Shown: positions 1 through 64,000 of the stretch, in pieces
Numbering within the stretch: the first letter of the stretch is position 1
Layout of the letters: each line of letters starts with the position of its first letter
Program-made: the position numbers and the translations under genes
The notes under the pieces: model-generated
Told to the model about the DNA's origin: nothing
The model's database searches: none
The model's input: only the letters and a program-made list of their open reading frames with translations
IMG/VR virus record: IMGVR_UViG_3300032087_004763
Coordinates: 62,001-126,000 of that record
Source of the DNA: a virus
Length of the DNA stretch: 64,000 nucleotides
Direction: 5' to 3' (one strand)

Positions 1-202
1 TTTTTCCAAACTGTTTTACAAATTGGGCGGCAGCTTTCTCCGCCTCTTTTTGTGTTCTATAAGCATCAAGTCTATCACCATCGACATAGGCGATAAACTT
101 GCCCTTATCTTTATGAATCATTACCGATATCTTGCCTACTTTAAAATCCCGGACATGTTCTCCAGGTGGCATTCTTTTTCTTAGCTCAGTAAATAGTTTC
201 AT
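1..202 (-). CDS. 68: Prohead core protein gp68-like (partial, 3' end outside window)
   Basis: The reading frame starts with ATG at 202 and runs leftward off the window after 67 codons. The visible protein is basic, beginning MKLFTELRKRMPPGEH, followed by a stretch resembling a small beta-rich domain (HKDKGKFIAYVDGD). In T4-like phages gp68 directly follows gp67 downstream of the portal and forms part of the scaffold core of the prohead, which the prohead protease later digests. Identity rests on position after gp67, size and charge, not on a recognised domain. A late promoter motif lies at 222-229. It could also be an unrelated small gene. Confidence 0.6.
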   Translation of the reverse strand, partial: MKLFTELRKRMPPGEHVRDFKVGKISVMIHKDKGKFIAYVDGDRLDAYRTQKEAEKAAAQFVKQFGK

Positions 203-221
203 ATTACTTTCCGTACTTAAT

Positions 222-229
222 TATTTATA
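222..229 (-). promoter_or_regulatory. T4-type late promoter upstream of gp68
   Basis: TATAAATA on the minus strand, 20 nt before the gp68-like ATG and at the end of gp67. It matches the T4 late -10 consensus read by the gp55-containing polymerase. T4 late promoters have no -35 box. Confidence 0.7.
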
Positions 230-234
230 TGATT

Positions 235-564
235 TTAGTTTTCCACTTCATCATCTTCGTCGTATTCTTCATCATCCAAGTCGACCTCTTCATCTTCATC
301 GACTTCTAGATCTTCGTCATCGATATCAAGATCAAGTTCTTCGTCCTCAGGCACGACATAATCATCATCTTCTGGTCCACCTTCAGCACTATGACCAGCA
401 TAGATCCGAGATGCAATACCCATCTTCTCTTGCTCTAATGCAGACTGCATCTTAAGACCAATCTGATCATTAAAGATCTCAGTCGCCGCTGTATAATTTT
501 GATCTAGTGTTGCTTGAATCAAATCCTCGATTGGATTTGTTGCAACTTCTGTTTCTTCACTCAT
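235..564 (-). CDS. 67: Prohead core protein gp67
   Basis: The 109-residue product has a normal N-terminal half and a very acidic C-terminal half (about residues 67-109 almost entirely D and E), as expected of T4 gp67, the acidic internal scaffold protein of the prohead. T4 gp67 is about 80 residues. The ATG at 564 has AGGAG eight bases upstream. In T4, gene 67 follows portal gene 20 directly; here about 6 kb of fibre genes intervene. The acid-rich tail may be cleaved by the prohead protease and packaged as internal peptides, by analogy with T4. Confidence 0.75.
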   Translation of the reverse strand: MSEETEVATNPIEDLIQATLDQNYTAATEIFNDQIGLKMQSALEQEKMGIASRIYAGHSAEGGPEDDDYVVPEDEELDLDIDDEDLEVDEDEEVDLDDEEYDEDDEVEN

Positions 565-601
565 AATTTACTCCTATGTAATATTTAATGTAAAGCGGAC
601 A

Positions 602-964
602 TTACTCAATCACCCACCGCAAGTTATCTTCGTCCCAGTATATAGCTTGTGTAGCTGGATCAAATGTGGGGGCTGGTGACGGAGCTTCCCATTGACAAGT
701 GGTTTCGTTAAGCACCCACGATCTAAAAGGCTTCCGCGGAATAAAAGCATCGAGCTCGGCATTGTACATATAGCCACGACTCGCAAAATTTTTCCTAAAA
801 GTGCCGTTATAACTAGTCTGTACCCAATCTCCGCCAAGTGACTTAGCAAGATACTGTTTACCCAAATCTTCATTTTCAACGCCATCTTTTGTAATTATTT
901 CGTTAGCTAATGGTATGACATCAATTACGAATCCGTCAGATGCTATCTTTGCAAAGTGAGCCAT
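602..964 (-). CDS. Conserved phage structural or fibre-associated protein, unknown
   Basis: A 120-residue protein of a type common in marine myoviruses. The C-terminal half has evenly spaced tryptophans within short repeats (RSWVLNETTCQWEAP and IYWDEDNLRWV), suggesting a compact beta structure. It starts at 964 and overlaps by one base the stop of the glycine-rich gene upstream (TAATG), so translation is probably coupled. Its place at the end of a fibre gene run suggests a tail-fibre tip, a chaperone or a small virion component. No catalytic motif is visible. Confidence 0.6.
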   Translation of the reverse strand: MAHFAKIASDGFVIDVIPLANEIITKDGVENEDLGKQYLAKSLGGDWVQTSYNGTFRKNFASRGYMYNAELDAFIPRKPFRSWVLNETTCQWEAPSPAPTFDPATQAIYWDEDNLRWVIE

Positions 965-1932
965 TATGAAAGCGTCCCTGATCCAGTGAAAAGAACTACA
1001 GTGTAAGTCCCGTAAGTGCTTGTACTATATGATCCAGTTAGTGTTAGTTCACTAAGACTAGTATTGTTGAATCTAAAAATGACAGCCCCAGACCCACCAT
1101 TTCCACCGCGATTCCCCGCGCCCGTCTGGTACCAACCACCTCCACCGCCACCACCGGTGTTCGCCGTACCGTCAACCGGCCCAGTCGGATAGTATCCTCC
1201 GCGACCACCACCGCCAGCACCCCCTACCCCTGCAGCGTTAATGTTATTGGTATCCGAAGATCCTCCTCCTCCGCCTGCAAAGTATCCGCTATCACCAATA
1301 CCCGTTCCAAATAATGAGGATAAATTAACACCATCACCTCCATCGTTGGTAGAGTTCACCGCACTATAAGTTCCTCCACCTCCACCGCCGCCAACTCCAT
1401 CTGAGCCGCCGGACCCGTACACGGCCCCACCGTCATTACCTTGATTGCCATGAACTGCAGACCCTGCAGCGTAAGCACTGGGGTAATGTGAAGCGCCACC
1501 ACCAGAAGCACCGTCAGCACCATCCGTCTTAGATCCGCCTCCCCCGCCACCGTAAGCAATGCCTCCTAAATTCGTACTATCAGAACTTTTGGTGACGTAA
1601 GTATTCCCGCCATTTGAAGCGACAGTATACGATACGCCTGGTGTTCCTGCACCACCGGCGCCAACAGTGATCGTATAAGTTTCACCAGCCGCCCCCGAAT
1701 GGTTTGTAACCTGAACGACTCCTCCGCCGCCACCACCGCCTCCGCGATAGCCACCACCGCCGCCTCCTCCTCCTATAAGGACCATGTCAAAAGCAGGCAA
1801 TGATTCCACAAAATTTGGAAATCCGTTCCCTCGCTCGGCCAATTCAACATCACGAAGTGAGAAAATTCCGGGAGCAGACGACGAGGTAACAGTATTTACA
1901 ACTCCTAATTTACGACCATTGCCGCGATACAT
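964..1932 (-). CDS. Glycine-rich tail-tip or adhesin-like protein
   Basis: 322 residues, dominated after about residue 50 by runs of 4-8 glycines separated by short variable segments (for example GGGGGGGGYRGGGGGGGG). This matches the general design of polyglycine-sandwich distal adhesins known from T-even relatives, in which glycine helices hold variable receptor-contacting loops. Whether this is such an adhesin is inferred from composition only. It is flanked by the fibre genes and couples to both neighbours by one-base start/stop overlaps. The glycine-rich DNA makes long false reading frames on the opposite strand. Confidence 0.6.
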   Translation of the reverse strand: MYRGNGRKLGVVNTVTSSSAPGIFSLRDVELAERGNGFPNFVESLPAFDMVLIGGGGGGGGYRGGGGGGGGVVQVTNHSGAAGETYTITVGAGGAGTPGVSYTVASNGGNTYVTKSSDSTNLGGIAYGGGGGGSKTDGADGASGGGASHYPSAYAAGSAVHGNQGNDGGAVYGSGGSDGVGGGGGGGTYSAVNSTNDGGDGVNLSSLFGTGIGDSGYFAGGGGGSSDTNNINAAGVGGAGGGGRGGYYPTGPVDGTANTGGGGGGGWYQTGAGNRGGNGGSGAVIFRFNNTSLSELTLTGSYSTSTYGTYTVVLFTGSGTLS

Positions 1933-2285
1933 CAGCTTATCTCCTCATAAGAACAAACTGCTTCAATATCTCCGTTTGCGCTCGCGGTAAGCTTTAGCGA
2001 TTGATTTTCTTCTAAGTAAATCGGTTTACTTAAAACGTCGAGTGTCGCGTCTGCCGGCACTCCAACAGTAGAAGCGATAGAATACGCAGTTCCAGAAATA
2101 ACAACATCGACATCAATATTTGCATCGTTTGTTCCGTCGATATTTGAGACATAAAGAGCATTTACTTTAAAGACCTTGCCACTACTACTGGAATTAGAAG
2201 CTACATTATTACCACTAGTAGTAATAGCTGTCCCTGTAGTTTTTCCTGTAATCGTAGCTACATTAACTATATTAGGTGCTGCCAT
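1932..2285 (-). CDS. Small virion-type beta protein, unknown
   Basis: 117 residues, starting MAAPNIVNVATITGKTTG, rich in S, T, N and V with no charged catalytic motif. The pattern (short strands, YVSNIDGTNDANIDVDVVI, then YLEENQSLKLTA) looks like a single jelly-roll or beta-sandwich domain. Proteins of this type are common among structural genes of marine myoviruses. It lies three bases after the large repeat fibre gene and overlaps the next gene by one base, so it probably belongs to the same fibre assembly. Confidence 0.55.
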   Translation of the reverse strand: MAAPNIVNVATITGKTTGTAITTSGNNVASNSSSSGKVFKVNALYVSNIDGTNDANIDVDVVISGTAYSIASTVGVPADATLDVLSKPIYLEENQSLKLTASANGDIEAVCSYEEIS

Positions 2286-2288
2286 TTG

Positions 2289-5200
2289 TTATCCTCCAAA
2301 TACGATTGCCATGGCGATTGCTTTACCGGTAGTTACTCCGCTCTCTTGTCTCGCTTGGACATAAGCAGAGTCAACAAGCCCACTGACTTGTCCTGAGTCT
2401 AAACCTTTACCACCAGGAATATTGAATACTGTTAGAACGTCATCTGAATCCGCACCGGTCACAAGAGTTACTGATGTACCATTTGTTGCTGAATAATCAT
2501 CACTATCTACCAACAAGACACCGTTTAAGAATACGGCAACAGTGTTAGCGTTATAGCTTAATGAGTTTCCATTGTTATCATTTCCGCTAAATGATGTTGT
2601 ATTAGCTGAAGTAACGGTGTATGCAAATTGTGTTAATCCAGCGTCTCCTTGAATTATATTTCTAACGTCTGCAGAATCTAAACCGCCAGCAGTAACAGTA
2701 ATTGTTTTAGTTGCACCAGTACCTGATGCAGTTACTCCTGAACCCACAAAGTTAAGTGTAGTCGCAGCAGTAGAAAGCGAACTACCTTCTTCTTGTACCG
2801 TAAGCGACGATCCACCACCGCCACCACCAAATGTACCAGTAGGTAATCTATCAGAATCAATTGTACCTGTTACAATGTCACTAGCTGATAACACCGGGAT
2901 TCTAGCGGAATCAAATGTTCCTGATGTAATTTTAGAAGTAGGTAAATTTGGTATTGCCGATGTGCCAAGCGCTGCTACGAAAGCTGCATCAACATCAGCT
3001 GTGATGATACTACTAACTCGTACAGAATCTACAAAGTCTGTATCAATAACTGGTAGTTGAGATGTAAGTGCTAGTGTCCCGGTTGTAGTTGGTAATGTAA
3101 TATCTACATTTCCAGAATAATCACTATGTGCAGCAGACTTTAATCTTGTTCTATGTGCATTGGAAACTTCACAATAGAAGTCTGCGTACGCGACACTACC
3201 AGTACCTGTCCTGATTGTGATTCCGCCATCTTGTACAGTAACACCACCAGTTGATCCATTGCCATCAACTGTTAACACCGAGTCATCAATTAGACCTCTT
3301 AAAAACGTATTTGTGACTCGTGCATCAATTAATGTGTTAGTTTCTGCGGAATCAACAAAGTCTGTTCCAAGAGTCGGTATAGTAGGTGTATTACTAAAAT
3401 TAGTGTAATCAAGATAATATGATCCAGCCTGTCCACTTAATTTATTAGCGTTATCGGTTGGTGGTATTCTAGCTGAATCAATTGTGCCGGATGTAATGTC
3501 GCCAGCGGCTAACGCAGGAATGCGTGCTGAGTCCATAGTACCAGACGTAATGTCTGCTGCAGCTAGATCAGGTATTCTTGCCGAGTCAAATGTGCCTGAT
3601 GTAATTTTACTCGTAGGTAAATTAGGTATCGCTGACGTACCAAGAGCTGCAACAAAAGCAGCGTCTACGTCAGCAGTAATTATGGAACTAACACGAGCTG
3701 AGTCAACAAAGTTAGTGTCAATTGCTGGAATTGTTGGTGTATTTGTAAAGTTGTTGTAATTTAAATGATAGGCACTATTTTGACCACCCAGAGTATCAGC
3801 ATCAATTGTTAATGCGTTAATAAATGATGCATCAACATCTGCGGTGATAATCGAACTTACCCTAGCTGAATCAACAAAATCTGTGTCGACAGCAGGTATT
3901 GTTGGCGCACCAGTCAATGACGCGTAGGCAAAATCTTGTCTTAGTCTAACATGAGCTGAGTCTATTAACGCTATAGTTTCAATTGAGTCTAGCAATAATT
4001 GAAGAGCAACACTTGAGTCAATTGCATTTGCGGTAATTAACTTAATGGCCTCAGCTGAATCAATAAAGCTATTTCCAAGTGATGGTATTGTAGGTGTATT
4101 GCTGAAATTATTATAGTTTAAATGATAAGCGCTATTCTGGCCACCAAGAGTATCAGCATCAATCGTTAATGCGTTAATGAATGACGCATCAACGTCTGCG
4201 GTGATAATAGAACTAACACGAGCAGAGTCAACAAAGTCTGTGTCAACCACCGGTATTGATGCTGTGAATGTAATAGTATCTGTACCAGCATTTGTTGTAA
4301 TAGCAACACCACTACCGACAAGTGTTAATGTATCTGCTGTTGTGTCTGCTACTACATCACTTTGACCAGCTACCGAGATCGTTTTAAAAATCGGATCAGT
4401 CCCAGAGCCAGAAGCTTGTCGAGCTTGTACATAGGCTGAGTCAACTAATCCGATGACTGCTGCGGAATCAATACCACTACTTCCGCCTGACCCTCCACTC
4501 TGGCCAGGAGAGCCGCCTGACCCTCCACCAAATGTACCTGCAGGCAGTCTGGCTGAATCGATTGTGCCTGATGTAATGTCACTAGCTGATAACACCGGTA
4601 TTCTGGCTGAATCAAAGATTCCAGAAGTAATCTTCGATGTCGCAAGATTCGGTATAGCACTAGTTCCTAATGCAGCAACGAATGCAGCATCGACATCAGC
4701 TGTAATAATAGAACTAACTTGCGCAGAATCAATGTCACTTGATCCTCCACCACCGGTAGTAAATGTCCCTACAGGCAATCTGGCCGAATCAATAGTACCG
4801 GTAACGATATCAGAAGCACTCAGCCCTGGAATTCTAGCTGAATCGATTGTGCCTGATGCAATATCAGTAGCAGCTAATACTGGTATCCTTGCTGAATCAA
4901 GTGTTCCTGAATTAATTTGGCCTGCGCTAATTGATTTGTTAGTTAAAGTATCGGTAGAACTCGCAGTAATATAACTACCGAGATCACTGATCTGACTCTC
5001 AGTAATGCTCAAGCTTGCTTGATGTTGTGTTACATTACTAGCAGCAATTCTAGCATCAGCAAATGTGCCCGATGTGATTTTAGAAGTAGGTAAGTTTGGT
5101 ATCGCTGATGTACCAAGGGCTGCAATAAACGAAGCATCGACATCGGCCGTGATAATTGCACTTACACCAGCAGAATCTGGGAAATCAACGGTTGTGTACT

Positions 5201-5447
5201 TTATCTGATTAGTTTGAATATATCCAGCACTAATAAGAGCTAGTACTGCAGCTGAGTCTAGGCCACTTCCGCCGCTACCACCTGACTGAGCTTCAGCATA
5301 GGTTGCAATACGAGTACCACCAGCAGTTGCTCCGTCATGAACGCGTACCGTCTTATTAGTAGTATCGATTGTCAACTCACCCACAGATCCGGTAAACGCA
5401 TCGTTCTGGGTAGCAGTACCTCGTCTAAATTGTAAAGTAGTTGGCAT
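2289..5447 (-). CDS. Large modular tail fibre with DSAR repeats
   Basis: 1052 residues. The N-terminal about 50 residues (MPTTLQFRRGTATQNDAF, then GELTIDTTNKTVRVHDG) match the small attachment domain found at the start of many phage fibre and tropism proteins. The body is built from repeated modules containing ITSGTIDSARIP, SSIITADVDAAFVAALG and LGGQNSAYHLNYNNF, several of them nearly identical at the DNA level (for example around 3812-3860 and 4163-4215). Glycine-serine linkers separate modules. The role is long-fibre structure and host contact. Late promoter TATAAATA at 5475-5482 precedes it. The 247- and 622-residue fibre genes elsewhere share the same modules. Confidence 0.8.
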   Translation of the reverse strand: MPTTLQFRRGTATQNDAFTGSVGELTIDTTNKTVRVHDGATAGGTRIATYAEAQSGGSGGSGLDSAAVLALISAGYIQTNQIKYTTVDFPDSAGVSAIITADVDASFIAALGTSAIPNLPTSKITSGTFADARIAASNVTQHQASLSITESQISDLGSYITASSTDTLTNKSISAGQINSGTLDSARIPVLAATDIASGTIDSARIPGLSASDIVTGTIDSARLPVGTFTTGGGGSSDIDSAQVSSIITADVDAAFVAALGTSAIPNLATSKITSGIFDSARIPVLSASDITSGTIDSARLPAGTFGGGSGGSPGQSGGSGGSSGIDSAAVIGLVDSAYVQARQASGSGTDPIFKTISVAGQSDVVADTTADTLTLVGSGVAITTNAGTDTITFTASIPVVDTDFVDSARVSSIITADVDASFINALTIDADTLGGQNSAYHLNYNNFSNTPTIPSLGNSFIDSAEAIKLITANAIDSSVALQLLLDSIETIALIDSAHVRLRQDFAYASLTGAPTIPAVDTDFVDSARVSSIITADVDASFINALTIDADTLGGQNSAYHLNYNNFTNTPTIPAIDTNFVDSARVSSIITADVDAAFVAALGTSAIPNLPTSKITSGTFDSARIPDLAAADITSGTMDSARIPALAAGDITSGTIDSARIPPTDNANKLSGQAGSYYLDYTNFSNTPTIPTLGTDFVDSAETNTLIDARVTNTFLRGLIDDSVLTVDGNGSTGGVTVQDGGITIRTGTGSVAYADFYCEVSNAHRTRLKSAAHSDYSGNVDITLPTTTGTLALTSQLPVIDTDFVDSVRVSSIITADVDAAFVAALGTSAIPNLPTSKITSGTFDSARIPVLSASDIVTGTIDSDRLPTGTFGGGGGGSSLTVQEEGSSLSTAATTLNFVGSGVTASGTGATKTITVTAGGLDSADVRNIIQGDAGLTQFAYTVTSANTTSFSGNDNNGNSLSYNANTVAVFLNGVLLVDSDDYSATNGTSVTLVTGADSDDVLTVFNIPGGKGLDSGQVSGLVDSAYVQARQESGVTTGKAIAMAIVFGG

Positions 5448-5474
5448 CGCTTCTAACCTTTAAAATACTTGTAC

Positions 5475-5482
5475 TATTTATA
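5475..5482 (-). promoter_or_regulatory. T4-type late promoter upstream of the large fibre gene
   Basis: TATAAATA on the minus strand in the gap between the collagen-like gene and the 1052-residue fibre gene, about 28 nt before the ATG at 5447. Confidence 0.75.
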
Positions 5483-5486
5483 ACCA

Positions 5487-6725
5487 TTATAATGAACCTA
5501 AATCTAAACTGGCAACAGCCGCATCTGGTTTTAAACAGTCGTAAAATGTCCTTTGTTCTTCGCCAAAAGGTCCTAAATCTTTATCTCCAAGACCTGTTTC
5601 AGTAAACACACCTGCGCTATCGCCTTGTGTTTTTCTTAGGTCAAAGTTTGTTGTGCCCGGTATCTCGGTAGATAAAGTTCTATTTAGTGTTGAACCACTT
5701 ATCTCTTGCCGGCTACCTTCAGCATCTGTTACAAGAATACCGCCGCTAGTAGCATTAACAGAAATTTCACCTAAAAATAAACTGCTATTAGATAGGTATA
5801 AGTCTTTCCATTTTTTAGTCGGTGAACCTAAACTATAGACTGAGTCTACGGCTGGGACTAAACTTTGTTGTAGTGCGGAAAGGTAAGCAGAATCTGTTGT
5901 ACCCGTTCCACCTCCACCAGTATCGGCCTCACGAAGAGAAACATAAGCAGAGTCAACTGTAGATGTAATAAGATCAAGGACATCTCTTTCACCGAGACCA
6001 CCACCACCGAGTGAGGCTAATGATTTATTTACATTTGATACAAACCTTTGATAGTCTCCCTGATACCTATCTAATAAAGGTTTTGCATCCTCAAGAGTTA
6101 AATCCTTTCCAGCTGGTCCTTCAGGCCCTTGTAGTCCCTGAGGTCCAGTATCACCTTTCTCGCCTTTGTCTCCACGATCTCCTTTTGGCCCAACTAATCC
6201 TTGAAGTCCACGTTCTCCTTGGATTCCTTGGTCACCTTTGACACCTCGATCACCTTGTAATCCTCTGGGTCCTTGAGGACCAATGGCCCCCCGTTCTCCA
6301 GTCTCACCTTTCTCTCCACGAAGGCCTGGTATTCCCTGCTGTCCAGATAATCCGGACGGGCCTTGTGGCCCTTGAAGACCGGTATCACCTCTATCTCCTT
6401 TTTCCCCTTTTGGACCAGCTGGACCTATAAGTCCCTGCTCACCGATGAGACCTTGCTCACCCTGAATACCTTGAGGTCCTTGCTCTCCGATAGGACCAGC
6501 AGGACCTTGTAATCCTTGGGGGCCTTGTTCACCTATAAGACCTTGTTCACCGCGCTCACCCTGTGGCCCTTGCTCTCCAGTAAGACCAATAGGGCCAATA
6601 TCACCACGATCACCTTGAGGTCCTTGTCTGCCTCTCTTCGGTGGGTGAGATTTTATCTCTGCAATGTCTTCTTTCAGGTTCTTGATTGCAAGAGCCAGAA
6701 GAGCCTCATTGATAATATTCTTCAT
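5487..6725 (-). CDS. Collagen-like tail fibre protein
   Basis: 412 residues. Residues 1-30 form a short amphipathic, possibly coiled-coil start ([18 protein letters not shown]). From about 32 to 210 there is an almost unbroken Gly-X-Y collagen repeat ([13 protein letters not shown] and similar). The rest has DSAYVSLRE-type motifs shared with the other fibres and a C-terminal beta region with [16 protein letters not shown], also present in the 1676-residue fibre. Collagen-like stalks in phage fibres form trimers. It starts directly after the portal gene. Several hydroxylase-like genes in this genome make hydroxylation of the repeat worth testing, but that is speculation. Confidence 0.85.
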
Positions 6726-6726
6726 C

Positions 6727-8358
6727 TTAACTCTTCAGTACAGTAGCGATACTAGACAACACTTCTAATTCTTTTTCTTTCAGACTGTGGTCTATAGTTT
6801 CCTCTATTTCTAACTGAGCTGGTTCATCTTCATCTTGGTATTCAATATAGTCATATGATTCTTCTTGTGGCTCCTCTTCTTGGCCACCTTCACCGTTAAT
6901 TTCTTTCTGCATATTATCGATATCTTCATCACTGAAATGCAGGATATTCTTCATGACCCACTCTTTTGAGAAATATTCACCGACGTAGTTTTGCACCTGA
7001 TCAAGTGATTGTAGCTTTTCTCTTAGTATCTCTGCATCTTTTAATTCAGAGAAATGATTATCCATTGCGTAGGTTACAACAAGATCAGACTTCCAGTTAT
7101 TCCAATCTTCTTCTGTAATAATACCTTTGAGAATCAATTGCTTCTTTAGGATACCCATGAATAGGTGTGAGAATCTTCTACGCAGTCGATCAATAAATTT
7201 CTGAAACTTTAACTCATCTCGAGTAATCTCTGATGATCTACCAAGAGAGAACTGTGCTTCTTGCTCAAGCCTGTTGATCGGCACATTGAGTGCTCTGTAC
7301 ATTTTCTTCTGGAAGTACACGATGTCTTCGATCTCACCTAAGTTCTGACCACCTGGCAGAGATGATACCTCTGTTCCACGACCACCTTCTCTACGCGGTA
7401 ACCAGAAATCTTCTAGGAGAGCTTGGTGTTTACGGTCATCACGGATCTCACCAGTTTTTGCATCATAGACAAGTTTGTTACGATATCTTGTCATGATATC
7501 TTTCATGTACTGCTCAGCTTTACCGGTAGGCAAGTTACCTACGTCGATATAGAACATTCTTCTCTCGGGTGCACGCGCAAGACGATAGATAACTAACGCA
7601 TCTTCCATCATCCGAAGTTGATTGATTGGCTTCAGTGCTTTGTGTAGATACGAGACGATCTTTTTACGATCTTCGTTCAACAAGCCAGATGTGACATATG
7701 ATACTGCGTCTTCTGTGAGTTTAACGCCAGATGTCTTCATTGCACCTGGTTTTTCCTGATAGATGTAGTACTCGTCTACTTTTTCAATCAGCTTTGCACC
7801 AGTCGCTTGGTCTGTTTTTGTTTTAATCTGTTTTACTTTACGCATTCTTGATGCATCAATAGGTCGAATCTCTTGAATACCAGCTTTGAGATTTGACTCA
7901 TTAACAACCAAGTGATGGAACAATCTTCCATCAACATACCATCTACGGAATATGTCATGACCGTAGTCACTAAAATCTAACATTGCGTAGATGTTATCAA
8001 ATTCTTCTTTGATCTGTTTCTTAATAGAATCAGAGATATCAATACCATCAGTGTTGATATCAGCAATCATTGCATTATCGCTAATAGTAATGGACTCATT
8101 GACAATCTCTTCAATCGCCATATCGACTTCTGGATGCATCGCGACCCCACGATACTGCATCATTAACTGATAATTATCCTTTGAGTCATCACCGTCGATA
8201 TTCAGATATTGCCCATAGTGTAGACCTGAAGCAGATACATATCCCGCGCCATCATCATCACGAGCTGGAACAATAGAAGGTTTTTTAGTCGGATCCTCCG
8301 ACGCCGCCTTCTTTATTTCGAAACCGAATAAACGAAATCCTCTATCTGCTTCTGCCAT
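6727..8358 (-). CDS. 20: Portal vertex protein gp20
   Basis: 543 residues, close to T4 gp20 (524). It forms the dodecameric ring at one head vertex through which DNA enters and to which the neck attaches. Recognisable gp20 segments include YRGVAMHPEVDMAIEEIVNE near the N-terminus, LRMMEDALVIYRLARAPERR in the middle, and LPGGQNLGEIEDIVYFQKK. The last 70 residues are acidic (EEEPQEES and nearby). It lies between gp19 and the collagen-like fibre, in T4 order relative to gp17-gp19. Confidence 0.95.
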   Translation of the reverse strand: MAEADRGFRLFGFEIKKAASEDPTKKPSIVPARDDDGAGYVSASGLHYGQYLNIDGDDSKDNYQLMMQYRGVAMHPEVDMAIEEIVNESITISDNAMIADINTDGIDISDSIKKQIKEEFDNIYAMLDFSDYGHDIFRRWYVDGRLFHHLVVNESNLKAGIQEIRPIDASRMRKVKQIKTKTDQATGAKLIEKVDEYYIYQEKPGAMKTSGVKLTEDAVSYVTSGLLNEDRKKIVSYLHKALKPINQLRMMEDALVIYRLARAPERRMFYIDVGNLPTGKAEQYMKDIMTRYRNKLVYDAKTGEIRDDRKHQALLEDFWLPRREGGRGTEVSSLPGGQNLGEIEDIVYFQKKMYRALNVPINRLEQEAQFSLGRSSEITRDELKFQKFIDRLRRRFSHLFMGILKKQLILKGIITEEDWNNWKSDLVVTYAMDNHFSELKDAEILREKLQSLDQVQNYVGEYFSKEWVMKNILHFSDEDIDNMQKEINGEGGQEEEPQEESYDYIEYQDEDEPAQLEIEETIDHSLKEKELEVLSSIATVLKS

Positions 8359-8377
8359 ATTCTTTCCTTATGAGAGA

Positions 8378-8398
8378 GGGACCAGTTGTCCTGGTCCC
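8378..8398 (-). terminator. Hairpin between gp19 and gp20, weak terminator or processing site
   Basis: A perfect 8-bp inverted repeat (GGGACCAG, 5-nt loop, CTGGTCCC) in the gap between the gp19 stop and the gp20 start. In the leftward transcript it is followed by TCTCTC and not a clean T run, so full termination is doubtful. It could reduce portal expression relative to the tube and sheath, which are needed in far more copies, or be a processing or stability element. Confidence 0.5.
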
Positions 8399-8415
8399 TT
8401 CCCTTTTATATATTA

Positions 8416-8943
8416 CTAAGTTGTGGTGTTAGTTTCGAAGTACTGGAACTCGAAGGTACATGTGAACCTTTCGATTTCATCAGTCGCTGTGTAACTTACA
8501 TCAATCGGTGAGAGGTCAGTTGGAAACGCGCCACGAATGTCGTATTTCTTTACTGTCTCTCCACTACGATCAAGCTGCTCTACAAACAGATCAGCCTCGT
8601 ACAAGACCGGTGATGCAAGACCTGCGTTAGTTGAATGAGCATTAATACCATTCATCCAACGCTCAAGACCATCACGTACCGCAAAGTCAGTATCATTAAT
8701 GATCGTGACTGTCCACGGTGCAAATGTCCTGTCTCCAGCCATCTTTAACTGTCGACCACGGAAAGGAACAATAATTGTTCCAAACGTTGATCCGGGTAGC
8801 TGAGCTGTTTCGCACAAGAAACTTGTGACTTCTACATCTCCTCCCGCATACCCTGGGTAGTTGATCGTCGCCTTGAATAAATTAGGACGAGCGCCACCAC
8901 CTCTTAGTTTTGCTTTAAAGTCATCGACTCCTAAAACTGCCAT
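8416..8943 (-). CDS. 19: Tail tube protein gp19
   Basis: 175 residues (T4 gp19 has 163). It polymerises as hexamer rings to form the inner tail tube. Recognisable features are the N-terminal MAVLGVDDFKAKLRGGGARPN, the loop with PGSTFGTIIVPFRGRQLKMAG, and the C-terminal strand ERFTCTFEFQYFE. It follows the sheath gene gp18 with a gap of about 11 nt. Confidence 0.95.
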   Translation of the reverse strand: MAVLGVDDFKAKLRGGGARPNLFKATINYPGYAGGDVEVTSFLCETAQLPGSTFGTIIVPFRGRQLKMAGDRTFAPWTVTIINDTDFAVRDGLERWMNGINAHSTNAGLASPVLYEADLFVEQLDRSGETVKKYDIRGAFPTDLSPIDVSYTATDEIERFTCTFEFQYFETNTTT

Positions 8944-8954
8944 TTTCTATCTCC

Positions 8955-10844
8955 TTACACTGTGCCTACGACTTCTTCGAAGTCCACACCAGTTCTCACA
9001 GCTACGAATGACAGAGTCACGTAGTTGATTGAACGTGCTGGCTTAATGAAGATGTCAGCTTTGAACTCATTACGATCGATGACAGCTGCAGTATTGTTTG
9101 TTTCGTCACACACGACTCTAAAGTCTGTGATACCCCGTCTTCCCTGTACTTCACGAAGTACTGGTTCGACAATGTTGACAAACTCAGCTCTGGTGAATTC
9201 ATCGTTGAACTCAAACAGAATCTGTTCTGCTGCTCTACCAATCGCTCTTTCTAAAATCAAGAATAAACGTCTTACGTTAATTCTATCAAACGCAGATACT
9301 CTTCCTAGGAATGTCTTATCTCCAAAGAGAAGAGCACCTTGTCCAGGAATGTTAGCAATTGGGTTAATACCCGCTTTATAAAGAGTATCTCTTTGAGCTT
9401 TTGTTGGGCTATAGTTAAGAGATGTAATGCCTAGAAGTTGACCACGTCTTGATCCAGCTGGTGAGAACCATGCTGCACGATTAATGTCCGTGGATGCCAT
9501 GATGCCTGCAACAGTTGAAGCCGCAGCAACATCGACATAACGATCATTGAACTTATCATAGACCTTAATGTAGTTATTATCTACAATCAGATATGATGAT
9601 CTGGTAAATGTCTCTGCCGTAGCAACAGTATTTGTTACCTTTGTAGCATCTGAAGTTTCATTGAGTAGGTCATCTCTACAAGGAGATGTGACAACTACAC
9701 AGTCCTTTCTAGCAGTCGCTGTTGCAACAAGGTCGTTGACGATTGTTGTTAAATTAGTTCTGCTAAACTGAGATGGCGCAACTAAGAAGTCAATCTCAAC
9801 TTGATCTTTATCTTCAAACAGATCGTGAGCAGTTGCAAACTCTGATGTACCAGCAGGACCGCCGTCAAGACCATCGGTCAATGATATTTCGTTCTTAAAT
9901 TGACCTGCAGTAGATCTACTACTATCAAGCCCGTAAGCCTTATTATCAACTGCAGCAGCTCCCGCGCCGATTGCAGTTTGATCTGAGTCAAAATTAAGAA
10001 GATAAATGTATTGTGATCTTTCGTTAATCACATCTTTTGCATAGATACTGACTCCTTCGTCGTTCTTTGCGTCAGACAGAATTGAAAGACCATCAAATCT
10101 TTCTAGAACGGTTCCCTTTGTTCCTGTTAGTAAACCATCCTCATCGACGACAATGTAATGAACTTCGTCGCCATTAGCTCCTTTATCAGCAGCAAACTTA
10201 GTAGTACCTGGTTTAGCATCAAATTCTGCTTTATACGTCCAAAGATTGTAATCAGAATCCGTACTAGTAGCCATAGCGTCAGTACTAGACAACAGTCCGG
10301 CATACGAAACCTTGATGCTGTTTCCTACGTTTCCAGGAACTCGAGCAACAAAAGAGTACTTGCCTGTTACGCTTGAAGAATCTACAGTTGCAAAGTCTTG
10401 ACCGTCCACAGCTGCAGCAAGTGTAGATTGCCTTGCATCAAAGTTAGCTTTGTTTAGAATCTTTGGATTAGCTAGGTTTAAGAAACCTTGATTGTTCGAA
10501 TCAAAGTTTTGTGCGCTATATCCACGCGATGTTAAAGCATGCGCACTAGCAATACCATTGTTCTCGGTTCGAACAACTACTAAGCTATTTGAATATCTTA
10601 AAAATTGTGTAGCCGAAAGAAAATCTCTCGACATCCACGATTGTGTTAAATCGCTATCTACAGGTGCACCAAATGTTTCGACTAGTTCGGTTTCATTCGC
10701 GATGTTTACGCGCTCACCGACCGGTCCCCATTTAAACTGACCCGCAATAGCTCCCGTTGATGACTGGACGTTTGGAACGCCACCAGTCAGATCGATCTCC
10801 CTTACGACAACCGCAGGAGATTCGGAAGGTGAAAAGAGTGCCAT
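8955..10844 (-). CDS. 18: Contractile tail sheath protein gp18
   Basis: 629 residues (T4 gp18 has 659). It forms the contractile sheath around the tube. The N-terminus (FSPSESPAVVVREIDLTGGVP, here split across the start) and the C-terminal region (ILFEFNDEFTRAEFVNIVEPVLREV... then DIFIKPARSINYVTLSFVAVRTG) are typical sheath motifs. Its start at 10844 has GAGGA upstream and is preceded by a leader of about 63 nt and two late promoter motifs, fitting very high late expression. Confidence 0.95.
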   Translation of the reverse strand: MALFSPSESPAVVVREIDLTGGVPNVQSSTGAIAGQFKWGPVGERVNIANETELVETFGAPVDSDLTQSWMSRDFLSATQFLRYSNSLVVVRTENNGIASAHALTSRGYSAQNFDSNNQGFLNLANPKILNKANFDARQSTLAAAVDGQDFATVDSSSVTGKYSFVARVPGNVGNSIKVSYAGLLSSTDAMATSTDSDYNLWTYKAEFDAKPGTTKFAADKGANGDEVHYIVVDEDGLLTGTKGTVLERFDGLSILSDAKNDEGVSIYAKDVINERSQYIYLLNFDSDQTAIGAGAAAVDNKAYGLDSSRSTAGQFKNEISLTDGLDGGPAGTSEFATAHDLFEDKDQVEIDFLVAPSQFSRTNLTTIVNDLVATATARKDCVVVTSPCRDDLLNETSDATKVTNTVATAETFTRSSYLIVDNNYIKVYDKFNDRYVDVAAASTVAGIMASTDINRAAWFSPAGSRRGQLLGITSLNYSPTKAQRDTLYKAGINPIANIPGQGALLFGDKTFLGRVSAFDRINVRRLFLILERAIGRAAEQILFEFNDEFTRAEFVNIVEPVLREVQGRRGITDFRVVCDETNNTAAVIDRNEFKADIFIKPARSINYVTLSFVAVRTGVDFEEVVGTV

Positions 10845-10906
10845 TTTTGTTTCCTCTATTAATGATATGAATTCATAATACGGTTGTTAGTTTTTCAATT
10901 CACTAT

Positions 10907-10922
10907 TATTTATATATTTATA
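10907..10922 (-). promoter_or_regulatory. Two tandem late promoter motifs upstream of gp18
   Basis: TATAAATA occurs twice back to back on the minus strand, at 10907-10914 and 10915-10922. The second overlaps the last codons and stop of gp17. They precede the sheath gene by about 63 nt. Duplicate cores may raise initiation for the most abundant tail protein. Confidence 0.7.
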
Positions 10923-12528
10923 GATTTGGGTCGTATTCCACAGCCCACGGACCATCTTCATTTTCTATTTTTCGAATGGCATCAGATCCGTCATCTATAA
11001 ATCCAAAAGGAACCATATCATCTTGTATCTCTTTCATTTTCTTTTCAAACAGCATTTGTTTAAGATCAATATCAGTCATATCACCGAAATATTGCGTAGA
11101 AGCAAAATAGCCAAACATAACTAGGTTCATCATCAGGTCATCATGATTACCTACACTTGCCTGATAGCTAGTGCCTTTTGCTTCGAACGTAGATATCTCG
11201 AGTATTGTGTGCTCGTCCACAACCTTGAGTTTATTATTTTCTAGGATATCTTTAATAGCTGAGCAGCCGAGCCTCTTGACTTTTCGGTTCATTTCAATAC
11301 CGAGACCAGATGCTTTGACTGATGAAGACGCGTGTAGATTTTCATATTCTAGATCGTGGTATAAGCCATTACACACGACGGATCCCTGATCGTTTGACTC
11401 AACGACGATGTAAGCATCATTGTAGACTTTCGCGTACTTATATATAATGTTAGGGAAGAGTATAGGCGAGATAGTGTTATTGCGATACACGGCGACCTGC
11501 TCAAAAGGCCGGACTGAAATATCGATCAAGTTAAAAGTAGAATAGTCTTGACCTCTTCCTTTTGATACATCTACTGTCATAACATATTCGTGTTGTTTAG
11601 TCGTCTCTTTATAGACGAGAAGGTCTCCCGCTTCAAGGGTTCGAATAGGGTTATGCGCTCGGAGGCTCATCAGTGTTTCGGCATTGATGAGTGTATCACC
11701 TGTACCGAAGAAGGTATTACCAAATTCTTGGTCGAATTGTAACTGAGAAGTGTTTGCTATTGTCTGCGCTTTCCATACCTCATCTCGACCTGGAACATCC
11801 CACCAGTCCACACGGAACGGGTTAAATTCGTTGACTCCTTGGACTGCGCCTTCCCATATCTTATGAAAAACATTACCGATACCATTAGCGGTTGACGTCA
11901 CAATGATCTTTGTTTCTTTACCTGACGATACAACCGGATAGGTTGATGTATAAAACTCTGCTGCACGTTCGACGAATGCAAACTCATCGAGATACAAGAG
12001 GTTGACTGACATACCACGAATAGAAGAACCAGATGTCGCTGCAGCAACAATCCGTGAGTTATTACTAAACTCAATCGATCCTTTGTTGAGTGCCTTACAC
12101 CCAGGCTGTAGAAAGAACGGTATATTCTCGAGCATCAACGTGATACGGCCAAGCATCTCACGTGCTGTCGCACCCTTGTTTGCCATGACCGCAACTGTTT
12201 TCTCTGAGTGAAATAGCGCATACCACAGAAGATAAGCACAGGCAGATATTGATTTACCGGACTGACGGCATGCAAGAACAATATTGAATCGATTGTTCTG
12301 GAAGTGGTTGAACATGTCCCTTTGATAAGGATATAGATTGAATGTCACTAAACCTTGATCGAGAGCGATTACTTTAACATACTTTTCACAAAAGTACACA
12401 GGGTCGTTCATACATTTCGCGTACTCCTGTATAAGCTCAGGCTCCCACTTTTGCTGAACTCCATCACGTTTTACGTTTGGGTTGCCGAGATAACTACTCG
12501 TCTGTTGGGGTAACATCGATCTCTTCAC
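10918..12528 (-). CDS. 17: Large terminase subunit gp17
   Basis: 536 residues (T4 gp17 has 610). It is the ATP-driven DNA packaging motor and headful nuclease. The ATPase Walker A motif CRQSGKS is at residues 87-93, Walker B LLYLDEF at about 177-183, and the coupling motif TSTANG at about 211-216. The nuclease domain begins near VMTVDVSKGRGQD (first catalytic Asp about 320). It starts inside the end of gp16 (35-nt overlap), an arrangement also seen in T4. Confidence 0.97.
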   Translation of the reverse strand: MKRSMLPQQTSSYLGNPNVKRDGVQQKWEPELIQEYAKCMNDPVYFCEKYVKVIALDQGLVTFNLYPYQRDMFNHFQNNRFNIVLACRQSGKSISACAYLLWYALFHSEKTVAVMANKGATAREMLGRITLMLENIPFFLQPGCKALNKGSIEFSNNSRIVAAATSGSSIRGMSVNLLYLDEFAFVERAAEFYTSTYPVVSSGKETKIIVTSTANGIGNVFHKIWEGAVQGVNEFNPFRVDWWDVPGRDEVWKAQTIANTSQLQFDQEFGNTFFGTGDTLINAETLMSLRAHNPIRTLEAGDLLVYKETTKQHEYVMTVDVSKGRGQDYSTFNLIDISVRPFEQVAVYRNNTISPILFPNIIYKYAKVYNDAYIVVESNDQGSVVCNGLYHDLEYENLHASSSVKASGLGIEMNRKVKRLGCSAIKDILENNKLKVVDEHTILEISTFEAKGTSYQASVGNHDDLMMNLVMFGYFASTQYFGDMTDIDLKQMLFEKKMKEIQDDMVPFGFIDDGSDAIRKIENEDGPWAVEYDPNL

Positions 12529-12844
12529 TTTCTTTCTGTAGTAGTCTCTGTAAGTCAGCAGTCGACCCTACAAATATATTTTGCTGATGTTCTATCTGTT
12601 TACTGTCTTTTGTTGGTTGGGTGATATCTTTATGCTTTTTATTAAGGTCCATCAGCTTATCGTTGATGTCTGAGATATTCTTCAACATGCCGGCAAGGAC
12701 TTCATACGCCCGCGGGTGCTCGGACTCACGTGCCACGTGGATCATGTCTTCGAGGCCCTCGCGACCTTTCTCAATCAGATCGTAGTATGTCTCACGCGAA
12801 TAATCATAATCGCTTTTTACATTATCATCTTTATCACTCATCAT
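12494..12844 (-). CDS. 16: Small terminase subunit gp16
   Basis: 116 residues, mostly helical and charged, with a central predicted coiled coil (YEVLAGMLKNISDINDKLMD). T4 gp16 is 164 residues and forms rings that regulate the packaging motor. Identity comes from the helical pattern and its exact place between gp15 and gp17. It overlaps gp15 by four bases and gp17 by 35 bases. Confidence 0.85.
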   Translation of the reverse strand: MMSDKDDNVKSDYDYSRETYYDLIEKGREGLEDMIHVARESEHPRAYEVLAGMLKNISDINDKLMDLNKKHKDITQPTKDSKQIEHQQNIFVGSTADLQRLLQKESEEIDVTPTDE

Positions 12845-13626
12845 GCACTATCTATAATTGTCGTTATGAATCCAAAGTCAGAATCAGCCATTCCATGAAT
12901 ACCAGCTGAATCTTTTACATTTACTCGTATTGTTTCTAATCCTCTTGACGAATCGTTTAATCCGACACCAAGCTGATGCATGACAGCATCAACCTGTCTG
13001 ATAATACTACTATTAGATATTGGTCCATGGAAACTTACTTTCATTTCAAAATCAAGTGTGTATACTATCGTTCTTCTTGATTCAATAGCCCCTTCGAAAT
13101 CGTCTTGAAAAGATAGACCTTGAATAATGATTGGAATATCTTCCTTAAACTCAGGATATTCCTGTGTAAAAGGTTTAATTGTCAGTGTATACTGCGGATT
13201 AAAGAACGGCAATATTTGTTCTACTACCTGTAATGCATCATCCTGGCTTTTCGCATAAATGTTTAACTGAAAATTAATCGTCCACGGAACTGGTGGAAAA
13301 AACTTCTGCCTAGACCCAGTGCTAGAACCTAAAGTGTTGAACGTATTTACTTTTGTTAACTGTCTCGCAAGGTCATAAGTAAAGTTTGTAATCTCAAACG
13401 ACATACGAGGAAGCTTAATAGCAACTTGTGTATCAGCGCTTAGGTCTGGGTTCTCTCTTATTCTCTCTAGATATTTGTGTTTCGGTGCGTATGACAGTGG
13501 AACCTTTACTTGACTAATAACAGACCCAGCAGAATTTTTACGTAGCACGTAGAGGTTATTAAACATGCGACCGAAGATAGAAACACACTTCCGGATTTTT
13601 TCATGATAGTAGTAAGTCCCAAACAT
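12841..13626 (-). CDS. 15: Tail sheath stabiliser and completion protein gp15
   Basis: 261 residues (T4 gp15 has 272). It caps the finished tail as a hexamer and joins it to the neck. The N-terminal segment MFGTYYYHEKIRKCVSIFG followed by FNNLYVLRK, and LSYAPKHKYLERI, are characteristic. It overlaps gp14 and gp16 by one and four bases, so the neck/terminase run is translationally coupled. Confidence 0.92.
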   Translation of the reverse strand: MFGTYYYHEKIRKCVSIFGRMFNNLYVLRKNSAGSVISQVKVPLSYAPKHKYLERIRENPDLSADTQVAIKLPRMSFEITNFTYDLARQLTKVNTFNTLGSSTGSRQKFFPPVPWTINFQLNIYAKSQDDALQVVEQILPFFNPQYTLTIKPFTQEYPEFKEDIPIIIQGLSFQDDFEGAIESRRTIVYTLDFEMKVSFHGPISNSSIIRQVDAVMHQLGVGLNDSSRGLETIRVNVKDSAGIHGMADSDFGFITTIIDSA

Positions 13627-14510
13627 TAATTATTCTCCGGATCACCAAATGGGTTAGTTTCAGTAAAGTCTAAGAAATCAGTCGACTGAGTACTAAAGTC
13701 TAAGCTTTGTTCATTAGATGCTATCTTGTTATCTTCGGCTACAGCTGATATCGTAAAATCTGAATCCTGGATTCTTAGTGTTCCACCAGAAACGAAGTTG
13801 TGGAACTTGCCGTCATCAGCACCGGCATGAATCAGGTGTACCTTATTATCTGAGTCAGACCATTTCGAGATCTCACCCTGCATCACAACACCGCTACCGA
13901 ATGTTTGAGTCGCAATCAAGCCGATACGATCGTTAATAGACAGTGGGCTATTGTGATCAACAGTCAGTACATAAGTGTATGAGTAGTCTGTTTCAATCTT
14001 ATCTATCTCTGCGATTCCAGTGTCTAGATCTTCATCATTGTACTCGAACAAGGTAGCTCTGAGTTTAAAGACAGGTAAGTTTGACAACTGATAGAATGGT
14101 TGCTCGTGCTCCACATGGCGGATCTCAAACAACTTATTTGTCATAGGTAAGTAGATAAGATCACCCTCAAATGGCCTAACCGCTGTTACGCCGCTATCCA
14201 TCCTTGCAACTTGTTGAGTCCATCTTCTTCTCGATACAACAAATGTCGCTTCATCGCGGATCTCGACACCAAACCGAGTAAAGAGATCACCTTCTCCATC
14301 AAAGCCATCGACATTCTCAATATACATCTCAATCTTATGTGATGAGTTAAATCTTGATGGGACATCCTCACCAAAAATTCTGTCTTCTCCGACCAGATCA
14401 CGTGGAAGATAATATACATCTTGGCCGTATACTTTCAACGACTCGATGACAATATCTTCGTATAAGTTCTGTTCTGATCTGACCTTGTCAGAGAAGTATA
14501 AATTTTTCAT
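13626..14510 (-). CDS. 14: Neck protein gp14
   Basis: 294 residues (T4 gp14 has 256). With gp13 it forms the neck joining head and tail. The start MKNLYFSDKVRSEQNLYEDI and the middle FTRFGVEIRDEATFVVSRRRW and YLPMTNKLFEIRHVEHE segments match the gp14 family. It begins one base after gp13 ends. Confidence 0.92.
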   Translation of the reverse strand: MKNLYFSDKVRSEQNLYEDIVIESLKVYGQDVYYLPRDLVGEDRIFGEDVPSRFNSSHKIEMYIENVDGFDGEGDLFTRFGVEIRDEATFVVSRRRWTQQVARMDSGVTAVRPFEGDLIYLPMTNKLFEIRHVEHEQPFYQLSNLPVFKLRATLFEYNDEDLDTGIAEIDKIETDYSYTYVLTVDHNSPLSINDRIGLIATQTFGSGVVMQGEISKWSDSDNKVHLIHAGADDGKFHNFVSGGTLRIQDSDFTISAVAEDNKIASNEQSLDFSTQSTDFLDFTETNPFGDPENN

Positions 14511-14511
14511 A

Positions 14512-15267
14512 TTAACCTACAAAGAATCCTGGTGGCATCTCGTGTTCGAGACGAATGGCTTCACGATGCTGTTGAATCTCGTTTGTAGCATCATCGTAGA
14601 TCTGTCTTCCATTTAGCGTGACTCCACCTGGAAGCTGCATACCTTCAAACTTAATTAGGTTCTGACCCCACTGCTGTTTGATGAGAGACGTAGTATACTC
14701 TTTAAGCCATAGATCATTATAGATCGATGTACTTGTATCCGGATCAATGATCTGATAAACCTCTGCAATAATGTAATCACCAGCCTTGATATCATCATCA
14801 GCAAAGTCTCCAAAGATATACAGACGATTCTGCTTACGAGAAAACTGAACTTGTGGATGGCCATTGAGTTTCATGTCGAGTAATGAGAGATACTGTTGCA
14901 TCTGCTCATAGTAAGCAAGGTCACCGGCAAAATGAATTAGTGACGCCATATCGTTTAGCATCATCTGATACTTGATGTCAAAAAAGTTTCGACCAGAGTT
15001 AAAATTAGATGCTAGTGGAAAAAGCTTTGAGACATATGTAATATTTGAATTAAGAGAGATGTACTCGTTCGTAACATCAGATTCTGTCACTAGGTGTTTC
15101 AGGTATGTACGTAGCGTAGCTTCACCATGATATTCCTGATAGTATTGTAAAGCTTCGTCAACGCGATCTTCGAGTTGGTCTTCGTCGACGTTGATTTCTA
15201 TAACAGGATCACCCAACCGGCGCTTGCAATAGTCTATCAATGTCGATCTTGAGTTCGGGTTTGCCAT
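14512..15267 (-). CDS. 13: Neck protein gp13
   Basis: 251 residues (T4 gp13 has 309). It is a head-completion protein of the neck. Typical segments are the N-terminal STLIDYCKRRLGDPVIEINV and EDRVDEALQYYQEYH and the C-terminal LPGGVTLNGRQIYDDA. The start codon lies in an inverted repeat overlapping its late promoter (15264-15293), discussed as a possible control on read-through mRNA. Confidence 0.92.
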   Translation of the reverse strand: MANPNSRSTLIDYCKRRLGDPVIEINVDEDQLEDRVDEALQYYQEYHGEATLRTYLKHLVTESDVTNEYISLNSNITYVSKLFPLASNFNSGRNFFDIKYQMMLNDMASLIHFAGDLAYYEQMQQYLSLLDMKLNGHPQVQFSRKQNRLYIFGDFADDDIKAGDYIIAEVYQIIDPDTSTSIYNDLWLKEYTTSLIKQQWGQNLIKFEGMQLPGGVTLNGRQIYDDATNEIQQHREAIRLEHEMPPGFFVG

Positions 15268-15293
15268 AGAATTATCCTTTAATGGTTCTATGG
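15264..15293 (-). promoter_or_regulatory. Leader hairpin covering the gp13 start codon
   Basis: A perfect 8-bp inverted repeat, CCATAGAA / TTCTATGG, with a 14-nt loop that contains the AAAGGA ribosome site; the ATG is in the right arm on the leftward mRNA. The left arm lies directly after the late promoter, so a late mRNA starting about six bases downstream of TATAAATA would lack half of it, while a read-through mRNA would carry the whole hairpin. Confidence 0.5.
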
Positions 15294-15294
15294 T

Positions 15295-15302
15295 TATTTA
15301 TA
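15295..15302 (-). promoter_or_regulatory. T4-type late promoter upstream of gp13
   Basis: TATAAATA on the minus strand, 28 nt before the gp13 ATG. It would drive the gp13-gp14-gp15-gp16-gp17 run. Confidence 0.75.
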
Positions 15303-15312
15303 TGTTTTGAAT

Positions 15313-16365
15313 CTAGAGGTAGCGAATATTCTGTATTCCAGGATAATTTACTAAACCTAAGACATCTGGCGTATACCCTTCAGGAAAATCAACCTCAATC
15401 CTTGGCATAACTGTATCTAAATGTAATTTACCTGCTGCTTCATATACATCATACTCTTCAGCAAGTTTCTTCATCCATAGATACCACCCATAGTCACCAA
15501 CTTCGTCACCCCGATCATTCTCTATATTTTTATTTTCTTCTACAACCCCCGGCACACGCGTATCATAAACATAGGTAGGATATCTATCGTAAAGGTGTCT
15601 CAGTTTTAAGTTACCTCTGACATGTGCATCTTTATACACAAGATAGAGTAATGTATCTTCTCCGACTACAAAGTCTGGATCATAACTATATCCGCTGACT
15701 GCGTTCTTCGAGAACATGACAAGTCTATGGTGTGTTTCCCATTTACTTAAATATTTGTAGCAGTGCGTTGCCCAATGTTTATGAGTATCAGATAGGTCAT
15801 TGCTCCAATCATTTCTCTTGGCTATGAGAGTTCCGTTAATTGCTCTCTGCCACCAGTCATAGGTATGTAAAAAACATCGTACTCCGTGACCATGAATTTT
15901 TTCTGGATTAGCCCTATCATTACAACCTAAAAATGGATCTGATACGCCTGGTACAATGGGATTGGTAATAGCCAGTAGTTCATCATAACCATTTTCTCTC
16001 CAGATACCAAATTGATATTCAAGTGCTAGTACATCAATTTCATCACTGTGCTGAGCAATTTGTTTATATGCCCAAACACCATGAGGTGTTATGAAGTCAT
16101 CTCCATCAATTAAAACCGCATAGTCATAACTAGAGGCACGGAATAAATCATAGACTGAATTTTTTCCTTGGCTCGCAGTTCCATTACTCTCAGTGACTAC
16201 ATATTCAATACTATTAGCAGTACAATGGGCAATAGCTGATTCTTTAAAATCCTCATCTTGTGTGTTAATGACAATTGTCATCTCATCAACAGGAATTGTT
16301 CTTTGATGCCTCTTAAGAGAATGCATATTTCTGCAGCAGAGAACGTAGAATCTAACAGTTTTCAT
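15313..16365 (-). CDS. Glycosyltransferase-like protein
   Basis: 350 residues. The N-terminal half resembles a GT-A fold sugar transferase: a first strand MKTVRFYVLCCRN, and a metal and nucleotide-sugar binding motif VLIDGDDF with DGDD at residues 87-90. The C-terminal half has no clear motif. GT-A enzymes transfer a sugar from a nucleotide donor; the acceptor here could be a virion protein, modified DNA or a host surface glycan. It lies between the fibre chaperone-like gene and gp13, which are late genes, so virion decoration is a reasonable guess. It is an insertion relative to the T4 order. Confidence 0.65.
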   Translation of the reverse strand: MKTVRFYVLCCRNMHSLKRHQRTIPVDEMTIVINTQDEDFKESAIAHCTANSIEYVVTESNGTASQGKNSVYDLFRASSYDYAVLIDGDDFITPHGVWAYKQIAQHSDEIDVLALEYQFGIWRENGYDELLAITNPIVPGVSDPFLGCNDRANPEKIHGHGVRCFLHTYDWWQRAINGTLIAKRNDWSNDLSDTHKHWATHCYKYLSKWETHHRLVMFSKNAVSGYSYDPDFVVGEDTLLYLVYKDAHVRGNLKLRHLYDRYPTYVYDTRVPGVVEENKNIENDRGDEVGDYGWYLWMKKLAEEYDVYEAAGKLHLDTVMPRIEVDFPEGYTPDVLGLVNYPGIQNIRYL

Positions 16366-16369
16366 ACTA

Positions 16370-16897
16370 TTACTCTATCGGTTTTGTAGGCCATGTGACA
16401 TCCGTCGGAAATCCTGATTGGCCTGGTATATCTCTTAAAGCTTGTCGATACGTAATCATTGCAGTTGAAGGGTTTCTATCAGATACCATTTCGAAATCAG
16501 TTTGCATTAAAAGGACATCGCGCTTATTTCTTATCATATTAGCTAATTCATCATTTGACAAATCTTGAACAGTCCAACCAACTGTAATTGTAGTCTCTGT
16601 TTCTGTATTTGTCTTCACTAATTTTTGAGTTGACGTGTCATATGTAGGCTCAGTTTCGTACACAACTTCTTTTAGGCTACCAGTATCAGTAGTTAACTCA
16701 AAATTACTACTGCTACTTAATTTATCCCAGTGGGAGATAGCTTCTTCTACACCTTCTTTTGCAACCTCATGTATTATTGTATCGTTAAAATCGTCAACTG
16801 CTCGTCTCACATAATAGTCTGGGTTATTCTCTTTAGAATACCGTATCATGATCTGTGAACTAACTTGATCTAATTTTGTAATTTTATATGAAATCAT
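16370..16897 (-). CDS. Tail fibre assembly chaperone-like protein
   Basis: 175 residues. The C-terminal about 55 residues (RNKRDVLLMQTDFEM ... YRQALRDIPGQSGFPTDVTW) match the pattern of phage tail assembly chaperone domains of the tail-fibre type (RxxRDxLLxxSDW ... YRQALRDLP ... WPxxP). These help fold or trimerise the distal fibre and are often replaceable together with it. The N-terminal part is unlike known chaperones. Its place just after the fibre genes supports the role. Confidence 0.65.
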   Translation of the reverse strand: MISYKITKLDQVSSQIMIRYSKENNPDYYVRRAVDDFNDTIIHEVAKEGVEEAISHWDKLSSSSNFELTTDTGSLKEVVYETEPTYDTSTQKLVKTNTETETTITVGWTVQDLSNDELANMIRNKRDVLLMQTDFEMVSDRNPSTAMITYRQALRDIPGQSGFPTDVTWPTKPIE

Positions 16898-16908
16898 TAT
16901 AAATCCTA

Positions 16909-17583
16909 CTATGTAAATTTAATAAATGCCGATCCGGTATTATTACTCTGATATCGTATTGCGGTCCATAATTTTTGTAAATCATCACTTGCACTTGGAT
17001 TGCTTTGTACGAAACTCCAATAATACCGGGTTGTGGATCTTTCGTTCAAAAGTCTTGTATGTGTACCATAATAGTTTCGAGCTGTTCTATTAAATGAAAC
17101 ATCGACTGTTCCTAAACCACCAGATACACCGTCTGTTGCTTTCACGTGCATAGTGTTCCATCCATAATCAGCACTATTTGAACTCGATAGCACTAAGATA
17201 ATCGGATTTCCAGAGACGCCTGTACCAGCATAGTTAGCGATTGTGAATCCAGTTATATTATTAGATATACCTGGATTAGTTTTACTTATAGCACCAAAAG
17301 CTGCATACCAATCATCGGCTGGTGCTTCTGGATATAAAAAGTCTCCACCGTTCAATGCCTGATAACCGTGCCTCTCAGCTCCAAATGTAGTATCTTCTCT
17401 TACAGTAACAGTAGCGCTTCGAGTTGTGGCACCATAAAAATCATCAAGTGCTATTTCACCAGATGATGGAACACCAGTATATCCATCAACACCATAGTAC
17501 TCGTTGAGTCCGTGAGGCGTCGATCCACCAAACTCAGTTGCGATATCCTGTATGTCAATTGCTCCAGATGTTTGTAGAGGCAT
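16909..17583 (-). CDS. Tail fibre or structural protein with phage N-terminal domain
   Basis: 224 residues. It starts with a common phage structural module, GAIDIQDIATEFGG followed by LNEYYG and GEIALDDFYGA, found at the N-terminus of many fibre proteins. The C-terminal portion is likely a beta-rich head domain (FVQSNPSASDDLQKLWTAIR). It overlaps the next fibre gene upstream by one base and precedes the chaperone-like gene, so it may be the chaperone's client. Confidence 0.65.
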   Translation of the reverse strand: MPLQTSGAIDIQDIATEFGGSTPHGLNEYYGVDGYTGVPSSGEIALDDFYGATTRSATVTVREDTTFGAERHGYQALNGGDFLYPEAPADDWYAAFGAISKTNPGISNNITGFTIANYAGTGVSGNPIILVLSSSNSADYGWNTMHVKATDGVSGGLGTVDVSFNRTARNYYGTHTRLLNERSTTRYYWSFVQSNPSASDDLQKLWTAIRYQSNNTGSAFIKFT

Positions 17584-18326
17584 TACATTGATCCATATGC
17601 TGTGACGTTTCCGACAACGGTCAGGTTGCCAGATGCATCGAGTTTCATTTTATTTGTACCACCAGTTGCAAAGTATAACACTCCGCTTGACTCAGTGATT
17701 GTCCAGTTACCAAGATCGACTGTTGCTGCATTTACCTTTCCGCTGACAGTCAAATCATTTGATGTTGCGTTAAACGTAAGCCCAGCATCTCCGCCAAATG
17801 ATCCACTGTTATTAAACTGAACTTGAGTGTTTGATCCACCCGGTGAAGTACTCCCACCACCTCCACCACCAAATGTGCCAGTAGGCAATCTATCAGAATC
17901 AATAGTACCAGCGGTAATTTTTGATGCATTGAGTGATGGTATTCTAGCTGCATCAAATGTACCAGATGTAATTTTAGACGTTGCTAGATTAGGTATGTCA
18001 GATGCCGATAAAGATAATCTAGCTGAAGGAACTGTACCACTACTAAGTTTCGATGCATTTAAATTAGTTAGGCTTGCGCCAGATCCAGAAAACGTTGTTC
18101 CTGTTACAGTACCACTTACAATGACACCAGCTGCATCAGTCTTTAGCTTTGTACTACCTTGGTGCATTAACTCAAAGGTACCATCACTATCCTTAGTAGT
18201 CAGCTTTGTTGCTCTTTCTTCTTTCTTAGATATAGCAGCTACAAATTCATCGGAGTCTGCAGCAGTGAATGCTACTACAGACTTAGTCTTAGTACGAGGA
18301 TTATATACGGTCTTAAATTTTGCCAT
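17583..18326 (-). CDS. Short modular tail fibre protein
   Basis: 247 residues. The N-terminus (MAKFKTVYNPRTKTKSVVAF) is followed by modules shared with the 1052-residue fibre: ITSGTFDAARIPSLNASKI and TIDSDRLPTGTFGGGGGG. The C-terminal part has repeated strands such as GTVTGTTFSGSG and GNLTVVGNVTAYG, common in fibre proteins before an intramolecular chaperone or lectin head, but none follows here. The gene sits between two other fibre genes with one-base overlaps. Confidence 0.7.
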   Translation of the reverse strand: MAKFKTVYNPRTKTKSVVAFTAADSDEFVAAISKKEERATKLTTKDSDGTFELMHQGSTKLKTDAAGVIVSGTVTGTTFSGSGASLTNLNASKLSSGTVPSARLSLSASDIPNLATSKITSGTFDAARIPSLNASKITAGTIDSDRLPTGTFGGGGGGSTSPGGSNTQVQFNNSGSFGGDAGLTFNATSNDLTVSGKVNAATVDLGNWTITESSGVLYFATGGTNKMKLDASGNLTVVGNVTAYGSM

Positions 18327-20185
18327 TAGGAAATTACTCCGAATTCTTCTGTAAGCGACCCTGTTAAGCCTGTTATATTATTAGCAGATCCGCTCGAAAA
18401 TGTTATCGAGTATGGAACAAAACTTGTTGCATGCCCTTGAAAAAAGTAAGGTCCGTTGAAATCATCAGCCACAAGGTTTACTACCCAATCATTAGTATCA
18501 GTTTGGTACATATCTAGCGTAAAGCTTCTAATTGAATAATTTGAACCAAGCCCTGTTAAAAGATCAGTAGTACTAGCAGATGCTTTAGTGCCTAAAGTTG
18601 AGTTATAATATACTCCGGTCCAAGTAACAGATGCACCACTTGTTTGAACAGTCAATATCGGGCTATTTGGACCACTCGAAGCTGTAATATCGTGAGCTAC
18701 CCATCTCAAATGTGTCTGAGCTGATGTTGATGCATTTGGCACCGAGTTAGAAATAGTTAAACTAGTAGCCGCATTACCGCTTGTCGTAATATCAGTATAC
18801 AATTTAACAGGAACGCTACCGGTGTTATCAGGAAAAGTAATTGTTCGATCAGCTGTTGGATCAGTAACAGTGAGTGTTGTTTCGTGTGCGTCTGCTGTAG
18901 CACCTTCAAATATAATATCTCCTGTTATATCAATCTGGCCCGTGACATTAATACCTGCGGAGTCTGTTTCAAGCTTTACGCCATTATTAGCACGAAGTGC
19001 GCACTTAGTTGTTACACCTCCTTCAAATGAAGCTGCTATTTGCGATGTACCATTATTATTAGTTGTAATTATTTGAATATCGTCGGTCTGCTTACGAGCC
19101 CAAATATAATTAAATCCGGGCGTATGTAACATAACAAGATCATCTTCGTCGCCCATTCCTAATACGCCTGCACCTAATGTGTTACCACTGATCACACTTA
19201 AAGCATTACCATCGTTTCTTAACAATAATGACGGCGGAGAGGTAGCACCTGTCTCGAGAACGACATCTTCATACATGCTAACACTATTTGAATCAAATGT
19301 TGCAACTGGAAAATTATTTGTTCTAATAGAAACATGTTGACCGGCTCTTGCATTCAATATTGTTTTACCAGCAGAGTCTTGGTAAAGTGCAGTACGATCA
19401 ATATGGCCACCCTGATCCTCATGACAAAATACTGCAACGTTAGTAGCACCTGCAAATCCACCACCAACTTTCGCGCGCCCAAAAGTTGCATGGAGATCTT
19501 GGCTAGGATGCCCTTGGATACTATTATCTGCAACTTTTAAAGCTGTTGTGCCAGCAACTTGAAGTAATAAATCACCAGTTCCATTTTCATTAATTATACT
19601 ATTACTTCCATTATGAAAAATTTCAAGATCGCTACTAGTACCGAAATTAAGTTTTTCATTATCATTGAATACAACAGTCTTGACACCGGCAGAATCTAGA
19701 CCGCTACCACCACCAAATACGCCAAGTGGTAATCTTGCAGAGTCAATTGTACCACTACCAATATTGTCTGCATTTAAAGATGTAAGCGCCGATCCAGAAC
19801 CGTAGAACCTACCGTCAGTAGTGGTTATATCACCGGTAACCGTGATTGAGTCAGCGTTGAGTCCACCAGTTATCTGAACGATATGTTTAGCTGTGTCAGT
19901 ACTTGAGTCAGTACCAATGAGAACATGACCTGAGAACTCTGCTAAACGAATCTCACCGTCGTCATCAACTTCGATTGATGGGATACCTGAGATATCGTTG
20001 ACCGAGAATATAGTTCCACCCATACTATCGGCAATAGAGAAAAGCTGACCAACCTGACCTTCGAATGATAACGTGTCACTCGACAACATATTTGCTGTGA
20101 TAGTATTGGTTTTGTCTGAATCGACGAATGCGATGTTTTGTGATTGTAGTCCGTTCTTGACTACAAATCTTTTGTCGTTAGCCAT
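18326..20185 (-). CDS. Tail fibre protein
   Basis: About 619 residues. The ATG at 20185 (MANDKRFVVKNGLQSQ) is chosen because GGGGAG lies about ten bases upstream; a GTG nine bases earlier lies too close to that ribosome site. The N-terminus matches a frequent marine T4-like fibre start. The body has the GSGTIDSARLPLGVFGGG module shared with other fibres, strand repeats with TITFPDNTG, and a C-terminal beta domain. Late promoter at 20220-20227. Confidence 0.75.
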   Translation of the reverse strand: MANDKRFVVKNGLQSQNIAFVDSDKTNTITANMLSSDTLSFEGQVGQLFSIADSMGGTIFSVNDISGIPSIEVDDDGEIRLAEFSGHVLIGTDSSTDTAKHIVQITGGLNADSITVTGDITTTDGRFYGSGSALTSLNADNIGSGTIDSARLPLGVFGGGSGLDSAGVKTVVFNDNEKLNFGTSSDLEIFHNGSNSIINENGTGDLLLQVAGTTALKVADNSIQGHPSQDLHATFGRAKVGGGFAGATNVAVFCHEDQGGHIDRTALYQDSAGKTILNARAGQHVSIRTNNFPVATFDSNSVSMYEDVVLETGATSPPSLLLRNDGNALSVISGNTLGAGVLGMGDEDDLVMLHTPGFNYIWARKQTDDIQIITTNNNGTSQIAASFEGGVTTKCALRANNGVKLETDSAGINVTGQIDITGDIIFEGATADAHETTLTVTDPTADRTITFPDNTGSVPVKLYTDITTSGNAATSLTISNSVPNASTSAQTHLRWVAHDITASSGPNSPILTVQTSGASVTWTGVYYNSTLGTKASASTTDLLTGLGSNYSIRSFTLDMYQTDTNDWVVNLVADDFNGPYFFQGHATSFVPYSITFSSGSANNITGLTGSLTEEFGVIS

Positions 20186-20219
20186 CCGGTTCACTCTCCC
20201 CTGTTATGGCGTTTACTTT

Positions 20220-20227
20220 TATTTATA
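20220..20227 (-). promoter_or_regulatory. T4-type late promoter upstream of the 619-residue fibre
   Basis: TATAAATA on the minus strand, about 35 nt before the ATG and at the end of the first lectin gene. Confidence 0.72.
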
Positions 20228-20882
20228 TTGGAAACCTTCCACGTAACGCATTATAATTTTGTTTAACTTCATCGGCACTTAACATTCTATTATATGCTGT
20301 AAAATGTAGTAGATCACCTTTTAATTCATTTCCAGAATATGAATTACATATTTTAGTAAAATTTAAACTTGCAGATGAATTGTAACCAGATAGAGTGGTT
20401 GCCTGTACACCATCTCGATAAATGTATCCAACTCCACTTCCATCTTGTCCTGCTACAATATACCTCCATGTATCAGCTGATAATGTAGTACTCATTGACT
20501 TAGATACATCATTGTCTTTAAAAGAAAACGTTGTGCTATTTTGTCCGTATATTCCTATTTCATAATTTGCATTAGCATTATCATCTTTAAATAAAAAATT
20601 CCACCAAGTTTCTTCTTGAGATGATGGTACTCGTACAATAAAAGATATACAAAATCCAGTTGAACCACTCAGACTTGTTGAAGATGACATAGTAATGCCA
20701 TCACCTGTTCCATTTGCTTGAAGACCAGCTGATCGATCAATGGTTGATCCAGTAATTGTGCCAGTTTTGGATCCAACAGTGTCTGTAATAGATGAACCAG
20801 ATTCATAACTTTTTTTACTACTAAAATCAATAGAGAAAGCAATATTATTTTTTGCAATGTTAGGTCCAGAATGTGCAGCCAT
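20223..20882 (-). CDS. LamG-type lectin-like fibre protein 1
   Basis: 219 residues, mainly one concanavalin A-like (LamG-type) beta sandwich: GDGITMSSSTSLSG, FCISFIVRVPS, and GVGYIYRDGVQ. It ends in the family C-terminal motif LSADEVKQNYNALRGRF shared by the next three genes. LamG domains bind glycans, so host surface binding is likely. Unlike its neighbours it has a different N-terminus (MAAHSGPNIAKNN) that may mark a different attachment. It overlaps gene 20882-21586 by one base. Confidence 0.75.
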   Translation of the reverse strand: MAAHSGPNIAKNNIAFSIDFSSKKSYESGSSITDTVGSKTGTITGSTIDRSAGLQANGTGDGITMSSSTSLSGSTGFCISFIVRVPSSQEETWWNFLFKDDNANANYEIGIYGQNSTTFSFKDNDVSKSMSTTLSADTWRYIVAGQDGSGVGYIYRDGVQATTLSGYNSSASLNFTKICNSYSGNELKGDLLHFTAYNRMLSADEVKQNYNALRGRFPI

Positions 20883-21586
20883 TAGAGCCCGAACCTCCCT
20901 CGTAATGCATTATAGTTTTGTTTGACTTCGGATGATGATAATGATTTATTGTATAGTCTAATACTATAACACCCCATGTCTGCTGCTTGGCTAGCGGCAA
21001 AACCACCAAGAACTGAATCTTGTTCTTGGTTCAATACCCATCCCTCTGTTGATGTTAAATTATTTGCAGCCGTATAATTGCCACTAAGCACTCCGTTTTT
21101 ATAATAATCTTGTGAACTTCCTTTGTGTACAATAGTTAATAAAAGTTTTTCACCGGCTGAATACGATATATCAGAACCTGAGTTTTTTGATTCATTAAAA
21201 GGAGTAATCTTTGAGTCAGCTTGTCTTGCAATGTAATAATTATTATCTGATGTTGTGGCCATACTATTAAAATATGTTGGAGCAGCAGAGGAAGGAGTGG
21301 CATCAAGTCGAATCCAAAATTCTAATGACCAGTAAGTTCCATCAGATAAATTGTTTAAAGCACTAACAGGTAAAGTAATGTAGTCAGAAGTTTGAGAACC
21401 GTTCATATTAAAACATCCCAAATTTTCTGTTGTGTGTGACACAGAACCAACTATAGATGCATTATATGCATTCCCACTTAAATCACTCCAAGTAGTTCCA
21501 CTGCCTGAATACGATCTCGTATTAGCAGCATCTAAACAAAGTTGCAATCCATCTGTCACAATCCTAGAACCGTGATTCAAGCTCAT
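20882..21586 (-). CDS. LamG-type lectin-like fibre protein 2
   Basis: 234 residues. The N-terminus MSLNHGSRIVTDGLQLCLDA is shared almost exactly with lectin 3; the centre has the sandwich strands WSLEFWIRLDATPSS and KLLLTIVHKGSS; the end is LSSSEVKQNYNALRGRFGL. It belongs to a group of four tandem paralogues. It overlaps lectin 3 by four bases (ATGA-type coupling). Confidence 0.75.
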   Translation of the reverse strand: MSLNHGSRIVTDGLQLCLDAANTRSYSGSGTTWSDLSGNAYNASIVGSVSHTTENLGCFNMNGSQTSDYITLPVSALNNLSDGTYWSLEFWIRLDATPSSAAPTYFNSMATTSDNNYYIARQADSKITPFNESKNSGSDISYSAGEKLLLTIVHKGSSQDYYKNGVLSGNYTAANNLTSTEGWVLNQEQDSVLGGFAASQAADMGCYSIRLYNKSLSSSEVKQNYNALRGRFGL

Positions 21587-21591
21587 AGACC
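21564..21591. repeat. 28-nt direct repeat, copy 1 (lectin gene junction)
   Basis: A 28-nt sequence starting CTAGAACCGTGATTCAAGCT spans the start of lectin 2 and the end of lectin 3. The same 28 nt occur exactly at 22331-22358. Such junction repeats allow recombination to add or lose lectin units. Confidence 0.8.
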
Positions 21592-22353
21592 AAACCTTCC
21601 TTTCATCGCATTATAATTTTGCTTCAGCTCATCAGCCGACAATCCTCGGCCATACGCAGAGATAGTAGCAATCAACGAATTTAATACGGGTGCTGAACCA
21701 ATATTTCCACTTGTATTCACATTTCTTGATCCAATTGCAATATCATTCGTAGTACCGTTTCTAGTTCTTGTAATACTGCTAAAAGCTCCTGTTTTTATTT
21801 GAACTGCATCGATATATAATCTGGCAGTAGTTCCATCTCCTGTATATGCAATATGCATCCATCGACCAGTGAGATCAGTATTAGAATATCCAGTAACAGT
21901 ATTTGCTCTCATTAAAATATAACCACCACTTGGATTAGAAGACTCAGCAGTTGCTGAAACTGATTCAATTCCTCCTGCAGTATCAATCCATAATCCATTC
22001 GTAGCACCAGAATACCAACCGCTTTGTGCTTTATTAATCAGCGTACCATAATTCCCTAAAGATTGAACATACACCCAACCACAAAGAGTAAAGTTAGTTG
22101 ATGAACCAAACACTGCAGATTCAATTTCTGAATCATGAGGTACTGATGCATAACTTCCGCTGTCAAAGTCAAGCGAACCTTTATTGTTTGCATCGAATGA
22201 TGCCAATGGGCTACCTTTAGTAGTCGCATTCCTTCCGTTACCACTTAGATCTGTCCAAGTTGTACCACTACCTGGATATGATCTAGAATTTGCTGCGTCT
22301 AGATGCAACATAAGACTATCAGTTACAATTCTAGAACCGTGATTCAAGCTCAT
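21583..22353 (-). CDS. LamG-type lectin-like fibre protein 3
   Basis: 256 residues. N-terminus MSLNHGSRIVTDSLMLHLDA, LamG-like centre (FTLCGWVYVQSLGNYG, GRWMHIAYTGDGTTARLYID), and C-terminus LSADELKQNYNAMKGRFGL. It shares the first 13 residues with lectin 2 and has a longer middle. Four-base overlaps with both neighbours point to coupled translation, probably giving related binding proteins in similar amounts. Confidence 0.75.
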   Translation of the reverse strand: MSLNHGSRIVTDSLMLHLDAANSRSYPGSGTTWTDLSGNGRNATTKGSPLASFDANNKGSLDFDSGSYASVPHDSEIESAVFGSSTNFTLCGWVYVQSLGNYGTLINKAQSGWYSGATNGLWIDTAGGIESVSATAESSNPSGGYILMRANTVTGYSNTDLTGRWMHIAYTGDGTTARLYIDAVQIKTGAFSSITRTRNGTTNDIAIGSRNVNTSGNIGSAPVLNSLIATISAYGRGLSADELKQNYNAMKGRFGL

Positions 22354-22358
22354 AGACC
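22331..22358. repeat. 28-nt direct repeat, copy 2 (lectin gene junction)
   Basis: Exact match of 21564-21591, here spanning the start of lectin 3 and the end of lectin 4. Confidence 0.8.
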
Positions 22359-23147
22359 GAACCTCGCTTTCTGTGCATTGTAATTCTGTAGAACCTCGTC
22401 AGCTGACAAAGCCTTTCCGTATATCCTGCAGATATCGATATATCCATACCACCCGTTATTAAACTGCACTGTACCCTCAACATTGCTACTAATTGCAAAT
22501 GGTCTAGCGGTATCATCACCGTATGTTGCTTCTGTAAGCGAGGTAGTACCAGTTGTCTTTGCTTCACCGTTGATGTAAAGAACCCTTTTACCTGTTCCAC
22601 CATCATACGTTCCAACAATATGAAACCATTTGTTAAAGTAGTCTGCATCGCTAGTAAAATTAAATCTTGTACCCACGGCTGCATTATTTGGGTTTATTTG
22701 AAATTCAACTCTGTTATGTCCTGGGGTTGCACTACTTGCTCCATCTTTTCTCACAGCAAGCCCTGTATAATCACTGAAATCAGTAGACATAATTCTATAT
22801 AATGATCCGCTGCCATCTCCTAAAGAATACACCCACGCTTCATATGTCAACCTTCCAGTAGTTTCACCTAGATATAAACTTGGATCTTTTGAGATATTGC
22901 TTTCAGGAAAAGCAATCGCAGTAGTTCCACTTTGTGCAAACAGCAAATGTCTTTGGCCAGGGAATGTAGTATCATCTACAGTAGGTGCATTACTTCCTGC
23001 ACCATCACCGAATGTTCCGTGATATCCTTGACCAGACATATCAAAATATGTTACGCCAGATCCAGGATAAGATTTTTTGTTTGCAATGTCAACATGCAAC
23101 ACAAGTTTGTCAAGAACAATTCTATTTGAATTATATACAATCGCCAT
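22350..23147 (-). CDS. LamG-type lectin-like fibre protein 4
   Basis: 265 residues. It has the LamG signature (GRLTYEAWVYSLGDG, KWFHIVGTYDGGTGKRVLYING) and ends LSADEVLQNYNAQKARFGL. Its N-terminus (MAIVYNSNRIVLDKLVLHVD) is a diverged copy of the lectin 2/3 start. It lies directly after the 1676-residue fibre, so it is the first lectin translated in the run. Confidence 0.75.
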   Translation of the reverse strand: MAIVYNSNRIVLDKLVLHVDIANKKSYPGSGVTYFDMSGQGYHGTFGDGAGSNAPTVDDTTFPGQRHLLFAQSGTTAIAFPESNISKDPSLYLGETTGRLTYEAWVYSLGDGSGSLYRIMSTDFSDYTGLAVRKDGASSATPGHNRVEFQINPNNAAVGTRFNFTSDADYFNKWFHIVGTYDGGTGKRVLYINGEAKTTGTTSLTEATYGDDTARPFAISSNVEGTVQFNNGWYGYIDICRIYGKALSADEVLQNYNAQKARFGL

Positions 23148-23149
23148 TC

Positions 23150-26100
23150 TTAGGCCTCAATCAATGTTTCTACAACTTTGTATCTTGTCGATGTCGCACT
23201 TGTACCGGTTGCAAGAAGTCTTACATCTGATCCGCTAATATCAACATCGTATGTTGCAAGATCACTGTCAGTCGTAATCGTACCATACTCAGTCGCAACC
23301 GCGGTTGTTCCATCATGTGTCACGAGTAATTCAGAGATCTGTCTCTTCGTACCTTGTGATGCAGTCACGATAAACTTCGCACCGCAATAGGATGCATGAG
23401 CAAATTCAGCGATCGATGTCTGACTAACAGATGCGACCTCGGCTGAATCACCATCGAGTGTATACGATCCGAATGCACCTATTGTGACAGGAACATCAAT
23501 ATCAAATGAAGATCCAGATAACGTCATCTTCTGACCGTTATTAATTCTGAAATTCATATTCTGGCCACTAGAAGCATTTAACCATACTTGACCACTTCCA
23601 TTCTGTATTAGTGCATAGTCATTTGTGCTATTTTTATCTACATGACTAAATCCGGCAATATCGCTAAAACCCATGTAACCGATATGAGCTCTACCGATAA
23701 CAGCTGAGATATCAGTGTCTGGGTATACCTCAAACTTTTCAGTAGGACTCGTAGTACCGAGACCTAAGTTACCCGCACTTATGTGATTATCAGTGCCGTC
23801 AGTGTAAAATGCTATTTTTTCTACACCCGAGTCATACATGTGGAATCTACCACCATTAGTAGATTTTTCAGCGATTCTTACAATATCATTAGTACTTGAA
23901 TTTGCTTGAATAGATAAACCAGATGAGGTAGAAGATACTGAACTAGATTTTATTGTTAAAGGAGATGTAGGAGCAGTTAAGCCGATACCAACACGATTGT
24001 TTGCTGCATCAACATGTAATGTATTCGTGTCAACCGTGAGATCATTGACAACTGTTAGATCGCCAGAATTACTCAGGATCATTTTGTTACTGTTATTGTG
24101 CTGATTAACAGTACCGAAATTAAAATGTAAAGATCCATCCCCGGCGCCGCCAGTGGTCTTTCTAGCAATACTCCACACATCAGTGTTAGCAGATGTACTA
24201 GCACCTTCAACAAAGTTAATAGAACTTCCCCAAGTACCATCAGATGATGACACGAGATCAAACTGAGCATCTGTTGCTTCTACTACAGCTACACCATAAG
24301 TTGTCGCGACACCGACATTTTGATCTACAATATGGAAGCTTCTCTGTGGTGAAGCCACGTTAATACCAACTTTATTATTAGCAGCATCAACGACTAGTGT
24401 ATTCGTGTCAACCGTGAGATTACCTGATATCGTAGCAGAGTCAGCATTCACAGTACCAGTAACGGTGACACCGTAAGGCGTGGTTTCTAACTTTTTAGCG
24501 GTGCTCTCATATAGTTCAACGCCATTAGTACCACCAAATATTTTGGTGTGATTAATCAGAGCTGTACCTGATTGACCAATTTCTAACGCATTGCTTTGAT
24601 TCCATTCAAGTAATGTTCTAATATATCCGTTATCAGCACCGATAATTCTAGTACCAGTAGTTAATGCTATACCAACATCATTAGCTGTATCAGGGCCCCC
24701 TCCGGCCGGATCATAAGTTACACCACCACTAAGTTCAATAGCGGCTGTACTTTGAATCAATTCACTAGTAGAGAATCCAAGAGAATCCCCAAGAATAACA
24801 TTACCGCCAATACCGAGTTCACCATTAACTGAACCAGCATCACCGATATCTAATCTTGGTGTAGAGTCGGCACTTGGCTGGAATGTGATCATCGCAGACA
24901 TATCACGTGGTGTGCCACCAGTACCGGCATCATACTGACCGATACCTACTCGGTTTCCGTTTGTCAGCATATACATTGCAGTACCGCTCTGCTGACTACG
25001 CATCAATATATTTGGATGCCAACCAGTGTACGCAGCGTTTGGTCTTAATTCTATATTGGTCTGGCCAGGAGTTCTTTCGTATCTCCATGTGCCGGTAAGA
25101 TTACTAGTACTACTAGTGGTGGTTTGAGTAACTATACCTGTAAGATTCAGAGGACCAGTTGATACTGAGTCCGAGACAAGACTACCAGTGACAGTGGCAC
25201 CGTAAGCCGTTGTTTCTAACTTCTTACTATTGTCATGGTATACTTCTACTGCTCCGTCACCTTTACATATGAGGAAGTTTTCAGTACTTCCTGACTTTCG
25301 TAGATATAACCAGTTTCCGCGAATTATAGTTGAGCCGGTTCCATCAATAAAATTAATATTTGACGAATTGTTGTGGTATATTTTTAAATCTTCACCAGCA
25401 CCAAACGTTAACCTATTAAGATCACCTAAATTAATAGAATCAGCTACAAGACTACCAGTAACAGTGACACCACCTTCTGTAGTTTCAAGTCGAGTTACGT
25501 TATCATATCTAAGCTTCACGTCACCATTTGCAGTGAATGATGCCATTTGTTCATTGTCAGCTGGATTCTTAAATAAAATCTGGCTGGTTTTAAAAATTAA
25601 AGAACCGGTTCCACCTTCATCAATGTAGCTATGAGAGCCATTATGATAAATCTGGAGGTCATTAGCATCTCCAAGTTTTATTCTTGCATTATCGGCTAGA
25701 CTAATTGAGTCAGCTATAAGACTACCGGTAACAGTAACGCCATCTGATTCAGTGGTAAGCTTCTCGGTACCGTAGTAATAGAGTCTAACTTTACCTTCAC
25801 TTCCATCAGCCTTAAAATATAAAGCTGTGGAACCAGTACCGTCATCTGTTCTTATACTAACATCTTGATCATTCGCGTTTTGTGTTATCTGCAATTCGCC
25901 AGTGTAACTTCGAATTCTTGAAACACTTCCAGTATGATCAAGTCTTAAATCATTATTGTCACCTAAATTTATTAAACCGTCATCTGGCAAGGTTAGATTT
26001 GTAACAGTTGCAGAGTCAGCTACGAGACTACCAACTACATTTACACCACCTTCTGTTGTCGCAAATCTTTCTACACCGTTATAATAAAGTTCTGCCTCAG

Positions 26101-28180
26101 CATTTTGTCTAACAACTAAACCATTTTTGTTCTCTGCAGCATTCATGATTTGGAATGTATTAGAGAGAACCTTTAGATTACCAGTACCCTGATCATTAAT
26201 ATAACTATTAGACCCATCATGATAAATTTTAAGATCTGAATCAGCACCAAACGTTGCCATTACGTTATCACTAAAATTCAAATTACCAGATGTTTTAGCG
26301 TCTTCTACATTACTTCTTAAAAATCCACTCGATTGAATATTGTCAAGCGTGTCTGCGTCTAATCCGTTACCGGATCCTTCATCAGCAGTTGTTAATACTC
26401 TATTTCCAGAACTAGTGATAGTTCTATTGAAATCAAACTCAGCATTTGAATGATCGTATGTCAGTGATGGAGTGTCTACAATGTTTGACCCACCCCATGT
26501 AATACCACCGCCATTCAGTGCAGAACTATCTGCTGCACTATCTCCAATGACAATGTTCTTGTCGTTAAGAGTAACGGTTGTAGAGTTAATTGTAGTCTGA
26601 GTTCCTTCAACTTGAAGGTTACCAAGAATCTTAACGGTCCCAGTTGCATCACCGATTGCTGCTGGATCAATGATAAACTCTGCAGGACCTCTTACCTGAT
26701 TAAAGGTTGGATTTGCAGATGAGTCAAGTGGTTGAAAGTGAGCTTTTACTTCTGCAGCTGATGGACCGGTGTATGTAAATGCACCAGTTCCGCTATTATA
26801 TGAAAAACTGCCATCACCGCCTGCATCGGTTGCAGAAAACATTCCACGCACATTAGCCGAGTCAATATCGATTGTACGATTAGCAGCAATTGTTCCACCA
26901 CCAGTAAGACCTTTACCAGCAACTACGGATACGGTTGAGTGATCAATGTGTTCATTGGCTACGAATCCAGATAAATTATCGTGAACTATATCACCGTCTG
27001 TTGTAGTGATCTCTCCTGTAGTAGAATTGTATGTAATACCTGTACCACCGGATATGGCATTCTTTGCATCCGAATCAGCACGGGCAGTCGTGTAATAAAG
27101 GTTACTACCTTCCGATAAATTACTGGTTGACTTTGTGGCTAGTCTTACATCAAATGCACTATCAGCCCTAACAGTGGTATAGTAAAGGTTCGTACCCTCT
27201 GGTAAGTTTGAGGTTGACGCATCTCCCAAGTCACTATCAAAATTTGCCTTAGTGTATACTTGTTCGACATCAAACGTAAATTGACCAGTAGCAGAATTGT
27301 AACTTAAATCACCGCCTGCACTTAACGCCCCACGGATCTCCGAGATTCTATCATCTGAGTCATGGAATGTAGTTGCAAAAGAGTTGCCATCTGCAGTATT
27401 GATCGTAAAGACGCCAGTAGCTGAATCGTATGATGTGCTTGACACACCAGCAACATTAACAGTTCCGGCTGAATCAATCTGACCTCGAGCATTAACTGTG
27501 AGGACTGGAACCTTAGACGCTGATCCATAGACAGCTGAGTCAACTCCGGTGTTTGTGATACTTAATGTATTTGATGCGCTATCGAATGTAAGACCAGTTC
27601 CGCCAAGCGCAGTTTCATCAAGAGCCGTATTGAAATCAGAGTCAAAGTTTGCTTTCGAATAAGTTGCTTCGACGTCAATTGAAAACTCACCTGTAGAACT
27701 ATTGTAGGTAATATCACCAGCACCACTGAAGAAGCTTCTGATCTGACTCTGAGATCCAGATAGATCAAACCCAACTGCGGTACCAATAGAATCTGTAACA
27801 GAGAAAGTACCTGACTGATCTTTGATTGCAAGACCGCCAAGGTTCAGAGTACTACCACTTAGATATAAGTCCCTCCATTTTGCTGCAGCGGATCCGAGGT
27901 CATACGTGCTATCAGCCGATGGAATAAGGCTACTTGATATGGTGGTAAAGACTGGTGATGACGTATTTACGAATTTTTGTGACGATGAATCAAACTGAAT
28001 GAAGTCGTTATTTGAGGCGCCTGATATTACTACATCGCTAAGACCATCAAATGAAGATCCGGCTTGCACAACAGATCGAATCGGCGTTCCAACCGTAATA
28101 CTTTTGACAATAGTTGTTCTGTCTGTAGAGGTGACCTTGACCGATCCAATCGTTCTTCCAGATAAGGTAATCTTTGACAT
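23150..28180 (-). CDS. Very large tail fibre protein
   Basis: 1676 residues, the longest gene in the window. The N-terminus (MSKITLSGRTIGSVKVTSTD) is followed by a segment shared with the collagen-like fibre (STYDLGSAAAKWRDLYLSGS). The middle has several repeats of about 80-90 residues with the signature GGVTVTGSLVADSINLGD and KIYHDGSNSYINDQGTG, a beta-rich stalk repeat common in marine T4-like fibres. The C-terminal part (residues about 1560-1676) differs and may be the tip. It would be a main long-fibre component; the adjacent lectins may be its tip or accessory proteins. Confidence 0.82.
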   Translation of the reverse strand: MSKITLSGRTIGSVKVTSTDRTTIVKSITVGTPIRSVVQAGSSFDGLSDVVISGASNNDFIQFDSSSQKFVNTSSPVFTTISSSLIPSADSTYDLGSAAAKWRDLYLSGSTLNLGGLAIKDQSGTFSVTDSIGTAVGFDLSGSQSQIRSFFSGAGDITYNSSTGEFSIDVEATYSKANFDSDFNTALDETALGGTGLTFDSASNTLSITNTGVDSAVYGSASKVPVLTVNARGQIDSAGTVNVAGVSSTSYDSATGVFTINTADGNSFATTFHDSDDRISEIRGALSAGGDLSYNSATGQFTFDVEQVYTKANFDSDLGDASTSNLPEGTNLYYTTVRADSAFDVRLATKSTSNLSEGSNLYYTTARADSDAKNAISGGTGITYNSTTGEITTTDGDIVHDNLSGFVANEHIDHSTVSVVAGKGLTGGGTIAANRTIDIDSANVRGMFSATDAGGDGSFSYNSGTGAFTYTGPSAAEVKAHFQPLDSSANPTFNQVRGPAEFIIDPAAIGDATGTVKILGNLQVEGTQTTINSTTVTLNDKNIVIGDSAADSSALNGGGITWGGSNIVDTPSLTYDHSNAEFDFNRTITSSGNRVLTTADEGSGNGLDADTLDNIQSSGFLRSNVEDAKTSGNLNFSDNVMATFGADSDLKIYHDGSNSYINDQGTGNLKVLSNTFQIMNAAENKNGLVVRQNAEAELYYNGVERFATTEGGVNVVGSLVADSATVTNLTLPDDGLINLGDNNDLRLDHTGSVSRIRSYTGELQITQNANDQDVSIRTDDGTGSTALYFKADGSEGKVRLYYYGTEKLTTESDGVTVTGSLIADSISLADNARIKLGDANDLQIYHNGSHSYIDEGGTGSLIFKTSQILFKNPADNEQMASFTANGDVKLRYDNVTRLETTEGGVTVTGSLVADSINLGDLNRLTFGAGEDLKIYHNNSSNINFIDGTGSTIIRGNWLYLRKSGSTENFLICKGDGAVEVYHDNSKKLETTAYGATVTGSLVSDSVSTGPLNLTGIVTQTTTSSTSNLTGTWRYERTPGQTNIELRPNAAYTGWHPNILMRSQQSGTAMYMLTNGNRVGIGQYDAGTGGTPRDMSAMITFQPSADSTPRLDIGDAGSVNGELGIGGNVILGDSLGFSTSELIQSTAAIELSGGVTYDPAGGGPDTANDVGIALTTGTRIIGADNGYIRTLLEWNQSNALEIGQSGTALINHTKIFGGTNGVELYESTAKKLETTPYGVTVTGTVNADSATISGNLTVDTNTLVVDAANNKVGINVASPQRSFHIVDQNVGVATTYGVAVVEATDAQFDLVSSSDGTWGSSINFVEGASTSANTDVWSIARKTTGGAGDGSLHFNFGTVNQHNNSNKMILSNSGDLTVVNDLTVDTNTLHVDAANNRVGIGLTAPTSPLTIKSSSVSSTSSGLSIQANSSTNDIVRIAEKSTNGGRFHMYDSGVEKIAFYTDGTDNHISAGNLGLGTTSPTEKFEVYPDTDISAVIGRAHIGYMGFSDIAGFSHVDKNSTNDYALIQNGSGQVWLNASSGQNMNFRINNGQKMTLSGSSFDIDVPVTIGAFGSYTLDGDSAEVASVSQTSIAEFAHASYCGAKFIVTASQGTKRQISELLVTHDGTTAVATEYGTITTDSDLATYDVDISGSDVRLLATGTSATSTRYKVVETLIEA

Positions 28181-28188
28181 GATCTACC

Positions 28189-28542
28189 TCACTTAGTTAC
28201 AGAAGGACTGACTTGGATTCTACCTTCTAAAATCCTTTCTCTGATAGTTGTCGCACTTGAATCTAGATAAGATATCTCTACATCATAAACATATCGACCT
28301 GCTTTTAATGCATCAGTTTGAGTGTTTGTTAGACTCAAAGAAATAATGCCGTCCGTCGGAGGACTTGCAACAATTGCAGTGAATGCAGTTGTGTCAGAAT
28401 CGCCGCTATTGTAGTTCTTCTTCATCTTAGCTGCGACTGAATGATCGGTCAGATTTTTCTTTGCACCTTGAGTGTCGACGCATTCTAATTGTATAGTGAC
28501 GTCTGCACCCTGATCTATGGTGAATTCTTCGTAAGTGGCCAT
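28189..28542 (-). CDS. Small structural protein, baseplate/fibre connector-like
   Basis: 117 residues from the ATG at 28542 (MATYEEFTIDQGADVTIQLE). A longer frame extends upstream, but it crosses the late promoter, so the shorter start is preferred. The pattern (TIDQGADVTIQLEC..., ISLSLTNTQTDALKAGRYVYDVEI, then RILEGRIQVSPSVT) is that of the small immunoglobulin-like domain found at the N-terminus of phage baseplate upper proteins. It may join the large fibre to the baseplate. It is the first gene of the leftward fibre run. Confidence 0.6.
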   Translation of the reverse strand: MATYEEFTIDQGADVTIQLECVDTQGAKKNLTDHSVAAKMKKNYNSGDSDTTAFTAIVASPPTDGIISLSLTNTQTDALKAGRYVYDVEISYLDSSATTIRERILEGRIQVSPSVTK

Positions 28543-28587
28543 GAAATACCTCGGTGATTTCTTTGTCGGACTTTCGCCCCTGCCTTG

Positions 28588-28595
28588 GATAAATA
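28588..28595 (+). promoter_or_regulatory. Late promoter (GATAAATA) for the rightward hydroxylase cassette
   Basis: GATAAATA on the plus strand, 48 nt before the ATG at 28643. It is a one-base variant of TATAAATA, and the NATAAATA form is known in marine T4-like phages. It diverges from the minus-strand site at 28608-28615. Confidence 0.55.
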
Positions 28596-28607
28596 GACAA
28601 TATAGTT

Positions 28608-28615
28608 TATTTATA
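28608..28615 (-). promoter_or_regulatory. T4-type late promoter for the leftward fibre run
   Basis: TATAAATA on the minus strand, about 66 nt before the ATG at 28542. Together with the plus-strand site 13 nt away it forms a divergent late promoter pair in which the two cores face past each other. Confidence 0.68.
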
Positions 28616-28642
28616 ATACTTTGTTTTAGAACGGAGAAATTT

Positions 28643-28927
28643 ATGGCAAGATATATTGTCACATCAAAAGTCATTGGTGATCCAACAACAAATCCTAAAT
28701 TAAGTACCTTTAGTAACGGTCAAGCAACTACTATACTAGGAGAATATGTCGCTGCTGGAAAATTAGAGGTCTTATTTGACACAATTAGTGGTAATGAAAG
28801 AACGATCTCGCTGGCATTTAAGAATAAAACTACTTGCACTGAAGTAAGATCGAAGCTCAAAGCACTTGGCGATTTTCGTAGAACTGATGTCAACTGGGAG
28901 ATTCTCAGTGAAGGATTTGAAAGTTAA
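28643..28927 (+). CDS. Small protein of unknown function
   Basis: 94 residues from the ATG at 28643, which has CGGAG seven bases upstream. The product (MARYIVTSKVIGDPTTNPKL ... LEVLFDTISGNERTISLAFK) is soluble and mixed alpha/beta with no recognised motif. It is the first gene of the rightward cassette and overlaps the next gene by one base (TAATG), so it may work with those enzymes or be a virion protein. Confidence 0.6.
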   Translation: MARYIVTSKVIGDPTTNPKLSTFSNGQATTILGEYVAAGKLEVLFDTISGNERTISLAFKNKTTCTEVRSKLKALGDFRRTDVNWEILSEGFES

Positions 28928-29478
28928 TGGAATACTATAAGACTCGCCTTCCTTACAATCAGGAAGAGTTGCAGAATCTATTTGATGAGATAGATGAGCA
29001 ACTGGAGTACATTTACTATGGTAGGAGTAAGAAATCTGGTTTGTTCCAGGGTATTATTCCTGAGTGCGAGATAACTAAAAATATCATGGATGACATTGAA
29101 GGGTCATTACATTGTTCATTTATAAAAGTAAATCCTGGGTGTGATTTGAAAGCGCATACTGATACAAGAGGAGTTGGAATCAACTATCCTGTCCGTGTAC
29201 CCGAGGGAAGCTACAATATACAATACGACGCCGAAGCCGAAGGAACAAGAATCCGCCAAGCTTACATGGGAAGAAGCAAGGAGTCAACAGCACAACTTTT
29301 TCTCAAAGCAAAAGAGATCTCAAGGTTTTATCTTGACCAGCCAACGGTGTTAAATACACATGTTCCTCATGGAGTCACGGGTGGTGATACACAACGAGTC
29401 GTATTGAGTGTTTCAATGAAGCCCGAGTACGATGAGTTTAATGATGTAGTTGAGAGGTTACAGGCAAGTGGATTCTAA
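28927..29478 (+). CDS. Aspartyl/asparaginyl hydroxylase-like non-haem iron oxygenase
   Basis: 183 residues. The core has the HxD...H iron triad of 2-oxoglutarate-dependent oxygenases of the aspartyl beta-hydroxylase type: KAHTDTRG (H77, D79), then NTHVPHGV (H148) and a following Arg (R157) in TQRVVLSVS that would hold 2-oxoglutarate. These enzymes hydroxylate protein side chains or small molecules. The substrate here is unknown. Two further genes in this cassette (30575 and 31012) have the same arrangement. Confidence 0.65.
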   Translation: MEYYKTRLPYNQEELQNLFDEIDEQLEYIYYGRSKKSGLFQGIIPECEITKNIMDDIEGSLHCSFIKVNPGCDLKAHTDTRGVGINYPVRVPEGSYNIQYDAEAEGTRIRQAYMGRSKESTAQLFLKAKEISRFYLDQPTVLNTHVPHGVTGGDTQRVVLSVSMKPEYDEFNDVVERLQASGF

Positions 29479-30139
29479 AACACAACAACTAATCGTATTT
29501 TATTCAGTGCAAGTGTTAGCACTCTTTGCACTCGTATCTTTGCAACCAAACTTTATTCTTCTGTTCTTTGGTTGGATCACATTCTGTGGTCTTGCATCTG
29601 CAGTCATTATGCATCGAGGCCTAGCACATCGAACATTTAAAGTAAGTCCGTGGATGACGATACTATCATGTCTTGCGGTACAGGGTTCTCCGTTATGGTG
29701 GATTGCAATTCATCGCAGACATCATGATCACACTGATGGAGACCTCGATGTACATTCACCTAATCACGGAATATTCCATAGCTATATCGGATGGTTACAC
29801 AAGGACGTAAAGATTAATCCACGATATATCAAAGACTATCTAAGAGATTCGACCACTAAAAAAATTGACAAATACTATGTACATATCGTCGCGTTTATGT
29901 TATTATTGTGTTTAGTGTTCCCATCCCTTATTTGGTTCTGGTTAGTTCCTGCAGCCTGGAGTTTCCATCAGGAAGCGATAGTTAACCTGTTCTGTCACTA
30001 CAAAAAGATTCGTAATATCGAGTGGCTGGGTCTTCTCACATGGGGTCAGGCAATCCATAAAAATCATCATGACAAGCAAAACACGTTTCTCTTTGGTAAG
30101 AATGATCCATGCAAAATTTTTACGTGGTTGACAAACTAG
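29468..30139 (+). CDS. Fatty acid desaturase
   Basis: About 223 residues from a GTG at 29468 (MDSKTQQLIVFYSVQVL), overlapping the previous gene by 11 bases; a TTG at 29450 is an alternative. It has the three histidine boxes of membrane di-iron acyl desaturases: HRGLAH (residues 49-54), HRRHHDH (82-88) and HKNHHDK (197-203). At least three hydrophobic segments are seen (about 9-45, 62-80, 139-165). The family puts double bonds into acyl chains of lipids; related genes occur in marine phages. It could adjust host membrane fluidity or modify host lipids during infection. It lies within the iron-enzyme cassette. Confidence 0.85.
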   Translation: MDSKTQQLIVFYSVQVLALFALVSLQPNFILLFFGWITFCGLASAVIMHRGLAHRTFKVSPWMTILSCLAVQGSPLWWIAIHRRHHDHTDGDLDVHSPNHGIFHSYIGWLHKDVKINPRYIKDYLRDSTTKKIDKYYVHIVAFMLLLCLVFPSLIWFWLVPAAWSFHQEAIVNLFCHYKKIRNIEWLGLLTWGQAIHKNHHDKQNTFLFGKNDPCKIFTWLTN

Positions 30140-30609
30140 AACTCCCACTATGGCAAAAAGAGTTTGATGACTTCATTCAGTATCAGCAAGAGAGCGGCCA
30201 CCGACTTGCGAAGAACTATCGATATGATTACTTACAAAGGTCTGATGAGTTAACAATACTTGTAGATGACGACGACCGCATCGCTGGTCTCGCCTGCATG
30301 CTAAAATGGAATGATGTTGCGACCCGAGTAATGTATCGCTGGGCGAGAGACCGAAGAATTGAAAGAACTGACCACGTGTATGGCGATCTATCAAAAGCTA
30401 TATTATCACATCAGCTTCCACTTGTAAACACTCCTTATGCATTTATTGGCCTCGATGGTAATCGTAAAAGGACAAATAAGAAGTGGGCGGATGCTGCAGG
30501 TTGGCAGGTAACAGAGGGAAGAGTACTACCCAAACATCATCAGCATATAGCTTATATTAAACTCAAGGAGACAGATGAACCATTCGCCTGTGAAAGAGCT
30601 TGGCCTTAG
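30109..30609 (+). CDS. Unknown protein, possible N-acetyltransferase fold
   Basis: 166 residues, overlapping the desaturase end by 31 bases. The central part (ELTILVDDDDRIAGLACMLKW) resembles the core strands of a GNAT acyltransferase, and the C-terminal half (YAFIGLDGNRKRTNKKWADAAGW) might be its acetyl-CoA side, but the pyrophosphate loop RxxGxG/A is not visible. So the fold is a guess and the function unknown. Its place between desaturase and hydroxylase genes suggests that it belongs to the same small-molecule or protein modification set. Confidence 0.5.
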   Translation: MQNFYVVDKLELPLWQKEFDDFIQYQQESGHRLAKNYRYDYLQRSDELTILVDDDDRIAGLACMLKWNDVATRVMYRWARDRRIERTDHVYGDLSKAILSHQLPLVNTPYAFIGLDGNRKRTNKKWADAAGWQVTEGRVLPKHHQHIAYIKLKETDEPFACERAWP

Positions 30610-31015
30610 ATTAATTAATCCACCACCAGCAATCAACTGGAAACGATTTAGATATGAATCTTATGCCTGGGACATTATACGATATCCTACCAACTATCCT
30701 ACTCTCAATGTAAAAAGATATAGACAACATATTGGTATAAGTATTCCAGAGCATAAGGATACAATTGAGTATTGTTCATATAACTGGAAGATTTTAGGTG
30801 ATGAACCAATCGTAATTGATGGTAAAGAATATCACTATGAGTCTGCTTTAGTAGATGTATCACGGCCGCACTCAGTACCGGCGTCAGGTAAGACAAGAGA
30901 GATATTTCGAATATCCTCGGTATCAAAATCCTATGAAGAGATATTAGAGCAACTAAGCTATTTTAAATATGGACAGGAAGTAACATACGAAGAGATGCTT
31001 GAGGCGATGGCATGA
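30575..31015 (+). CDS. Hydroxylase-like protein with HxD motif
   Basis: 146 residues, starting at the ATG after AAGGAG. It has PEHKDTIEYC (H60, D62), then SRPHSVPASGKTREIFRIS (H99, Arg 108/112), matching the order HxD...H...R of aspartyl-hydroxylase-like oxygenases, although the protein is short and partly degenerate. It overlaps the gene before by 35 bases and the next by four (ATGA). The substrate is unknown; a catalytically weak or structural member is possible. Confidence 0.5.
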   Translation: MNHSPVKELGLRLINPPPAINWKRFRYESYAWDIIRYPTNYPTLNVKRYRQHIGISIPEHKDTIEYCSYNWKILGDEPIVIDGKEYHYESALVDVSRPHSVPASGKTREIFRISSVSKSYEEILEQLSYFKYGQEVTYEEMLEAMA

Positions 31016-31476
31016 TTATCGAATTGTTAGAAACCGATCAAGAGATTGATTTAGAATATCTAAGACTTGAATATAAGCATGCGCCAAAGGTAGTAAAGAA
31101 TAATCGTGCGGGTGTTAATCTCAAAGCAGTTGAGGGTGTTGATCCGCTCGAGGCGATGTATGACATCAACGTAGGTGAATATGAGTGGCTCATTAGCGGT
31201 TACACTAAGGAACTAATAGAGTCACTCGGAGAGTTTACTAGATGTAGGTATCTCTCTATTGGACCACAGTTTTGTATGAAGATCCATTCAGATTACAAAG
31301 AGAGATACCATATTCCCATACACACAAACGAATATTGTGGATTTTTTGATAAACATCTAAACACATATAAGATGGAAGTGGGTAAGCTATATCGCCTCAA
31401 CGCTACACACCCGCACTCGGCATTCAATATCGATAGGAATGAATGGAGAACTCATCTCATCCTAGAAAAAGCTTGA
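31012..31476 (+). CDS. Aspartyl/asparaginyl hydroxylase-like oxygenase
   Basis: 154 residues. Motifs: CMKIHSDYKERYH (H92, D94), a strand pair HIPIHTNEYCGF, then NATHPHSAFNI (H135) and EWRTHLILE (R146). This is the usual HxD...H...R frame of the aspartyl beta-hydroxylase/cupin-like group found in marine phages. It is the last rightward gene here and overlaps the end of the opposite-strand glycosyltransferase by 15 bases. Confidence 0.65.
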   Translation: MIIELLETDQEIDLEYLRLEYKHAPKVVKNNRAGVNLKAVEGVDPLEAMYDINVGEYEWLISGYTKELIESLGEFTRCRYLSIGPQFCMKIHSDYKERYHIPIHTNEYCGFFDKHLNTYKMEVGKLYRLNATHPHSAFNIDRNEWRTHLILEKA

Positions 31477-32157
31477 GTAATGTCTCCAACTATCAGGCCT
31501 ATTCATCATATGAGTGAAATGAACGTATTTAATATCTGGATGAAACTCATCTAAAAATATATAATCATTTCCGGTAACATCGATGTATTGATTTGTGATT
31601 TTACTTTGCCATCTAGCATAGTCAAAAGAATCCATTTGCTCATTACTCATCCATCTTGTAAACCACGCATTTGGCATTAGTTTTAGTTTTAGGTTTTTCT
31701 TTACGTGGTCTTCTACAAAGAACTGCTCACCATTTACAGGGCCTTTTGTAGTACCGTTTTCAATATAGTGCCTTTGCCACTTGTCAGTATTCGACATAAA
31801 CTCATCATAGATATATCGGCAGTCTTGAGGATAGTATTTAAAAAAACCGCCATTGATTTTATAATCGGGAGTTGAATCTCTCCACCATCCTGGCATAGCA
31901 ACAAACTCACCACGTTCGATAGGATATTCAAATATCTTCTTGTAGTCATTCACCAAAAGCACATCGATATCCATAACACAGATTGGTTCATCAATATCGA
32001 GTGACATACCGTACATCTTATTCCATTGTAAGATTACATCATCACGTATCGGTTCGCGAATCCAAATAAACTCATATTCAGGTAGTTTAGATTCTAGATA
32101 AGTTTCGTACTCAGGCCCATATCGATCACCGATTCTAACTGCTACTATCTTCATCAA
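31462..32157 (-). CDS. Glycosyltransferase-like protein with DxD motif
   Basis: 231 residues. The DxD motif is in PICVMDIDVLLV (D63, D65) after a first Rossmann-type half, as in GT-A enzymes that use a metal and a nucleotide sugar. Downstream INGGFF and PNAWFTRW resemble acceptor-side loops of GT8-like proteins. It ends the leftward cassette and starts at 32157 overlapping the radical SAM gene by four bases. The 33732-34268 gene has the same start-DxD layout and may be a distant paralogue. Confidence 0.65.
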   Translation of the reverse strand: MMKIVAVRIGDRYGPEYETYLESKLPEYEFIWIREPIRDDVILQWNKMYGMSLDIDEPICVMDIDVLLVNDYKKIFEYPIERGEFVAMPGWWRDSTPDYKINGGFFKYYPQDCRYIYDEFMSNTDKWQRHYIENGTTKGPVNGEQFFVEDHVKKNLKLKLMPNAWFTRWMSNEQMDSFDYARWQSKITNQYIDVTGNDYIFLDEFHPDIKYVHFTHMMNRPDSWRHYSSFF

Positions 32158-33209
32158 CTTACTGCTATAATACCTTCGTCATTTTTCATAGAGCATATTC
32201 TTTTACACTTACTCATTGCTGTAGATTTATCTTCTAATGATTCAAAGAGTAAATAAGAAAACCATTCGCTATTTACTATTTCCTTTAATGATTTGTCTTT
32301 TAGCATAAAGTTTCCATTAAGAAAAGACTTCCATATTCCTGTTGGTTCTACTTCACTGTGTGACCCAAGGTAACAGCATGGATAGACTTGCGTGGTATTT
32401 AATATTTGTAAAGAACCTGCTTCAGCTTTTACACAAGTAATATAATCATAGTCTTCAGCTAAATGTACAGTCCTGTGATCCCTAGTTCTTCTTCTTAGTG
32501 CTTTGGGGTCTCTTCTAAATCTAGGATTAGTAGACTGTTCTAAACTCTCGAGCTCGCCATTTTCATTCTTAAATTCCCATATTGGCCCCTGTTTAAACCT
32601 ATTCGATTCTATAGGAAGTACATCAAAGCATCCATAGTCATTAACCATTTTTACAATGTCGTCAAAATATTTTTCATTGTGTTTGAATATGATCGTTAAA
32701 ACTGTAACTCTAGCTCCACTTAATGCAAAGGACTGTAAATTGTTTAAAACTTTTTTTAAATCAGTTCCTCTTCTATATTTTTCATGCATTTCTTGATTAA
32801 TACCATCAACGTCAAAAGTCACTTTTAATCTATCTGAATCAATACTCCCTAGTTTATACCACCAGTCTTCATCACGCATACTACCATTACTATTCATTGA
32901 AACTGTAGTCAACGAAGAACTTTGAAAGATATATTCAACTATTTCGAGTATATCTTTGCACATCCCTGGATCACCATACGTACCAGAGAAGTGAATATTT
33001 TTGATATGATTTAGATCCTCGACACTAAAATATGATTTAAAATCGTCAATACTCCATGAGTTGATTTCAAACGGTCTCTTAGTAGATTTCCCTAATGTTC
33101 CCCACCTATCAGTCCTGAGACATTGAGGGCATTTAGCATTACAATATGTAGTTGCCTCAACAATGAGAGATAAAGATTTATTTTCGTATGCTTCTGCCCA
33201 AGTCTTCAT
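32154..33209 (-). CDS. Radical SAM enzyme with cysteine-rich C-terminus
   Basis: 351 residues. The iron-sulfur motif CNAKCPQC (C23, C27, C30; CX3CX2C) near the N-terminus defines a radical SAM enzyme. The C-terminal region has more cysteines (VYPCCYLGSH, CKRICSM), as in SPASM/twitch proteins with extra iron-sulfur clusters that modify peptides, proteins or sugars. By eye the gene is more AT-rich than the structural genes, suggesting a later arrival. Four-base overlaps bind it to the methyltransferase and the glycosyltransferase on either side. Confidence 0.85.
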   Translation of the reverse strand: MKTWAEAYENKSLSLIVEATTYCNAKCPQCLRTDRWGTLGKSTKRPFEINSWSIDDFKSYFSVEDLNHIKNIHFSGTYGDPGMCKDILEIVEYIFQSSSLTTVSMNSNGSMRDEDWWYKLGSIDSDRLKVTFDVDGINQEMHEKYRRGTDLKKVLNNLQSFALSGARVTVLTIIFKHNEKYFDDIVKMVNDYGCFDVLPIESNRFKQGPIWEFKNENGELESLEQSTNPRFRRDPKALRRRTRDHRTVHLAEDYDYITCVKAEAGSLQILNTTQVYPCCYLGSHSEVEPTGIWKSFLNGNFMLKDKSLKEIVNSEWFSYLLFESLEDKSTAMSKCKRICSMKNDEGIIAVS

Positions 33210-33766
33210 TTACCTACTACCATGAATCGATTAAATTTTTCTAATTTCAATTCACCAGCATAGTGTATATCAATAAAGTCCAGTTCGTCTAAAAAATCAT
33301 CTAAACTATTTTTACAATTAATGTGTTCATCAATCTCAAAGTAGTTATTTGATTGTAATGTAATCCAGCTTCTATGTTCATTTATTTCCAATATTTTATT
33401 TATGTAATCCTGTTCTACATGCTCACAGCTGGTACATATAACAGAATTAAATAAACCATTTTTCTTCCTAAAGTAGTCTAACATATCATCAGTAGCAAAC
33501 TCAACATCAGGATATAGAATCTTTCCATATTTTTTACAGCCTGGATCTATATCAACAGATCTGGCGTTTCCTAATTTATTCGCTAGATTACCATACCAAC
33601 CACCGAGTATCAAATGATGATCGGCTTCATTTGGAATATGTTCTACCAACCACTCCTTACTTTTCTCTTGGTTTTCATTAACGCTGTTTATGACATCTAA
33701 GATTCTAAATGGATCATCATAATATGCTTTTTTAATTGCCTTGAAAATATTGTCCAAAATCTTCAC
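33206..33766 (-). CDS. SAM-dependent methyltransferase-like protein
   Basis: 186 residues. The class I pattern is motif I LILGGWYGN (52-60), the acidic post-I strand VDIDPG (71-76), and VICTSCEHVEQ (109-119) at the motif IV position. It overlaps its upstream neighbour by 35 bases and the radical SAM gene by four. The substrate is unknown: proteins, sugars or small molecules are all possible, but its set of partners favours glycan or peptide decoration. Confidence 0.7.
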   Translation of the reverse strand: MKILDNIFKAIKKAYYDDPFRILDVINSVNENQEKSKEWLVEHIPNEADHHLILGGWYGNLANKLGNARSVDIDPGCKKYGKILYPDVEFATDDMLDYFRKKNGLFNSVICTSCEHVEQDYINKILEINEHRSWITLQSNNYFEIDEHINCKNSLDDFLDELDFIDIHYAGELKLEKFNRFMVVGK

Positions 33767-34268
33767 CGTTATACGTTACAAGAGGGGTTGGTTCTTTCCA
33801 AGGATTTGCATGAGACGACATAATACCATCTTCGAACAAATCATAGTCGATCTTTTCCCAAAATAAAAACCTATCTACACCTTTATACTTTCGCATAAAG
33901 AAGTCTTTATTCTTGAGAAAGTAATCCCATATATGTGATTGATCTCCTTCCCAATACATCATCGATGAGTTAATAATAGTATTGCCACTCCTCCAATAAT
34001 ATTTTGGATTGTCTCTTTTCCAGTATGCTGACCAGATAAGAAAAGGTTTTTTCTCAAAATGAGGAATAGGTCCATGAACAATAGTATCTATGTCAATATA
34101 GAGACATGGGCCAGGAATCGTAAATAACGCCATTTTATTCCAGACGCCATTTAGTTTAAGAAGCTCACCTCTATAAGTGATATGTTCATCAGCAGGAATT
34201 GCGTTATGAATAGCATCGTTCATATCGTCGGTAAATTTATCACCAACGTTACATGTTATGAGTTTCAT
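33732..34268 (-). CDS. Glycosyltransferase-like protein with DxD motif
   Basis: 178 residues. MKLITCNVGDKFTDDM starts a Rossmann-type half; CLYIDIDTIVHG holds the metal-binding DxD (D59, D61); INSSMMYWEGD resembles the acceptor-side loop of the GT8-like group. It is shorter than typical GT enzymes, so the C-terminal part may be minimal. It starts with a four-base overlap at the gene before it. Confidence 0.65.
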   Translation of the reverse strand: MKLITCNVGDKFTDDMNDAIHNAIPADEHITYRGELLKLNGVWNKMALFTIPGPCLYIDIDTIVHGPIPHFEKKPFLIWSAYWKRDNPKYYWRSGNTIINSSMMYWEGDQSHIWDYFLKNKDFFMRKYKGVDRFLFWEKIDYDLFEDGIMSSHANPWKEPTPLVTYNGEDFGQYFQGN

Positions 34269-34726
34269 TCTATGAATTTAATAAGCTCTGAAATTACTTC
34301 TTTGTATGTTTTAGCTTGTCTTAGTTTAGTCTTTGATCTACTAGAGTCTGCAACTATGGACGATTCAAATATAACCAATTTAAATTCGAATAGCTCTTTT
34401 TTATCAATCTGATCTGCATCGCGAGTAAGTGCATTTAATAATTCTGTAGCCAAAGTCGAATTGTTTTCGGTATAGATTAGTCCGTCTTCTTTTGCAATCT
34501 GAATAACTGCTTGTTTAAATGCCTTCCTTTGGATTTTACGCTCTTCTACAGTATTATTATAGATGTCGTCTAGGGATGTGTGATTAAGTAGTTCTTGATA
34601 TCTATGATGACTAGTATCATTTAGTATGTTTTCTTCTATCTCTTTATCACCATCTAACCAAGTTATTTGAATAGTGTCTTCATTTGCATTAGTAAAATAT
34701 GCGTTCTTATATACCCAATGTTTCAT
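34265..34726 (-). CDS. Protein of unknown function
   Basis: 153 residues. The N-terminus (MKHWVYKNAYFTNANEDTIQ) is a short beta unit and the rest is helical and charged (SLDDIYNNTVEERKIQRKAF). It resembles small accessory proteins of marine myovirus baseplate or fibre regions but no family is recognised. It lies one base after the structural gene upstream and overlaps the sugar cassette downstream, so it may link both. Confidence 0.5.
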   Translation of the reverse strand: MKHWVYKNAYFTNANEDTIQITWLDGDKEIEENILNDTSHHRYQELLNHTSLDDIYNNTVEERKIQRKAFKQAVIQIAKEDGLIYTENNSTLATELLNALTRDADQIDKKELFEFKLVIFESSIVADSSRSKTKLRQAKTYKEVISELIKFIE

Positions 34727-34727
34727 A

Positions 34728-35657
34728 TTATGATCTGTGAATCCTCAAAAAATATGTTGCTATCGTTTGGGGTGAACCTGCAGGCACATCTTGTGCTCTA
34801 TAGTCATTAGCACTAACTTCTAATTGTCTTGTTGTTTGACTGTCTAATCTTGTATCTACCATACCAGATCCACGCGTCTCGCCACTACCAGAAGCTCCAA
34901 TATTATATGATAGCTGATAGCCACTCGTGTTTGTTACGACATATCTTATATATGCTTGTAGTAATGAATCAAAGTCTGATTTAGAAAACGTCTGAAAATT
35001 ATCACTTACTGTTAGATTTGCAATTGGCCTATTATATGACGCCTCAGCTCCGTCGATCTGCATAAGATAGTAACTTTGAATCGTAGTTGGCTGATCAGCG
35101 GTCTCATTTACAGTATTATACGCTGCAGCATTTGCCCTTGTGTCTTCGTAAACAGGATTTGATGAGACTAACGTATGACCAGCGAGAGATGTATCAGTAT
35201 GTATTCGATACGTGCCACCCTGAGCAGTTCCTGTAGAAGCCGAAGCTAAATTAATTGCAGCAGGTAAGATGAAAGTATCTAGAAAATCTTGATCAGTCAT
35301 TACTCTTAGCGCACTACCAGTCCAATACATCGGTCTTGTAAATCCACTTGGAAGGGTTGCCGCTGATGTTGATGCAACAGTTTGAGCAGTACGATTTATA
35401 TCAATTGTTTTAGTAGATACATTAGGTGGATTAGGATACGGATTTCCGGTTGCGTTAGACGATGTACTACCAGCAATCAGTCGAGTATCACTAATTTGAC
35501 CGATGTTTGGAGATACATTTGATGAGCTTACTGATAATGTAACAGAAGGATTCAACGAATACTGATATGAGACTTGTGCGACAACTTCATCCACTTGTGC
35601 GGATGACATTTCTCGCAGGTTTCCAGCGCTAAAGTATAATGGACTTCTAACAGCCAT
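34728..35657 (-). CDS. Virion structural protein (baseplate/fibre region)
   Basis: 309 residues, low in Cys, rich in S, T, N and A, starting MAVRSPLYFSAGNLREMSSA. The order (helical start, PYPNPPNVSTKTIDINRT, then strands with TTIQSYYLMQIDG and TIATYFLRIHR) fits a beta-rich virion protein. It sits at the baseplate end of the gene run gp8-DUF4815. No homologue name is known to me. Confidence 0.6.
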   Translation of the reverse strand: MAVRSPLYFSAGNLREMSSAQVDEVVAQVSYQYSLNPSVTLSVSSSNVSPNIGQISDTRLIAGSTSSNATGNPYPNPPNVSTKTIDINRTAQTVASTSAATLPSGFTRPMYWTGSALRVMTDQDFLDTFILPAAINLASASTGTAQGGTYRIHTDTSLAGHTLVSSNPVYEDTRANAAAYNTVNETADQPTTIQSYYLMQIDGAEASYNRPIANLTVSDNFQTFSKSDFDSLLQAYIRYVVTNTSGYQLSYNIGASGSGETRGSGMVDTRLDSQTTRQLEVSANDYRAQDVPAGSPQTIATYFLRIHRS

Positions 35658-35659
35658 GG

Positions 35660-36193
35660 TTATGACCCTGGACTAAATAGTGTCTTTACTACTGATCCTG
35701 TAGAATCTAATATCTGAAGAGATACTACTGAGTTAAATTTAGCCGACGTAAGAGTTGAATTAGCAATCTTGCCATTTGTTACATTTAGGTTTGCAATTTT
35801 AGCAGTAGTAACATTAGTGTCTGCAATCAGCGCGGTTGTTACACCTAGACTAGAAATATTAAACTTTCCAGCACTATCATAGTCTAAACCAACGCCAGCT
35901 TTAAAGTGATAATCTTGACTCAGACCAAACGTTCCAGAAGCAGAGTCAAATGTTATAGACACGCCGTGCGCAGAGTCAGCAGCATTAGCGCTGATTCCAC
36001 TTTTGAAGATCGCTTTAATTTCATCCGAGTCATCGAATGGTACGACAATGTTCCTTACCGTATTAATCGCATCAACAACATTACTGTCGCCAGTTATAAG
36101 TAAGGCGGTATCACCAACATCGTCTGAGATAGCATTTGTCTTAGTAACAAGTGTTGATACTGGATCCGATAAATTAATTACTGTCTTAGCCAT
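35660..36193 (-). CDS. Small fibre-like structural protein
   Basis: 177 residues, starting MAKTVINLSDPVSTLVTKTN. It has DSAHGVSITFDSASGTFGLS and the short repeats TTALIADTNVTTAKIANLNV, a fibre-type repeat of 9-10 residues. It overlaps the small coiled-coil gene upstream by eight bases. The type occurs next to baseplate genes in marine T4-like phages. Confidence 0.6.
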   Translation of the reverse strand: MAKTVINLSDPVSTLVTKTNAISDDVGDTALLITGDSNVVDAINTVRNIVVPFDDSDEIKAIFKSGISANAADSAHGVSITFDSASGTFGLSQDYHFKAGVGLDYDSAGKFNISSLGVTTALIADTNVTTAKIANLNVTNGKIANSTLTSAKFNSVVSLQILDSTGSVVKTLFSPGS

Positions 36194-36416
36194 TTGTAGC
36201 CTCTAATATTTTATTTAAGAGATGTTTAATCTCTTTGACGTCATCCTTTAGTTCTGTAACTTCGGTTTCAAGCCGTGCAGTTTTTTCTCTTTCCTCGAGC
36301 CAAGCCTTTTTTCTTTTTCTTGCTTGACTCATTTCCTTACTATTTATGTTTAAAATAGCACCAGATGCTTTGTCTCTTACAAATCCAGGATGACCTTTTA
36401 CATTCACATAAGCCAT
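36186..36416 (-). CDS. Small coiled-coil protein, baseplate region
   Basis: 76 residues. The first about 30 (MAYVNVKGHPGFVRDKASGA) form a short conserved segment; the rest is a heptad-like coiled coil (EKTARLETEVTELKDDVKEI). This is probably a small structural or assembly factor of the baseplate, possibly forming a trimer. It starts between two structural genes with gaps of one base. Confidence 0.6.
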   Translation of the reverse strand: MAYVNVKGHPGFVRDKASGAILNINSKEMSQARKRKKAWLEEREKTARLETEVTELKDDVKEIKHLLNKILEATNG

Positions 36417-36417
36417 A

Positions 36418-38001
36418 TTATGTTACCATCGCGATGGCTCTGAGGTCTCTGATTCTGGCGACCTTTGAACTGTTGGTTGTCTTGAATACAATCTTTAGCT
36501 GGAATGATGAGAATGGAGTCAAATCACCACCAATGCCACCGACCAAATAAGTATATTCTCTGAATATATTCGGATCTTCATCTGCAGCGATAGAGGTTTC
36601 TTTAGCAACTAATGTGTATGGTTGATCAGTAATAACTTCATCAGAATTTGCAGTCCTAAAGTACATATCAAAGTCAGCCTCATTTGGCCTGTTAGCAGCC
36701 AATAGAATCTTAAGACCTACTGCAGTTTCAGCAAGGTTGATAGTCTTTGTAATATGCTTCGAAGCAGCTGTTCCGTTTCGTGCATCAGTCTCTTGTACAA
36801 AGGTTAGTGCTGTTCCAGCAGAATCTTGATTGTCGATAATGTTTTCAAGAGAAGCAATTGAAGATCTTTGTAAATCAATAATTGGTGAAACGTCCGAATC
36901 TTCGGTCGACATTTGAACTCTGAACTGAACTGATTTAGTACCAGAGTTATGCGTAGTTTCATTTCTAGCCGTAGCAATTAGTTCTGGTATTTCTGACTTT
37001 AAATACTCGTTTGTGATAACGGTTGCAAATGTCGCATCAGTTGCATAGGCCGCATTTGTAGCAGAGTTTCTATTTGTACCAAATGATGCACCAGATGTTA
37101 GCTTAACAGCAGTAGTGAGTGAAGTATCTTCAGGCACTAAGTTAGCAACACTAAAATTATACTCATTCATCATCACTTGACGATCTACGATTACTCCGGT
37201 ACCTCCAGTTCTCAATGACGAAGATGCATTACTATCAGCTGCGAAAGTATAACCAGTATGATCAACGCCTGTAATTGTACGCTCACCAATTATACTAGTT
37301 CCTTTCATACCATTATACGTTGTATTTGAATCAAGTCCACTAATAAAGACTTTATCATTTCTTACAAATCCATGGTCTGGGTGTAGCATAGTAACAGTAG
37401 TCCCACCAGAATCAGTGAGGATAGGATTGCTTCCTAGCAACACTCTTCCTGGATCTGCATTTTCTAAGAATGCAGTATAGGTAGTATTTTTCGTAAACCT
37501 TGCCTTATTCAATTTCATCATTAAGTCGAGAGTAGTATCAGGATTCCATATTGCGGCACTCGTAGTTGTAAAAAGATCGTCTAATCCGGCTGCCTTATTT
37601 ACTCTTCTTCCAGTGGTACCTATGACAAAGTCATAAGACCTAGCCCCGTATAAACGATAGTCAGAGCTACGCGAGTGCGTAGCAATCGCATATTGATATC
37701 CTGGACTGAGAAAAATTGGTTCGTCAAATGTAAATTTAGTAGGAGCAGATTGAATGCCACTTAAAGAAGCCGAGTCGCCAACAGCAGGTGTACTAACACT
37801 ATCCGCGGATAAAAATACTTCACTTCCTGGCATACTAATCGGTTGAGGAACTCTATTTTCAACTGAATGTAATGTAACGAAGACTGGTGCCGCTGTGGTA
37901 CCGGTTGGTTTTTTAGCAAAAAACAATTCCACTGAAGTAAGAAATAATCCTTTTTTATATCTTACTGGATCAATTGTAAAAGTTTGTGCAATCGGTTTCA
38001 T
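36418..38001 (-). CDS. Baseplate/tail structural protein (gp10 region)
   Basis: 527 residues. The start MKPIAQTFTIDPVRYKKGLF followed by TSVELFFAKKPTG is typical of a large family of marine phage structural proteins placed beside DUF4815 proteins. A linker motif TVTMLHPDHGFVRNDKVFIS in the middle and C-terminal strands suggest several beta domains. By position it may replace T4 gp10/gp11 (short-fibre attachment), but that is inferred. Confidence 0.6.
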   Translation of the reverse strand: MKPIAQTFTIDPVRYKKGLFLTSVELFFAKKPTGTTAAPVFVTLHSVENRVPQPISMPGSEVFLSADSVSTPAVGDSASLSGIQSAPTKFTFDEPIFLSPGYQYAIATHSRSSDYRLYGARSYDFVIGTTGRRVNKAAGLDDLFTTTSAAIWNPDTTLDLMMKLNKARFTKNTTYTAFLENADPGRVLLGSNPILTDSGGTTVTMLHPDHGFVRNDKVFISGLDSNTTYNGMKGTSIIGERTITGVDHTGYTFAADSNASSSLRTGGTGVIVDRQVMMNEYNFSVANLVPEDTSLTTAVKLTSGASFGTNRNSATNAAYATDATFATVITNEYLKSEIPELIATARNETTHNSGTKSVQFRVQMSTEDSDVSPIIDLQRSSIASLENIIDNQDSAGTALTFVQETDARNGTAASKHITKTINLAETAVGLKILLAANRPNEADFDMYFRTANSDEVITDQPYTLVAKETSIAADEDPNIFREYTYLVGGIGGDLTPFSSFQLKIVFKTTNSSKVARIRDLRAIAMVT

Positions 38002-38016
38002 TTATATTCCTCGTTA

Positions 38017-41000
38017 TTAGAATGGGCTAGATCCAGCTGAACCACCTGCAGCGTCAGCGTCAGCTTGAGTATCCCTATCATCATTATCTGCTCTTCCACC
38101 ACTTGAGTAAGAATAGAATCCGTTATTATAATTATGATATCCGCCAGTGCGTTTCCCGCGGGATCCTCCACCACCGCCGTCATCGTCTCGTTGTACGACA
38201 CCCCTTGCAAGAGTCACGTGACGTGTAGATTCAAAGGTTCTTTCAGATACGTTTATAATGCCTTGTGCCGAGAATGTAAAGAATGCAGACGAAGTAGATC
38301 CATCATCATTATTTTCTGATATATCAAGTAACTTAAATAACACATCTCCAGCTCTAAATCGTAAAGCTGCAGTTGATGGAATTACAAACGAACCTATGAT
38401 TTCACCTTCGCCATTAGATATAAGCGTGGTAGAACCATCAGGATGACCAGTAGACTTTGTTAACGTGCTTCCAAGATCAACTGATGTAGTTGAATAATCT
38501 ACGAAAGAAGTCTCCGATCTTACCCAGTCTGCAACTGATTCTTCACCGAAGTATGCAAAGTGTTGAGTATTGGGACTTAAACCTCGTGCTCTAAAGTAAA
38601 CCTTAATAGACCTCATATAAGGTATGAATTTTTTCTCAAGAATTACTTCATTAATCTTATCTCTAACAACCTTTGACCCAGTGATTACTTTACCTGTGGA
38701 CCCATACCAGCTATATTTAGAATCATTTCTACTTCTAACAGTTACTGATCCTTTGCTAGTAACAACATCTTCTAATTCAATCACAATATCAGGAACATAC
38801 TCTGTCTCAAACCAGTTATCAGATGCTGGAGACATCTTCATACGACCTGAATTAGTTAATACTCCAAAAGGATTTACGCCGATCTCTTGGCTCACTAAGT
38901 CTTGATCAACGAAAGCTTCTTCAGTATATGGACAAATGATATAATCACCAACCCGAGTCGCGGTATTGCCAGCGTTGTCAGCGTCATATATTAGTCGAAC
39001 AGATGCTTCACTGAATCTAGGAGTAAGTTCTTTTTCTCCCTGATCAATTGATGCCCTATACCCTGGATTAAAGGTATCAGAGAAATTATAATTTGCAAAG
39101 TTGTCAGCTAAGAAGCCAGCTTTTGTTCTAGCATTACCGGCTGAATCTAAAACTTCAATAGATGATGTCTCGTTTTCTAATAAACTTAGAGTAGTTAATT
39201 CTACTACATCATCAATACGCTTTTCAAGCTTACCGATATCCTGCATTGTGTAATTTTTAGTATCGTTCTTTTGAAGCGATACATCATCTTTGTCTAGCGT
39301 ATATGGCTTGAGACTCATATCATAAAGAGTTAATGTTCCAGGTGGTTGAATAGGCGGCCTTGGATCCAACGCACTTACACCAGTTATCTGTCTATATTGA
39401 CCAAATTTAAGTGTTGATCGGTCAACATTAGCTATGCCAATGACTAGTTTATCTTTTCTTGGAAGATAATATTCAACGTCAGCTCGAATAACGTCTGTTG
39501 TTTGTGGCAATAGATTGACAATACCACCTGTTCCGCTATACTGACCGTTAGTACCTTCTACAGGTCTGAAATCAAGAACGTCTCTGAGATTAATAATCTC
39601 ACCGTTAACCTTTGTAAAGTCTGGGATATCATCATAGTTAATTGCACCTTGATATGAATTAACTGTAAATAAATCTCCAGCACCGTGAGAGAATCTTCTA
39701 AATGTTGTAGCAATACTTCCTGCAGGAATAGTAACACCAGGGTTTGCTACAATTCTTGATCTAGCATAAAAGTTATCACGCTGTCCGTTGTCGAATGTGA
39801 AGTTATCTGATATATCTGCACCGAGTGCACTATCAACTGCAATAGATTGTATTTCATGAACGTCTGCAAATCCAAGGTCAATAAATGCTAGTCCATTACC
39901 ATCAGAATCAGCTTGAGTTGGCCAAGTTTTTGTTACAGTCTGTGCAGCTTCGAGAGTTTTTTGTCTAGATGAAAGATTAGCTCCAGCAATTGCAATGTAA
40001 GCAAGCAATTCGTAATCCCCGTTTCCGGTTGCAATACTAGATATTTCTACCTGGTTACCGGTTGGTGATCCAATTAAATTAAACGTAGCAGTCGTTACTG
40101 CACCATCAGTCTTTGCAAGAATCCAATCACCAGTATTTGTAAATATGTCACCTGTTCCACCAGCATTCTCAGTAACAGTGCTACCACTATATGTGAATGT
40201 AATTCTCTTTTGTACTGTAAGTGATAGATCAGACACGCCATTAACAGTAGGCCGAGTTGATGGGAGAGGGAATAGTAATGAGTTATTTGATGTCTCTTTT
40301 AACTGAGCTATTCCATCTTCGGTTACAATGTTTACAAAGTCTGTTGTGCTTGTTCCAAAACTTCTTGTGTCTCTAAAGCTTTGACCATTAGCCATGTTGA
40401 TATCAAACAAGAAGAACTTGTGTGCTGAGTCAGCTTCTTCGACGGCTCTTACTCTTGCGCCACCAATCACGGACCCAGTATGACCATAATTATTCATTAA
40501 GTTAATTGAATCAAACGTGTCAATATTTGGTAATCCGGCATTATTAGCAGTATTACCAATAACAAAATTACCGTATTGTGCAATAATTGGCTGATTGTTT
40601 TCAGTTCTTGTATCTCTAGCTTTTTGAATACGAAGTTTAGTTCTTGGCAATTCAAGGCGATAACCATCAACATACGCAGTACCGCCACTCAGTTCTAAGT
40701 CTAAGTTCGAGTCATTACCACTTACTTCACTAAACTTAGCAGTGATGTTGTTTATTGTATAATTACCTGACTCTTCTTTTGTCCTAGTTGCCATAACATC
40801 GTAGATTGTATTGTAACCGTTTGATGTTGTGGCTTGTTTTGAAATCTCTCCATCACTAATTGTAGCAAGATATACAAAGTTTTCTGCCGATGTTACTTTA
40901 GATTTTTTAGCTAGTGAAAGAGTTATTTTGTAACGATCCGCACCAGGAGCAGAGATATTTGGCGAAGCTCCTTGATTATCATATAGGGCGCTTTCATCAT

Positions 41001-41694
41001 CAGTCGTAATTACTTGTTCTGATATTTTAAATCCAACTTCAATATTAATACTAAATGGAAAATATTTCCCTAGTACTAACTCTTGTGCTTCAGCTGTTAC
41101 AAAGTGATTTTTAACAAAGAAAGTTCCAGGTGCAATTTGTAAAATAGTTCCAGTATTAGCAGCAGAGCCAGTTGATGGGCTATCGGCTGTTAATGTAATA
41201 CCAAGAGTTGAGTTTGTAAATGAAGCACCGTCTTGTACTACAACAGGCGAAGTGCCTGATGTTCCAGCTGATGTATCAGTATATTCAACAAAAAGTGTGG
41301 GAGGATTATCTCCAGCGCCATCATCTCTTGCAGAAGCCGCAAAGGCTTTTCTCACTATAAATTTAATGGCAGTCGTGTCACCGGTGAATTCTTTACCGAC
41401 AAGATCGGAGAAAGAAAGACCAGCTGCACTTAATGTAGTAGCCGCTGCTGTAGTGAGTTTAATAGAAGGAAATCTAAGTATATGAAGGTTCCCACCTTCG
41501 ACTGCGGCGCCTTCTACAAAAATGTTACTTCCGAACCGACCGATCTCTTCTTGAATAATTGTCTGCATTTGAGTAAGCTCTCTCGCTTGAAGAGCTCTAC
41601 CCGCATTGAATAATATACGATGATAATGATCGCTGTCTTTGAAATCATCTTTGTATGTAGTTCCAAATGTTGTTGTAGTAACATTAGTAGCCAT
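38017..41694 (-). CDS. DUF4815-type large baseplate/tail structural protein
   Basis: 1225 residues. The N-terminus (TTFGTTYKDDFKDSDHYHRI, GRALQARELTQMQTIIQEEI) is the signature of the DUF4815 family found in T4-like ocean phages, a virion protein of the baseplate or its periphery. The central region (KPYTLDKDDVSLQKNDTKNY) and the long beta-rich C-terminus are typical. The last 60 residues are rich in G, D, R and S and disordered. It is the longest baseplate-region gene. Confidence 0.75.
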   Translation of the reverse strand: MATNVTTTTFGTTYKDDFKDSDHYHRILFNAGRALQARELTQMQTIIQEEIGRFGSNIFVEGAAVEGGNLHILRFPSIKLTTAAATTLSAAGLSFSDLVGKEFTGDTTAIKFIVRKAFAASARDDGAGDNPPTLFVEYTDTSAGTSGTSPVVVQDGASFTNSTLGITLTADSPSTGSAANTGTILQIAPGTFFVKNHFVTAEAQELVLGKYFPFSINIEVGFKISEQVITTDDESALYDNQGASPNISAPGADRYKITLSLAKKSKVTSAENFVYLATISDGEISKQATTSNGYNTIYDVMATRTKEESGNYTINNITAKFSEVSGNDSNLDLELSGGTAYVDGYRLELPRTKLRIQKARDTRTENNQPIIAQYGNFVIGNTANNAGLPNIDTFDSINLMNNYGHTGSVIGGARVRAVEEADSAHKFFLFDINMANGQSFRDTRSFGTSTTDFVNIVTEDGIAQLKETSNNSLLFPLPSTRPTVNGVSDLSLTVQKRITFTYSGSTVTENAGGTGDIFTNTGDWILAKTDGAVTTATFNLIGSPTGNQVEISSIATGNGDYELLAYIAIAGANLSSRQKTLEAAQTVTKTWPTQADSDGNGLAFIDLGFADVHEIQSIAVDSALGADISDNFTFDNGQRDNFYARSRIVANPGVTIPAGSIATTFRRFSHGAGDLFTVNSYQGAINYDDIPDFTKVNGEIINLRDVLDFRPVEGTNGQYSGTGGIVNLLPQTTDVIRADVEYYLPRKDKLVIGIANVDRSTLKFGQYRQITGVSALDPRPPIQPPGTLTLYDMSLKPYTLDKDDVSLQKNDTKNYTMQDIGKLEKRIDDVVELTTLSLLENETSSIEVLDSAGNARTKAGFLADNFANYNFSDTFNPGYRASIDQGEKELTPRFSEASVRLIYDADNAGNTATRVGDYIICPYTEEAFVDQDLVSQEIGVNPFGVLTNSGRMKMSPASDNWFETEYVPDIVIELEDVVTSKGSVTVRSRNDSKYSWYGSTGKVITGSKVVRDKINEVILEKKFIPYMRSIKVYFRARGLSPNTQHFAYFGEESVADWVRSETSFVDYSTTSVDLGSTLTKSTGHPDGSTTLISNGEGEIIGSFVIPSTAALRFRAGDVLFKLLDISENNDDGSTSSAFFTFSAQGIINVSERTFESTRHVTLARGVVQRDDDGGGGGSRGKRTGGYHNYNNGFYSYSSGGRADNDDRDTQADADAAGGSAGSSPF

Positions 41695-41706
41695 AAATTT
41701 TTAACC

Positions 41707-43092
41707 CTAAATGGTAATGATAACCTTAATATCTTCAGTCTGCGACGATGATCGTGTGACAGCGGCCCTGTTTTCAATATAGAGAACCTCACCGCTGAAT
41801 TTATCTATAGTATAGTTTGGAGCTGCAGAATCCACTGTTCCTGTTCCACTACCACCAGTTTCTGTTGCTGTTTCTCCATCACTAAATGACTTAAATCCAG
41901 TCGCTTCAGTCTGATGATAGAATACACTACTATCAGTAATTCCATCAATGAATGCAGTAGCACCAGATGAACCACCGACAATCTTATTGTCTACTGTGAA
42001 TGTAGCAGCAGAGACACCATTAAGTTTAAGTGAGCGAAGTGCAATACCAGAAGTACTACCAAAAATCGGTGTAGGCTGACCAGATGCGCTGTCTCCAACT
42101 TCTAAATTTTTCATTAAAACAATTTGTCTAAAATCTTGATCGGTGATAAAATTACCACCCTCAGTTCCTGCAGGTTTTGCATTAAACATAATTGAGCTTG
42201 ATCTGAGATCATCACGAGGATCATATCCGATCCCCTTCTGTGTAGTGATAATAGGCCGATAATCAGCTCCTGATCCACCGCCTCCAGTGAAAACAATCTC
42301 AGCTAAATCATATCCTGTTCCACCAGCCTCTGCACTATCTAGCTCAACCTTTACTACTTCACCGGCACTTACCGTGGCAACTAGTCTTGCAGTTCTACCC
42401 GTTCCGTTAACAGTAACAGTTGGAGCTGAAGTATAACCACTTCCACCACTTACCTTAAGAGCTCCAGTGATCGCACCACTTACAGCGTTTTCGCGAACCT
42501 CAGCCTGGAATCGTTTTGCATCTGATAAAGAAGTATCAGATGATGAATCTACTAATGGAGAAAACTGAATAGGAACGAATCCAGACGACAAGAAATTATT
42601 AGCAGAAGTAGCATCGACAGTATAAAGGTATTTCCAAATATATCCATCAGACGTTTGGAATGGTTTTGTCTTTGCTACACCAGCGTCATTATAGCTTGGC
42701 TTAATAGTTGACGGTTGAGCTATTCCAGCCGCGTTCTTTGATTGTTGAATTACAATATAGACATCGTTGTCATCAGTCAGTACATAGTGAGCCGGTGAAG
42801 AATTGCCGGCCTGTGAATCTGAATATGCAGGATAAATTGTAGACGTTGACCAGTTGTGACGAGTTACGACAAATGAAGTTGCATTCACTATCTTAATAGA
42901 TTGAAGGTTCTCACGAGCAAGTCTTTCCTCACGGATCGTGCGTACTGGGTTAACCACTGTATCACTTGAATCATACGCATCAGATTTACCAATTCCAATA
43001 TAATACTGATCTGAATCAGTAGCATTCGTCACTTCATCAAAGAGAAGATTTACTACCTTTTTTCGAAAAGAATCAGTTACAATTGCTGTCAT
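41707..43092 (-). CDS. 8: Baseplate wedge protein gp8-like
   Basis: 461 residues (T4 gp8 has 334). The start MTAIVTDSFRKKVVNLLFDE, then YYIGIGKSDAYDSSDTV, and the C-terminal-of-domain motif TSDGYIWKYLYTV match the gp8 pattern (IVTSKFR, ITFGRSEPW, DGYVWEYLF in T4). The extra about 130 residues hold glycine-rich beta modules (GGSGYTSAPTVTVNG) typical of insertions in marine phage wedge proteins. It couples fibre or short-fibre attachment to the wedge. Confidence 0.75.
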   Translation of the reverse strand: MTAIVTDSFRKKVVNLLFDEVTNATDSDQYYIGIGKSDAYDSSDTVVNPVRTIREERLARENLQSIKIVNATSFVVTRHNWSTSTIYPAYSDSQAGNSSPAHYVLTDDNDVYIVIQQSKNAAGIAQPSTIKPSYNDAGVAKTKPFQTSDGYIWKYLYTVDATSANNFLSSGFVPIQFSPLVDSSSDTSLSDAKRFQAEVRENAVSGAITGALKVSGGSGYTSAPTVTVNGTGRTARLVATVSAGEVVKVELDSAEAGGTGYDLAEIVFTGGGGSGADYRPIITTQKGIGYDPRDDLRSSSIMFNAKPAGTEGGNFITDQDFRQIVLMKNLEVGDSASGQPTPIFGSTSGIALRSLKLNGVSAATFTVDNKIVGGSSGATAFIDGITDSSVFYHQTEATGFKSFSDGETATETGGSGTGTVDSAAPNYTIDKFSGEVLYIENRAAVTRSSSQTEDIKVIITI

Positions 43093-43104
43093 GTTTATTT
43101 CCTA

Positions 43105-44043
43105 TTAAGCTAGAGTTATTTCACCCTGATTTCCGATTAAGAACCAATTTGCTCCGTCCCATACGCACTGGCATCCGTCGTTTTGTGCAAGTGCGAATGA
43201 GGTTCCTTGTGCAAAATTTGAAGGAGTAACAGTCATAGCACCAGCGCCCTTATTTGTAAAGATCTTGTACTCACCAACCGTTGTTCCATCTCCTAAAGTT
43301 ACTGCTATTGCACTTCCTCTATTACCTATGATAAAGGTTGTATCATCAATATCTGTAGCTGCTACTGTAGCTGCTGTTACAGTCGTTGCTGTATAGGCAG
43401 CTTTTGAAAATTTTACGGATCCAGTTCCCTTTGCATCAACATTTAAATTAATATTAGTGTTTGTACCAGTTGCTGAAATAGATGGAGGATTACCGGTAGC
43501 AGCATTACTAATTGTTATCTCATTTACTGCAGATCCTGTTCTACTCAGAATCAACATCTCGTTTCCAGACGAGTCGTTAATCGACTGTTGAATAATTGGT
43601 CTATATGCAGTCGGATTCGTGAGCGTCTTATTTGTTAGTGTATCTGTCGTTGCTCTACCGACAAGCGTATCAGTTGATGTCGGTAAAGTAAGTGTTCCTG
43701 AGTTTGATATAGAAGAAATAACAGGCGTCGTAAGCGTCTTATTTGTTAACGTAACCGTGTTTGTATCAAGTACGATATTACCCGATGCATCAGGTAATCT
43801 AGCAACATTATCTGCAGTAGGATTAGTTACCCCAAGACGAGTTTCAAATGCATTTGCTGATGATCCTTCAAATGCAATAACGCTGTCCTCGATCGTTATC
43901 TGAGAACCAAGCGTTGTGCTATCACCGCCAAGATATGTGTATATCTCAGAGAAGTTGCTATTAATCTTGTCAGCGGCTTGACGAAGTGTATCACCGGTCT
44001 TATCGTTCGCAGCAGAACCCGTGCTAATATTTTGCTTTGCCAT
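43105..44043 (-). CDS. Fibre-like structural protein
   Basis: 312 residues starting MAKQNISTGSAANDKTGDTL, then RQAADKINSNFSEIYTYL, an N-terminal module common to marine phage fibres. Repeated TLTNKTLTTPVI and TLTNKTLTNPTAY units form a short beta stalk; the C-terminal about 80 residues (TVGEYKIFTNKGAGAMTV) look like a compact jelly-roll head. It lies between wedge genes, so it may be a short or baseplate-attached fibre. Late promoter at 44070-44077. Confidence 0.7.
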   Translation of the reverse strand: MAKQNISTGSAANDKTGDTLRQAADKINSNFSEIYTYLGGDSTTLGSQITIEDSVIAFEGSSANAFETRLGVTNPTADNVARLPDASGNIVLDTNTVTLTNKTLTTPVISSISNSGTLTLPTSTDTLVGRATTDTLTNKTLTNPTAYRPIIQQSINDSSGNEMLILSRTGSAVNEITISNAATGNPPSISATGTNTNINLNVDAKGTGSVKFSKAAYTATTVTAATVAATDIDDTTFIIGNRGSAIAVTLGDGTTVGEYKIFTNKGAGAMTVTPSNFAQGTSFALAQNDGCQCVWDGANWFLIGNQGEITLA

Positions 44044-44069
44044 ATCTACCTACTAAAAATCTATAGTTT

Positions 44070-44077
44070 TATTTATA
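44070..44077 (-). promoter_or_regulatory. T4-type late promoter upstream of 43105-44043
   Basis: TATAAATA on the minus strand, about 27 nt before the ATG at 44043; GTAGG ribosome site follows. Confidence 0.7.
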
Positions 44078-45046
44078 TCAGAAATTCGAGTCACTTAAAT
44101 ATCTAGTGAATATTGATGCATCCATTGTCTCGGTCGTAATCGTAGTATCTGGTCCAATTGAGTCAGCACTATCATCAAACGTAAACGAGTTCGGTGACAT
44201 AATTTGTAATACATTGTCATATGTATTATCAAGTTCTGTAGTGGTCAACGAACTATAGTTACTAATTGGGTCATTCAATATTATTCTACCCGAACTATCA
44301 CCAATAGAAAGCGTAGCGGTCAATGGTTCATCTAGTGCAAACATCGAGATTGATGCTTCTTGACCCTGAATCACGATTGCTTCGGCTTCAGCTAATGGAT
44401 TTTGTCCAATCGCTGTCGGAGTAATAGACGCTGGATTTTCGAGTAATACTTCTCCCTCAAAATAAAATCCAGCTGGATGTACAAACTTTTTATACAGAGT
44501 CTCATACTCTCTTGTAGATAGACCCGTCTTAACTAAAATAGAAAAGACCTGATAACGCGTATTATTTGTAATAAATTTTTGGCTTTCAAATCCTATATGA
44601 TGTGATAAGAAATTATTATCTGCATCATTAATAGTCAGTACATCTTTCTTAGGATACTCAATTGCTGCTTCTTGGTTGAAGAAACCTCTGAAGAATCCTT
44701 CGGCTGATACTAATGTTCCCTTTGATTGATAGAACAATGCTAACAATCTTGTCATCAATCTTGGTTGTTTAAAGAATGATACGTTAGTAAGACCGTCACC
44801 GATCTCACCAAGTAGAAGGTCTAGATTAGAAAGATCAGTTTGACTTACATCCTTAAGAGAAAATATATCATGTATTATTCTATCGTATGCTTTATCGTCT
44901 GTACCACTTACAAAATCATAATATTTTTCTAAAAAAGTTATTAGATTAGGATAATCTTCTTGCGCATACTCTGGTAAGACGTCTTTTATCTTTGATTGAA
45001 AAAACGGTAGATCTCTTCTATTTTGATCTTCTATAATGTGTGTCAT
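44078..45046 (-). CDS. Baseplate wedge protein, gp7-position
   Basis: 322 residues. The N-terminus contains LPEYAQEDYPNLITFLEKYY and DRIIHDIFSLKDVSQTDLSN, a helical pattern common to wedge proteins; YQSKGTLVSAEGFFRGFF follows. T4 has the large gp7 at this place (1032 residues) between gp6 and gp8, so this may be a shortened functional equivalent, but I cannot show homology. It overlaps gene 6 by four bases. Confidence 0.55.
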   Translation of the reverse strand: MTHIIEDQNRRDLPFFQSKIKDVLPEYAQEDYPNLITFLEKYYDFVSGTDDKAYDRIIHDIFSLKDVSQTDLSNLDLLLGEIGDGLTNVSFFKQPRLMTRLLALFYQSKGTLVSAEGFFRGFFNQEAAIEYPKKDVLTINDADNNFLSHHIGFESQKFITNNTRYQVFSILVKTGLSTREYETLYKKFVHPAGFYFEGEVLLENPASITPTAIGQNPLAEAEAIVIQGQEASISMFALDEPLTATLSIGDSSGRIILNDPISNYSSLTTTELDNTYDNVLQIMSPNSFTFDDSADSIGPDTTITTETMDASIFTRYLSDSNF

Positions 45047-46308
45047 GTGATGACAGCCGCTGTGTTCTGATAATCGATAGTAGCATTTGCAAATGATTTG
45101 TCAGTATCAATTGTAATGATATAATTTCTTAATGGCCGAATCGTTGCTTGATTTGCCGGTGTAGCAGTTATGTGAATACTAGAGCCAGCAAACGCACTCG
45201 GATTAAATCCAGTAATATCAACTTTACCTTTTGCAGGATTATAACTTCCTGCATTATCTTTGATAACAACCTCATCAGAATTGATGATCTCAAGTGTATT
45301 AGATTCAAGTTTGTTTCTTAATGTACAAGTCTGACCGTTAAGTGTAAAGGAAGTAGAAGTGACTCTATACTCGACATCATCATTCGCAGCGATAGCAACA
45401 GGATAACTCAAGGAATAATCAGCTAGAAGATTCAGGGTAGGAGAGAATCTTAACTGCATCTTAACATCCATTTTTGAGTCAAGAATCGCTGTGCTTATTC
45501 CATCCACTTCAGCGAGCAATGCTGACCTTCTAAAGACCTTATCGAATGTATTAAGATTTGAGGTAATATAATTATTAATTACCGTTTGTACATTCGATTC
45601 CGTAGTTTCTACAGTTGTACCTGATAAATCAGGATCAAAATTAAATGTAGTGACTAACTCTAGAAAGACATCGGTCGGATCGCTAAAGACGGTGTCAATT
45701 GACATGATTGCAATATTGTCACCAAGTTGTGTTTGAATTTGGCTTTTTGTCGCAGTCTTAGTTGCTTCGGTGATACCATCCTTAAATTTAAGACTCACAT
45801 AAACTCTTCCATAAACTGGAGGAACGTTATCGTTTCCACCCCAAGCAGAGACATCAGATATCACAGATGAATATTTTGATTTGATTAAAGCTTTGTAATC
45901 CTCGGCTGTTACAAGTCGTTGTTGTGTCGCAAACGCAAGAGGTGCATTTCCTTTAATAGAAGCTATTGATTCCTTCTCATCACCGCCTGCAGAGTTACTC
46001 ACAGTAGTGACAGATAAATCATAATCAACTGATGGACTTCCAAAAGATATCTGTGCATTTGGAGAAAAAACTGATGCTCCATTTGCATCTGCACCTGAAC
46101 TTGTAAGATACGTTATCTCAATTTTATTTCCTGATGAAGGAGATTTACCGAGTACATTACCGTCACTGAAAATAACATCATAGAATCCATTAGGTGCTTC
46201 TCTTACAATGTAAACAGTCGAATTTGAATTAATCCTTGCTGTGTCATTAATATTGACATAAGTAGTTGATTCGGCTGATGTAGTTGTATCAAACACCTTG
46301 ACTGTCAT
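45043..46308 (-). CDS. 6: Baseplate wedge protein gp6, C-terminal part (after in-frame stop)
   Basis: 421 residues from the first ATG after the break, in the same reading frame as the N-terminal part at 46351-46878. It contains the middle and C-terminal gp6 regions: QRLVTAEDYKALIKSKYSSV, then GGNDNVPPVYGRVYVSLKFK, typical of gp6 and its gpJ-like relatives that form the wedge core ring. No ribosome site precedes the ATG at 46308, so this is more likely the continuation of gp6 than a separate gene. The two parts make 611 codons including the inner TAA; T4 gp6 has 660. Confidence 0.8.
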   Translation of the reverse strand: MTVKVFDTTTSAESTTYVNINDTARINSNSTVYIVREAPNGFYDVIFSDGNVLGKSPSSGNKIEITYLTSSGADANGASVFSPNAQISFGSPSVDYDLSVTTVSNSAGGDEKESIASIKGNAPLAFATQQRLVTAEDYKALIKSKYSSVISDVSAWGGNDNVPPVYGRVYVSLKFKDGITEATKTATKSQIQTQLGDNIAIMSIDTVFSDPTDVFLELVTTFNFDPDLSGTTVETTESNVQTVINNYITSNLNTFDKVFRRSALLAEVDGISTAILDSKMDVKMQLRFSPTLNLLADYSLSYPVAIAANDDVEYRVTSTSFTLNGQTCTLRNKLESNTLEIINSDEVVIKDNAGSYNPAKGKVDITGFNPSAFAGSSIHITATPANQATIRPLRNYIITIDTDKSFANATIDYQNTAAVIT

Positions 46309-46350
46309 TGTTGTAGTGTCGATTGTTTTATCTGGGATAATATAAACTTG

Positions 46351-46353
46351 TTA
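46351..46353 (-). other. In-frame TAA interrupting gene 6
   Basis: The codon TAA at gp6 codon 176, read on the minus strand between GGT and CAA. Upstream and downstream parts share one frame and align with an uninterrupted gp6 plan. Confidence 0.9.
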
Positions 46354-46878
46354 ACCAGTTTTGTCACCAACTAAAAATGTTTTTGTTTTAAGTGTCCCTT
46401 CCTTAATAGAGAGAGTAGAACTTCCAGCAGAAGTTTTAAACTGAAAATTACCAGATCCGTCATTAGTAGCAATATGATCTTCTAATGTTTGAAATGTATA
46501 AGAGACTTCATCGAGCGTAGCAGTAAACTTTGTGTTCTTCGGAAGTGTAACAGTTGACGTCAGTGTATCGCTTGATGCTACTGATATCGACACGTTAGCA
46601 GCCGAAGCAGTCTTCGATCTTGGATAGTATCCTAGGTTTTCTGCATGGGTAACAACAGAACTTCTTAACTGCGCAGAAGAAAGAAACGCTTCATTGAGTC
46701 CCATGTTTGCAATGAGACCATTAACATGTGTATTATATGCTAGTACATCTAAAATATTAGAAAGGCCTGACCCTTCAAAATCATAGTCAGAAAATTCTGA
46801 CTGAGATTGAAAATAAGATTTTAGGCTTGATTTAATCTGATCAAAATCTAAATCAGACGACTTGATAGCGGTGCTCAT
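46351..46878 (-). CDS. 6: Baseplate wedge protein gp6, N-terminal part (ends at in-frame stop)
   Basis: 175 residues. The start (DLDFDQIKSSLKSYFQSQSE, NILDVLAYNTHVNGLIANMG, LNEAFLSSAQLRSSVVTHAE) is the typical gp6 N-terminal domain. It ends with FLVGDKTG then TAA, and the frame continues with QVYIIPDKT without shift. It abuts gp25 with no gap. Either gp6 is made by read-through, as two chains, or this genome copy carries a nonsense mutation or a base-call error. Confidence 0.8.
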   Translation of the reverse strand: MSTAIKSSDLDFDQIKSSLKSYFQSQSEFSDYDFEGSGLSNILDVLAYNTHVNGLIANMGLNEAFLSSAQLRSSVVTHAENLGYYPRSKTASAANVSISVASSDTLTSTVTLPKNTKFTATLDEVSYTFQTLEDHIATNDGSGNFQFKTSAGSSTLSIKEGTLKTKTFLVGDKTG

Positions 46879-47319
46879 TTATCTCAACCTCACTAGATCT
46901 ACTTCTAATACTACGTTTTCTAGAGTCGTAATGACGGTAAACTCAACGTTGACAGTCATCGAATTAAAATCTGGATTAAGCGATACGTTAACTGCTTTTA
47001 CTCTTGCCCTTGGCTCATAGTTCTCAATCGCTTGTGCGACTTGTTCTTGTATGTCTAATTCAGAAAACTCTTCTGACAGCTCAAATAAAAACTCATTTAA
47101 TCCACCGCCAAAGTACGGATCAAAAGGTTTCTCTGTTGGGTTTGTCATCAGAATATTCTTGACAGATTGCTTTACGGCTGCAGCATCTGTTTTTTTAAAG
47201 ATATCACCAGATGACTTCTTTGCAAAAGTCAAATCAATATCTTTGTATAGTCTTGTAACCGAAGATGTTAACGGTACCTTTGCTAGATTACCGTCTTCGA
47301 TTGAAAATGCTTTTGCCAT
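46879..47319 (-). CDS. 25: Baseplate wedge protein gp25
   Basis: 146 residues (T4 gp25 has 132). It is the sheath-baseplate connector, of the GPW/gp25 family. Typical segment: KNILMTNPTEKPFDPYFGGG, then LNEFLFELSEEFSELDIQEQ. The EPR/K core signature is IENYEPRARVKAVNV. It starts at 47319 after the late promoter at 47339-47346. Confidence 0.93.
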   Translation of the reverse strand: MAKAFSIEDGNLAKVPLTSSVTRLYKDIDLTFAKKSSGDIFKKTDAAAVKQSVKNILMTNPTEKPFDPYFGGGLNEFLFELSEEFSELDIQEQVAQAIENYEPRARVKAVNVSLNPDFNSMTVNVEFTVITTLENVVLEVDLVRLR

Positions 47320-47338
47320 AGTAGAAACTCTTTTCTTT

Positions 47339-47346
47339 TATTTATA
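47339..47346 (-). promoter_or_regulatory. T4-type late promoter upstream of gp25
   Basis: TATAAATA on the minus strand, 20 nt before the gp25 ATG; would drive gp25-gp6-gp7-position genes. Confidence 0.75.
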
Positions 47347-47352
47347 ACTCTT

Positions 47353-48015
47353 TTAAGCAATTGCGGTTAAAGTCAATACCGGTTTCGATAAATCTAAAGA
47401 CGCTTGTCCATCCGATCTTGCAAGAGGGCGATATGGTGCATGCCATTCTCCATAGTGACTAGTATTATACCGTCTGGTTTTTATTGCAAGTGTTTTACTT
47501 GTGGTCCAAGACGTAAAATATGCCTTATCCAAATCTTCAGTATCTGCATTACAATTAATAACAAATTCCATATCAATCCTATCAGCCTGAATGGCTTCAA
47601 GATGAAATTCATACGATCTGACTGAAACATTGTCAATGACAAAATCCATATAGTTAATTGGATCCCCAGCTATAATTGCATATGCTGCAGTTAATTTATA
47701 AATTACTTTTGTGGCAGCTGGTGGTGGAATGTAAGTAATCGAGCTTCCTGGCATTGTCTCAAACGTATTACTATTATTTCCATCAATCCACTGAGCAGTA
47801 ACCTCAGGCCATGTAAATGTTCCAGACGCTCCAGTCAATTGTGATCCATCACATATGCTTGACAACTGTTCAATAATTGTTCCTTTAGGATAGCTGTTAA
47901 TTACTAGTTGCGAATATGAAATTGTTCCAGTAGTACTAATATTCCCAGCCGTGACCGTTCCAGGAGTAGTAATATTACCACTTATATTTAAATTTTCTAC
48001 TGATAAATTACTCAT
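47353..48015 (-). CDS. Structural protein, probable fibre or baseplate spike accessory
   Basis: 220 residues. N-terminal repeats (LSVENLNISGNITTPGTVTA, GNISTTGTISYSQLV) are short fibre-like strands; the remainder is a single beta-sandwich-like domain (YKLTAAYAIIAGDPINYMDF ... HYGEWHAPYRPLA). It sits between gp5 and gp25 genes, not in a T4 position, so it may be an added baseplate decoration protein. Confidence 0.6.
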   Translation of the reverse strand: MSNLSVENLNISGNITTPGTVTAGNISTTGTISYSQLVINSYPKGTIIEQLSSICDGSQLTGASGTFTWPEVTAQWIDGNNSNTFETMPGSSITYIPPPAATKVIYKLTAAYAIIAGDPINYMDFVIDNVSVRSYEFHLEAIQADRIDMEFVINCNADTEDLDKAYFTSWTTSKTLAIKTRRYNTSHYGEWHAPYRPLARSDGQASLDLSKPVLTLTAIA

Positions 48016-48023
48016 TTTATCTC

Positions 48024-48824
48024 CTATGATTTTTGATATATTTCAGATAATTTAATAATACTTACGCCCTGTTCATCACCTTGTGCTGGAGGACCTGATC
48101 CAACATCATTTAAGACAAAACTCATGGATGAGGTGGGTGCATTACTTGATCCAAATGCAATACCGTATCTTAGCTCGTTAGTAGTTGCTGGTTTGTCAAA
48201 GTATATAAAACTATGCTGCTGCGAAGTGTTACCAATATGCGCATATACTCCCCAATAGTTTGGATGATGTTTATTATTATAACCTTCATATCCTGCTGTA
48301 GTAATTAGCTCGCCGTCTTTTACTATTCTAAATCCACTATCAGCGCTTGTAGAGATACCATTAATTGATACCTCCATCATAATTAAACTAGTTGTGTACT
48401 TAGGTTTAATTTTAGTTTCTAATGGAGTTATTATTGCACCAGGAAATGGATGATTTGAAGCTACGTAGTATTGTGAGGCAGCATCTTCTCGAGTAAAAAC
48501 AGTTTGTATTATCTCACCATGTCTATTATCTTCTGAAAAATTTTGAAAGATATTTGGATCCATTATAAACAGATCAGCAGAATCATCAAGTGTTACCGTA
48601 ATACCAGATGGAATCGTCAATGTGTCTGCAGTAAAAAGCGCACTCTGACCAGCAGACAAACTAAGATTTTTAGTAACCTGATTTGACCCTAAACGAACGG
48701 GTGGATCAGTAAATTCTACAATTTTATTTGCATCGGTCGATGCCGTTCGTGGTAAAAAATAAATCACCTCGCCACTCGAATCAACGAAAGCAAGCTTATT
48801 ATCTTTTACAATCATATCAGTCAT
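48024..48824 (-). CDS. Structural protein, beta-sandwich domain
   Basis: 266 residues from the ATG at 48824, with AAGGGA upstream. The first about 95 residues form short strands (KNLSLSAGQSALFTADTLTI); then a domain with GEIIQTVFTREDAASQYYVA and YWGVYAHIGNTSQQHSFIY resembles the heads of trimeric virion proteins. Similar proteins lie beside its neighbour 47353-48015, so they may be partners. Confidence 0.6.
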   Translation of the reverse strand: MTDMIVKDNKLAFVDSSGEVIYFLPRTASTDANKIVEFTDPPVRLGSNQVTKNLSLSAGQSALFTADTLTIPSGITVTLDDSADLFIMDPNIFQNFSEDNRHGEIIQTVFTREDAASQYYVASNHPFPGAIITPLETKIKPKYTTSLIMMEVSINGISTSADSGFRIVKDGELITTAGYEGYNNKHHPNYWGVYAHIGNTSQQHSFIYFDKPATTNELRYGIAFGSSNAPTSSMSFVLNDVGSGPPAQGDEQGVSIIKLSEIYQKS

Positions 48825-48827
48825 AAT

Positions 48828-49544
48828 TTATCCCTTGGGTTTCGATGTTGTTCCAGCAGCAAGACCCGCGTTATCGACGTGAGTATGCTGAGTTTGTGTA
48901 ATTCCGTTCACGGTAATCTCACCTGAACCAAATGTCTGATTTGTTGAGGATGCCTGTACATTTACCGCTGATCCGCCATCAATGTACACACCATTCCCTT
49001 TAATCACAATCTGACCATCTGGATGAAATTCAATAAACGATCCTGACTTATGCCTAATGTGAATGCGTTCTGCATCTGGTGTATCATCAATCTCAATCAC
49101 GTGACCAGATGTTGTTTGCGTTACTTTGTTGTTCGGGTACACGGCTGCGTACGGATCACCCGGGGCACCCGACACGCTCACGGATTTTGTTAGTGTATTC
49201 TCACCACGAGTAAGTTTATTTGTTGATGGGGCATCTCTTCCATCACCTTCATACTTTGGCAATGATCCAAAGATAAGTGGTAATTGAGAATCACCACCAT
49301 CAAGAAAAATACCAAACACAAGTGCATTAACTTGAATGCCTAACGGATTTCCTAACCCATTTGTTCCACCTTCAGTAATCGGTGTGACGACCTGGGCCCA
49401 TGGTAAGTCATCATCTTTAATTAGATCCGTATCATCGTGAATTCCGTATATTCTAACCTTGATTCGAGCAAGTTGCTTTGGATCGTTAATATCAACAACC
49501 TCTCCCATAAACCATCGTGTCTGATCGCCATAAAAATCTATCAT
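48828..49544 (-). CDS. 5: Baseplate central spike protein gp5-like, no lysozyme domain
   Basis: 238 residues; T4 gp5 has 575. The N-terminal OB-fold (MGEVVDINDPKQLARIKVRI, LPWAQVVTPITEGG) and the start of the C-terminal spike helix (SGHVIEIDDTPDAERIHIRH, HPDGQIVIKGNGVYIDG) are present, but the lysozyme domain of T4 gp5 is missing. The end QTQHTHVDN may bind a metal ion at the tip. The spike punctures the outer membrane; in the absence of lysozyme another enzyme must open the wall. It overlaps gp27 by four bases. Confidence 0.85.
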   Translation of the reverse strand: MIDFYGDQTRWFMGEVVDINDPKQLARIKVRIYGIHDDTDLIKDDDLPWAQVVTPITEGGTNGLGNPLGIQVNALVFGIFLDGGDSQLPLIFGSLPKYEGDGRDAPSTNKLTRGENTLTKSVSVSGAPGDPYAAVYPNNKVTQTTSGHVIEIDDTPDAERIHIRHKSGSFIEFHPDGQIVIKGNGVYIDGGSAVNVQASSTNQTFGSGEITVNGITQTQHTHVDNAGLAAGTTSKPKG

Positions 49545-50848
49545 AAACGTTGATTTCCTAGTTTAAGACATGATAGTCTTACATTACATCCTTCGCTCTT
49601 AAACACATATTGGGTAGCAAAGATTAGGTAGTCGCCTGATTTTTTAGGATCGATCTGCGATTCTTCTTTCCTTTCTGGTGATGATACAGGAAACTCGAGT
49701 CTAATATTGTTACCAGTCGCTGAGGCAACATCACCATCAATAAAATCAATACCATGAACATCCACCTGTATAGGAGCCTTCTTGAGTAGACCAAACACTG
49801 CATCTGATATCACATTTAACTTGTACTCAGCCTTACTATTACTTTCTAGATACGAGTTTCGATTGTCAAAAGCAGAGGATCCACCGACACGCGTAATCAT
49901 TCTTGAAGAATATTTATTGAACGATTGCTCATTGTGTTTATAGTCCGACGAGTACATTGGATTTGGCTGAGTGTCTTTAAATAAATCTGAGTTGATTGCT
50001 GGTTTAATGAAGTCTTTTTCTATGTCAAAGTGAAACTTATTCTTTTGATTTTTTAGCGTATCAATGTATTGGTAATCTGCTCCAATGAATCCTCTTCTGA
50101 TAAGCATCAATAGCTCATCAGTATTTTTTTGATCATAACCACGGATTGTTCTTCTTTGTACATCATGAGACTTTCCTCTCGAAGCACCAGAGAAATAACG
50201 ATATGGAACATCAGCATTCATTACTGGTTGCTCTAAGAGTGAACCGAGATCTGCAAAGATAAGCTTGTTACCTACAAGCGTCGAGTACAGGTAAAATGGA
50301 TATCCGTTATTAGTAGTTGCCCTTTGAGTAATCCATGACATTGCGCCTAATGGAGAAAGATTAGGAACAATCACTTTCATCGATTGCTTATCTGTTTCTG
50401 TACTGTATACTTCTTTACCTAGATAGTTTTTAGCAAGTTTTTTTACAATCTGAGTACACGTATTTGAGTACGGTCTGTTCACGTTATATAAGCTTGAGAT
50501 ATATCCAATGTCTTCAATTAGATGAAGAACGACAAATCGATTATTGTCATTTACGTTTTGATCGATTTTGATACTGTCAATATAGAAAGTTTTTGTAATA
50601 GTGACTGCATTCTTTCTTATGCTTTTTATATTGACAGTAATTTTCTCAGCTCCAAGTACATCTGCACCTGAGATAAATTTTCTAGAATCCTCAAGGGCTA
50701 ACACCGCAGTAAGGTATGGTTTACCCATATGCTCGTATATGTCAAGGTCGGTTACAGAAGGTGCTAAATCAACTGTACCGGTAATTCTATCTGACTCAAA
50801 GAGAATGCTTTCAAAAGCAAAATCTTTTGCTGCTTCTGTTGCTATCAA
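49541..50848 (-). CDS. 27: Baseplate hub protein gp27
   Basis: 435 residues (T4 gp27 has 391). It forms the trimer cup that joins the spike gp5 to the tail tube. Segments include VTDLDIYEHMGKPYLTAVLA, FYIDSIKIDQNVNDNNRFVV, and MSWITQRATTNNGYPFYLYS. It overlaps gp5 and gp53 by four bases. Confidence 0.85.
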   Translation of the reverse strand: MIATEAAKDFAFESILFESDRITGTVDLAPSVTDLDIYEHMGKPYLTAVLALEDSRKFISGADVLGAEKITVNIKSIRKNAVTITKTFYIDSIKIDQNVNDNNRFVVLHLIEDIGYISSLYNVNRPYSNTCTQIVKKLAKNYLGKEVYSTETDKQSMKVIVPNLSPLGAMSWITQRATTNNGYPFYLYSTLVGNKLIFADLGSLLEQPVMNADVPYRYFSGASRGKSHDVQRRTIRGYDQKNTDELLMLIRRGFIGADYQYIDTLKNQKNKFHFDIEKDFIKPAINSDLFKDTQPNPMYSSDYKHNEQSFNKYSSRMITRVGGSSAFDNRNSYLESNSKAEYKLNVISDAVFGLLKKAPIQVDVHGIDFIDGDVASATGNNIRLEFPVSSPERKEESQIDPKKSGDYLIFATQYVFKSEGCNVRLSCLKLGNQRL

Positions 50849-51573
50849 CTTGCTATTGCCCCACGGAATGCATTAATGACTTGATTGATAGAGTCTGGTT
50901 TAATGATTCGAATATCCTTCAATTCATCATTCAGGGATATGTATCTGTCTTGATTAGTGATCTCATTAACAAGTACACCAGGTCCGACTGTAGGATCAAT
51001 ATCAACATATTCCTTATTAGAGTTTTCATAATGATGTGCAGCAAGATACTCTAATGAAGATGATGTAAGAGTGATTTGTTCTAGTACTCCATCGCTGTTT
51101 GTAGATGAAATAAGTTCACCTGCAGAGAAATTACCTACGATACTCGATAGTATTACCTGGCCTAAATCCACATTTTTATGTAAGATGGTTCCTGTTGCAC
51201 CGGATACGACACCTTCTACAGTCTGACCTACTTTAAACTTTCCAGCGAGAGGCGTTCTCGTTACAAGCGTCGTATTTGGATAATCAGCTATCGCCTTTGC
51301 TGTAATTTCTCTGTTTGTCAGTGGCCATCCTCTCTCACGGATATGATTGTTTAATGCAAAAAAAGTCCAGTGATAATCAGTTGTACCATAGAGTTTAAAT
51401 GAAGTTTGATCAGGTCTTTCAAATTCTGATATCGTATAGTCAAAGTAAAACGCCACATTCTCTTTAACCTCATCTAGAACGCTAGCATATCGAGATATAT
51501 TTACGAATACATCAGATAAAGTTTCGTTACCAAATTTATAATTAACCTTTGGAAAATATTGAAAGTACGGCAT
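50845..51573 (-). CDS. 53: Baseplate wedge protein gp53
   Basis: 242 residues (T4 gp53 has 196). The N-terminus MPYFQYFPKVNYKFGNETLS and VFVNISRYASVLDEVKENVA, then DYHWTFFALNNHIRERGWPL, and the C-terminal SLNDELKDIRIIKPDSINQV match the gp53 family. The extra 45 residues are an inserted beta module (GQTVEGVVSGATGTILHKNV). gp53 holds wedges together during assembly. Confidence 0.88.
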   Translation of the reverse strand: MPYFQYFPKVNYKFGNETLSDVFVNISRYASVLDEVKENVAFYFDYTISEFERPDQTSFKLYGTTDYHWTFFALNNHIRERGWPLTNREITAKAIADYPNTTLVTRTPLAGKFKVGQTVEGVVSGATGTILHKNVDLGQVILSSIVGNFSAGELISSTNSDGVLEQITLTSSSLEYLAAHHYENSNKEYVDIDPTVGPGVLVNEITNQDRYISLNDELKDIRIIKPDSINQVINAFRGAIAS

Positions 51574-52673
51574 CAGAATGATCCCTCTGTATTAGTGGAT
51601 GCATTTAGTACAGTAAACTTAGATCCTTTCGTAGGTGGATTCGAGATCAGTTCAACTTTAATTCCAGGACCACCCTTTCTTTCACCGCCAGATGATGCAT
51701 CAAATGGACTATCAATATCTTTCTTGCTAAGAGTCCGATGCTCTACAAAGTTTAGTGCAATATCGACTTCTGTTGGTGTTCCATCTGGATGGAATGTTGC
51801 AGATGTCGGGTTAAATGTTGTAGAAACCGTTTCAAGATAGCAGTCTTTCATATGTGTACCATTTTGAATGTACTGACCATTTACCTTTGTAAAGGCTTTA
51901 ATTCTAAATAATTCTGGATATTCATATCCAAGTGAAATGCCACCAACTTCAATATCCTCTGGATATGCGTGGTATCTAAAGAAGTTTACAATGTCAGTAA
52001 TCGCCTTTGACTCTTGTGCACTAACAGGTATTAATTTAAAATTAAACGTAAATCTTCTCAGATTGACTTGTTTAAACATTGCACGAATATTTGGATTGAG
52101 TGCTGCTTGAGCTGCAAGAGAAGTTACATTTCCAGCTGTCTCACCAGGAATTAAGTTACCAATTCGAACTGCACCCAAACGTGAAACGTCTCGACCTGTA
52201 ATCGCTCCGATAAAATCAGATATACCCTCAGTGCCGGCCTCGATTGCTTTGGCTGTAGCTCCCGCTAATCCAGTGCCTTGTTCAAGCGCAGCGAGTCCTG
52301 TTGCTCCAGCAGCACCAAGACCTGGAGTCTCATATTGTATTACATCAGTAATCTGTATTGCCTGAGGTAGATATAAATCACATTTAGATCCAAGTTGAAG
52401 TGTTGCTGGATCTCCACCAGAAGCAGACTCAAGTACAGTCGCGACTTGTTCAGACTCTGCTTCTCCAGTTACAGCTGATTCGCCAAGAGCTTTTGCAGCC
52501 TCAGTTGTTTGAGTATTTAATTTAAGATCAAGCTTTGGTGGAATTATTTTTATGACTTGAAACTGCAATTTTGATGCATATCTGTCTCTGTCTTCGATTG
52601 GAAATGCGAATCGACCTTTTGTGAAAGGACCACCAGCTACCTCTGAACCCAGCTCATTGTATCTAAATGCCAT
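51573..52673 (-). CDS. 48: Tail tube cap / baseplate protein gp48
   Basis: 366 residues (T4 gp48 has 364). It sits on the hub and starts tube polymerisation with gp54. Typical motifs are IEDRDRYASKLQFQVIKI, then YLPQAIQITDVIQYETPGLG, and the C-terminal TSATFHPDGTPTEVDIALNF. A tube-like fold is shared by gp19, gp48 and gp54. Late promoter at 52706-52713. Confidence 0.85.
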   Translation of the reverse strand: MAFRYNELGSEVAGGPFTKGRFAFPIEDRDRYASKLQFQVIKIIPPKLDLKLNTQTTEAAKALGESAVTGEAESEQVATVLESASGGDPATLQLGSKCDLYLPQAIQITDVIQYETPGLGAAGATGLAALEQGTGLAGATAKAIEAGTEGISDFIGAITGRDVSRLGAVRIGNLIPGETAGNVTSLAAQAALNPNIRAMFKQVNLRRFTFNFKLIPVSAQESKAITDIVNFFRYHAYPEDIEVGGISLGYEYPELFRIKAFTKVNGQYIQNGTHMKDCYLETVSTTFNPTSATFHPDGTPTEVDIALNFVEHRTLSKKDIDSPFDASSGGERKGGPGIKVELISNPPTKGSKFTVLNASTNTEGSF

Positions 52674-52682
52674 GTGTAAACC

Positions 52683-52690
52683 TATAGATA
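52683..52690 (+). promoter_or_regulatory. Possible variant late promoter for gp4
   Basis: TATAGATA on the plus strand, one base off TATAAATA, about 30 nt before the gp4 ATG at 52721. It is in the short divergent gap with gp48. No other promoter is seen for the rightward block up to the variant at 53223. Confidence 0.35.
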
Positions 52691-52705
52691 GAAATAGTTT
52701 AATTT

Positions 52706-52713
52706 TATTTATA
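52706..52713 (-). promoter_or_regulatory. T4-type late promoter upstream of gp48
   Basis: TATAAATA on the minus strand, about 33 nt before the gp48 ATG; starts the gp48-gp53-gp27-gp5 leftward run. Confidence 0.72.
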
Positions 52714-52720
52714 TGGTTTT

Positions 52721-53221
52721 ATGGCATATTCTGGCAGATATCAAGTCATCAATCTGAACAAGTATAAAGGTAATCCCGATATGGTTGTCTATCGATCGCT
52801 ATGGGAGAAGTACTGTTTTATCTGGTGTGATACCAACCCGAAGGTCAAAGCCTGGTCATCAGAAGAGGTAATCATACCGTACTACTATGATGTCGATAAA
52901 AAGTATCACCGCTATTTTCCCGATCTCAAGATTGTCACTGAAGAGAAGACACTCCTCATTGAAATCAAACCAGACAAAGAAACAAAACCGCCAGAAGGAC
53001 AAAGAAAAACAAAGCGGTATATCACTGAAGGTCTGACCTACGTCAAGAACATGAATAAATGGAAGGCAGCCGAAGAATATTGTAAGGATCGGAACTGGGA
53101 GTTTCAGATCTGGACTGAAGACACCCTGATCGAGATGGGACTACTATCAAAGAAGATGCCTGGAAAGATCAAGAAGCCACTCAAGCGTTTACCTCCCTAT
53201 CGCAAAAAACCTAAAAAATAG
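52721..53221 (+). CDS. 4: Head completion protein gp4 (nuclease-like)
   Basis: 166 residues (T4 gp4, also called gp50, has 150). The pattern YSGRYQVINLNKYKGNPDM, VVYRSLWEKYCFIWCDTNPK, KAWSSEEVIIPYYY, and YHRYFPDLKI, then LLIEIKPDKETKPP is the gp4 signature, which resembles TnsA-type endonucleases. It is added late to filled heads before tail joining. It faces away from gp48 and no clear ribosome site is seen. Confidence 0.93.
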   Translation: MAYSGRYQVINLNKYKGNPDMVVYRSLWEKYCFIWCDTNPKVKAWSSEEVIIPYYYDVDKKYHRYFPDLKIVTEEKTLLIEIKPDKETKPPEGQRKTKRYITEGLTYVKNMNKWKAAEEYCKDRNWEFQIWTEDTLIEMGLLSKKMPGKIKKPLKRLPPYRKKPKK

Positions 53222-53222
53222 T

Positions 53223-53230
53223 TATAAATA
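53223..53230 (+). promoter_or_regulatory. TATAAATA just before the gene at 53236
   Basis: A perfect late -10 motif begins two bases after the gp4 stop and ends only five bases before the ATG at 53236. If used, the mRNA would start at or next to the ATG. Confidence 0.45.
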
Positions 53231-53235
53231 ACATC

Positions 53236-53793
53236 ATGGCAAATCTATTTCAGAAATTAGAGATCGAAGCTTTTAGAGCTGGTATTACTCCAAGGACAAA
53301 AGAATCTATGGCTTGGTTCCGTCAAAAGGCAACCGAGTTAGGTCGTATTGGACCAAATACAGTGATGAATGATGATGCAATAACGATGAAAACAAATGTC
53401 GATACAACATCGTTGAAGGGCTTAGACCAGCCACTTGGTAATATGTACATGTATTACTATGATCCAAAGCATAAAGAAACGCTTCCATACTATGATAGGT
53501 TCCCATTAATCATCATGTATGGTAAAGCAAAGGGTGGGTTTTATGGCCTCAATCTTCATTATATGGCACCGCCTCTTCGAGCAAAGGCTCTTGATGCAAT
53601 TCTTGGAGACGGATCATTACCAGGTAAATATGTCAAACCGATGATTAAACATTATTTGTTCGAACACGTAAAAAGTAGATTTGCTTTAGTAGATAAACCA
53701 GAGTGGGAGATTGCTACCTTTTTACCATTAGCACAATGGGAGAAAGCAAGGGCGAGTACAGTTTATGCTGAATCAAGACGGAAAATGAGATAA
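53236..53793 (+). CDS. Unknown conserved protein of the gp4-gp54 interval
   Basis: 185 residues, basic, mixed alpha/beta: LFQKLEIEAFRAGITPRTKE, then MNDDAITMKTNVDTTSLKGL, PYYDRFPLIIMYGKAKGGFY, and YGLNLHYMAPPLRAKAL. It lies just before gp54 and joins that run with a one-base overlap. Proteins of this type occur beside gp54 in marine T4-like phages. A DNA- or baseplate-binding role is possible. No ribosome site is seen at the start. Confidence 0.6.
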   Translation: MANLFQKLEIEAFRAGITPRTKESMAWFRQKATELGRIGPNTVMNDDAITMKTNVDTTSLKGLDQPLGNMYMYYYDPKHKETLPYYDRFPLIIMYGKAKGGFYGLNLHYMAPPLRAKALDAILGDGSLPGKYVKPMIKHYLFEHVKSRFALVDKPEWEIATFLPLAQWEKARASTVYAESRRKMR

Positions 53794-54455
53794 TGGCAAG
53801 TATTAACGAACTAAAGGCAATGGCCTCTACAAAGCTTGGTTTCGCGAGGTCAAATAACTTTCTAGTTGAGCTTCCGCAACTAGGATCCAATCCATTTGGA
53901 AGACTTGCCGGGTTCATACCATCTGTTCCAGGTCTGACGCCTGATGCAGTTGCATCGACAAGAGAACTTAATGTTCTCTGTAAAAATGCACAAATACCAG
54001 GAAAACAAATTCTTTCGCAAGATCGTAGAATCGGTATGATCTTTGAGAAGGTTGCATACGGATACGCGGTTGGCGATGTAAGTCTTTCATTCTATATGTT
54101 AAATGATTATAGTGTTATGAACTATTTTGATACGTGGAAGAAATCAGTGGTTGATGAACAAAACCTTACAGTCGGTTACAAGAAAGATTATGCTAAGCCG
54201 GTAAAAATTCATCAATTAAGAAAACCGCTAAAAACTATAGGTAGAAATCTAGGACCAATCTCTGTTGACATTGGCCTCGGTTCTGGAAGTGTATATAGTG
54301 TTGAGTTAGTAGATGCATTTCCGACTACTATTGGTCAGATAGATTTTTCGAATGAGCTAGACGGATTAGTTGAATTGACCGTACAGCTCTCATACACAAA
54401 TCACGTGAGAATTAAACCCTCTCAAAACTTTATTAATGTTGACTTTGGTTTCTAA
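53793..54455 (+). CDS. 54: Baseplate tube initiator gp54
   Basis: 220 residues (T4 gp54 has 320). Together with gp48 it forms the base on which the tail tube starts. The N-terminus INELKAMASTKLGFARSNNF is followed by NAQIPGKQILSQDRRIGMIF and VGDVSLSFYMLNDYSVMNYF, typical of tube-fold proteins. It begins one base before the end of the gene at 53236 and precedes gp26. Confidence 0.82.
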   Translation: MASINELKAMASTKLGFARSNNFLVELPQLGSNPFGRLAGFIPSVPGLTPDAVASTRELNVLCKNAQIPGKQILSQDRRIGMIFEKVAYGYAVGDVSLSFYMLNDYSVMNYFDTWKKSVVDEQNLTVGYKKDYAKPVKIHQLRKPLKTIGRNLGPISVDIGLGSGSVYSVELVDAFPTTIGQIDFSNELDGLVELTVQLSYTNHVRIKPSQNFINVDFGF

Positions 54456-54466
54456 GGAGATATATT

Positions 54467-55183
54467 ATGGCTTTGCCACAGTTAAACACATCACCGTCGT
54501 ATACGACTAAGGTGCCGTCGACCGGTCAAGACGTTAACTTTAGACCGTTTTTAGTAAAAGAGCAGAAGGTTCTTCTGATTGCATATGAATCACAAGACAA
54601 ATCTCAAATCATTAAAGGCATCCTAGATACATTAGACGCGTGTTTAGAAACAGACATCGATGTTCACGCACTAACTACGTTTGATGTTGACTATCTTTTT
54701 ACTCAGATCCGTGGAAAGTCAGTAGGTGAGAGAGTCGACGTCAAGTTAAAGTGTCAGAGCTGTGAAGAGTATAACGATATTCAGATTGACCTAGATGACA
54801 TTCAACCTCCTACAGCTAAAGATTCAACTAGGATTATCGAGCTAAATCAAACTGTTTCGCTGCAATTAAAGTACCCAAGCTATTCTTTGTTCCTTCGCAA
54901 TCCTAGCATGTTAAACTCCGAATCTAGTACCGAAACAATCATGGAAGTCATTATCTCTTGTATGCATGCGGTACTAACGAATGATGAAAACATTCTGTTA
55001 AAGGACGAGCCAAGAGAAGAGGTTGTAAAATTCTTAGACTCAATGACAGCTGGTCAATTTGAAATGATCACGGATTTTGTAGAAAAAATGCCAGCTATGA
55101 ACAAAAAAGTAAACTATGCTTGTGTTAAGTGTGGAGAAAAGAACGAGAAGGTATTGAGTGGCCTTGACGATTTTTTATCATAG
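54467..55183 (+). CDS. 26: Baseplate hub/tail assembly chaperone gp26
   Basis: 238 residues (T4 gp26 has 208). The start LPQLNTSPSYTTKVPSTGQD then VNFRPFLVKEQKVLLIAYES, and helical middle match the T4 gp26 baseplate family. Two CxxC pairs (C96/C99 in KCQSCEE, C219/C222 in ACVKCGE) probably bind zinc. GGAG precedes the ATG at seven bases. Its end contains the T TTT TTA slippery site that would shift ribosomes into the gp51-like frame. Confidence 0.88.
   Translation: MALPQLNTSPSYTTKVPSTGQDVNFRPFLVKEQKVLLIAYESQDKSQIIKGILDTLDACLETDIDVHALTTFDVDYLFTQIRGKSVGERVDVKLKCQSCEEYNDIQIDLDDIQPPTAKDSTRIIELNQTVSLQLKYPSYSLFLRNPSMLNSESSTETIMEVIISCMHAVLTNDENILLKDEPREEVVKFLDSMTAGQFEMITDFVEKMPAMNKKVNYACVKCGEKNEKVLSGLDDFLS
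55171..55177 (+). other. Slippery heptamer T TTT TTA at the end of gp26
   Basis: In the gp26 frame the codons are GAT TTT TTA TCA TAG; the heptamer is placed exactly as needed for -1 slippage, two codons before the stop. The -1 frame then stays open for 64 codons to TGA at 55369-55371. Confidence 0.75.
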
Positions 55184-55371
55184 GCCTCTCACATGAATCA
55201 TTGGAAAACTATTATCAGACTAACTTTCAGTTGATGCAGCATCATCGATACTCGTTAGCCGATATAGAAGGAATGATGCCGTGGGAGAGGGAGATTTATG
55301 TAATGCTTTTAATCAACCATATAAAAGAAGAGAACGAGAGAGCTAAACAAAATGGCAGCAATTACTCTTGA
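55177..55371 (+). CDS. 51: gp51-like segment, likely -1 frameshift extension of gp26
   Basis: The frame after the slippery site encodes 64 residues: SHESLENYYQTNFQLMQHHR, then YSLADIEGMMPWEREIYVML. It has no ATG near its start; the first ATG is at 55234 (45 residues left) with no clear ribosome site. In marine T4-like phages a small gp51-type hub assembly gene lies here. Reading it as a fused gp26-gp51 protein of about 301 residues (54467-55371) explains the lack of a start. It overlaps the tape measure start by 20 bases. Confidence 0.65.
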   Translation: MIGLSHESLENYYQTNFQLMQHHRYSLADIEGMMPWEREIYVMLLINHIKEENERAKQNGSNYS

Positions 55372-56818
55372 AGACGTAAATAAAAGTTTACAAAAACAGA
55401 CCGAAATCTTAGACGATGATGGTAAATTTTCGGCAATGGTCGCCGGAAAAACGCACGCACACTTAGAAACCTTAAACAGCAGCGTTTCTTCTCTTTTAGG
55501 AATATTTAAATCAAAATTTGAAGGCGACGATATTGAAGCAGCTCGTGAAGGTAAGCCAGACGTCATACCTCAGTCAGCTGCAGCTGGCGGTAAAGGCGGG
55601 GATGGCGGTTTTGATTTTCTTGCTTTTGGTAAGGGTCTTTTAGCTGGTCTTTTAGCAGCCATTCCGGCGATTATTGCAGGTCTTGTTGGTGCTGTTGTTG
55701 CTTCTTTTAATGAGTTTGCAAATGATCTTGCCAGGACTTTAGCGGCTAAAAAAATATTTAATTTTCTTAAGATAAGTGACAAGGTCAGAGACATAATTAA
55801 AACTGGACTTACAGGCCTGATTGCTGGATTAAAGACTGCACTTTTCTCTGCTATGTATCTTGGCCAAGACGGGAAACCGATTGCTAAAGTATTTAAAGGA
55901 ATTCAAGGAGCACAAGGTGCAGGACCATTTGCGAAAGCGTTAAGAGGTATTAAAAGCATAGTCGAGTTAGTCGGTAAAGTATTTAGTCCTATAGTAAAAT
56001 TGGTTAGCGGACCGACCGGTAAACTACTAAGTGGTCTTGGAAAAGTAATGGGTACACTTGGAACTGTATTAAGAACTATATTCTTGCCTATCGGTATTTT
56101 ATTTACTGCTTATGATACTATTAAAGGTGCGGTAGAAGGTTTTCAAAAGGACGGTCCATTTGGAGCAATTACAGGAGGTCTTGGAGGATTAATTGGATCA
56201 ATTATCGGTGCACCTATAGATTTACTATTATCAGCCGTTGATTGGATTGCTAAAAAATTAGGATGGAGTGAGGATCTGATTCCAGATAATTTTAACGTTC
56301 AGAAACTAATTCAAGACTTCTTTTCAAATATTCCAACACTAGTTAAACAAGCTTTTTCATACATAGGAGACGCTATTGAAAATTTTGAGTTTGGAATACC
56401 CGACTTAAAATTTGGTAATCCTTTTGAAAATATAACAGAAAAAATTAAGAATTTAGATCTAACCTCACTCAATTTCCCAAAAATTGGTGATTTCTTTGGT
56501 ATAGACATGAACTTAGGTGATAAGCTTAAAGGTGCCTTATTACAATTATTCGGTGGGGTTGGTACTGGTCCGCTAGCTAGTCTTGGAACAGACGATGAAG
56601 ATCCTTTTGTTGAAAGTAGTCAACCGTCTACAGCAACTACACTCAGAGAAGGTGGTGATGAAATGAGAAGAGGCCGCGGTGCTATTCTTAATACCGGGCC
56701 TCCAGTTAGTGTTATTGATGCTTCATCACGGATTAACAGTAGTCAGCAAACTGCTATGAGTATACCGACTACTGCTATGGATCATTCCGATCCATACATG
56801 ACACCCGCGTTAACTTAA
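55352..56818 (+). CDS. 29: Tape measure protein (gp29-like)
   Basis: 488 residues (T4 gp29 has 590). The N-terminus is helical (VNKSLQKQTEILDDDGKFSA), followed by at least three strongly hydrophobic stretches (about residues 87-120, 150-170, 215-305 with GAITGGLGGLIGSIIGAPID), as in tape measure proteins that set tail length and enter the host membrane. The C-terminus is disordered and polar. Position directly after gp26/gp51 is the usual chaperone-tape measure order. It ends convergently against gp32 with a four-base overlap. Confidence 0.75.
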   Translation: MAAITLEDVNKSLQKQTEILDDDGKFSAMVAGKTHAHLETLNSSVSSLLGIFKSKFEGDDIEAAREGKPDVIPQSAAAGGKGGDGGFDFLAFGKGLLAGLLAAIPAIIAGLVGAVVASFNEFANDLARTLAAKKIFNFLKISDKVRDIIKTGLTGLIAGLKTALFSAMYLGQDGKPIAKVFKGIQGAQGAGPFAKALRGIKSIVELVGKVFSPIVKLVSGPTGKLLSGLGKVMGTLGTVLRTIFLPIGILFTAYDTIKGAVEGFQKDGPFGAITGGLGGLIGSIIGAPIDLLLSAVDWIAKKLGWSEDLIPDNFNVQKLIQDFFSNIPTLVKQAFSYIGDAIENFEFGIPDLKFGNPFENITEKIKNLDLTSLNFPKIGDFFGIDMNLGDKLKGALLQLFGGVGTGPLASLGTDDEDPFVESSQPSTATTLREGGDEMRRGRGAILNTGPPVSVIDASSRINSSQQTAMSIPTTAMDHSDPYMTPALT

Positions 56819-57705
56819 TCGCTGTTAGCTAACTTAGCAAAGTATGACATTGTGTCATCTTCATCCGTATCGAACGGAATCTCATCAGCCGTAACTGGCT
56901 CTAGCGGTGCTGGAGCTGGTTCATTGAGCTGAGCTTCCTGCTTGAGTGTAGGAGCACCTGCTTCTACCTCTTCACCAAGAACCCGCATCAACTTGGCCTT
57001 GAGCTCATCATAAGTCTTGTAGTTCTTTGGATCAGTGAACTCATTGAGTGGGTGCAACTTACCATAGATCTCTTCAAGCTTGTCATCATCAGCTAATGCG
57101 GATGGTGACTCAAACTCAGACTTATCGTAGTTACGATAGCCCTCGACATTACGAATCTTCAACTTGAAGTTCGCACCTTCCCAGAAGTCAAATGGGTTGA
57201 CAGGTGTCTCATCCTGGAATGCAGGCTGCATGACATCCATGATCTTATCAAAGATCTTCTTACCAAACTGATAGAGGAAGACTTTGCCTTCGTTATCTGG
57301 ATTTGCAGGATCACTGATGATCTGCACATTGGTGACATAATGTAGACGACGCTTCTGCGTACGTGCACGGTCTTTATCAGCCTCAATGCCAGTATTCCAT
57401 AGACGTGAGTTTAGCTCACCGACTGGATCTGGTTGACCGATAGATGTGAGTGATCTCTCGATGTACCACATACCTGTAGGACCTTTAAATCCGTGATCCC
57501 AATACCGTACCCACGGAAGATCCTCACCTTCAGGTGCTGGTAAGAAACGGAGAACTACATAACCATTGCCTGCCTTATCGACAGCTGGCTTATAGATCCG
57601 CTCGTCACCATAGTTCTTCTTTTCTGTGGTTCCGCCAACAGATTCTGCGGCTGAGAGGAGTTTGTTGATTTGATCGCGATTGCGCTTGAGGTTTTCGAAC
57701 GACAT
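56815..57705 (-). CDS. 32: Single-stranded DNA binding protein gp32
   Basis: 296 residues (T4 gp32 has 301). It coats ssDNA in replication, repair and recombination. The start MSFENLKRNRDQINKLLSAA carries the basic cooperativity segment; the core has HGFKGPTGMWYIERSLTSIG, LHYVTNVQIISDPANPDNEG and PFDFWEGANFKLKIRNVEGY; the C-terminus is acidic (DEIPFDTDEDDTMSYFAKLA), which in T4 contacts gp59 and others. No cysteine is present, so the T4 zinc site (one His, three Cys) is absent; marine homologues share this. AAGGAAA precedes the ATG. Confidence 0.95.
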   Translation of the reverse strand: MSFENLKRNRDQINKLLSAAESVGGTTEKKNYGDERIYKPAVDKAGNGYVVLRFLPAPEGEDLPWVRYWDHGFKGPTGMWYIERSLTSIGQPDPVGELNSRLWNTGIEADKDRARTQKRRLHYVTNVQIISDPANPDNEGKVFLYQFGKKIFDKIMDVMQPAFQDETPVNPFDFWEGANFKLKIRNVEGYRNYDKSEFESPSALADDDKLEEIYGKLHPLNEFTDPKNYKTYDELKAKLMRVLGEEVEAGAPTLKQEAQLNEPAPAPLEPVTADEIPFDTDEDDTMSYFAKLANSD

Positions 57706-57737
57706 ATATTTTCCTTGTATTGCTGAAATATTACTGT

Positions 57738-57766
57738 ATTATACACTATATCTGTACCGAAGTACA
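57738..57766 (-). promoter_or_regulatory. Early/middle promoter of gp32 (TGTACT-N17-TATAAT)
   Basis: On the minus strand TGTACT (57761-57766), 17-nt spacer, TATAAT (57738-57743), about 33 nt before the gp32 ATG. The same -35 and spacer recur at three other places in this region. The -35 lies within a hairpin with UUCG loop (57753-57766). Confidence 0.65.
57753..57766 (-). promoter_or_regulatory. UUCG tetraloop hairpin at the 5' end of the late gp32 mRNA
   Basis: TGTAC-TTCG-GTACA is a perfect 5-bp stem with a C(UUCG)G loop. The late promoter at 57771-57778 would start the mRNA five to six bases downstream, at or just inside this hairpin. The following 45 nt up to the ribosome site are A/U-rich and look unpaired. 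Confidence 0.55.
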
Positions 57767-57770
57767 ACAT

Positions 57771-57778
57771 TATTTATA
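57771..57778 (-). promoter_or_regulatory. T4-type late promoter upstream of gp32
   Basis: TATAAATA on the minus strand, about 66 nt before the gp32 ATG, next to the early-type promoter. T4 gene 32 also has several promoters of different classes. Confidence 0.65.
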
Positions 57779-57790
57779 CGACTCCTGTCG

Positions 57791-58348
57791 CTATTTAAAT
57801 GGTGGACCTATAAACCAAGTTACTAATGAATACCTTACACCTTTCGTAACTGGACGCACTCTATGCGAAAGATAAGAAGGAAAAAAGATCATCATTCCTT
57901 TTTTATTCTCAATAGGATCCTCATTATAAAACTGTAATTGTCCACCCTCAAAATCATCATTCAGAACAAGACTCATCGAGAGTTTACGTGTTCTTTTATG
58001 ACGTATATTACCTGGCGGCCGGTCGTAATAAGAAATACCTAAACCATCAATATGATAATCATAATACTGATTTTCTTGATATTGTGTAATCTGCATAGTC
58101 TCAGCAGCATCAATATCAAAATGAGTGAGTTGTTCATTGGCCGTGACCATAAAAGGCCAAATTAAATCGTATATCCTTTGATCTTCTGTCCATACGATAT
58201 TTGAATCACGTACACTGGGTTTAACGCTGCCTTTTAGATTCACTTTGCCTCTAGTCCATTGATCTTTTGGCAGGCTTAAGATGTAGTTAATGTCGTCATC
58301 AGATATTACATCATCAAATCGCCAGTGGCTAAAATCATTTAATTCCAT
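57791..58348 (-). CDS. PKHD-type 2-oxoglutarate/Fe(II) hydroxylase
   Basis: 185 residues from the ATG at 58348 (MELNDFSHWRFDDVISDDDI); a TTG four codons earlier is an alternative. It has the prolyl 4-hydroxylase-like iron site: YHIDG (H99, D101), then SYLSHRV (H162) and R172 in GVRYSLVTW for 2-oxoglutarate. LVLNDDFEGGQLQFY is the usual strand pair before the distal His. The family hydroxylates proline or other residues in proteins. It is downstream of gp33, in the gp59-gp33-gp32 run, and common in marine T4-like phages. A collagen-like fibre elsewhere is a possible target. Confidence 0.8.
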   Translation of the reverse strand: MELNDFSHWRFDDVISDDDINYILSLPKDQWTRGKVNLKGSVKPSVRDSNIVWTEDQRIYDLIWPFMVTANEQLTHFDIDAAETMQITQYQENQYYDYHIDGLGISYYDRPPGNIRHKRTRKLSMSLVLNDDFEGGQLQFYNEDPIENKKGMMIFFPSYLSHRVRPVTKGVRYSLVTWFIGPPFK

Positions 58349-58352
58349 ATTA

Positions 58353-58583
58353 TCAGTCAAATGCTAATTCATTTGTTCTTGGTAAAAAGTTAAGCCTTCT
58401 CGCTTCTGCCTCTAGTTTGTCCTTGATAATCGGATTGATAAACTTTCGGCAGTCTTCTATCTCAATGTTATGCTTCTCACATAACCATACTATAGCATCC
58501 ATATAAGATAGACGTTTCTCAAAGACCGTCTGCTCGACGAGCTTCGAAAACTTTGCTTTTGTTAAGAAATTTTCTTCGATCAT
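58353..58583 (-). CDS. 33: Late transcription co-activator gp33
   Basis: 76 residues (T4 gp33 has 112). It links the sliding clamp gp45 to RNA polymerase so that late promoters are used together with gp55. SYMDAIVWLCEKHNIEIEDC and KFINPIIKDKLEAEARRLNF form the expected helical core. It overlaps gp59 by four bases (ATGA). Position next to gp59 and near gp32 as in T4 supports the call. Confidence 0.8.
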   Translation of the reverse strand: MIEENFLTKAKFSKLVEQTVFEKRLSYMDAIVWLCEKHNIEIEDCRKFINPIIKDKLEAEARRLNFLPRTNELAFD

Positions 58584-59302
58584 ATTTTTCTACGTCTCGG
58601 TTTACGTTTTGCCTTTTGCTCTTCCTTGAATGCATCGAGATCGGCGATCATAGAATTAATTAACTTAATCCTACGACTGAGTTCTCGCCGACCAAGATGT
58701 TTGTAGGCATCATGAGCTTCCTTACATGATTTATTGTATGCGTCTTCGTACTCAGGTAACATACGCTTCAAATAGGATTTAACTGGCTCAACAGCCATAC
58801 CTTTCAACTCATGAATACGGAATGATGCAACGATGTCAAGTGTTGCCTTTTCACCATCGTACCATCCGTCTTCTAATTTATCAATATCGACCATAACAGT
58901 ACGCTCGAGCTTGATTAGAAGTCTTTCTTTTGGAGACAGCACTCGCTTTGGCGGTGCGTCATCCGGTTGTTTCTTCTTGAGGATCTCCTTACCTTTCTCA
59001 ATGAGTTCCTCGAAATATTGTTTGATATGCTCTGGATATCTAGCTGTCTTCTCGTCAAACTCAAGACCATTTGACATCCAATGAATAGCTGCACCGATTC
59101 CTGTATACATCTGGAAACAGTACTCAGGATTTGCAAGAATCGCTGTGTAGTCTTTCTTATTATAATTCTTACGTACCCACTTCTTTACGATCTTACCGAT
59201 ATCTTTTCTATCGAGATCATAGCTAAAATAGTAGCTGCACTTGTCAAACCCTTGATCAAGTGGAATACCTTTCATTCCAGTAAGTATACGTTTCTTAGCC
59301 AT
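58580..59302 (-). CDS. 59: Helicase loader gp59
   Basis: 240 residues (T4 gp59 has 217). It loads the gp41 helicase on gp32-covered forks. Typical pieces: WVRKNYNKKDYTAILANPEY with CFQMYTGIGAAIHWMSNGLE, and a helical C-terminus (YLKRMLPEYEDAYNKSCKEA). The C-terminal end is very basic (EEQKAKRKPRRRKI), fitting DNA binding. It overlaps the hydroxylase gene upstream and gp33 downstream. Confidence 0.85.
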   Translation of the reverse strand: MAKKRILTGMKGIPLDQGFDKCSYYFSYDLDRKDIGKIVKKWVRKNYNKKDYTAILANPEYCFQMYTGIGAAIHWMSNGLEFDEKTARYPEHIKQYFEELIEKGKEILKKKQPDDAPPKRVLSPKERLLIKLERTVMVDIDKLEDGWYDGEKATLDIVASFRIHELKGMAVEPVKSYLKRMLPEYEDAYNKSCKEAHDAYKHLGRRELSRRIKLINSMIADLDAFKEEQKAKRKPRRRKI

Positions 59303-59855
59303 TTGCTACATTCAATCCTGTTAGTATATCATGATTACCGAATGTACCTACCGCAAATGAATTAAATGCGATAGAGATTCTCATCTTACTTATCGGGTGT
59401 GGTGGTACATAGTGTAATAACGAAGATGGAAAGAGTATCAGGTCATTATCTTTGACCGACAACTTATATCTTGAATCTCTATTATTGAAAGATGACTCAC
59501 TATCGGATATAAGTGTGACTTCATCATCTGCGCTTACATAGAACACACCACTCACGATGCTGTTTACATGTCTATGTGGGTGTGTAAATTGATTCTTTTC
59601 AGTGAAGTTAACCCAACTCTGTGTGACGTATGGTTCAACATTTTTTTCTTTTAGGACATTTCTATAATACTGATTTAGCCTTTTTATGATAAACTGTTTT
59701 ACATCTGACATAAAATCTATGTCCAAGACATTTGTGTCTTCACTTACGTAATGACTTGTCCCCATCCTACGTTCTAAAAAATGCAAATTACGACTGACTT
59801 CATCAGGATAATGATCAGTTGCAATTGTAGTAGGAAAGATCTGATGATACTGCAT
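59295..59855 (-). CDS. 2OG-Fe(II) oxygenase-like protein of the phage type
   Basis: 186 residues. The motif THPHRHVNSIVSGVFYV (H92, H94, H96) and later PSSLLHYVPPHPISKMRISI (H148, R159) match a small 2OG-Fe(II) oxygenase group frequent in marine T4-like phages, in which the first iron ligand motif is H-x-H. FNSFAVGTFG follows at the end. The substrate is unknown. It starts one base after the preceding small gene and ends inside the gp59 start. Confidence 0.72.
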   Translation of the reverse strand: MQYHQIFPTTIATDHYPDEVSRNLHFLERRMGTSHYVSEDTNVLDIDFMSDVKQFIIKRLNQYYRNVLKEKNVEPYVTQSWVNFTEKNQFTHPHRHVNSIVSGVFYVSADDEVTLISDSESSFNNRDSRYKLSVKDNDLILFPSSLLHYVPPHPISKMRISIAFNSFAVGTFGNHDILTGLNVANG

Positions 59856-60181
59856 TAATTGCGTCTCATCGTAGCATAATCTACTGGATTATCGTCTTTA
59901 CCTACTGGGACGATGTTGCTTTTGTGGAGGGTTGCGAGTCCTGTGATGTAGTCTCCTGAGTATTCCTTTGCCGCTGCTTTTGCTGTTGCATTCTGGTTGT
60001 TGTTGATTCCTTCGTATGAGGGGATGGATTCAGATACGCGTAGATACGGCCGGCTCGGAACATATTCTTTGAACTCCTGTGAGATTGGTGCTGATGCAAA
60101 CTTCTTTGCGCGTTTTAGTTCTGTACTATATATAGAAAGCTTCTCTTCACGGAGAAGCTTTTTTCGTCTACTTACTGACAT
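59855..60181 (-). CDS. Small basic protein of unknown function
   Basis: 108 residues. The start MSVSRRKKLLREEKLSIYST is basic; the centre (YVPSRPYLRVSESIPSYEGI) is extended; the end contains SGDYITGLATLHKSNIVPVG and DYATMRRN. Proteins of this form lie upstream of the gp59-region hydroxylase in marine T4-like phages. Promoter 60238-60266 precedes it by about 57 nt. Confidence 0.6.
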   Translation of the reverse strand: MSVSRRKKLLREEKLSIYSTELKRAKKFASAPISQEFKEYVPSRPYLRVSESIPSYEGINNNQNATAKAAAKEYSGDYITGLATLHKSNIVPVGKDDNPVDYATMRRN

Positions 60182-60363
60182 GTGTCAAATTCCTTCATTG
60201 CTGAATATGTGTCTAAGACACCTGAGCTCTGAATGGTATTATACACCTCAATGTCGGACATGTACACAGAATTTTCACGGGCTAGTTTTGCTGCAGCCTG
60301 ACGCTCACGGTTAATCTTGTTACCGATGCGGCGGATCATCTTTAAACGTTGTGCTTTTGTCAT
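60172..60363 (-). CDS. Small helical protein of unknown function
   Basis: 63 residues, helical and basic at the start (MTKAQRLKMIRRIGNKINRE), then RQAAAKLARENSVYMSDIEV. It overlaps the next gene by ten bases and the previous one by 44. Early expression is likely from the promoter at 60489-60517. No function is recognised. Confidence 0.55.
   Translation of the reverse strand: MTKAQRLKMIRRIGNKINRERQAAAKLARENSVYMSDIEVYNTIQSSGVLDTYSAMKEFDTCQ
60238..60266 (-). promoter_or_regulatory. Early/middle promoter TGTACA-N17-TATAAT inside 60172-60363
   Basis: On the minus strand TGTACA (60261-60266), 17-nt spacer, TATAAT (60238-60243). It would feed 59855-60181, the oxygenase, gp59 and gp33. Located within the coding sequence of the small gene 60172-60363. 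Confidence 0.55.
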
Positions 60364-60508
60364 AATTTAATTTCCTCTCAAGTTCATGACGTAATGTGCG
60401 AAGCTCTTCAATACGATCTTCGACTAATTCTCTCTGCGAGACCTCTTCTAAGAATCCAAGGTCTTCATCAATTGTGTTTATCTTTTGGATTATATCTTGA
60501 TTTTCCAT
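60320..60508 (-). CDS. Small coiled-coil protein, tentative
   Basis: 62 residues, charged and helical (SQRELVEDRIEELRTLRHEL). Its first 20 nt overlap a TGTACA-N17-TATAAT promoter whose start site would be downstream of this ATG, so either the gene is made from a longer transcript or the true start is later or the gene is not real. It overlaps the next gene by 44 bases. Confidence 0.45.
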   Translation of the reverse strand: MENQDIIQKINTIDEDLGFLEEVSQRELVEDRIEELRTLRHELERKLNYDKSTTFKDDPPHR

Positions 60509-60517
60509 AAATGTACA
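60489..60517 (-). promoter_or_regulatory. Early/middle promoter TGTACA-N17-TATAAT before the small genes
   Basis: On the minus strand TGTACA (60512-60517), 17-nt spacer, TATAAT (60489-60494). It would start transcription near 60482 and drive 60172-60363 and the genes after it. Confidence 0.6.
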
Positions 60518-60536
60518 CTACTTTTTGCAATTATTT

Positions 60537-61130
60537 TTAGACGCGTTCGATTTCGACATGTCCACATTTGCCTTCATCATAAAAAGTTTTCAATTTCCAT
60601 TGAGGATTATCATTTAAGAATCTTTCGATTACTTTCCATAATGCATATCCATTTTGTTTAATATCATGGAATGCAATGTATTTGTTTACACTATCAGCAT
60701 GCATTTGTAGTTCACGAGTTAAGTGAGATGGGTAATGAAGACTATCAATATGAAGCATATCCACTTTATGTACTGACTTTTTATCAGTAGAGCTACCTTC
60801 ATACATAATATATTCCATAGGATTCCTTCTCATATACTCTAGAGCAAGAGGTTCAAGGGCTTTTAGATCTTCTTTTTTATTTCCACCTCTCCATTTTTTA
60901 AGAGTAACATCAACTCCAACTATCTTTTTAGGATTCTGCATCATTAACATAATAAATGATGATCCTTGGTTAACACCTAATTCTGAAATACTTTCGCTAT
61001 CTTTAGCGCATTCTATTAATGCATTATTTCTATGCTCAGTAGTAGGAGCTACCCCATTAATAAATGTTTCTTGATAAAGACTCCATACATCTTCAAGGGT
61101 CTCAGCGGAGTTATAGTTAGTGTCTCTCAT
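60537..61130 (-). CDS. SAM-dependent methyltransferase-like protein
   Basis: 197 residues. The class I motif I is ELGVNQG (50-56), the post-I acid VGVDVT (71-76), and MLHIDSLHYPSHLTRELQMH (about 123-142) matches the family of TylF/CmcI-like O-methyltransferases and related phage proteins; YIAFHDIKQNG is the motif with a possible metal or substrate His/Asp. The acceptor is unknown. Short gap to its neighbours; the late promoter at 61422-61429 lies upstream of the preceding small gene. Confidence 0.72.
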   Translation of the reverse strand: MRDTNYNSAETLEDVWSLYQETFINGVAPTTEHRNNALIECAKDSESISELGVNQGSSFIMLMMQNPKKIVGVDVTLKKWRGGNKKEDLKALEPLALEYMRRNPMEYIMYEGSSTDKKSVHKVDMLHIDSLHYPSHLTRELQMHADSVNKYIAFHDIKQNGYALWKVIERFLNDNPQWKLKTFYDEGKCGHVEIERV

Positions 61131-61138
61131 AATTATTC

Positions 61139-61402
61139 CTAGTTCTTGTAAATATTGTATAGATGAGTTTCAAATTGTTCGACCTTCTCAATACGATTTG
61201 GCCAATAAATGTATTCCTTCTCTGGATTTTTCTTTAGATTATTTAAGAGAGGAGCAACTGCATTGTATAGCTTATCGATCTTTGCTTGCATCTCTTCTGC
61301 AGTTGATGATGCAGTTTGTGCAGTCGCAGTTGCCTTTTGAACGGCTTCTAGTTCGGTCTCGTCAACAGCTGTAAAACCAAAATCAAAAAAATCTTCTGAC
61401 AT
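61139..61402 (-). CDS. Small conserved protein, late expressed
   Basis: 87 residues. MSEDFFDFGFTAVDETELEA begins an acidic N-terminus; the middle is a coiled coil (SSTAEEMQAKIDKLYNAVAP); the end is LNNLKKNPEKEYIYWPNRIE and then KVEQFETHLYNI. Proteins of this design are common in marine T4-like phages. The ATG has AAAGGAG at seven bases and a late promoter at 61422-61429. A role in the virion or in head assembly is possible. Confidence 0.65.
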   Translation of the reverse strand: MSEDFFDFGFTAVDETELEAVQKATATAQTASSTAEEMQAKIDKLYNAVAPLLNNLKKNPEKEYIYWPNRIEKVEQFETHLYNIYKN

Positions 61403-61421
61403 AATAGACTCCTTTATGGTC
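61403..61421 (-). promoter_or_regulatory. Leader with ribosome site in a hairpin loop, gene 61139-61402
   Basis: TAGAC (overlapping the late promoter) and GTCTA enclose a loop holding AAAGGA. A mRNA from the late promoter would lack the left arm, whereas a read-through mRNA would form it. This repeats the design seen at gp13. Confidence 0.4.
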
Positions 61422-61429
61422 TATTTATC
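61422..61429 (-). promoter_or_regulatory. Late promoter (GATAAATA) of the gene at 61139-61402
   Basis: GATAAATA on the minus strand, 20 nt before the ATG. It abuts the T run of the structured RNA's terminator. Confidence 0.6.
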
Positions 61430-61469
61430 TAAAAAATAAAAGCGGAACGGGGAGACTAGGGTAACTCCC
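61429..61469 (-). terminator. Likely terminator at the end of the tRNA/structured RNA unit
   Basis: Leftward RNA ends with a stem GGGAG/CTCCC (61465-61469 and 61450-61454), then CGTTCCGC and a T run TTTTATTTTTT. The CGTTCC next to the T run can pair with GGAACG at 61592-61597, closing the whole structured region. Termination is likely but the stem is short. Confidence 0.55.
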
Positions 61470-61622
61470 AAGGGGGTACTATCTGATGTACCTTTCATCT
61501 TAGACCCCCAACAACCGTGCAGCCCGCTAAGGCATTGCCGCTAAGCACTTCCAGTCTACCTTACCCCCCATCAGAGAGAGGTATTCGGTCACGTTCCTAT
61601 CGGCGCTGCAGGCACCGAACTC
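61441..61622 (-). ncRNA. Structured non-coding RNA candidate downstream of tRNA-Arg
   Basis: About 180 nt with no reading frame and about 56% G+C against roughly 40% around it. Read leftward it can form: hairpin TCGGTGC/GCGCCGA (61600-61618); ACCTCTC/GGGGGGT (61563-61582); GTGC/GCAC with inner stems (61517-61548); GGGGGT/ACCCCC with inner GATG/CATC (61472-61509); and a closing helix GGAACG/CGTTCC (61597-61592 with 61449-61444). TTCGGT (61584-61589) could alternatively pair with ACCGAA (61614-61619). The unit follows tRNA-Arg directly. I could not match it to a named family; T4 has small stable RNAs near its tRNAs. Confidence 0.6.
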
Positions 61623-61698
61623 TGGCCTCGTCGGCAGGATTCGAACCTGCGACCCTCTGCTTAGAAGGCAGATGTTCTATCCACTGAACTACGACGAG
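61623..61698 (-). tRNA. tRNA-Arg (anticodon TCT) with encoded CCA
   Basis: Complete cloverleaf on the minus strand: acceptor CTCGTCG/CGACGAG, D arm GTTC...GAAC, anticodon stem TCTGC/GCAGA with loop CTTCTAA (anticodon TCT), T arm GCAGG/CCTGC with loop TTCGAAT, discriminator G and genomic CCA (61623-61625). It reads AGA, a codon common in AT-rich phage genes, and this tRNA is frequent in marine T4-like phages. It lies three bases after a long inverted repeat. Confidence 0.95.
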
Positions 61699-61701
61699 TA
61701 A

Positions 61702-61769
61702 AACTTATAAGGATGGCTACTCCTACAGAGAGAGGAGAGAGATGGCAGAAGTAGCCATTCTTATAAGTT
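61702..61769 (-). repeat. Long inverted repeat between 61769-61957 gene and tRNA-Arg
   Basis: A 20-bp inverted repeat (61702-61721 with 61750-61769; one G/A difference that becomes G-U in RNA) with a 28-nt purine-rich loop. The right arm begins at the stop codon of the gene at 61769. In leftward RNA it is followed by TTTTA and, two bases on, the tRNA 5' end. It could be a terminator or an RNase III and tRNA processing signal. Confidence 0.75.
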
Positions 61770-61957
61770 CACACCGGATTCCGATTGATATAGGAATCCA
61801 CAATTTCTTTAAAGTTGTTGAGTGTGATCTCACCCCACTCATTCAAACTAATTCTCTGACCGTTCTCACGAAACTCCATGTAACGGTCAACAATAACTAA
61901 TTCATCTAGCTCAAGCTTATAGACGAATCCTTTATACGCATACAATGACTGTGCCAT
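61769..61957 (-). CDS. Small protein of unknown function
   Basis: 62 residues: MAQSLYAYKGFVYKLELDEL, then VIVDRYMEFRENGQRISLNE. It is a small alpha/beta protein with no recognised motif. It starts with a one-base overlap at the gene before it and lies in the early-type unit that also contains the tRNA. Confidence 0.55.
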   Translation of the reverse strand: MAQSLYAYKGFVYKLELDELVIVDRYMEFRENGQRISLNEWGEITLNNFKEIVDSYINRNPV

Positions 61958-62355
61958 TATACCATCTCCTCTAAGTAAGCATAAGCTTCGTATGGAAGAG
62001 GCTCGCAGTCATCTGGAAGGCCTTTCTTCATTTCGGCCTCATAAGCCTCGGCCTCTTTCTCGAGCTCATACTGCTCGTTAAGCTGCTTAACGATATTATC
62101 GTAAGTAGCCTTTAACTCCTCGAGAGTCTTCTCGTCCCAATCGAAACGTAAGCGGCAGCCATACAGCTCCTTTGAAGCATCGCTGATATTGTTGATCAAC
62201 GAGTTACGCTCGAAGTCCTCGACCGTAAAGATGCCCATCTCGTTCCAATGCGAGATATCGTCAGTCCACTTTGACATCCACAGACCAGGCTCCTGAGCCA
62301 TCATCACGTCTGCGTGAGCATTCAAAGACTCGATGTGCTGAAGTAATGTAGTCAT
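61957..62355 (-). CDS. Acidic helical protein of unknown function
   Basis: About 132 residues from the ATG at 62355 (MTTLLQHIESLNAHADVMMA), which has GAGAGG eight bases upstream; two ATGs shortly before it have poor spacing. The protein is acidic and helical, ending LNEQYELEKEAEAYEAEMKK and YEAYAYLEEMV. Early expression is suggested by the promoter at 62385-62413. No family is recognised. Confidence 0.6.
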   Translation of the reverse strand: MTTLLQHIESLNAHADVMMAQEPGLWMSKWTDDISHWNEMGIFTVEDFERNSLINNISDASKELYGCRLRFDWDEKTLEELKATYDNIVKQLNEQYELEKEAEAYEAEMKKGLPDDCEPLPYEAYAYLEEMV

Positions 62356-62384
62356 ATTCATATCCTCTCTCATTTGATGTAACC

Positions 62385-62413
62385 ATTATATAGCGGGTAA
62401 ATTCAAAAGTACA
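62385..62413 (-). promoter_or_regulatory. Early/middle promoter TGTACT-N17-TATAAT of the tRNA unit
   Basis: On the minus strand TGTACT (62408-62413), 17-nt spacer, TATAAT (62385-62390), about 30 nt before the chosen start at 62355. It would drive 61957-62355, 61769-61957, tRNA-Arg and the structured RNA down to the terminator at 61429. Confidence 0.65.
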
Positions 62414-62445
62414 TACTTTTTTTCACATTATTTTTTCTTTTGATT

Positions 62446-63174
62446 TCAATGTTTTAGAGACATTTCGTAAATGTGATCGTATAAGTTGATTTCTGCTTTC
62501 CATCCAAAAAGGTTTAATACTGTTGTGTCAGCTTTGTTATCAAGTCGTTCTGTCTCACCACCAACTTCAGGTCTATAGTCGATATTAAAATACTCGGCTA
62601 TATCTGTTAGCTTATTAGTAGTACCAGTTCCTACATCGATAACACCAATGAAGTCGCTATCGATCATAGTTTGAATCGCACGTACCACGTCATCGACGTG
62701 TATGAAATCACGACTATGGTTTGTATTTAGATACTCCACCTCGTTATTCAGGATCTTTGGTATTAGCATCTCGCCTCTTGCTTGAGGACCGTATACTGTA
62801 GTAAATCTCAGTCCGACTGCATTATCATGCTCTAGTTGCTCCATGCAATATTTGCTCATCGCATAAGGATTCTTCCATGGCTCATGTGCAGTTGATGAGC
62901 TAGCATATATGATTCGAGTATCACTGTAATGTTGAAACAGCCTTTGAGTACCAATGACGTTGTTCTTCCAATATTCAGTAGGTCGATCAAGGCTATCCCT
63001 TACACCGGACATACCTGCCATGTGTACAACTAAATCTATATTATCAGGAAATTCTACTTCTAGTATGTCGTTACCGCTTTTAATATCAAGCCCGATGACA
63101 TTATGGTTTTCTGAAAAGTAACGAAACAGGTGACCACCTATAAAGCCATCACTTCCTGTTAACAAGATATTCAT
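62446..63174 (-). CDS. NAD-dependent epimerase/dehydratase
   Basis: 242 residues from the ATG at 63174 (MNILLTGSDGFIGGHLFRYF), chosen because the Rossmann GSDGFIGG motif lies at 7-14. The catalytic YAMSK (Y104, K108) and the preceding serines (SSS, 92-94) are intact. Such short-chain enzymes make nucleotide sugars (for example UDP-galactose or GDP-fucose type). Length is shorter than the usual about 320 residues, with C-terminal substrate parts reduced. It may supply sugars to the glycosyltransferases of this genome, which is an inference. Confidence 0.82.
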   Translation of the reverse strand: MNILLTGSDGFIGGHLFRYFSENHNVIGLDIKSGNDILEVEFPDNIDLVVHMAGMSGVRDSLDRPTEYWKNNVIGTQRLFQHYSDTRIIYASSSTAHEPWKNPYAMSKYCMEQLEHDNAVGLRFTTVYGPQARGEMLIPKILNNEVEYLNTNHSRDFIHVDDVVRAIQTMIDSDFIGVIDVGTGTTNKLTDIAEYFNIDYRPEVGGETERLDNKADTTVLNLFGWKAEINLYDHIYEMSLKH

Positions 63175-63589
63175 TTTTGTATTCCTCGCACAATGTTTCT
63201 TGAAGCCGATAGGCCTCTTCTTCCCATGGTAATGCCATATACTCATCAACAGTTGAATACAATGATATGTATTCCTCACCTTTCCATGACTTAGTGAACT
63301 TATTTACATCTTTTGTTTCACCACGTGCATACTGTTTGACGTGAACCATCTCGTGTGTGATAGCAGTAATAAAGTCATCACCTTTTAGTCTACTATCTAT
63401 CTCAAGAACAAAGGATCGCTTTGACTCAGCAAGACAGTATCCGTCTGCACGATCCATGTTCTTCTCCAGATAGAGAAGAATATCAAGTGTCTTCATTCGT
63501 GGCATCAACTTTTTGATACAAAATTCGATTACCATCTCTGCAGTCGTGCGCTTGAAGTGGCTGCCGCCAATTATCATAATGTCATTCAT
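63149..63589 (-). CDS. HExxH metallopeptidase-like protein
   Basis: 146 residues. AITHEMVHVKQYA has the zinc motif HEMVH (H79, E80, H83); a third ligand could be an acid in YMALPWEEEAYRLQ (about 121-130). The pattern resembles the SprT-like/zincin group seen in phages. Its target is unknown. It overlaps the epimerase start by 26 bases and the upstream metalloprotein gene by four. Confidence 0.68.
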   Translation of the reverse strand: MNDIMIIGGSHFKRTTAEMVIEFCIKKLMPRMKTLDILLYLEKNMDRADGYCLAESKRSFVLEIDSRLKGDDFITAITHEMVHVKQYARGETKDVNKFTKSWKGEEYISLYSTVDEYMALPWEEEAYRLQETLCEEYKNEYLVNRK

Positions 63590-64000
63590 GCTGCAGCCTC
63601 TTTCTCTTTACGCTTCTGCTCGATCATAGGATTCACGAGATCTTGACGGAGATACCGATAGATCGTTCGGAAACATTCACCATGACCGCGGTCTTTCTTC
63701 TGCTTATTTTTCAGATAAGGTGGGAACCAGTTGACGTAGGTGTACTGAATAAAGTGAGACACCTCGTGGGCCACAAGACAAAGTAAGATGTCAAGATTAT
63801 CATTCACCTTGATACTGCCAATCACCGGATCATTGGTGAAACTCTTGTACTCACTCCACCCCGATCTACCGAACTGCCAACACAGTACGTTGATCGCAAG
63901 CTTATTATGACCAGCCCAAGAACGGCCGTTACGTCTTTTATAGACGTGCAGGCGGTTGACTGCATTCTTGACTGCAGACTTAGGAAGGTTCAACTCGTAC
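63586..64000 (-). CDS. HExxH metallopeptidase-like protein (SprT-type), 5' end outside window
   Basis: At least 135 residues; the frame stays open to the right edge, so the start may lie beyond it (a TTG at 63993 is the only start seen inside). CLVAHEVSHFIQYT carries HEVSH, and GHGECFRTIYR follows, giving the layout HExxH...H..E of SprT-like zincins that cleave DNA-bound proteins. The C-terminus is basic and helical. It pairs with the gene at 63149. Confidence 0.7.
   Translation of the reverse strand, partial: YELNLPKSAVKNAVNRLHVYKRRNGRSWAGHNKLAINVLCWQFGRSGWSEYKSFTNDPVIGSIKVNDNLDILLCLVAHEVSHFIQYTYVNWFPPYLKNKQKKDRGHGECFRTIYRYLRQDLVNPMIEQKRKEKEAAA

Follow-up and report, generated by a model that had tools for sequence, protein, structure and literature searches.

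An in-frame TAA in the baseplate wedge gene gp6 of a metagenome-assembled phage probably reflects a sequencing or assembly error

The gp6 gene and its in-frame stop codon

The stretch of DNA analysed in this study (64,000 nucleotides, hereafter the window) comes from an uncultured marine-type virus of bacteria. A T4-type baseplate wedge gene, gp6, occupies positions 46878-45043 on the minus strand and carries a single in-frame TAA. The features of the gene are as follows.

46351..46878, minus strand: gp6 N-terminal part, 175 codons plus TAA, with the Gp6-like helical domain PF21379
46351..46353, minus strand: in-frame TAA, codon 176 of gp6, private to this record
46360..46362, minus strand: gp6 codon 173, the sole further gp6 difference from the sibling contig L001 (see below), nonsynonymous, 8 bases from the stop-making change
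46309..46350, minus strand: 14 sense codons between the TAA and the first ATG, conserved with relatives
45043..46308, minus strand: gp6 C-terminal part, an ATG-started open frame of 421 codons, its ATG not conserved and without a ribosome site

Both open frames lie in one frame, with the 14 sense codons separating the TAA from the ATG at 46308. Analysis of the bases preceding this ATG (GACACTACAACA) revealed nothing resembling a Shine-Dalgarno motif. With the TAA read through, gp6 is 611 amino acids long and matches PHROG 219, 'baseplate wedge subunit', with an E value of 9e-145 over profile positions 5-594 of 598; the two pieces cover complementary stretches of this profile, the upstream piece 5-165 and the downstream piece 184-594. 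The read-through protein also matches the solved gp6 chains 9f4a and 5hx2 (E about 1e-37). The coordinates, frames, 14-codon gap and TAA given in the original prediction were correct to the base, its statement that the internal ATG lacks a ribosome site agrees with the upstream bases, and its view that the peptide across the stop reads as one protein is borne out by the full-length PHROG 219 match.

Comparison with known systems showed that the window gene resembles T4-type gp6 (PHROG 219; PDB 5hx2, 9f4a) in the full-length profile match across the stop, in the PF21379 domain and in having neighbouring genes packed directly against gp6 on both sides. It differs in that its frame is interrupted by the TAA at codon 176, which the relatives do not have. 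Among marine T4-like phages, gp6 identity was 45% for Phage C48C1, 37% for Pelagibacter phage HTVC008M and 35% for the Methylophilales phage Melnitz group, and in all of these it is the same protein across 98-99% of its length, annotated as a single baseplate wedge gene. These phages are distant, and no near DNA match to the gp6 gene was found among annotated phage records.

No second, intact copy of gp6 is present in the 142,381-base record. A scan of the window for neighbouring same-strand open frames in the same frame, each of at least 80 codons, gave five pairs, and by our reading the gp6 pair alone represents the halves of one gene family. Same-frame pairs were also listed for the rest of the record, and none of the six read by eye resembles one split gene. 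A generally decayed genome was considered and rejected, as no second split-looking gene appeared among the pairs read by eye outside the window.

gp6 in sibling contigs and other relatives

The closest contig, L001 (IMGVR_UViG_3300032086_003297), is a viral contig from another metagenome, with a different IMG/VR sample number. It aligns gap-free with window positions 41387-47106 over 5,720 bases at 99.7% identity (17 substitutions). All 611 codons of its gp6 are open, with a sense codon where the window has TAA. A second near-identical contig, L082, aligns over 13,833 bases at 99.9% identity and ends at window position 47016, short of the stop site. Taken together, the window and these two contigs are 99.7-99.9% identical in DNA over 19.5 kb with no indels, and on this DNA identity L001 and L082 would count as the same virus species as the window virus by any usual cut-off.

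The next relative, L002 (about 90% amino acid identity), is also intact in gp6. Among 80 fetched relatives, the column of the stop holds a sense codon in 79, most often glutamic acid or asparagine, and a gap in one; no stop was found anywhere in the aligned gp6 of these 80 collection relatives. A degenerate DNA scan of viral contigs for the site with TAA found none, and further copies of the exact site were limited to L001 in viral contigs, with none in genome contigs. The original prediction had proposed examining gp6 of close relatives as a check: the TAA is absent from them, and the gene is whole in L001, in L002 and in the rest bar the one gap. The stop and the neighbouring substitution are thus private to this record, and a near-identical virus carries the intact gene.

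L082 and L001 end no more than about 100 bases apart (about 47016-47106), just upstream of gp6, and similarity to L002 is lost between 47347 and 48999. The genes at 47353-48824 may form a variable island that breaks assemblies.

Pattern of differences from the siblings

In the 3,866 bases spanning 43241-47106, just two sites separate the window from L001: 46353, where the change makes the stop, and 46361, 8 bases away. For two differences placed at random in 3,866 bases, a spacing of 8 bases or less has a chance of about 0.4% (2x8/3866, our arithmetic). Agreement between L001 and L002 at both positions marks the window state as derived. Each of the two changes is a nonsynonymous transversion. 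The remaining 15 differences from L001 and 15 from L082 (n=30), used as a yardstick for polymorphism, comprise 25 transitions and 5 transversions; by effect on the protein, 23 of the 30 are synonymous and 7 nonsynonymous. Judged from these sequences, the pair of changes at the stop looks unlike the polymorphism of this population and resembles a brief run of faulty consensus. An error of consensus or assembly would be expected to be confined to the record, to cluster and to depart from the population polymorphism, and the two gp6 changes do all three. A DNA-damage artefact was considered, as both changes are one substitution class on opposite strands; with n=2, too few, it is not claimed.

As a separate observation, 14 of the 17 differences from L001 crowd into 610 bases (42121-42730) of one gene, at 41707-43092. 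This patch may be a local diversity hot spot or the product of recombination. The 3.9 kb adjoining it contain the two gp6 changes and one change at the edge (43240) only.

Selection on gp6

Comparison of the window with L002 gave a dN/dS of about 0.05 in each part of gp6. These values show both parts to be under the same strong purifying selection, and hence a long history of such selection on a continuous gp6. By this measure the stop would be either too recent to leave a trace in dN/dS or not real.

RNA genes of the record

A single phage tRNA gene, for arginine with anticodon TCT, lies at 61623-61698 on the minus strand of the window. Outside the window, the same record contains a two-piece (circularly permuted) tmRNA gene on the minus strand at about 22120-22447 of G000:C1 (L172:2120-2447), with a predicted tag ANDDVYALAA and a match to Rfam RF04321 of 118.6 bits. 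Such split tmRNAs have precedents in marine phages, for example Melnitz (PMC9004378).

Interpretation of the stop codon

The TAA is probably a local base-call, consensus or assembly error in one assembled record. In such an error, a local consensus stretch, probably of low coverage or low quality, would have taken two wrong bases 8 positions apart, and the virus population would encode a continuous gp6 of 611 residues, an ordinary T4-type baseplate wedge ring protein. We infer that sequencing or assembly, and not mutation in the virus, produced the two private changes. Counting against an error is the lack of indels against L001 or L082, which indicates that the overall base quality of the record is good; two close private changes can also be one real multi-base mutation. 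Our search of the literature on premature stops in assembled viruses gave nothing useful.

The strongest competing explanation, itself unlikely, is that some genomes in the sample do carry the stop and make a truncated gp6, and that the assembler picked this variant; the carriers would be dead, or would survive only via complementation in mixed infections. A stop that is private and derived, in a sequence otherwise the same as its intact sibling, fits a very recent loss-of-function mutation, and the clustered substitutions may stem from one mutational event. A dead form, however, should be rare, and a consensus normally gives the commonest base. The T4 baseplate ring is held together by gp6 via N-terminal and C-terminal contacts, both on one chain (PMC3004832); a truncated form should therefore be short-lived. 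Truncation of gp6 would be expected to be lethal, and a fixed stop would therefore need decoding, of which there is no sign.

Decoding has been considered in several forms, all of them improbable. It is very unlikely that the TAA is real and fixed and that ribosomes decode it often enough to supply full-length gp6, even though the frame is open and conserved on either side and the TAA is followed by C, a context that the original prediction termed leaky. Programmed read-through would call for a stop conserved in close relatives, and it occurs in 0 of 80; the near-identical L001 has a sense codon at the position, so there is no conserved recoding site. Nor did the 142-kb phage record yield a suppressor tRNA, the window holding only tRNA-Arg(TCT) and the rest of the record only the tmRNA. 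TAA terminates 35 of 64 long open frames in the window, making it the commonest stop; far from being avoided, it is the main stop signal, and stop-codon reassignment was rejected on this ground. Folding of the 121 bases that follow the TAA is no more stable than that of shuffled sequences (z = +0.62), which speaks against a stimulatory structure downstream. Less credible still is a real and very recent stop in this essential structural gene, tolerated since read-through of TAA, by the host or through an unrecognised factor, would be frequent enough to supply gp6. Least probable of all is a two-chain gp6, in which ribosomes would start anew at the ATG at 46308 and the resulting C-terminal chain would assemble with the N-terminal one. 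An in-frame ATG does follow the stop by 14 codons, but it has no ribosome site, and a methionine is found at its position in only 5 of 80 relatives, with isoleucine in L002, the second-closest relative; a start signal of its own, conserved among kin, is thus missing for the second chain. A second chain begun at this ATG would also lack the conserved residues (QVYxIPD) encoded by the 14 codons that follow the stop, and in the T4 ring the N-terminal and C-terminal contacts are joined by one chain (PMC3004832).

Of the causes listed in the original prediction, a base-call error is the best supported, and a non-viable genome is a less likely candidate. Suppression or read-through is contradicted by the intact L001, identical over the gene save for the two clustered substitutions, and by the absence of a suppressor tRNA from the record, and two-chain gp6 by the intact L001 and the non-conserved internal ATG.

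Significance

A real stop that ribosomes decoded would make gp6 an uncommon example of an essential virion protein translated through a TAA. The likeliest cause is a mistake in sequencing or assembly or, failing that, a rare mutant that is dead, with no new biology involved. The result carries a caution: where a lone in-frame stop appears in a well-conserved gene of a metagenome-assembled virus, conspecific contigs should be compared before any biology is inferred from it.

Follow-up and report, generated by a model that had tools for sequence, protein, structure and literature searches.

A probable programmed -1 frameshift in the gp26/gp51 tail assembly chaperone gene of marine T4-like phages, and conserved RNA stems downstream of its slippery site

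Introduction

In lambda, the short gpG and its -1 extended form gpGT reportedly act as tail assembly chaperones, and a frameshift of this kind is said, in work attributed to Xu, Hendrix and Duda in 2004, to be general among such genes. The lambda slippery heptamer is G GGA AAG. In the dnaX gene of E. coli, the signal combines an upstream Shine-Dalgarno-like site, the slippery heptamer A AAA AAG and a downstream stem.

For the T4-like phages, gp26 and gp51 are tail assembly chaperones according to Vladimirov, Gautam and Davidson (2022, Virology 566:9-15), as that work is represented in two papers that cite it (PMC10885494, PMC12846349). The PRFect paper (PMC10885494) cites it for T4-like phages in which one chaperone gene is short and another is long and fused. 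The paper on phage Adele (PMC12846349) cites it for poly-T frameshift signals in the TAC-N genes of T4-like phages; by these accounts, the core interpretation given below is already known. The Adele paper also describes the TAC of the Vandenendeviridae and Andersonviridae, where a conserved GTTTTT ends TAC-N, the -1 frame is open and the tail is annotated as a separate gene. These are other families with another motif, and the available text of that paper mentions no covarying downstream RNA structure.

Here we consider one locus in a 64,000-nucleotide stretch of a viral DNA record (IMG/VR record IMGVR_UViG_3300032087_004763, positions 62,001 to 126,000), which we call the window. The locus shares with lambda gpG/gpGT the arrangement of a short protein and a -1 long form between the tube and tape measure genes, while the heptamer differs (T TTT TTA in the window). 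The three-part layout of dnaX is shared by the family of the window's gene, though the upstream element is weak in the window itself, with the differences that T TTT TTA stands in place of A AAA AAG and that the stem of the window's clade encloses 84 nt. Judged from comparative sequence analysis, the locus is very probably a marine T4-like tail assembly chaperone gene that gives two proteins by programmed -1 ribosomal frameshifting.

Results

The slip site and its reading frames

The window reads GAT TTT TTA TCA TAG at 55169-55183 in the frame of a 238-codon open reading frame, which places T TTT TTA in the X XXY YYZ phase near the 3' end of gp26 (Table 1). A TGA at 55165-55167 closes the -1 frame directly upstream of the slip site; the frame is then open as far as the stop at 55369-55371, giving 66 codons when the two Phe of the slip are counted with the 64 that follow, and shares 20 nt with the 488-codon open reading frame beginning at 55352. 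The first ATG in the -1 frame is at 55234. The original prediction had described a perfect, correctly phased heptamer at the end of gp26, a -1 frame open for 64 codons, a 20-nt overlap with the start of the tape measure gene and the lack of an ATG near the start of that frame; all four descriptions are confirmed, though a TTG precedes the ATG, at 55201. How often does such an arrangement arise in these genes? The main open reading frames of the window, 20,011 codons in all, contain 71 XXXYYYZ heptamers in phase, and only that of gp26 is followed by 50 or more open -1 codons.

Table 1. Features of the gp26 locus, in coordinates of the window
Feature	Position	Strand	Basis or remark
Tail tube or tube-initiator-like protein	53793..54455	+	phrog_45 tail tube, E=1.7e-30; directly upstream of gp26
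gp26 homologue, short form (TAC-N, "G"), 238 aa	54467..55183	+	PF12322, E=5.6e-57; phrog_150, E=6e-60
Upstream Shine-Dalgarno-like element	55148..55168	+	family-enriched; window copy weak
-1 frame extension (gp51-like C-terminal tail, "T")	55168..55371	+	slippage entry at 55171; peptide 55171-55368
Slippery heptamer T TTT TTA	55171..55177	+	in phase; 3 nt (one codon) 5' of the 0-frame stop TAG
Downstream RNA stem, 5' arm	55185..55195	+	7 nt 3' of the heptamer; covariation and folding energy
Downstream RNA stem, 3' arm	55280..55290	+	covariation and folding energy
Probable tape measure protein (gp29-like), 488 aa	55352..56818	+	weak match to phrog_1272 tail length tape measure, E=1.2e-6

Gene neighbourhood and homology

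The order of genes in the window is tube-like protein, gp26, -1 tail and probable tape measure. A tube gene sits directly 5' of gp26 in the relatives too, where it is annotated as "baseplate tail tube initiator" or "tail tube", and the whole 142-kb record contains one PF12322 gene. A profile search with the -1 peptide finds phrog_634 ("baseplate hub assembly catalyst", gp51) with E=4.7e-29. It also finds phrog_150, to which gp26 belongs, at profile positions 231-281, just beyond the gp26 part at positions 5-232; since phrog_150 covers both, in-frame fusions of the two parts are already present in the databases.

AF2 models gp26 with confidence (mean pLDDT 91.3), and the model matches baseplate hub (gp26) proteins in a library of viral structures with E values down to 1.4e-17, while a fold search of the PDB with the same model gives no significant match. 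Among the best 50 PDB matches listed, the entry of highest probability (0.28 and 0.38) is the HK97 tail assembly chaperone (gp13, 2OB9), at E values of 0.94 and 2.8 and TM-scores of 0.20-0.40 that are not significant; the likeness of the predicted fold to this chaperone is suggestive only. Sequence searches of the PDB with gp26 and with the tail gave nothing significant. The window's gp26 carries two CxxC pairs (CQSC and CVKC), a possible zinc ribbon, one of which is lost in some relatives.

Conservation of the slippery run

The original prediction had proposed testing for a heptamer conserved among marine T4-like phages. TTTTTT is found in phase in an initial set of relatives from viral contigs, and then in 252 of the 252 loci where the tail could be located, a set obtained by searching with the -1 peptide, which favours sequences beginning FF. 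Some of these loci overlap or share a contig, and 165 are non-redundant at 90% nucleotide identity. Both wobble positions of the run are always T in 56 sequences that are less than 80% alike in protein, compared with about 70% T in the codon usage of the same genes; treating the 56 as independent gives a log10 P of about -20, and because related sequences are not independent such P values are optimistic. Seven T's occur in 41 of the 165 non-redundant sequences.

Named phages agree with this picture. The run is in phase in 13 of 14 sampled (ten reached through gp26 similarity and four marine ones through the tail), and in nine of the ten chosen by gp26 similarity alone; they include phages of Rhizobium, Agrobacterium, Stenotrophomonas, Pseudomonas, Vibrio, Aeromonas and Desulfovibrio. 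The lone exception is Vibrio phage D504, whose gp26 ends CTT TTC AAG TAA TGG (L095, stop at 4558), with CTT TTC in place of the T run and an ATG that shares bases with the stop. The -1 frame tail is kept, and D504 has possibly switched from slippage to reinitiation.

Coding signal and start codons in the -1 frame

If the tail is reached by slippage, where does its coding constraint begin? Upstream of the slip site, the differences between sequences concentrate at the third positions of the gp26 frame, and from +12 on (plus signs number positions so that +14 is the first base of the 5' arm in Table 1) at the third positions of the -1 frame. By codon position of the -1 frame, the figures are 0.336/0.278/0.636 for +12 to +36 and 0.288/0.178/0.523 for +36 to +63. 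The first common -1 ATG, at +63, lies downstream of this switch. Among the 165 non-redundant sequences, 93 have no -1 ATG upstream of +60, and 50 have no ATG, GTG or TTG there that could start the frame. The constraint and the missing starts together argue for translation of the tail from the slip site onward; in the window, an independent start fails to account for it. Phages of Rhizobium, Stenotrophomonas and Vibrio (L090, L091 and L093) combine the T run with a TGATG or TAATG, in which the gp26 stop shares bases with an ATG, and their tail could thus be reached in either of two ways.

A long-range RNA stem in the window's clade

In the clade that includes the window (LSH, 95 non-redundant sequences), positions +14..+24 pair with +109..+119, and the start of this stem falls within the spacing of 5-9 nt looked for at -1 frameshift sites. 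Counted in 84 sequences, 90.3% of the cells of the stem pair, and 68 double-changed cells are found against 29.6 in shuffles, with none of 500 shuffles reaching as high. Among all column pairs tested, 14-119 ranks first in corrected mutual information and 17-116 fourth; the two share one antidiagonal and consist mostly of synonymous sites. When changes are placed on a tree of the upstream gp26 sequence, 14-119 co-changes on 7 branches where 1.4 are expected, with weaker support for 17-116 (4 shared branches, 1.7 expected) and 23-110 (7, 4.6 expected); in a newly fetched set of sequences the pair 17-116 falls short of significance.

Folding energy points the same way. Over +12 to +126 the LSH sequences average -28.9 and their synonymous codon shuffles -18.5 (mean z -2.7, p=3e-17), and the control stretch from +126 to +171 has no excess over its shuffles. 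The relative L081, whose gp26 protein is identical to that of the window, has -32.6 against -19.5. RNAalifold found no consensus structure on the mixed-clade alignment A1, so that the long-range stem rests on the pair counts, the mutual information, the co-change on the tree and the synonymous shuffles. Dinucleotide z-scores for short downstream stretches of single sequences are weak, with means of -0.8 to -1.7, since the pairing spans a longer distance. An Rfam search with the element gave no match beyond one chance-level hit. On this comparative evidence, folded RNA beginning 7 nt past the heptamer probably stimulates slippage.

Other RNA architectures and the upstream signal

The P-SSM2-like clade (MAH) breaks the long stem and has instead a local 10-bp hairpin, +13..+22 with +32..+41, which is 95.4% paired and exchanges U-A, A-U and G-C at one pair. 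Its energy is -13.5, where synonymous shuffles give -3.3 (mean z -4.4). In 159 of the 165 sequences, a strong stem is predicted to begin between +7 and +26. In four members of LSH (L031, L036, L043 and L065) an apparent local hairpin, for example GGGCTCTCTCACGAGAGCC, replaces the long-range stem and is perhaps a third architecture.

Upstream of the slip site, the match to the anti-Shine-Dalgarno sequence across the family is -6.18 kcal/mol against -4.88 kcal/mol for synonymous shuffles (p=7e-7), and none of eight control windows has a comparable excess. The copy in the window itself is weak, at -4.0 kcal/mol.

The two genes of T4

The gp26 and gp51 of T4-like phages belong to the same family as the window's gene (PF12322/phrog_150). 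T4 has two complete paralogous PF12322 genes, gp26 (208 aa) and gp51 (249 aa), where the window's phage has one together with the proposed -1 frameshift. The conceptual fusion from the window aligns with T4 gp51 over the length of the T4 protein and across the junction (pairwise E=7e-7), and T4 gp51 therefore corresponds to the full-length long form; T4 gp26 ends GAG TTC TTT GAG TTA CTA TAA, with no T run. By this alignment, T4 gp51 is a full-length G+T protein and a paralogue of gp26, and T4 would make its short and long forms from two genes, the window's phage from one.

T4-type gp51 matches 1,339 phage records, mostly from enteric hosts and Acinetobacter. The Straboviridae contain both arrangements, Vibrio phage QD01 and Aeromonas phage AsFcp_2 having a single gene with the T run. 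We infer that frameshifting came first and that the two-gene arrangement was derived from it. In phage RB43 (L262, 1501-2794), a full-length gp51-like gene is directly followed by a gp26-like gene, both 3' of a tube-initiator-like gene; the long form thus precedes the short form on one strand, where the two genes of T4 diverge.

Discussion

Under the frameshift reading, most ribosomes would read gp26 to its stop and give the 238-aa short form, and a minority, shifted back by one base on the heptamer, would read 64 more codons and give a long form of about 300 aa that carries the gp51-like tail. On the model of lambda gpG/gpGT, coating of the tape measure protein would probably fall to the short form and recruitment of tube subunits to the tail part. 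What the sequences themselves show is a conserved slippery site, coding constraint in the -1 frame, the protein homology and RNA pairing that is conserved as well; we infer from there to the slippage itself, its efficiency and the chaperone function.

Could the -1 frame instead be a small gene of its own, gp51, whose translation begins at TTG 55201, at ATG 55234 or by reinitiation once gp26 has ended? It is annotated in this way in most database records, with the genes of relatives starting at an internal ATG or TTG; a -1 frame ATG overlaps the gp26 stop in the distant phages RL38J1, BUCT608, QD01 and D504, and P-SSM2-like phages have a conserved ATG just past the stop. The window, however, has no -1 ATG before 55234, and constraint on the -1 protein begins at the slip site, which a later start would not explain. 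Together with the 50 of 165 sequences that have no usual start codon, and with an invariant T run and an RNA stem that a separate gene leaves unexplained, this makes the separate gene improbable. We consider it slightly less probable still that the two frames are fused by transcriptional slippage, in which mRNAs of altered length would join them without slippage of the ribosome. The run of six T's, or of seven in the sequences counted above, is indeed a homopolymer, but six bases are short for slippage of the polymerase, the run is kept exactly in the phase of a ribosomal heptamer, and the selected downstream fold and the upstream Shine-Dalgarno-like signal fit ribosomal slippage better. As T4 and its close relatives carry both parts in one frame, in gp51, one might also ask whether a one-base sequencing error has split a single gene; the chance of this is practically nil, as the identical split at the identical codon recurs in 165 non-redundant loci and in isolate genomes of many genera, which refutes it.

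Programmed -1 frameshifting of the G/GT type, as originally predicted, is thus the reading supported by the conservation of the T run, the -1 coding signature, the missing starts, the gene order and the homology to gp51. The accompanying assignment of gp26 as G and gp51 as T holds for the -1 tail of the window and fails for T4, whose gp51 is the full-length G+T. The proposed unification of these T4-like factors with the general tail chaperones agrees with the sequences and is not new, having been published by Vladimirov et al. (2022), as its citing papers report; a literature search on gp51 with frameshifting returned no paper on the window's site beyond those. Covarying RNA stems were not found described in the literature, where Vladimirov et al. 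(2022) is represented through its citing papers, and the downstream RNA architectures are the likeliest part of the finding to be new. We think it likely, if with less assurance than for the frameshift itself, that at least two conserved stimulator architectures, the stem with arms about 95 nt apart and the 10-bp hairpin, have been swapped between lineages while the T run stayed fixed, the T4 clade dropping frameshifting in favour of two genes.

The arrangement is present in hundreds of records of cyanophages, pelagiphages, vibriophages and rhizobiophages. In many of these the tail is listed as a gene of its own, a "baseplate hub assembly catalyst" (gp51), which probably has no existence as such; the best reading of gp26 and gp51 in such records is a single gene that yields two products. 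The two complete genes of T4, set against the single frameshifted gene of most relatives, offer a natural comparison of two ways to set the ratio of the chaperones, and the covarying RNA stems can be mutated directly, which makes them accessible to reporter assays.

Follow-up and report, generated by a model that had tools for sequence, protein, structure and literature searches.

A structured RNA abutting tRNA-Arg

The window, the whole stretch of 64,000 nucleotides analysed here, corresponds to bases 62001-126000 of a 142,381-base IMG/VR virus record and encodes a T4-type single-strand DNA binding protein (PHROG 224) with a DNA-level relation to cyanophage homologues. On its minus strand, the 5' end of a structured RNA (61622) is the first base past the encoded CCA of a tRNA-Arg(TCT) gene, and an open reading frame follows outside the RNA. 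The features of the locus are listed below in the order of transcription (alignment A1 and covariance model R1 are described in the following sections):

61623..61698, minus strand: tRNA-Arg, anticodon TCT, encoded CCA, abutting the RNA (tRNA call)
61440..61622, minus strand: divergent manA-type structured RNA (RF01745 match over the full length, R1 model, covariation)
61600..61618, minus strand: P1 hairpin, arms 61613-61618 and 61600-61605 (two-sided change in 6 of 6 pairs in A1)
61444..61597, minus strand: P2, closing helix GGAAC/GUUCC, arms 61593-61597 and 61444-61448 (100% of cells paired; two-sided change in 4 of 5 pairs)
61582..61592, minus strand: conserved GUGACCGAAUA motif (invariant in A1; common to canonical manA)
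61564..61581, minus strand: P3 hairpin (A1 and covariation)
61558-61565, minus strand: conserved GGUAAGGU, entered by the 3' edge of P3 (A1 and covariation)
61483..61574, minus strand: pseudoknot of the P3 loop CUGAUG (61569-61574) with CAUCAG (61483-61488) (100% of cells paired; two-sided change in 3 of 6 pairs; inverted repeat)
61513..61556, minus strand: P4 enclosing twin P5 hairpins with UUAGC loops (P4 95% and P5b 97% of cells paired; two-sided changes)
61472..61509, minus strand: P6, arms 61504-61509 and 61472-61477 (100% of cells paired; two-sided change in 5 of 6 pairs)
61450..61469, minus strand: P8 hairpin ahead of the 3' closing arm (100% of cells paired; two-sided change in 3 of 5 pairs)
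61429..61441, minus strand: U-rich 3' tail (sequence; closing arm followed by a U-rich end in most relatives)
61422..61429, minus strand: T4-type late-promoter-like GATAAATA, 26 nt before the ATG of the next ORF (sequence)
61139..61402, minus strand: next ORF, 87 aa, outside the RNA (reading frame list)

The G+C content of positions 61440-61620 is 55.8%, against 39.6% for the whole window, where only 0.7% of the 180-nt stretches are equally G+C-rich; no same-strand frame of at least 40 aa lies within the RNA interval. The initial annotation, made from the sequence of the window, had placed a GC-rich, frameless, non-coding RNA co-linear with tRNA-Arg at the right coordinates, and the hairpins, closing helix and T-rich end it described are all present. 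Two of its proposals fared worse: no sigma-70-like promoter scored between 61380 and 62520, leaving its TGTACT promoter weak at best; and the TTCGGT/ACCGAA pairing, put forward as a switch, exists in the window but is disrupted in relatives and lacks compensatory changes. The U-rich 3' tail is likely a processing or end site of the RNA.

Two further elements were observed around the locus. ATAAATA, as in T4-like late promoters, occurs 15 times on the minus strand of the window and twice on the plus strand, and 9 of these 17 sites precede an ATG by no more than 60 nt. Just upstream of tRNA-Arg there is a 23-bp inverted repeat (61702-61769; 91% complementary, 22-nt loop), which with its flanks folds at -42.6 kcal/mol; this folded element is also found in the near copy L027 and is absent from the 110 bases before the tRNA-Arg of L079.

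Covariation and the pseudoknot

The minimum folding energy of the RNA is -69.6 kcal/mol (z -1.62), a value equalled or bettered by 15 of 200 shuffles. Folding energy alone, which only modestly beats the shuffles, is weak evidence for a structured RNA. Decisive was the covariation in A1, a 16-sequence alignment of homologues in which P1, the closing helix P2, P3, the pseudoknot, P4, P5b, P6 and P8 were scored: 97.1% of the cells were paired (84.6 shuffled), 28 of 41 pairs showed two-sided change (10.7 shuffled) and the covariation score was 0.382 (0.153 shuffled). None of 500 shuffles reached any of the five measures used, and shifting the partners by one column brought pairing down to 49-55%. 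The initial annotation had proposed covariance analysis of homologous loci after tRNAs as a check, and its RNA passed strongly. The structure was partly read from A1 itself, a bias in its favour, but this does not account for so high a level of two-sided change in all the helices; P1 is off by one base in a few rows of A1, which lowers, and does not raise, its score. Because of this covariation, and not because of its foldability, 61622-61440 on the minus strand is accepted as a real, evolutionarily constrained folded RNA.

The loop of P3 pairs with a strand 80 nt downstream, and in relatives the two strands vary together (CCGAAG/CUUCGG, CACAUG/CAUGUG, CUCAUG/CAUGAG, CAGAUG/CAUCUG), the pairing being always complete. 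A local hairpin GATG/CATC, which would use the same 3' strand, was also considered and is not conserved, 48% of its cells being paired, the level of shuffles. For canonical manA RNAs, an automatic comparison of own and swapped pairings was not significant; covarying 5-mers seen by eye at the equivalent sites of five of them (L009, L015, L026, L016, L035) are suggestive only. The original description draws the manA pseudoknot with a question mark and as having weaker support (Weinberg et al. 2010, PMC2864571), and the Rfam 14 account mentions 48 significant pairs in the corrected manA alignment. We make no claim of newness for the pseudoknot, which is well supported for the branch to which the window belongs.

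A divergent branch of the manA family

At gathering thresholds, Rfam returned tRNA only and no other family in the RNA region. Below threshold, manA (RF01745) matched from end to end (model 1-192 of 192, 41.2 bits, E 1.7e-9 for 341 bases searched), under the curated gathering cut-off of 55.2 bits; the initial annotation had recognised no family match. Three sisters (L036, L087, L093) scored 45.7-46.8 bits, likewise sub-threshold, so that the curated cut-off appears to miss the branch systematically. R1, a covariance model of 13 sisters that excluded the window and its near copy L027, scored the window RNA at 185.7 bits and, although branch-only, retrieved canonical manA RNAs over their full length at 19-51 bits, a homology bridge in both directions. 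On the grounds of the full-length RF01745 match and of this reverse retrieval, we assign the window RNA to a divergent branch of manA, lying beneath Rfam's own threshold.

Viral contigs were searched with the pattern GTGACYGAATA...GGTAAGGT and then with another drawn from the remaining half of the RNA, which gave 29 distinct loci of the branch type, the window included. Each of 20 further records, among them a 141-kb record and the 232,878-base S-SSM7 genome, contained a single copy. Scanning a genome collection gave nine matches, one of them true (L062, labelled WOR-3) and the others not manA-like by eye. BLAST of the RNA against phages found no homologue, BLAST of two manA RNAs against plasmids found no match, and the tRNA-Arg regions of Pelagibacter phage Mosig, Melnitz-1, S-WAM2, Carin-5 and Bellamy are without such an RNA. 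In L024 (181-400), P1 is replaced by a sequence resembling the start of tRNA-Pro (GTAGGTCAGTCTGGTAGACC), which suggests that the RNA has recombined with a tRNA gene.

Position beside tRNA genes

The RNA abuts a tRNA exactly, or nearly so, in many phages. Among the 28 distinct branch loci with upstream sequence, the RNA starts within 5 nt of the 3' end of a same-strand tRNA in 19, where 0.02 would be expected from tRNA density, and such a 3' end lies within 80 nt upstream in 24. Downstream, a tRNA is found within 5 nt in five of the 28 and within 50 nt in nine, and in four loci (L036, L050, L087, L093) the RNA sits between two tRNAs with a few bases at most to spare on each side. The loci were found by RNA-based patterns and not by tRNAs, so the association was not built into the search. 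Related phages were counted separately, so the 28 loci do not represent as many independent events; that different tRNAs are involved and that canonical manA shows the same arrangement nevertheless indicates several separate events. The upstream tRNA may be Cys, Asn, Arg, Thr or Pro, so the association is not specific to one tRNA. In three loci (L006, L043, L030) a hairpin and a T run come after the RNA.

Other elements were seen in these arrays. In five loci (L002, L034, L066, L071, L090) an element GGAATGACTGCGCC...GACAGTCCC, with a hairpin GACTG/CAGTC, comes directly after the RNA; L034 has a second copy in its tRNA array, after tRNA-Asn, and, on the same contig as this array and the manA-type RNA, a permuted tmRNA called by ARAGORN (2865-3272).

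Canonical members show the same placement in part. In the cultured phage S-CREM1, manA is flanked by tRNA-Leu and tRNA-Asn, leaving one spare base at most; it lies directly after tRNA-Gly in L014 and directly before tRNA-Gly in S-SSM7. In 12 of 29 non-branch manA loci, a sigma-70-like promoter (TTGAC...TATAAT) ends at the first bases of the RNA, and a hairpin and a T run come after several non-branch RNAs. The genes flanking manA differ among cultured cyanophages (gp23 upstream; talC or carbamoyltransferase downstream, among others). In a subgroup (L009, L015, L026) the RNA lies 11-13 nt ahead of a start codon.

Two observations concern the surroundings of canonical manA. In nine loci (L003, L004, L005, L007, L040, L047, L097, L099, L101) the -35 box (TTGACA/TTGACG) is in the loop of the terminator-like hairpin of the preceding gene, a compact terminator-promoter overlap upstream of manA. 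In S-CREM1 (9000-12000, L132) tRNA genes surround the wcaG, manA and abiF RNAs; wcaG RNA, likewise labelled cis-regulatory, might merit the same re-examination.

Proposed role of the RNA

The interval is probably a free-standing phage RNA of about 180 nt, belonging to the divergent manA branch, cut from the tRNA-Arg transcript and acting in trans. We infer from the arrangement of the locus that the RNA would be co-transcribed with tRNA-Arg. The cut that makes the 3' (CCA) end of the tRNA would most likely also set the 5' end of the RNA, and its 3' end would come from cleavage in the U-rich tail or, where another tRNA comes next, from the 5' processing of that tRNA. The RNA, folded into a compact pseudoknotted structure, would then act in trans, most likely through binding to a protein or another partner during infection; its position suggests this mode of action.

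The best surviving alternative, which we consider unlikely, is cis regulation of the downstream 87-aa ORF by a riboswitch or leader. It agrees with the Rfam type of manA (Cis-reg) and with the original description, which regards manA as a probable riboswitch situated in potential 5' UTRs (PMC2864571). In the window and L027 the ORF begins about 33 nt past the RNA; in L079 it is also close. A late-promoter-like element (GATAAATA/TATAAATA), however, stands between the RNA and the ORF in all three loci, and the 3' arm of P8, which would be able to mask the ribosome site, differs over them (CTCCC, CCACC, CCCCC) while the site is unchanged. A leader controlling a downstream gene is expected to keep a downstream gene, whereas the next gene in relatives of the window is a tRNA (9 of 28) or an unrelated ORF. 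The stand-alone RNA is thus favoured because the constant neighbour is upstream, and can be any tRNA, and because the next gene is often another tRNA; the ORF of the window having its own late-promoter-like element, and the varying helix arm by the ribosome site, favour it too. Cis regulation would fit the position of the RNA in L009, L015 and L026, which keeps this function alive for some members.

Rather less probable is an element that processes, stabilises or ends the tRNA transcript and has no role beyond the maturation or protection of tRNA-Arg. Such an element would be consistent with the direct abutment of tRNA 3' ends, the compact fold and the U-rich end; against it, canonical cyanophage members have their own promoters with no tRNA near, invariant sequence motifs lie far from the junction, and most tRNAs of the same arrays are without it. 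A chance GC-rich, foldable intergenic sequence, for which only the energy just 1.6 sd below shuffles would speak, is refuted by compensatory changes over the 16 sequences that none of the 500 shuffles matched on any measure.

For the family as a whole, we give even odds to manA RNAs being, instead of riboswitches, a widespread class of stand-alone phage RNAs that are either transcribed from a sigma-70 promoter of their own or excised from tRNA precursors, and that affect the infected cell in trans. Since 2010 manA has counted as a riboswitch candidate, and the literature consulted reports no ligand for it; if the RNAs stand alone, looking for a ligand and for a gene that it regulates would be aimed at the wrong target.

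Comparison with known systems

The window RNA shares with manA (RF01745) the full-length alignment, the closing helix, the order of hairpins and the occurrence in T4-like marine phages, and its GUGACYGAAUA and GGUAAGGU motifs flank P3 inside the closing helix as they do in that family. It differs in that the branch has a P5 region of its own, with two small hairpins with UAGC loops, and a clearly covarying pseudoknot. A location in the 5' UTR of metabolic genes, the basis of the cis-regulatory label, is not what is found at most branch loci, which are in tRNA arrays; a cis-regulatory role was therefore not adopted. The adjacency of manA and tRNAs is not wholly new: the transcriptome study of the Bifidobacterium megaplasmid pMP7017 reports a 178-bp manA motif in a tRNA region and remarks that manA adjoins tRNAs in some cases (PMC10832533). 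That copy is on a plasmid and not in a phage, and its authors keep the riboswitch reading (PMC10832533). Newly added here are the extent and exactness of the tRNA association, in a branch missed by the Rfam cut-off, and the argument against cis regulation.

Pairing of the conserved GGUAAGGU with 16S rRNA, one of eight tests, was not significant (8 bp, 4% of shuffles as good). The GOLLD and ROOL models of Rfam gave no match in the window RNA region; these RNAs are far larger and, like the window RNA, are phage RNAs often encoded near tRNA islands (PMC12286853). A relation to T4 RNA C and RNA D (species 1 and 2 stable RNAs) was rejected, the best score with R1 being 5 bits with filters off, and the manA model gave no match in T4. 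The arrangement in T4 (NC_000866) is very similar to that of the window, with rnaD and rnaC directly following tRNA-Arg on the same strand, a likeness of position that the initial annotation had rightly drawn. If it stands alone, manA would join T4 RNA C and RNA D, GOLLD and ROOL as an RNA riding with phage tRNAs.
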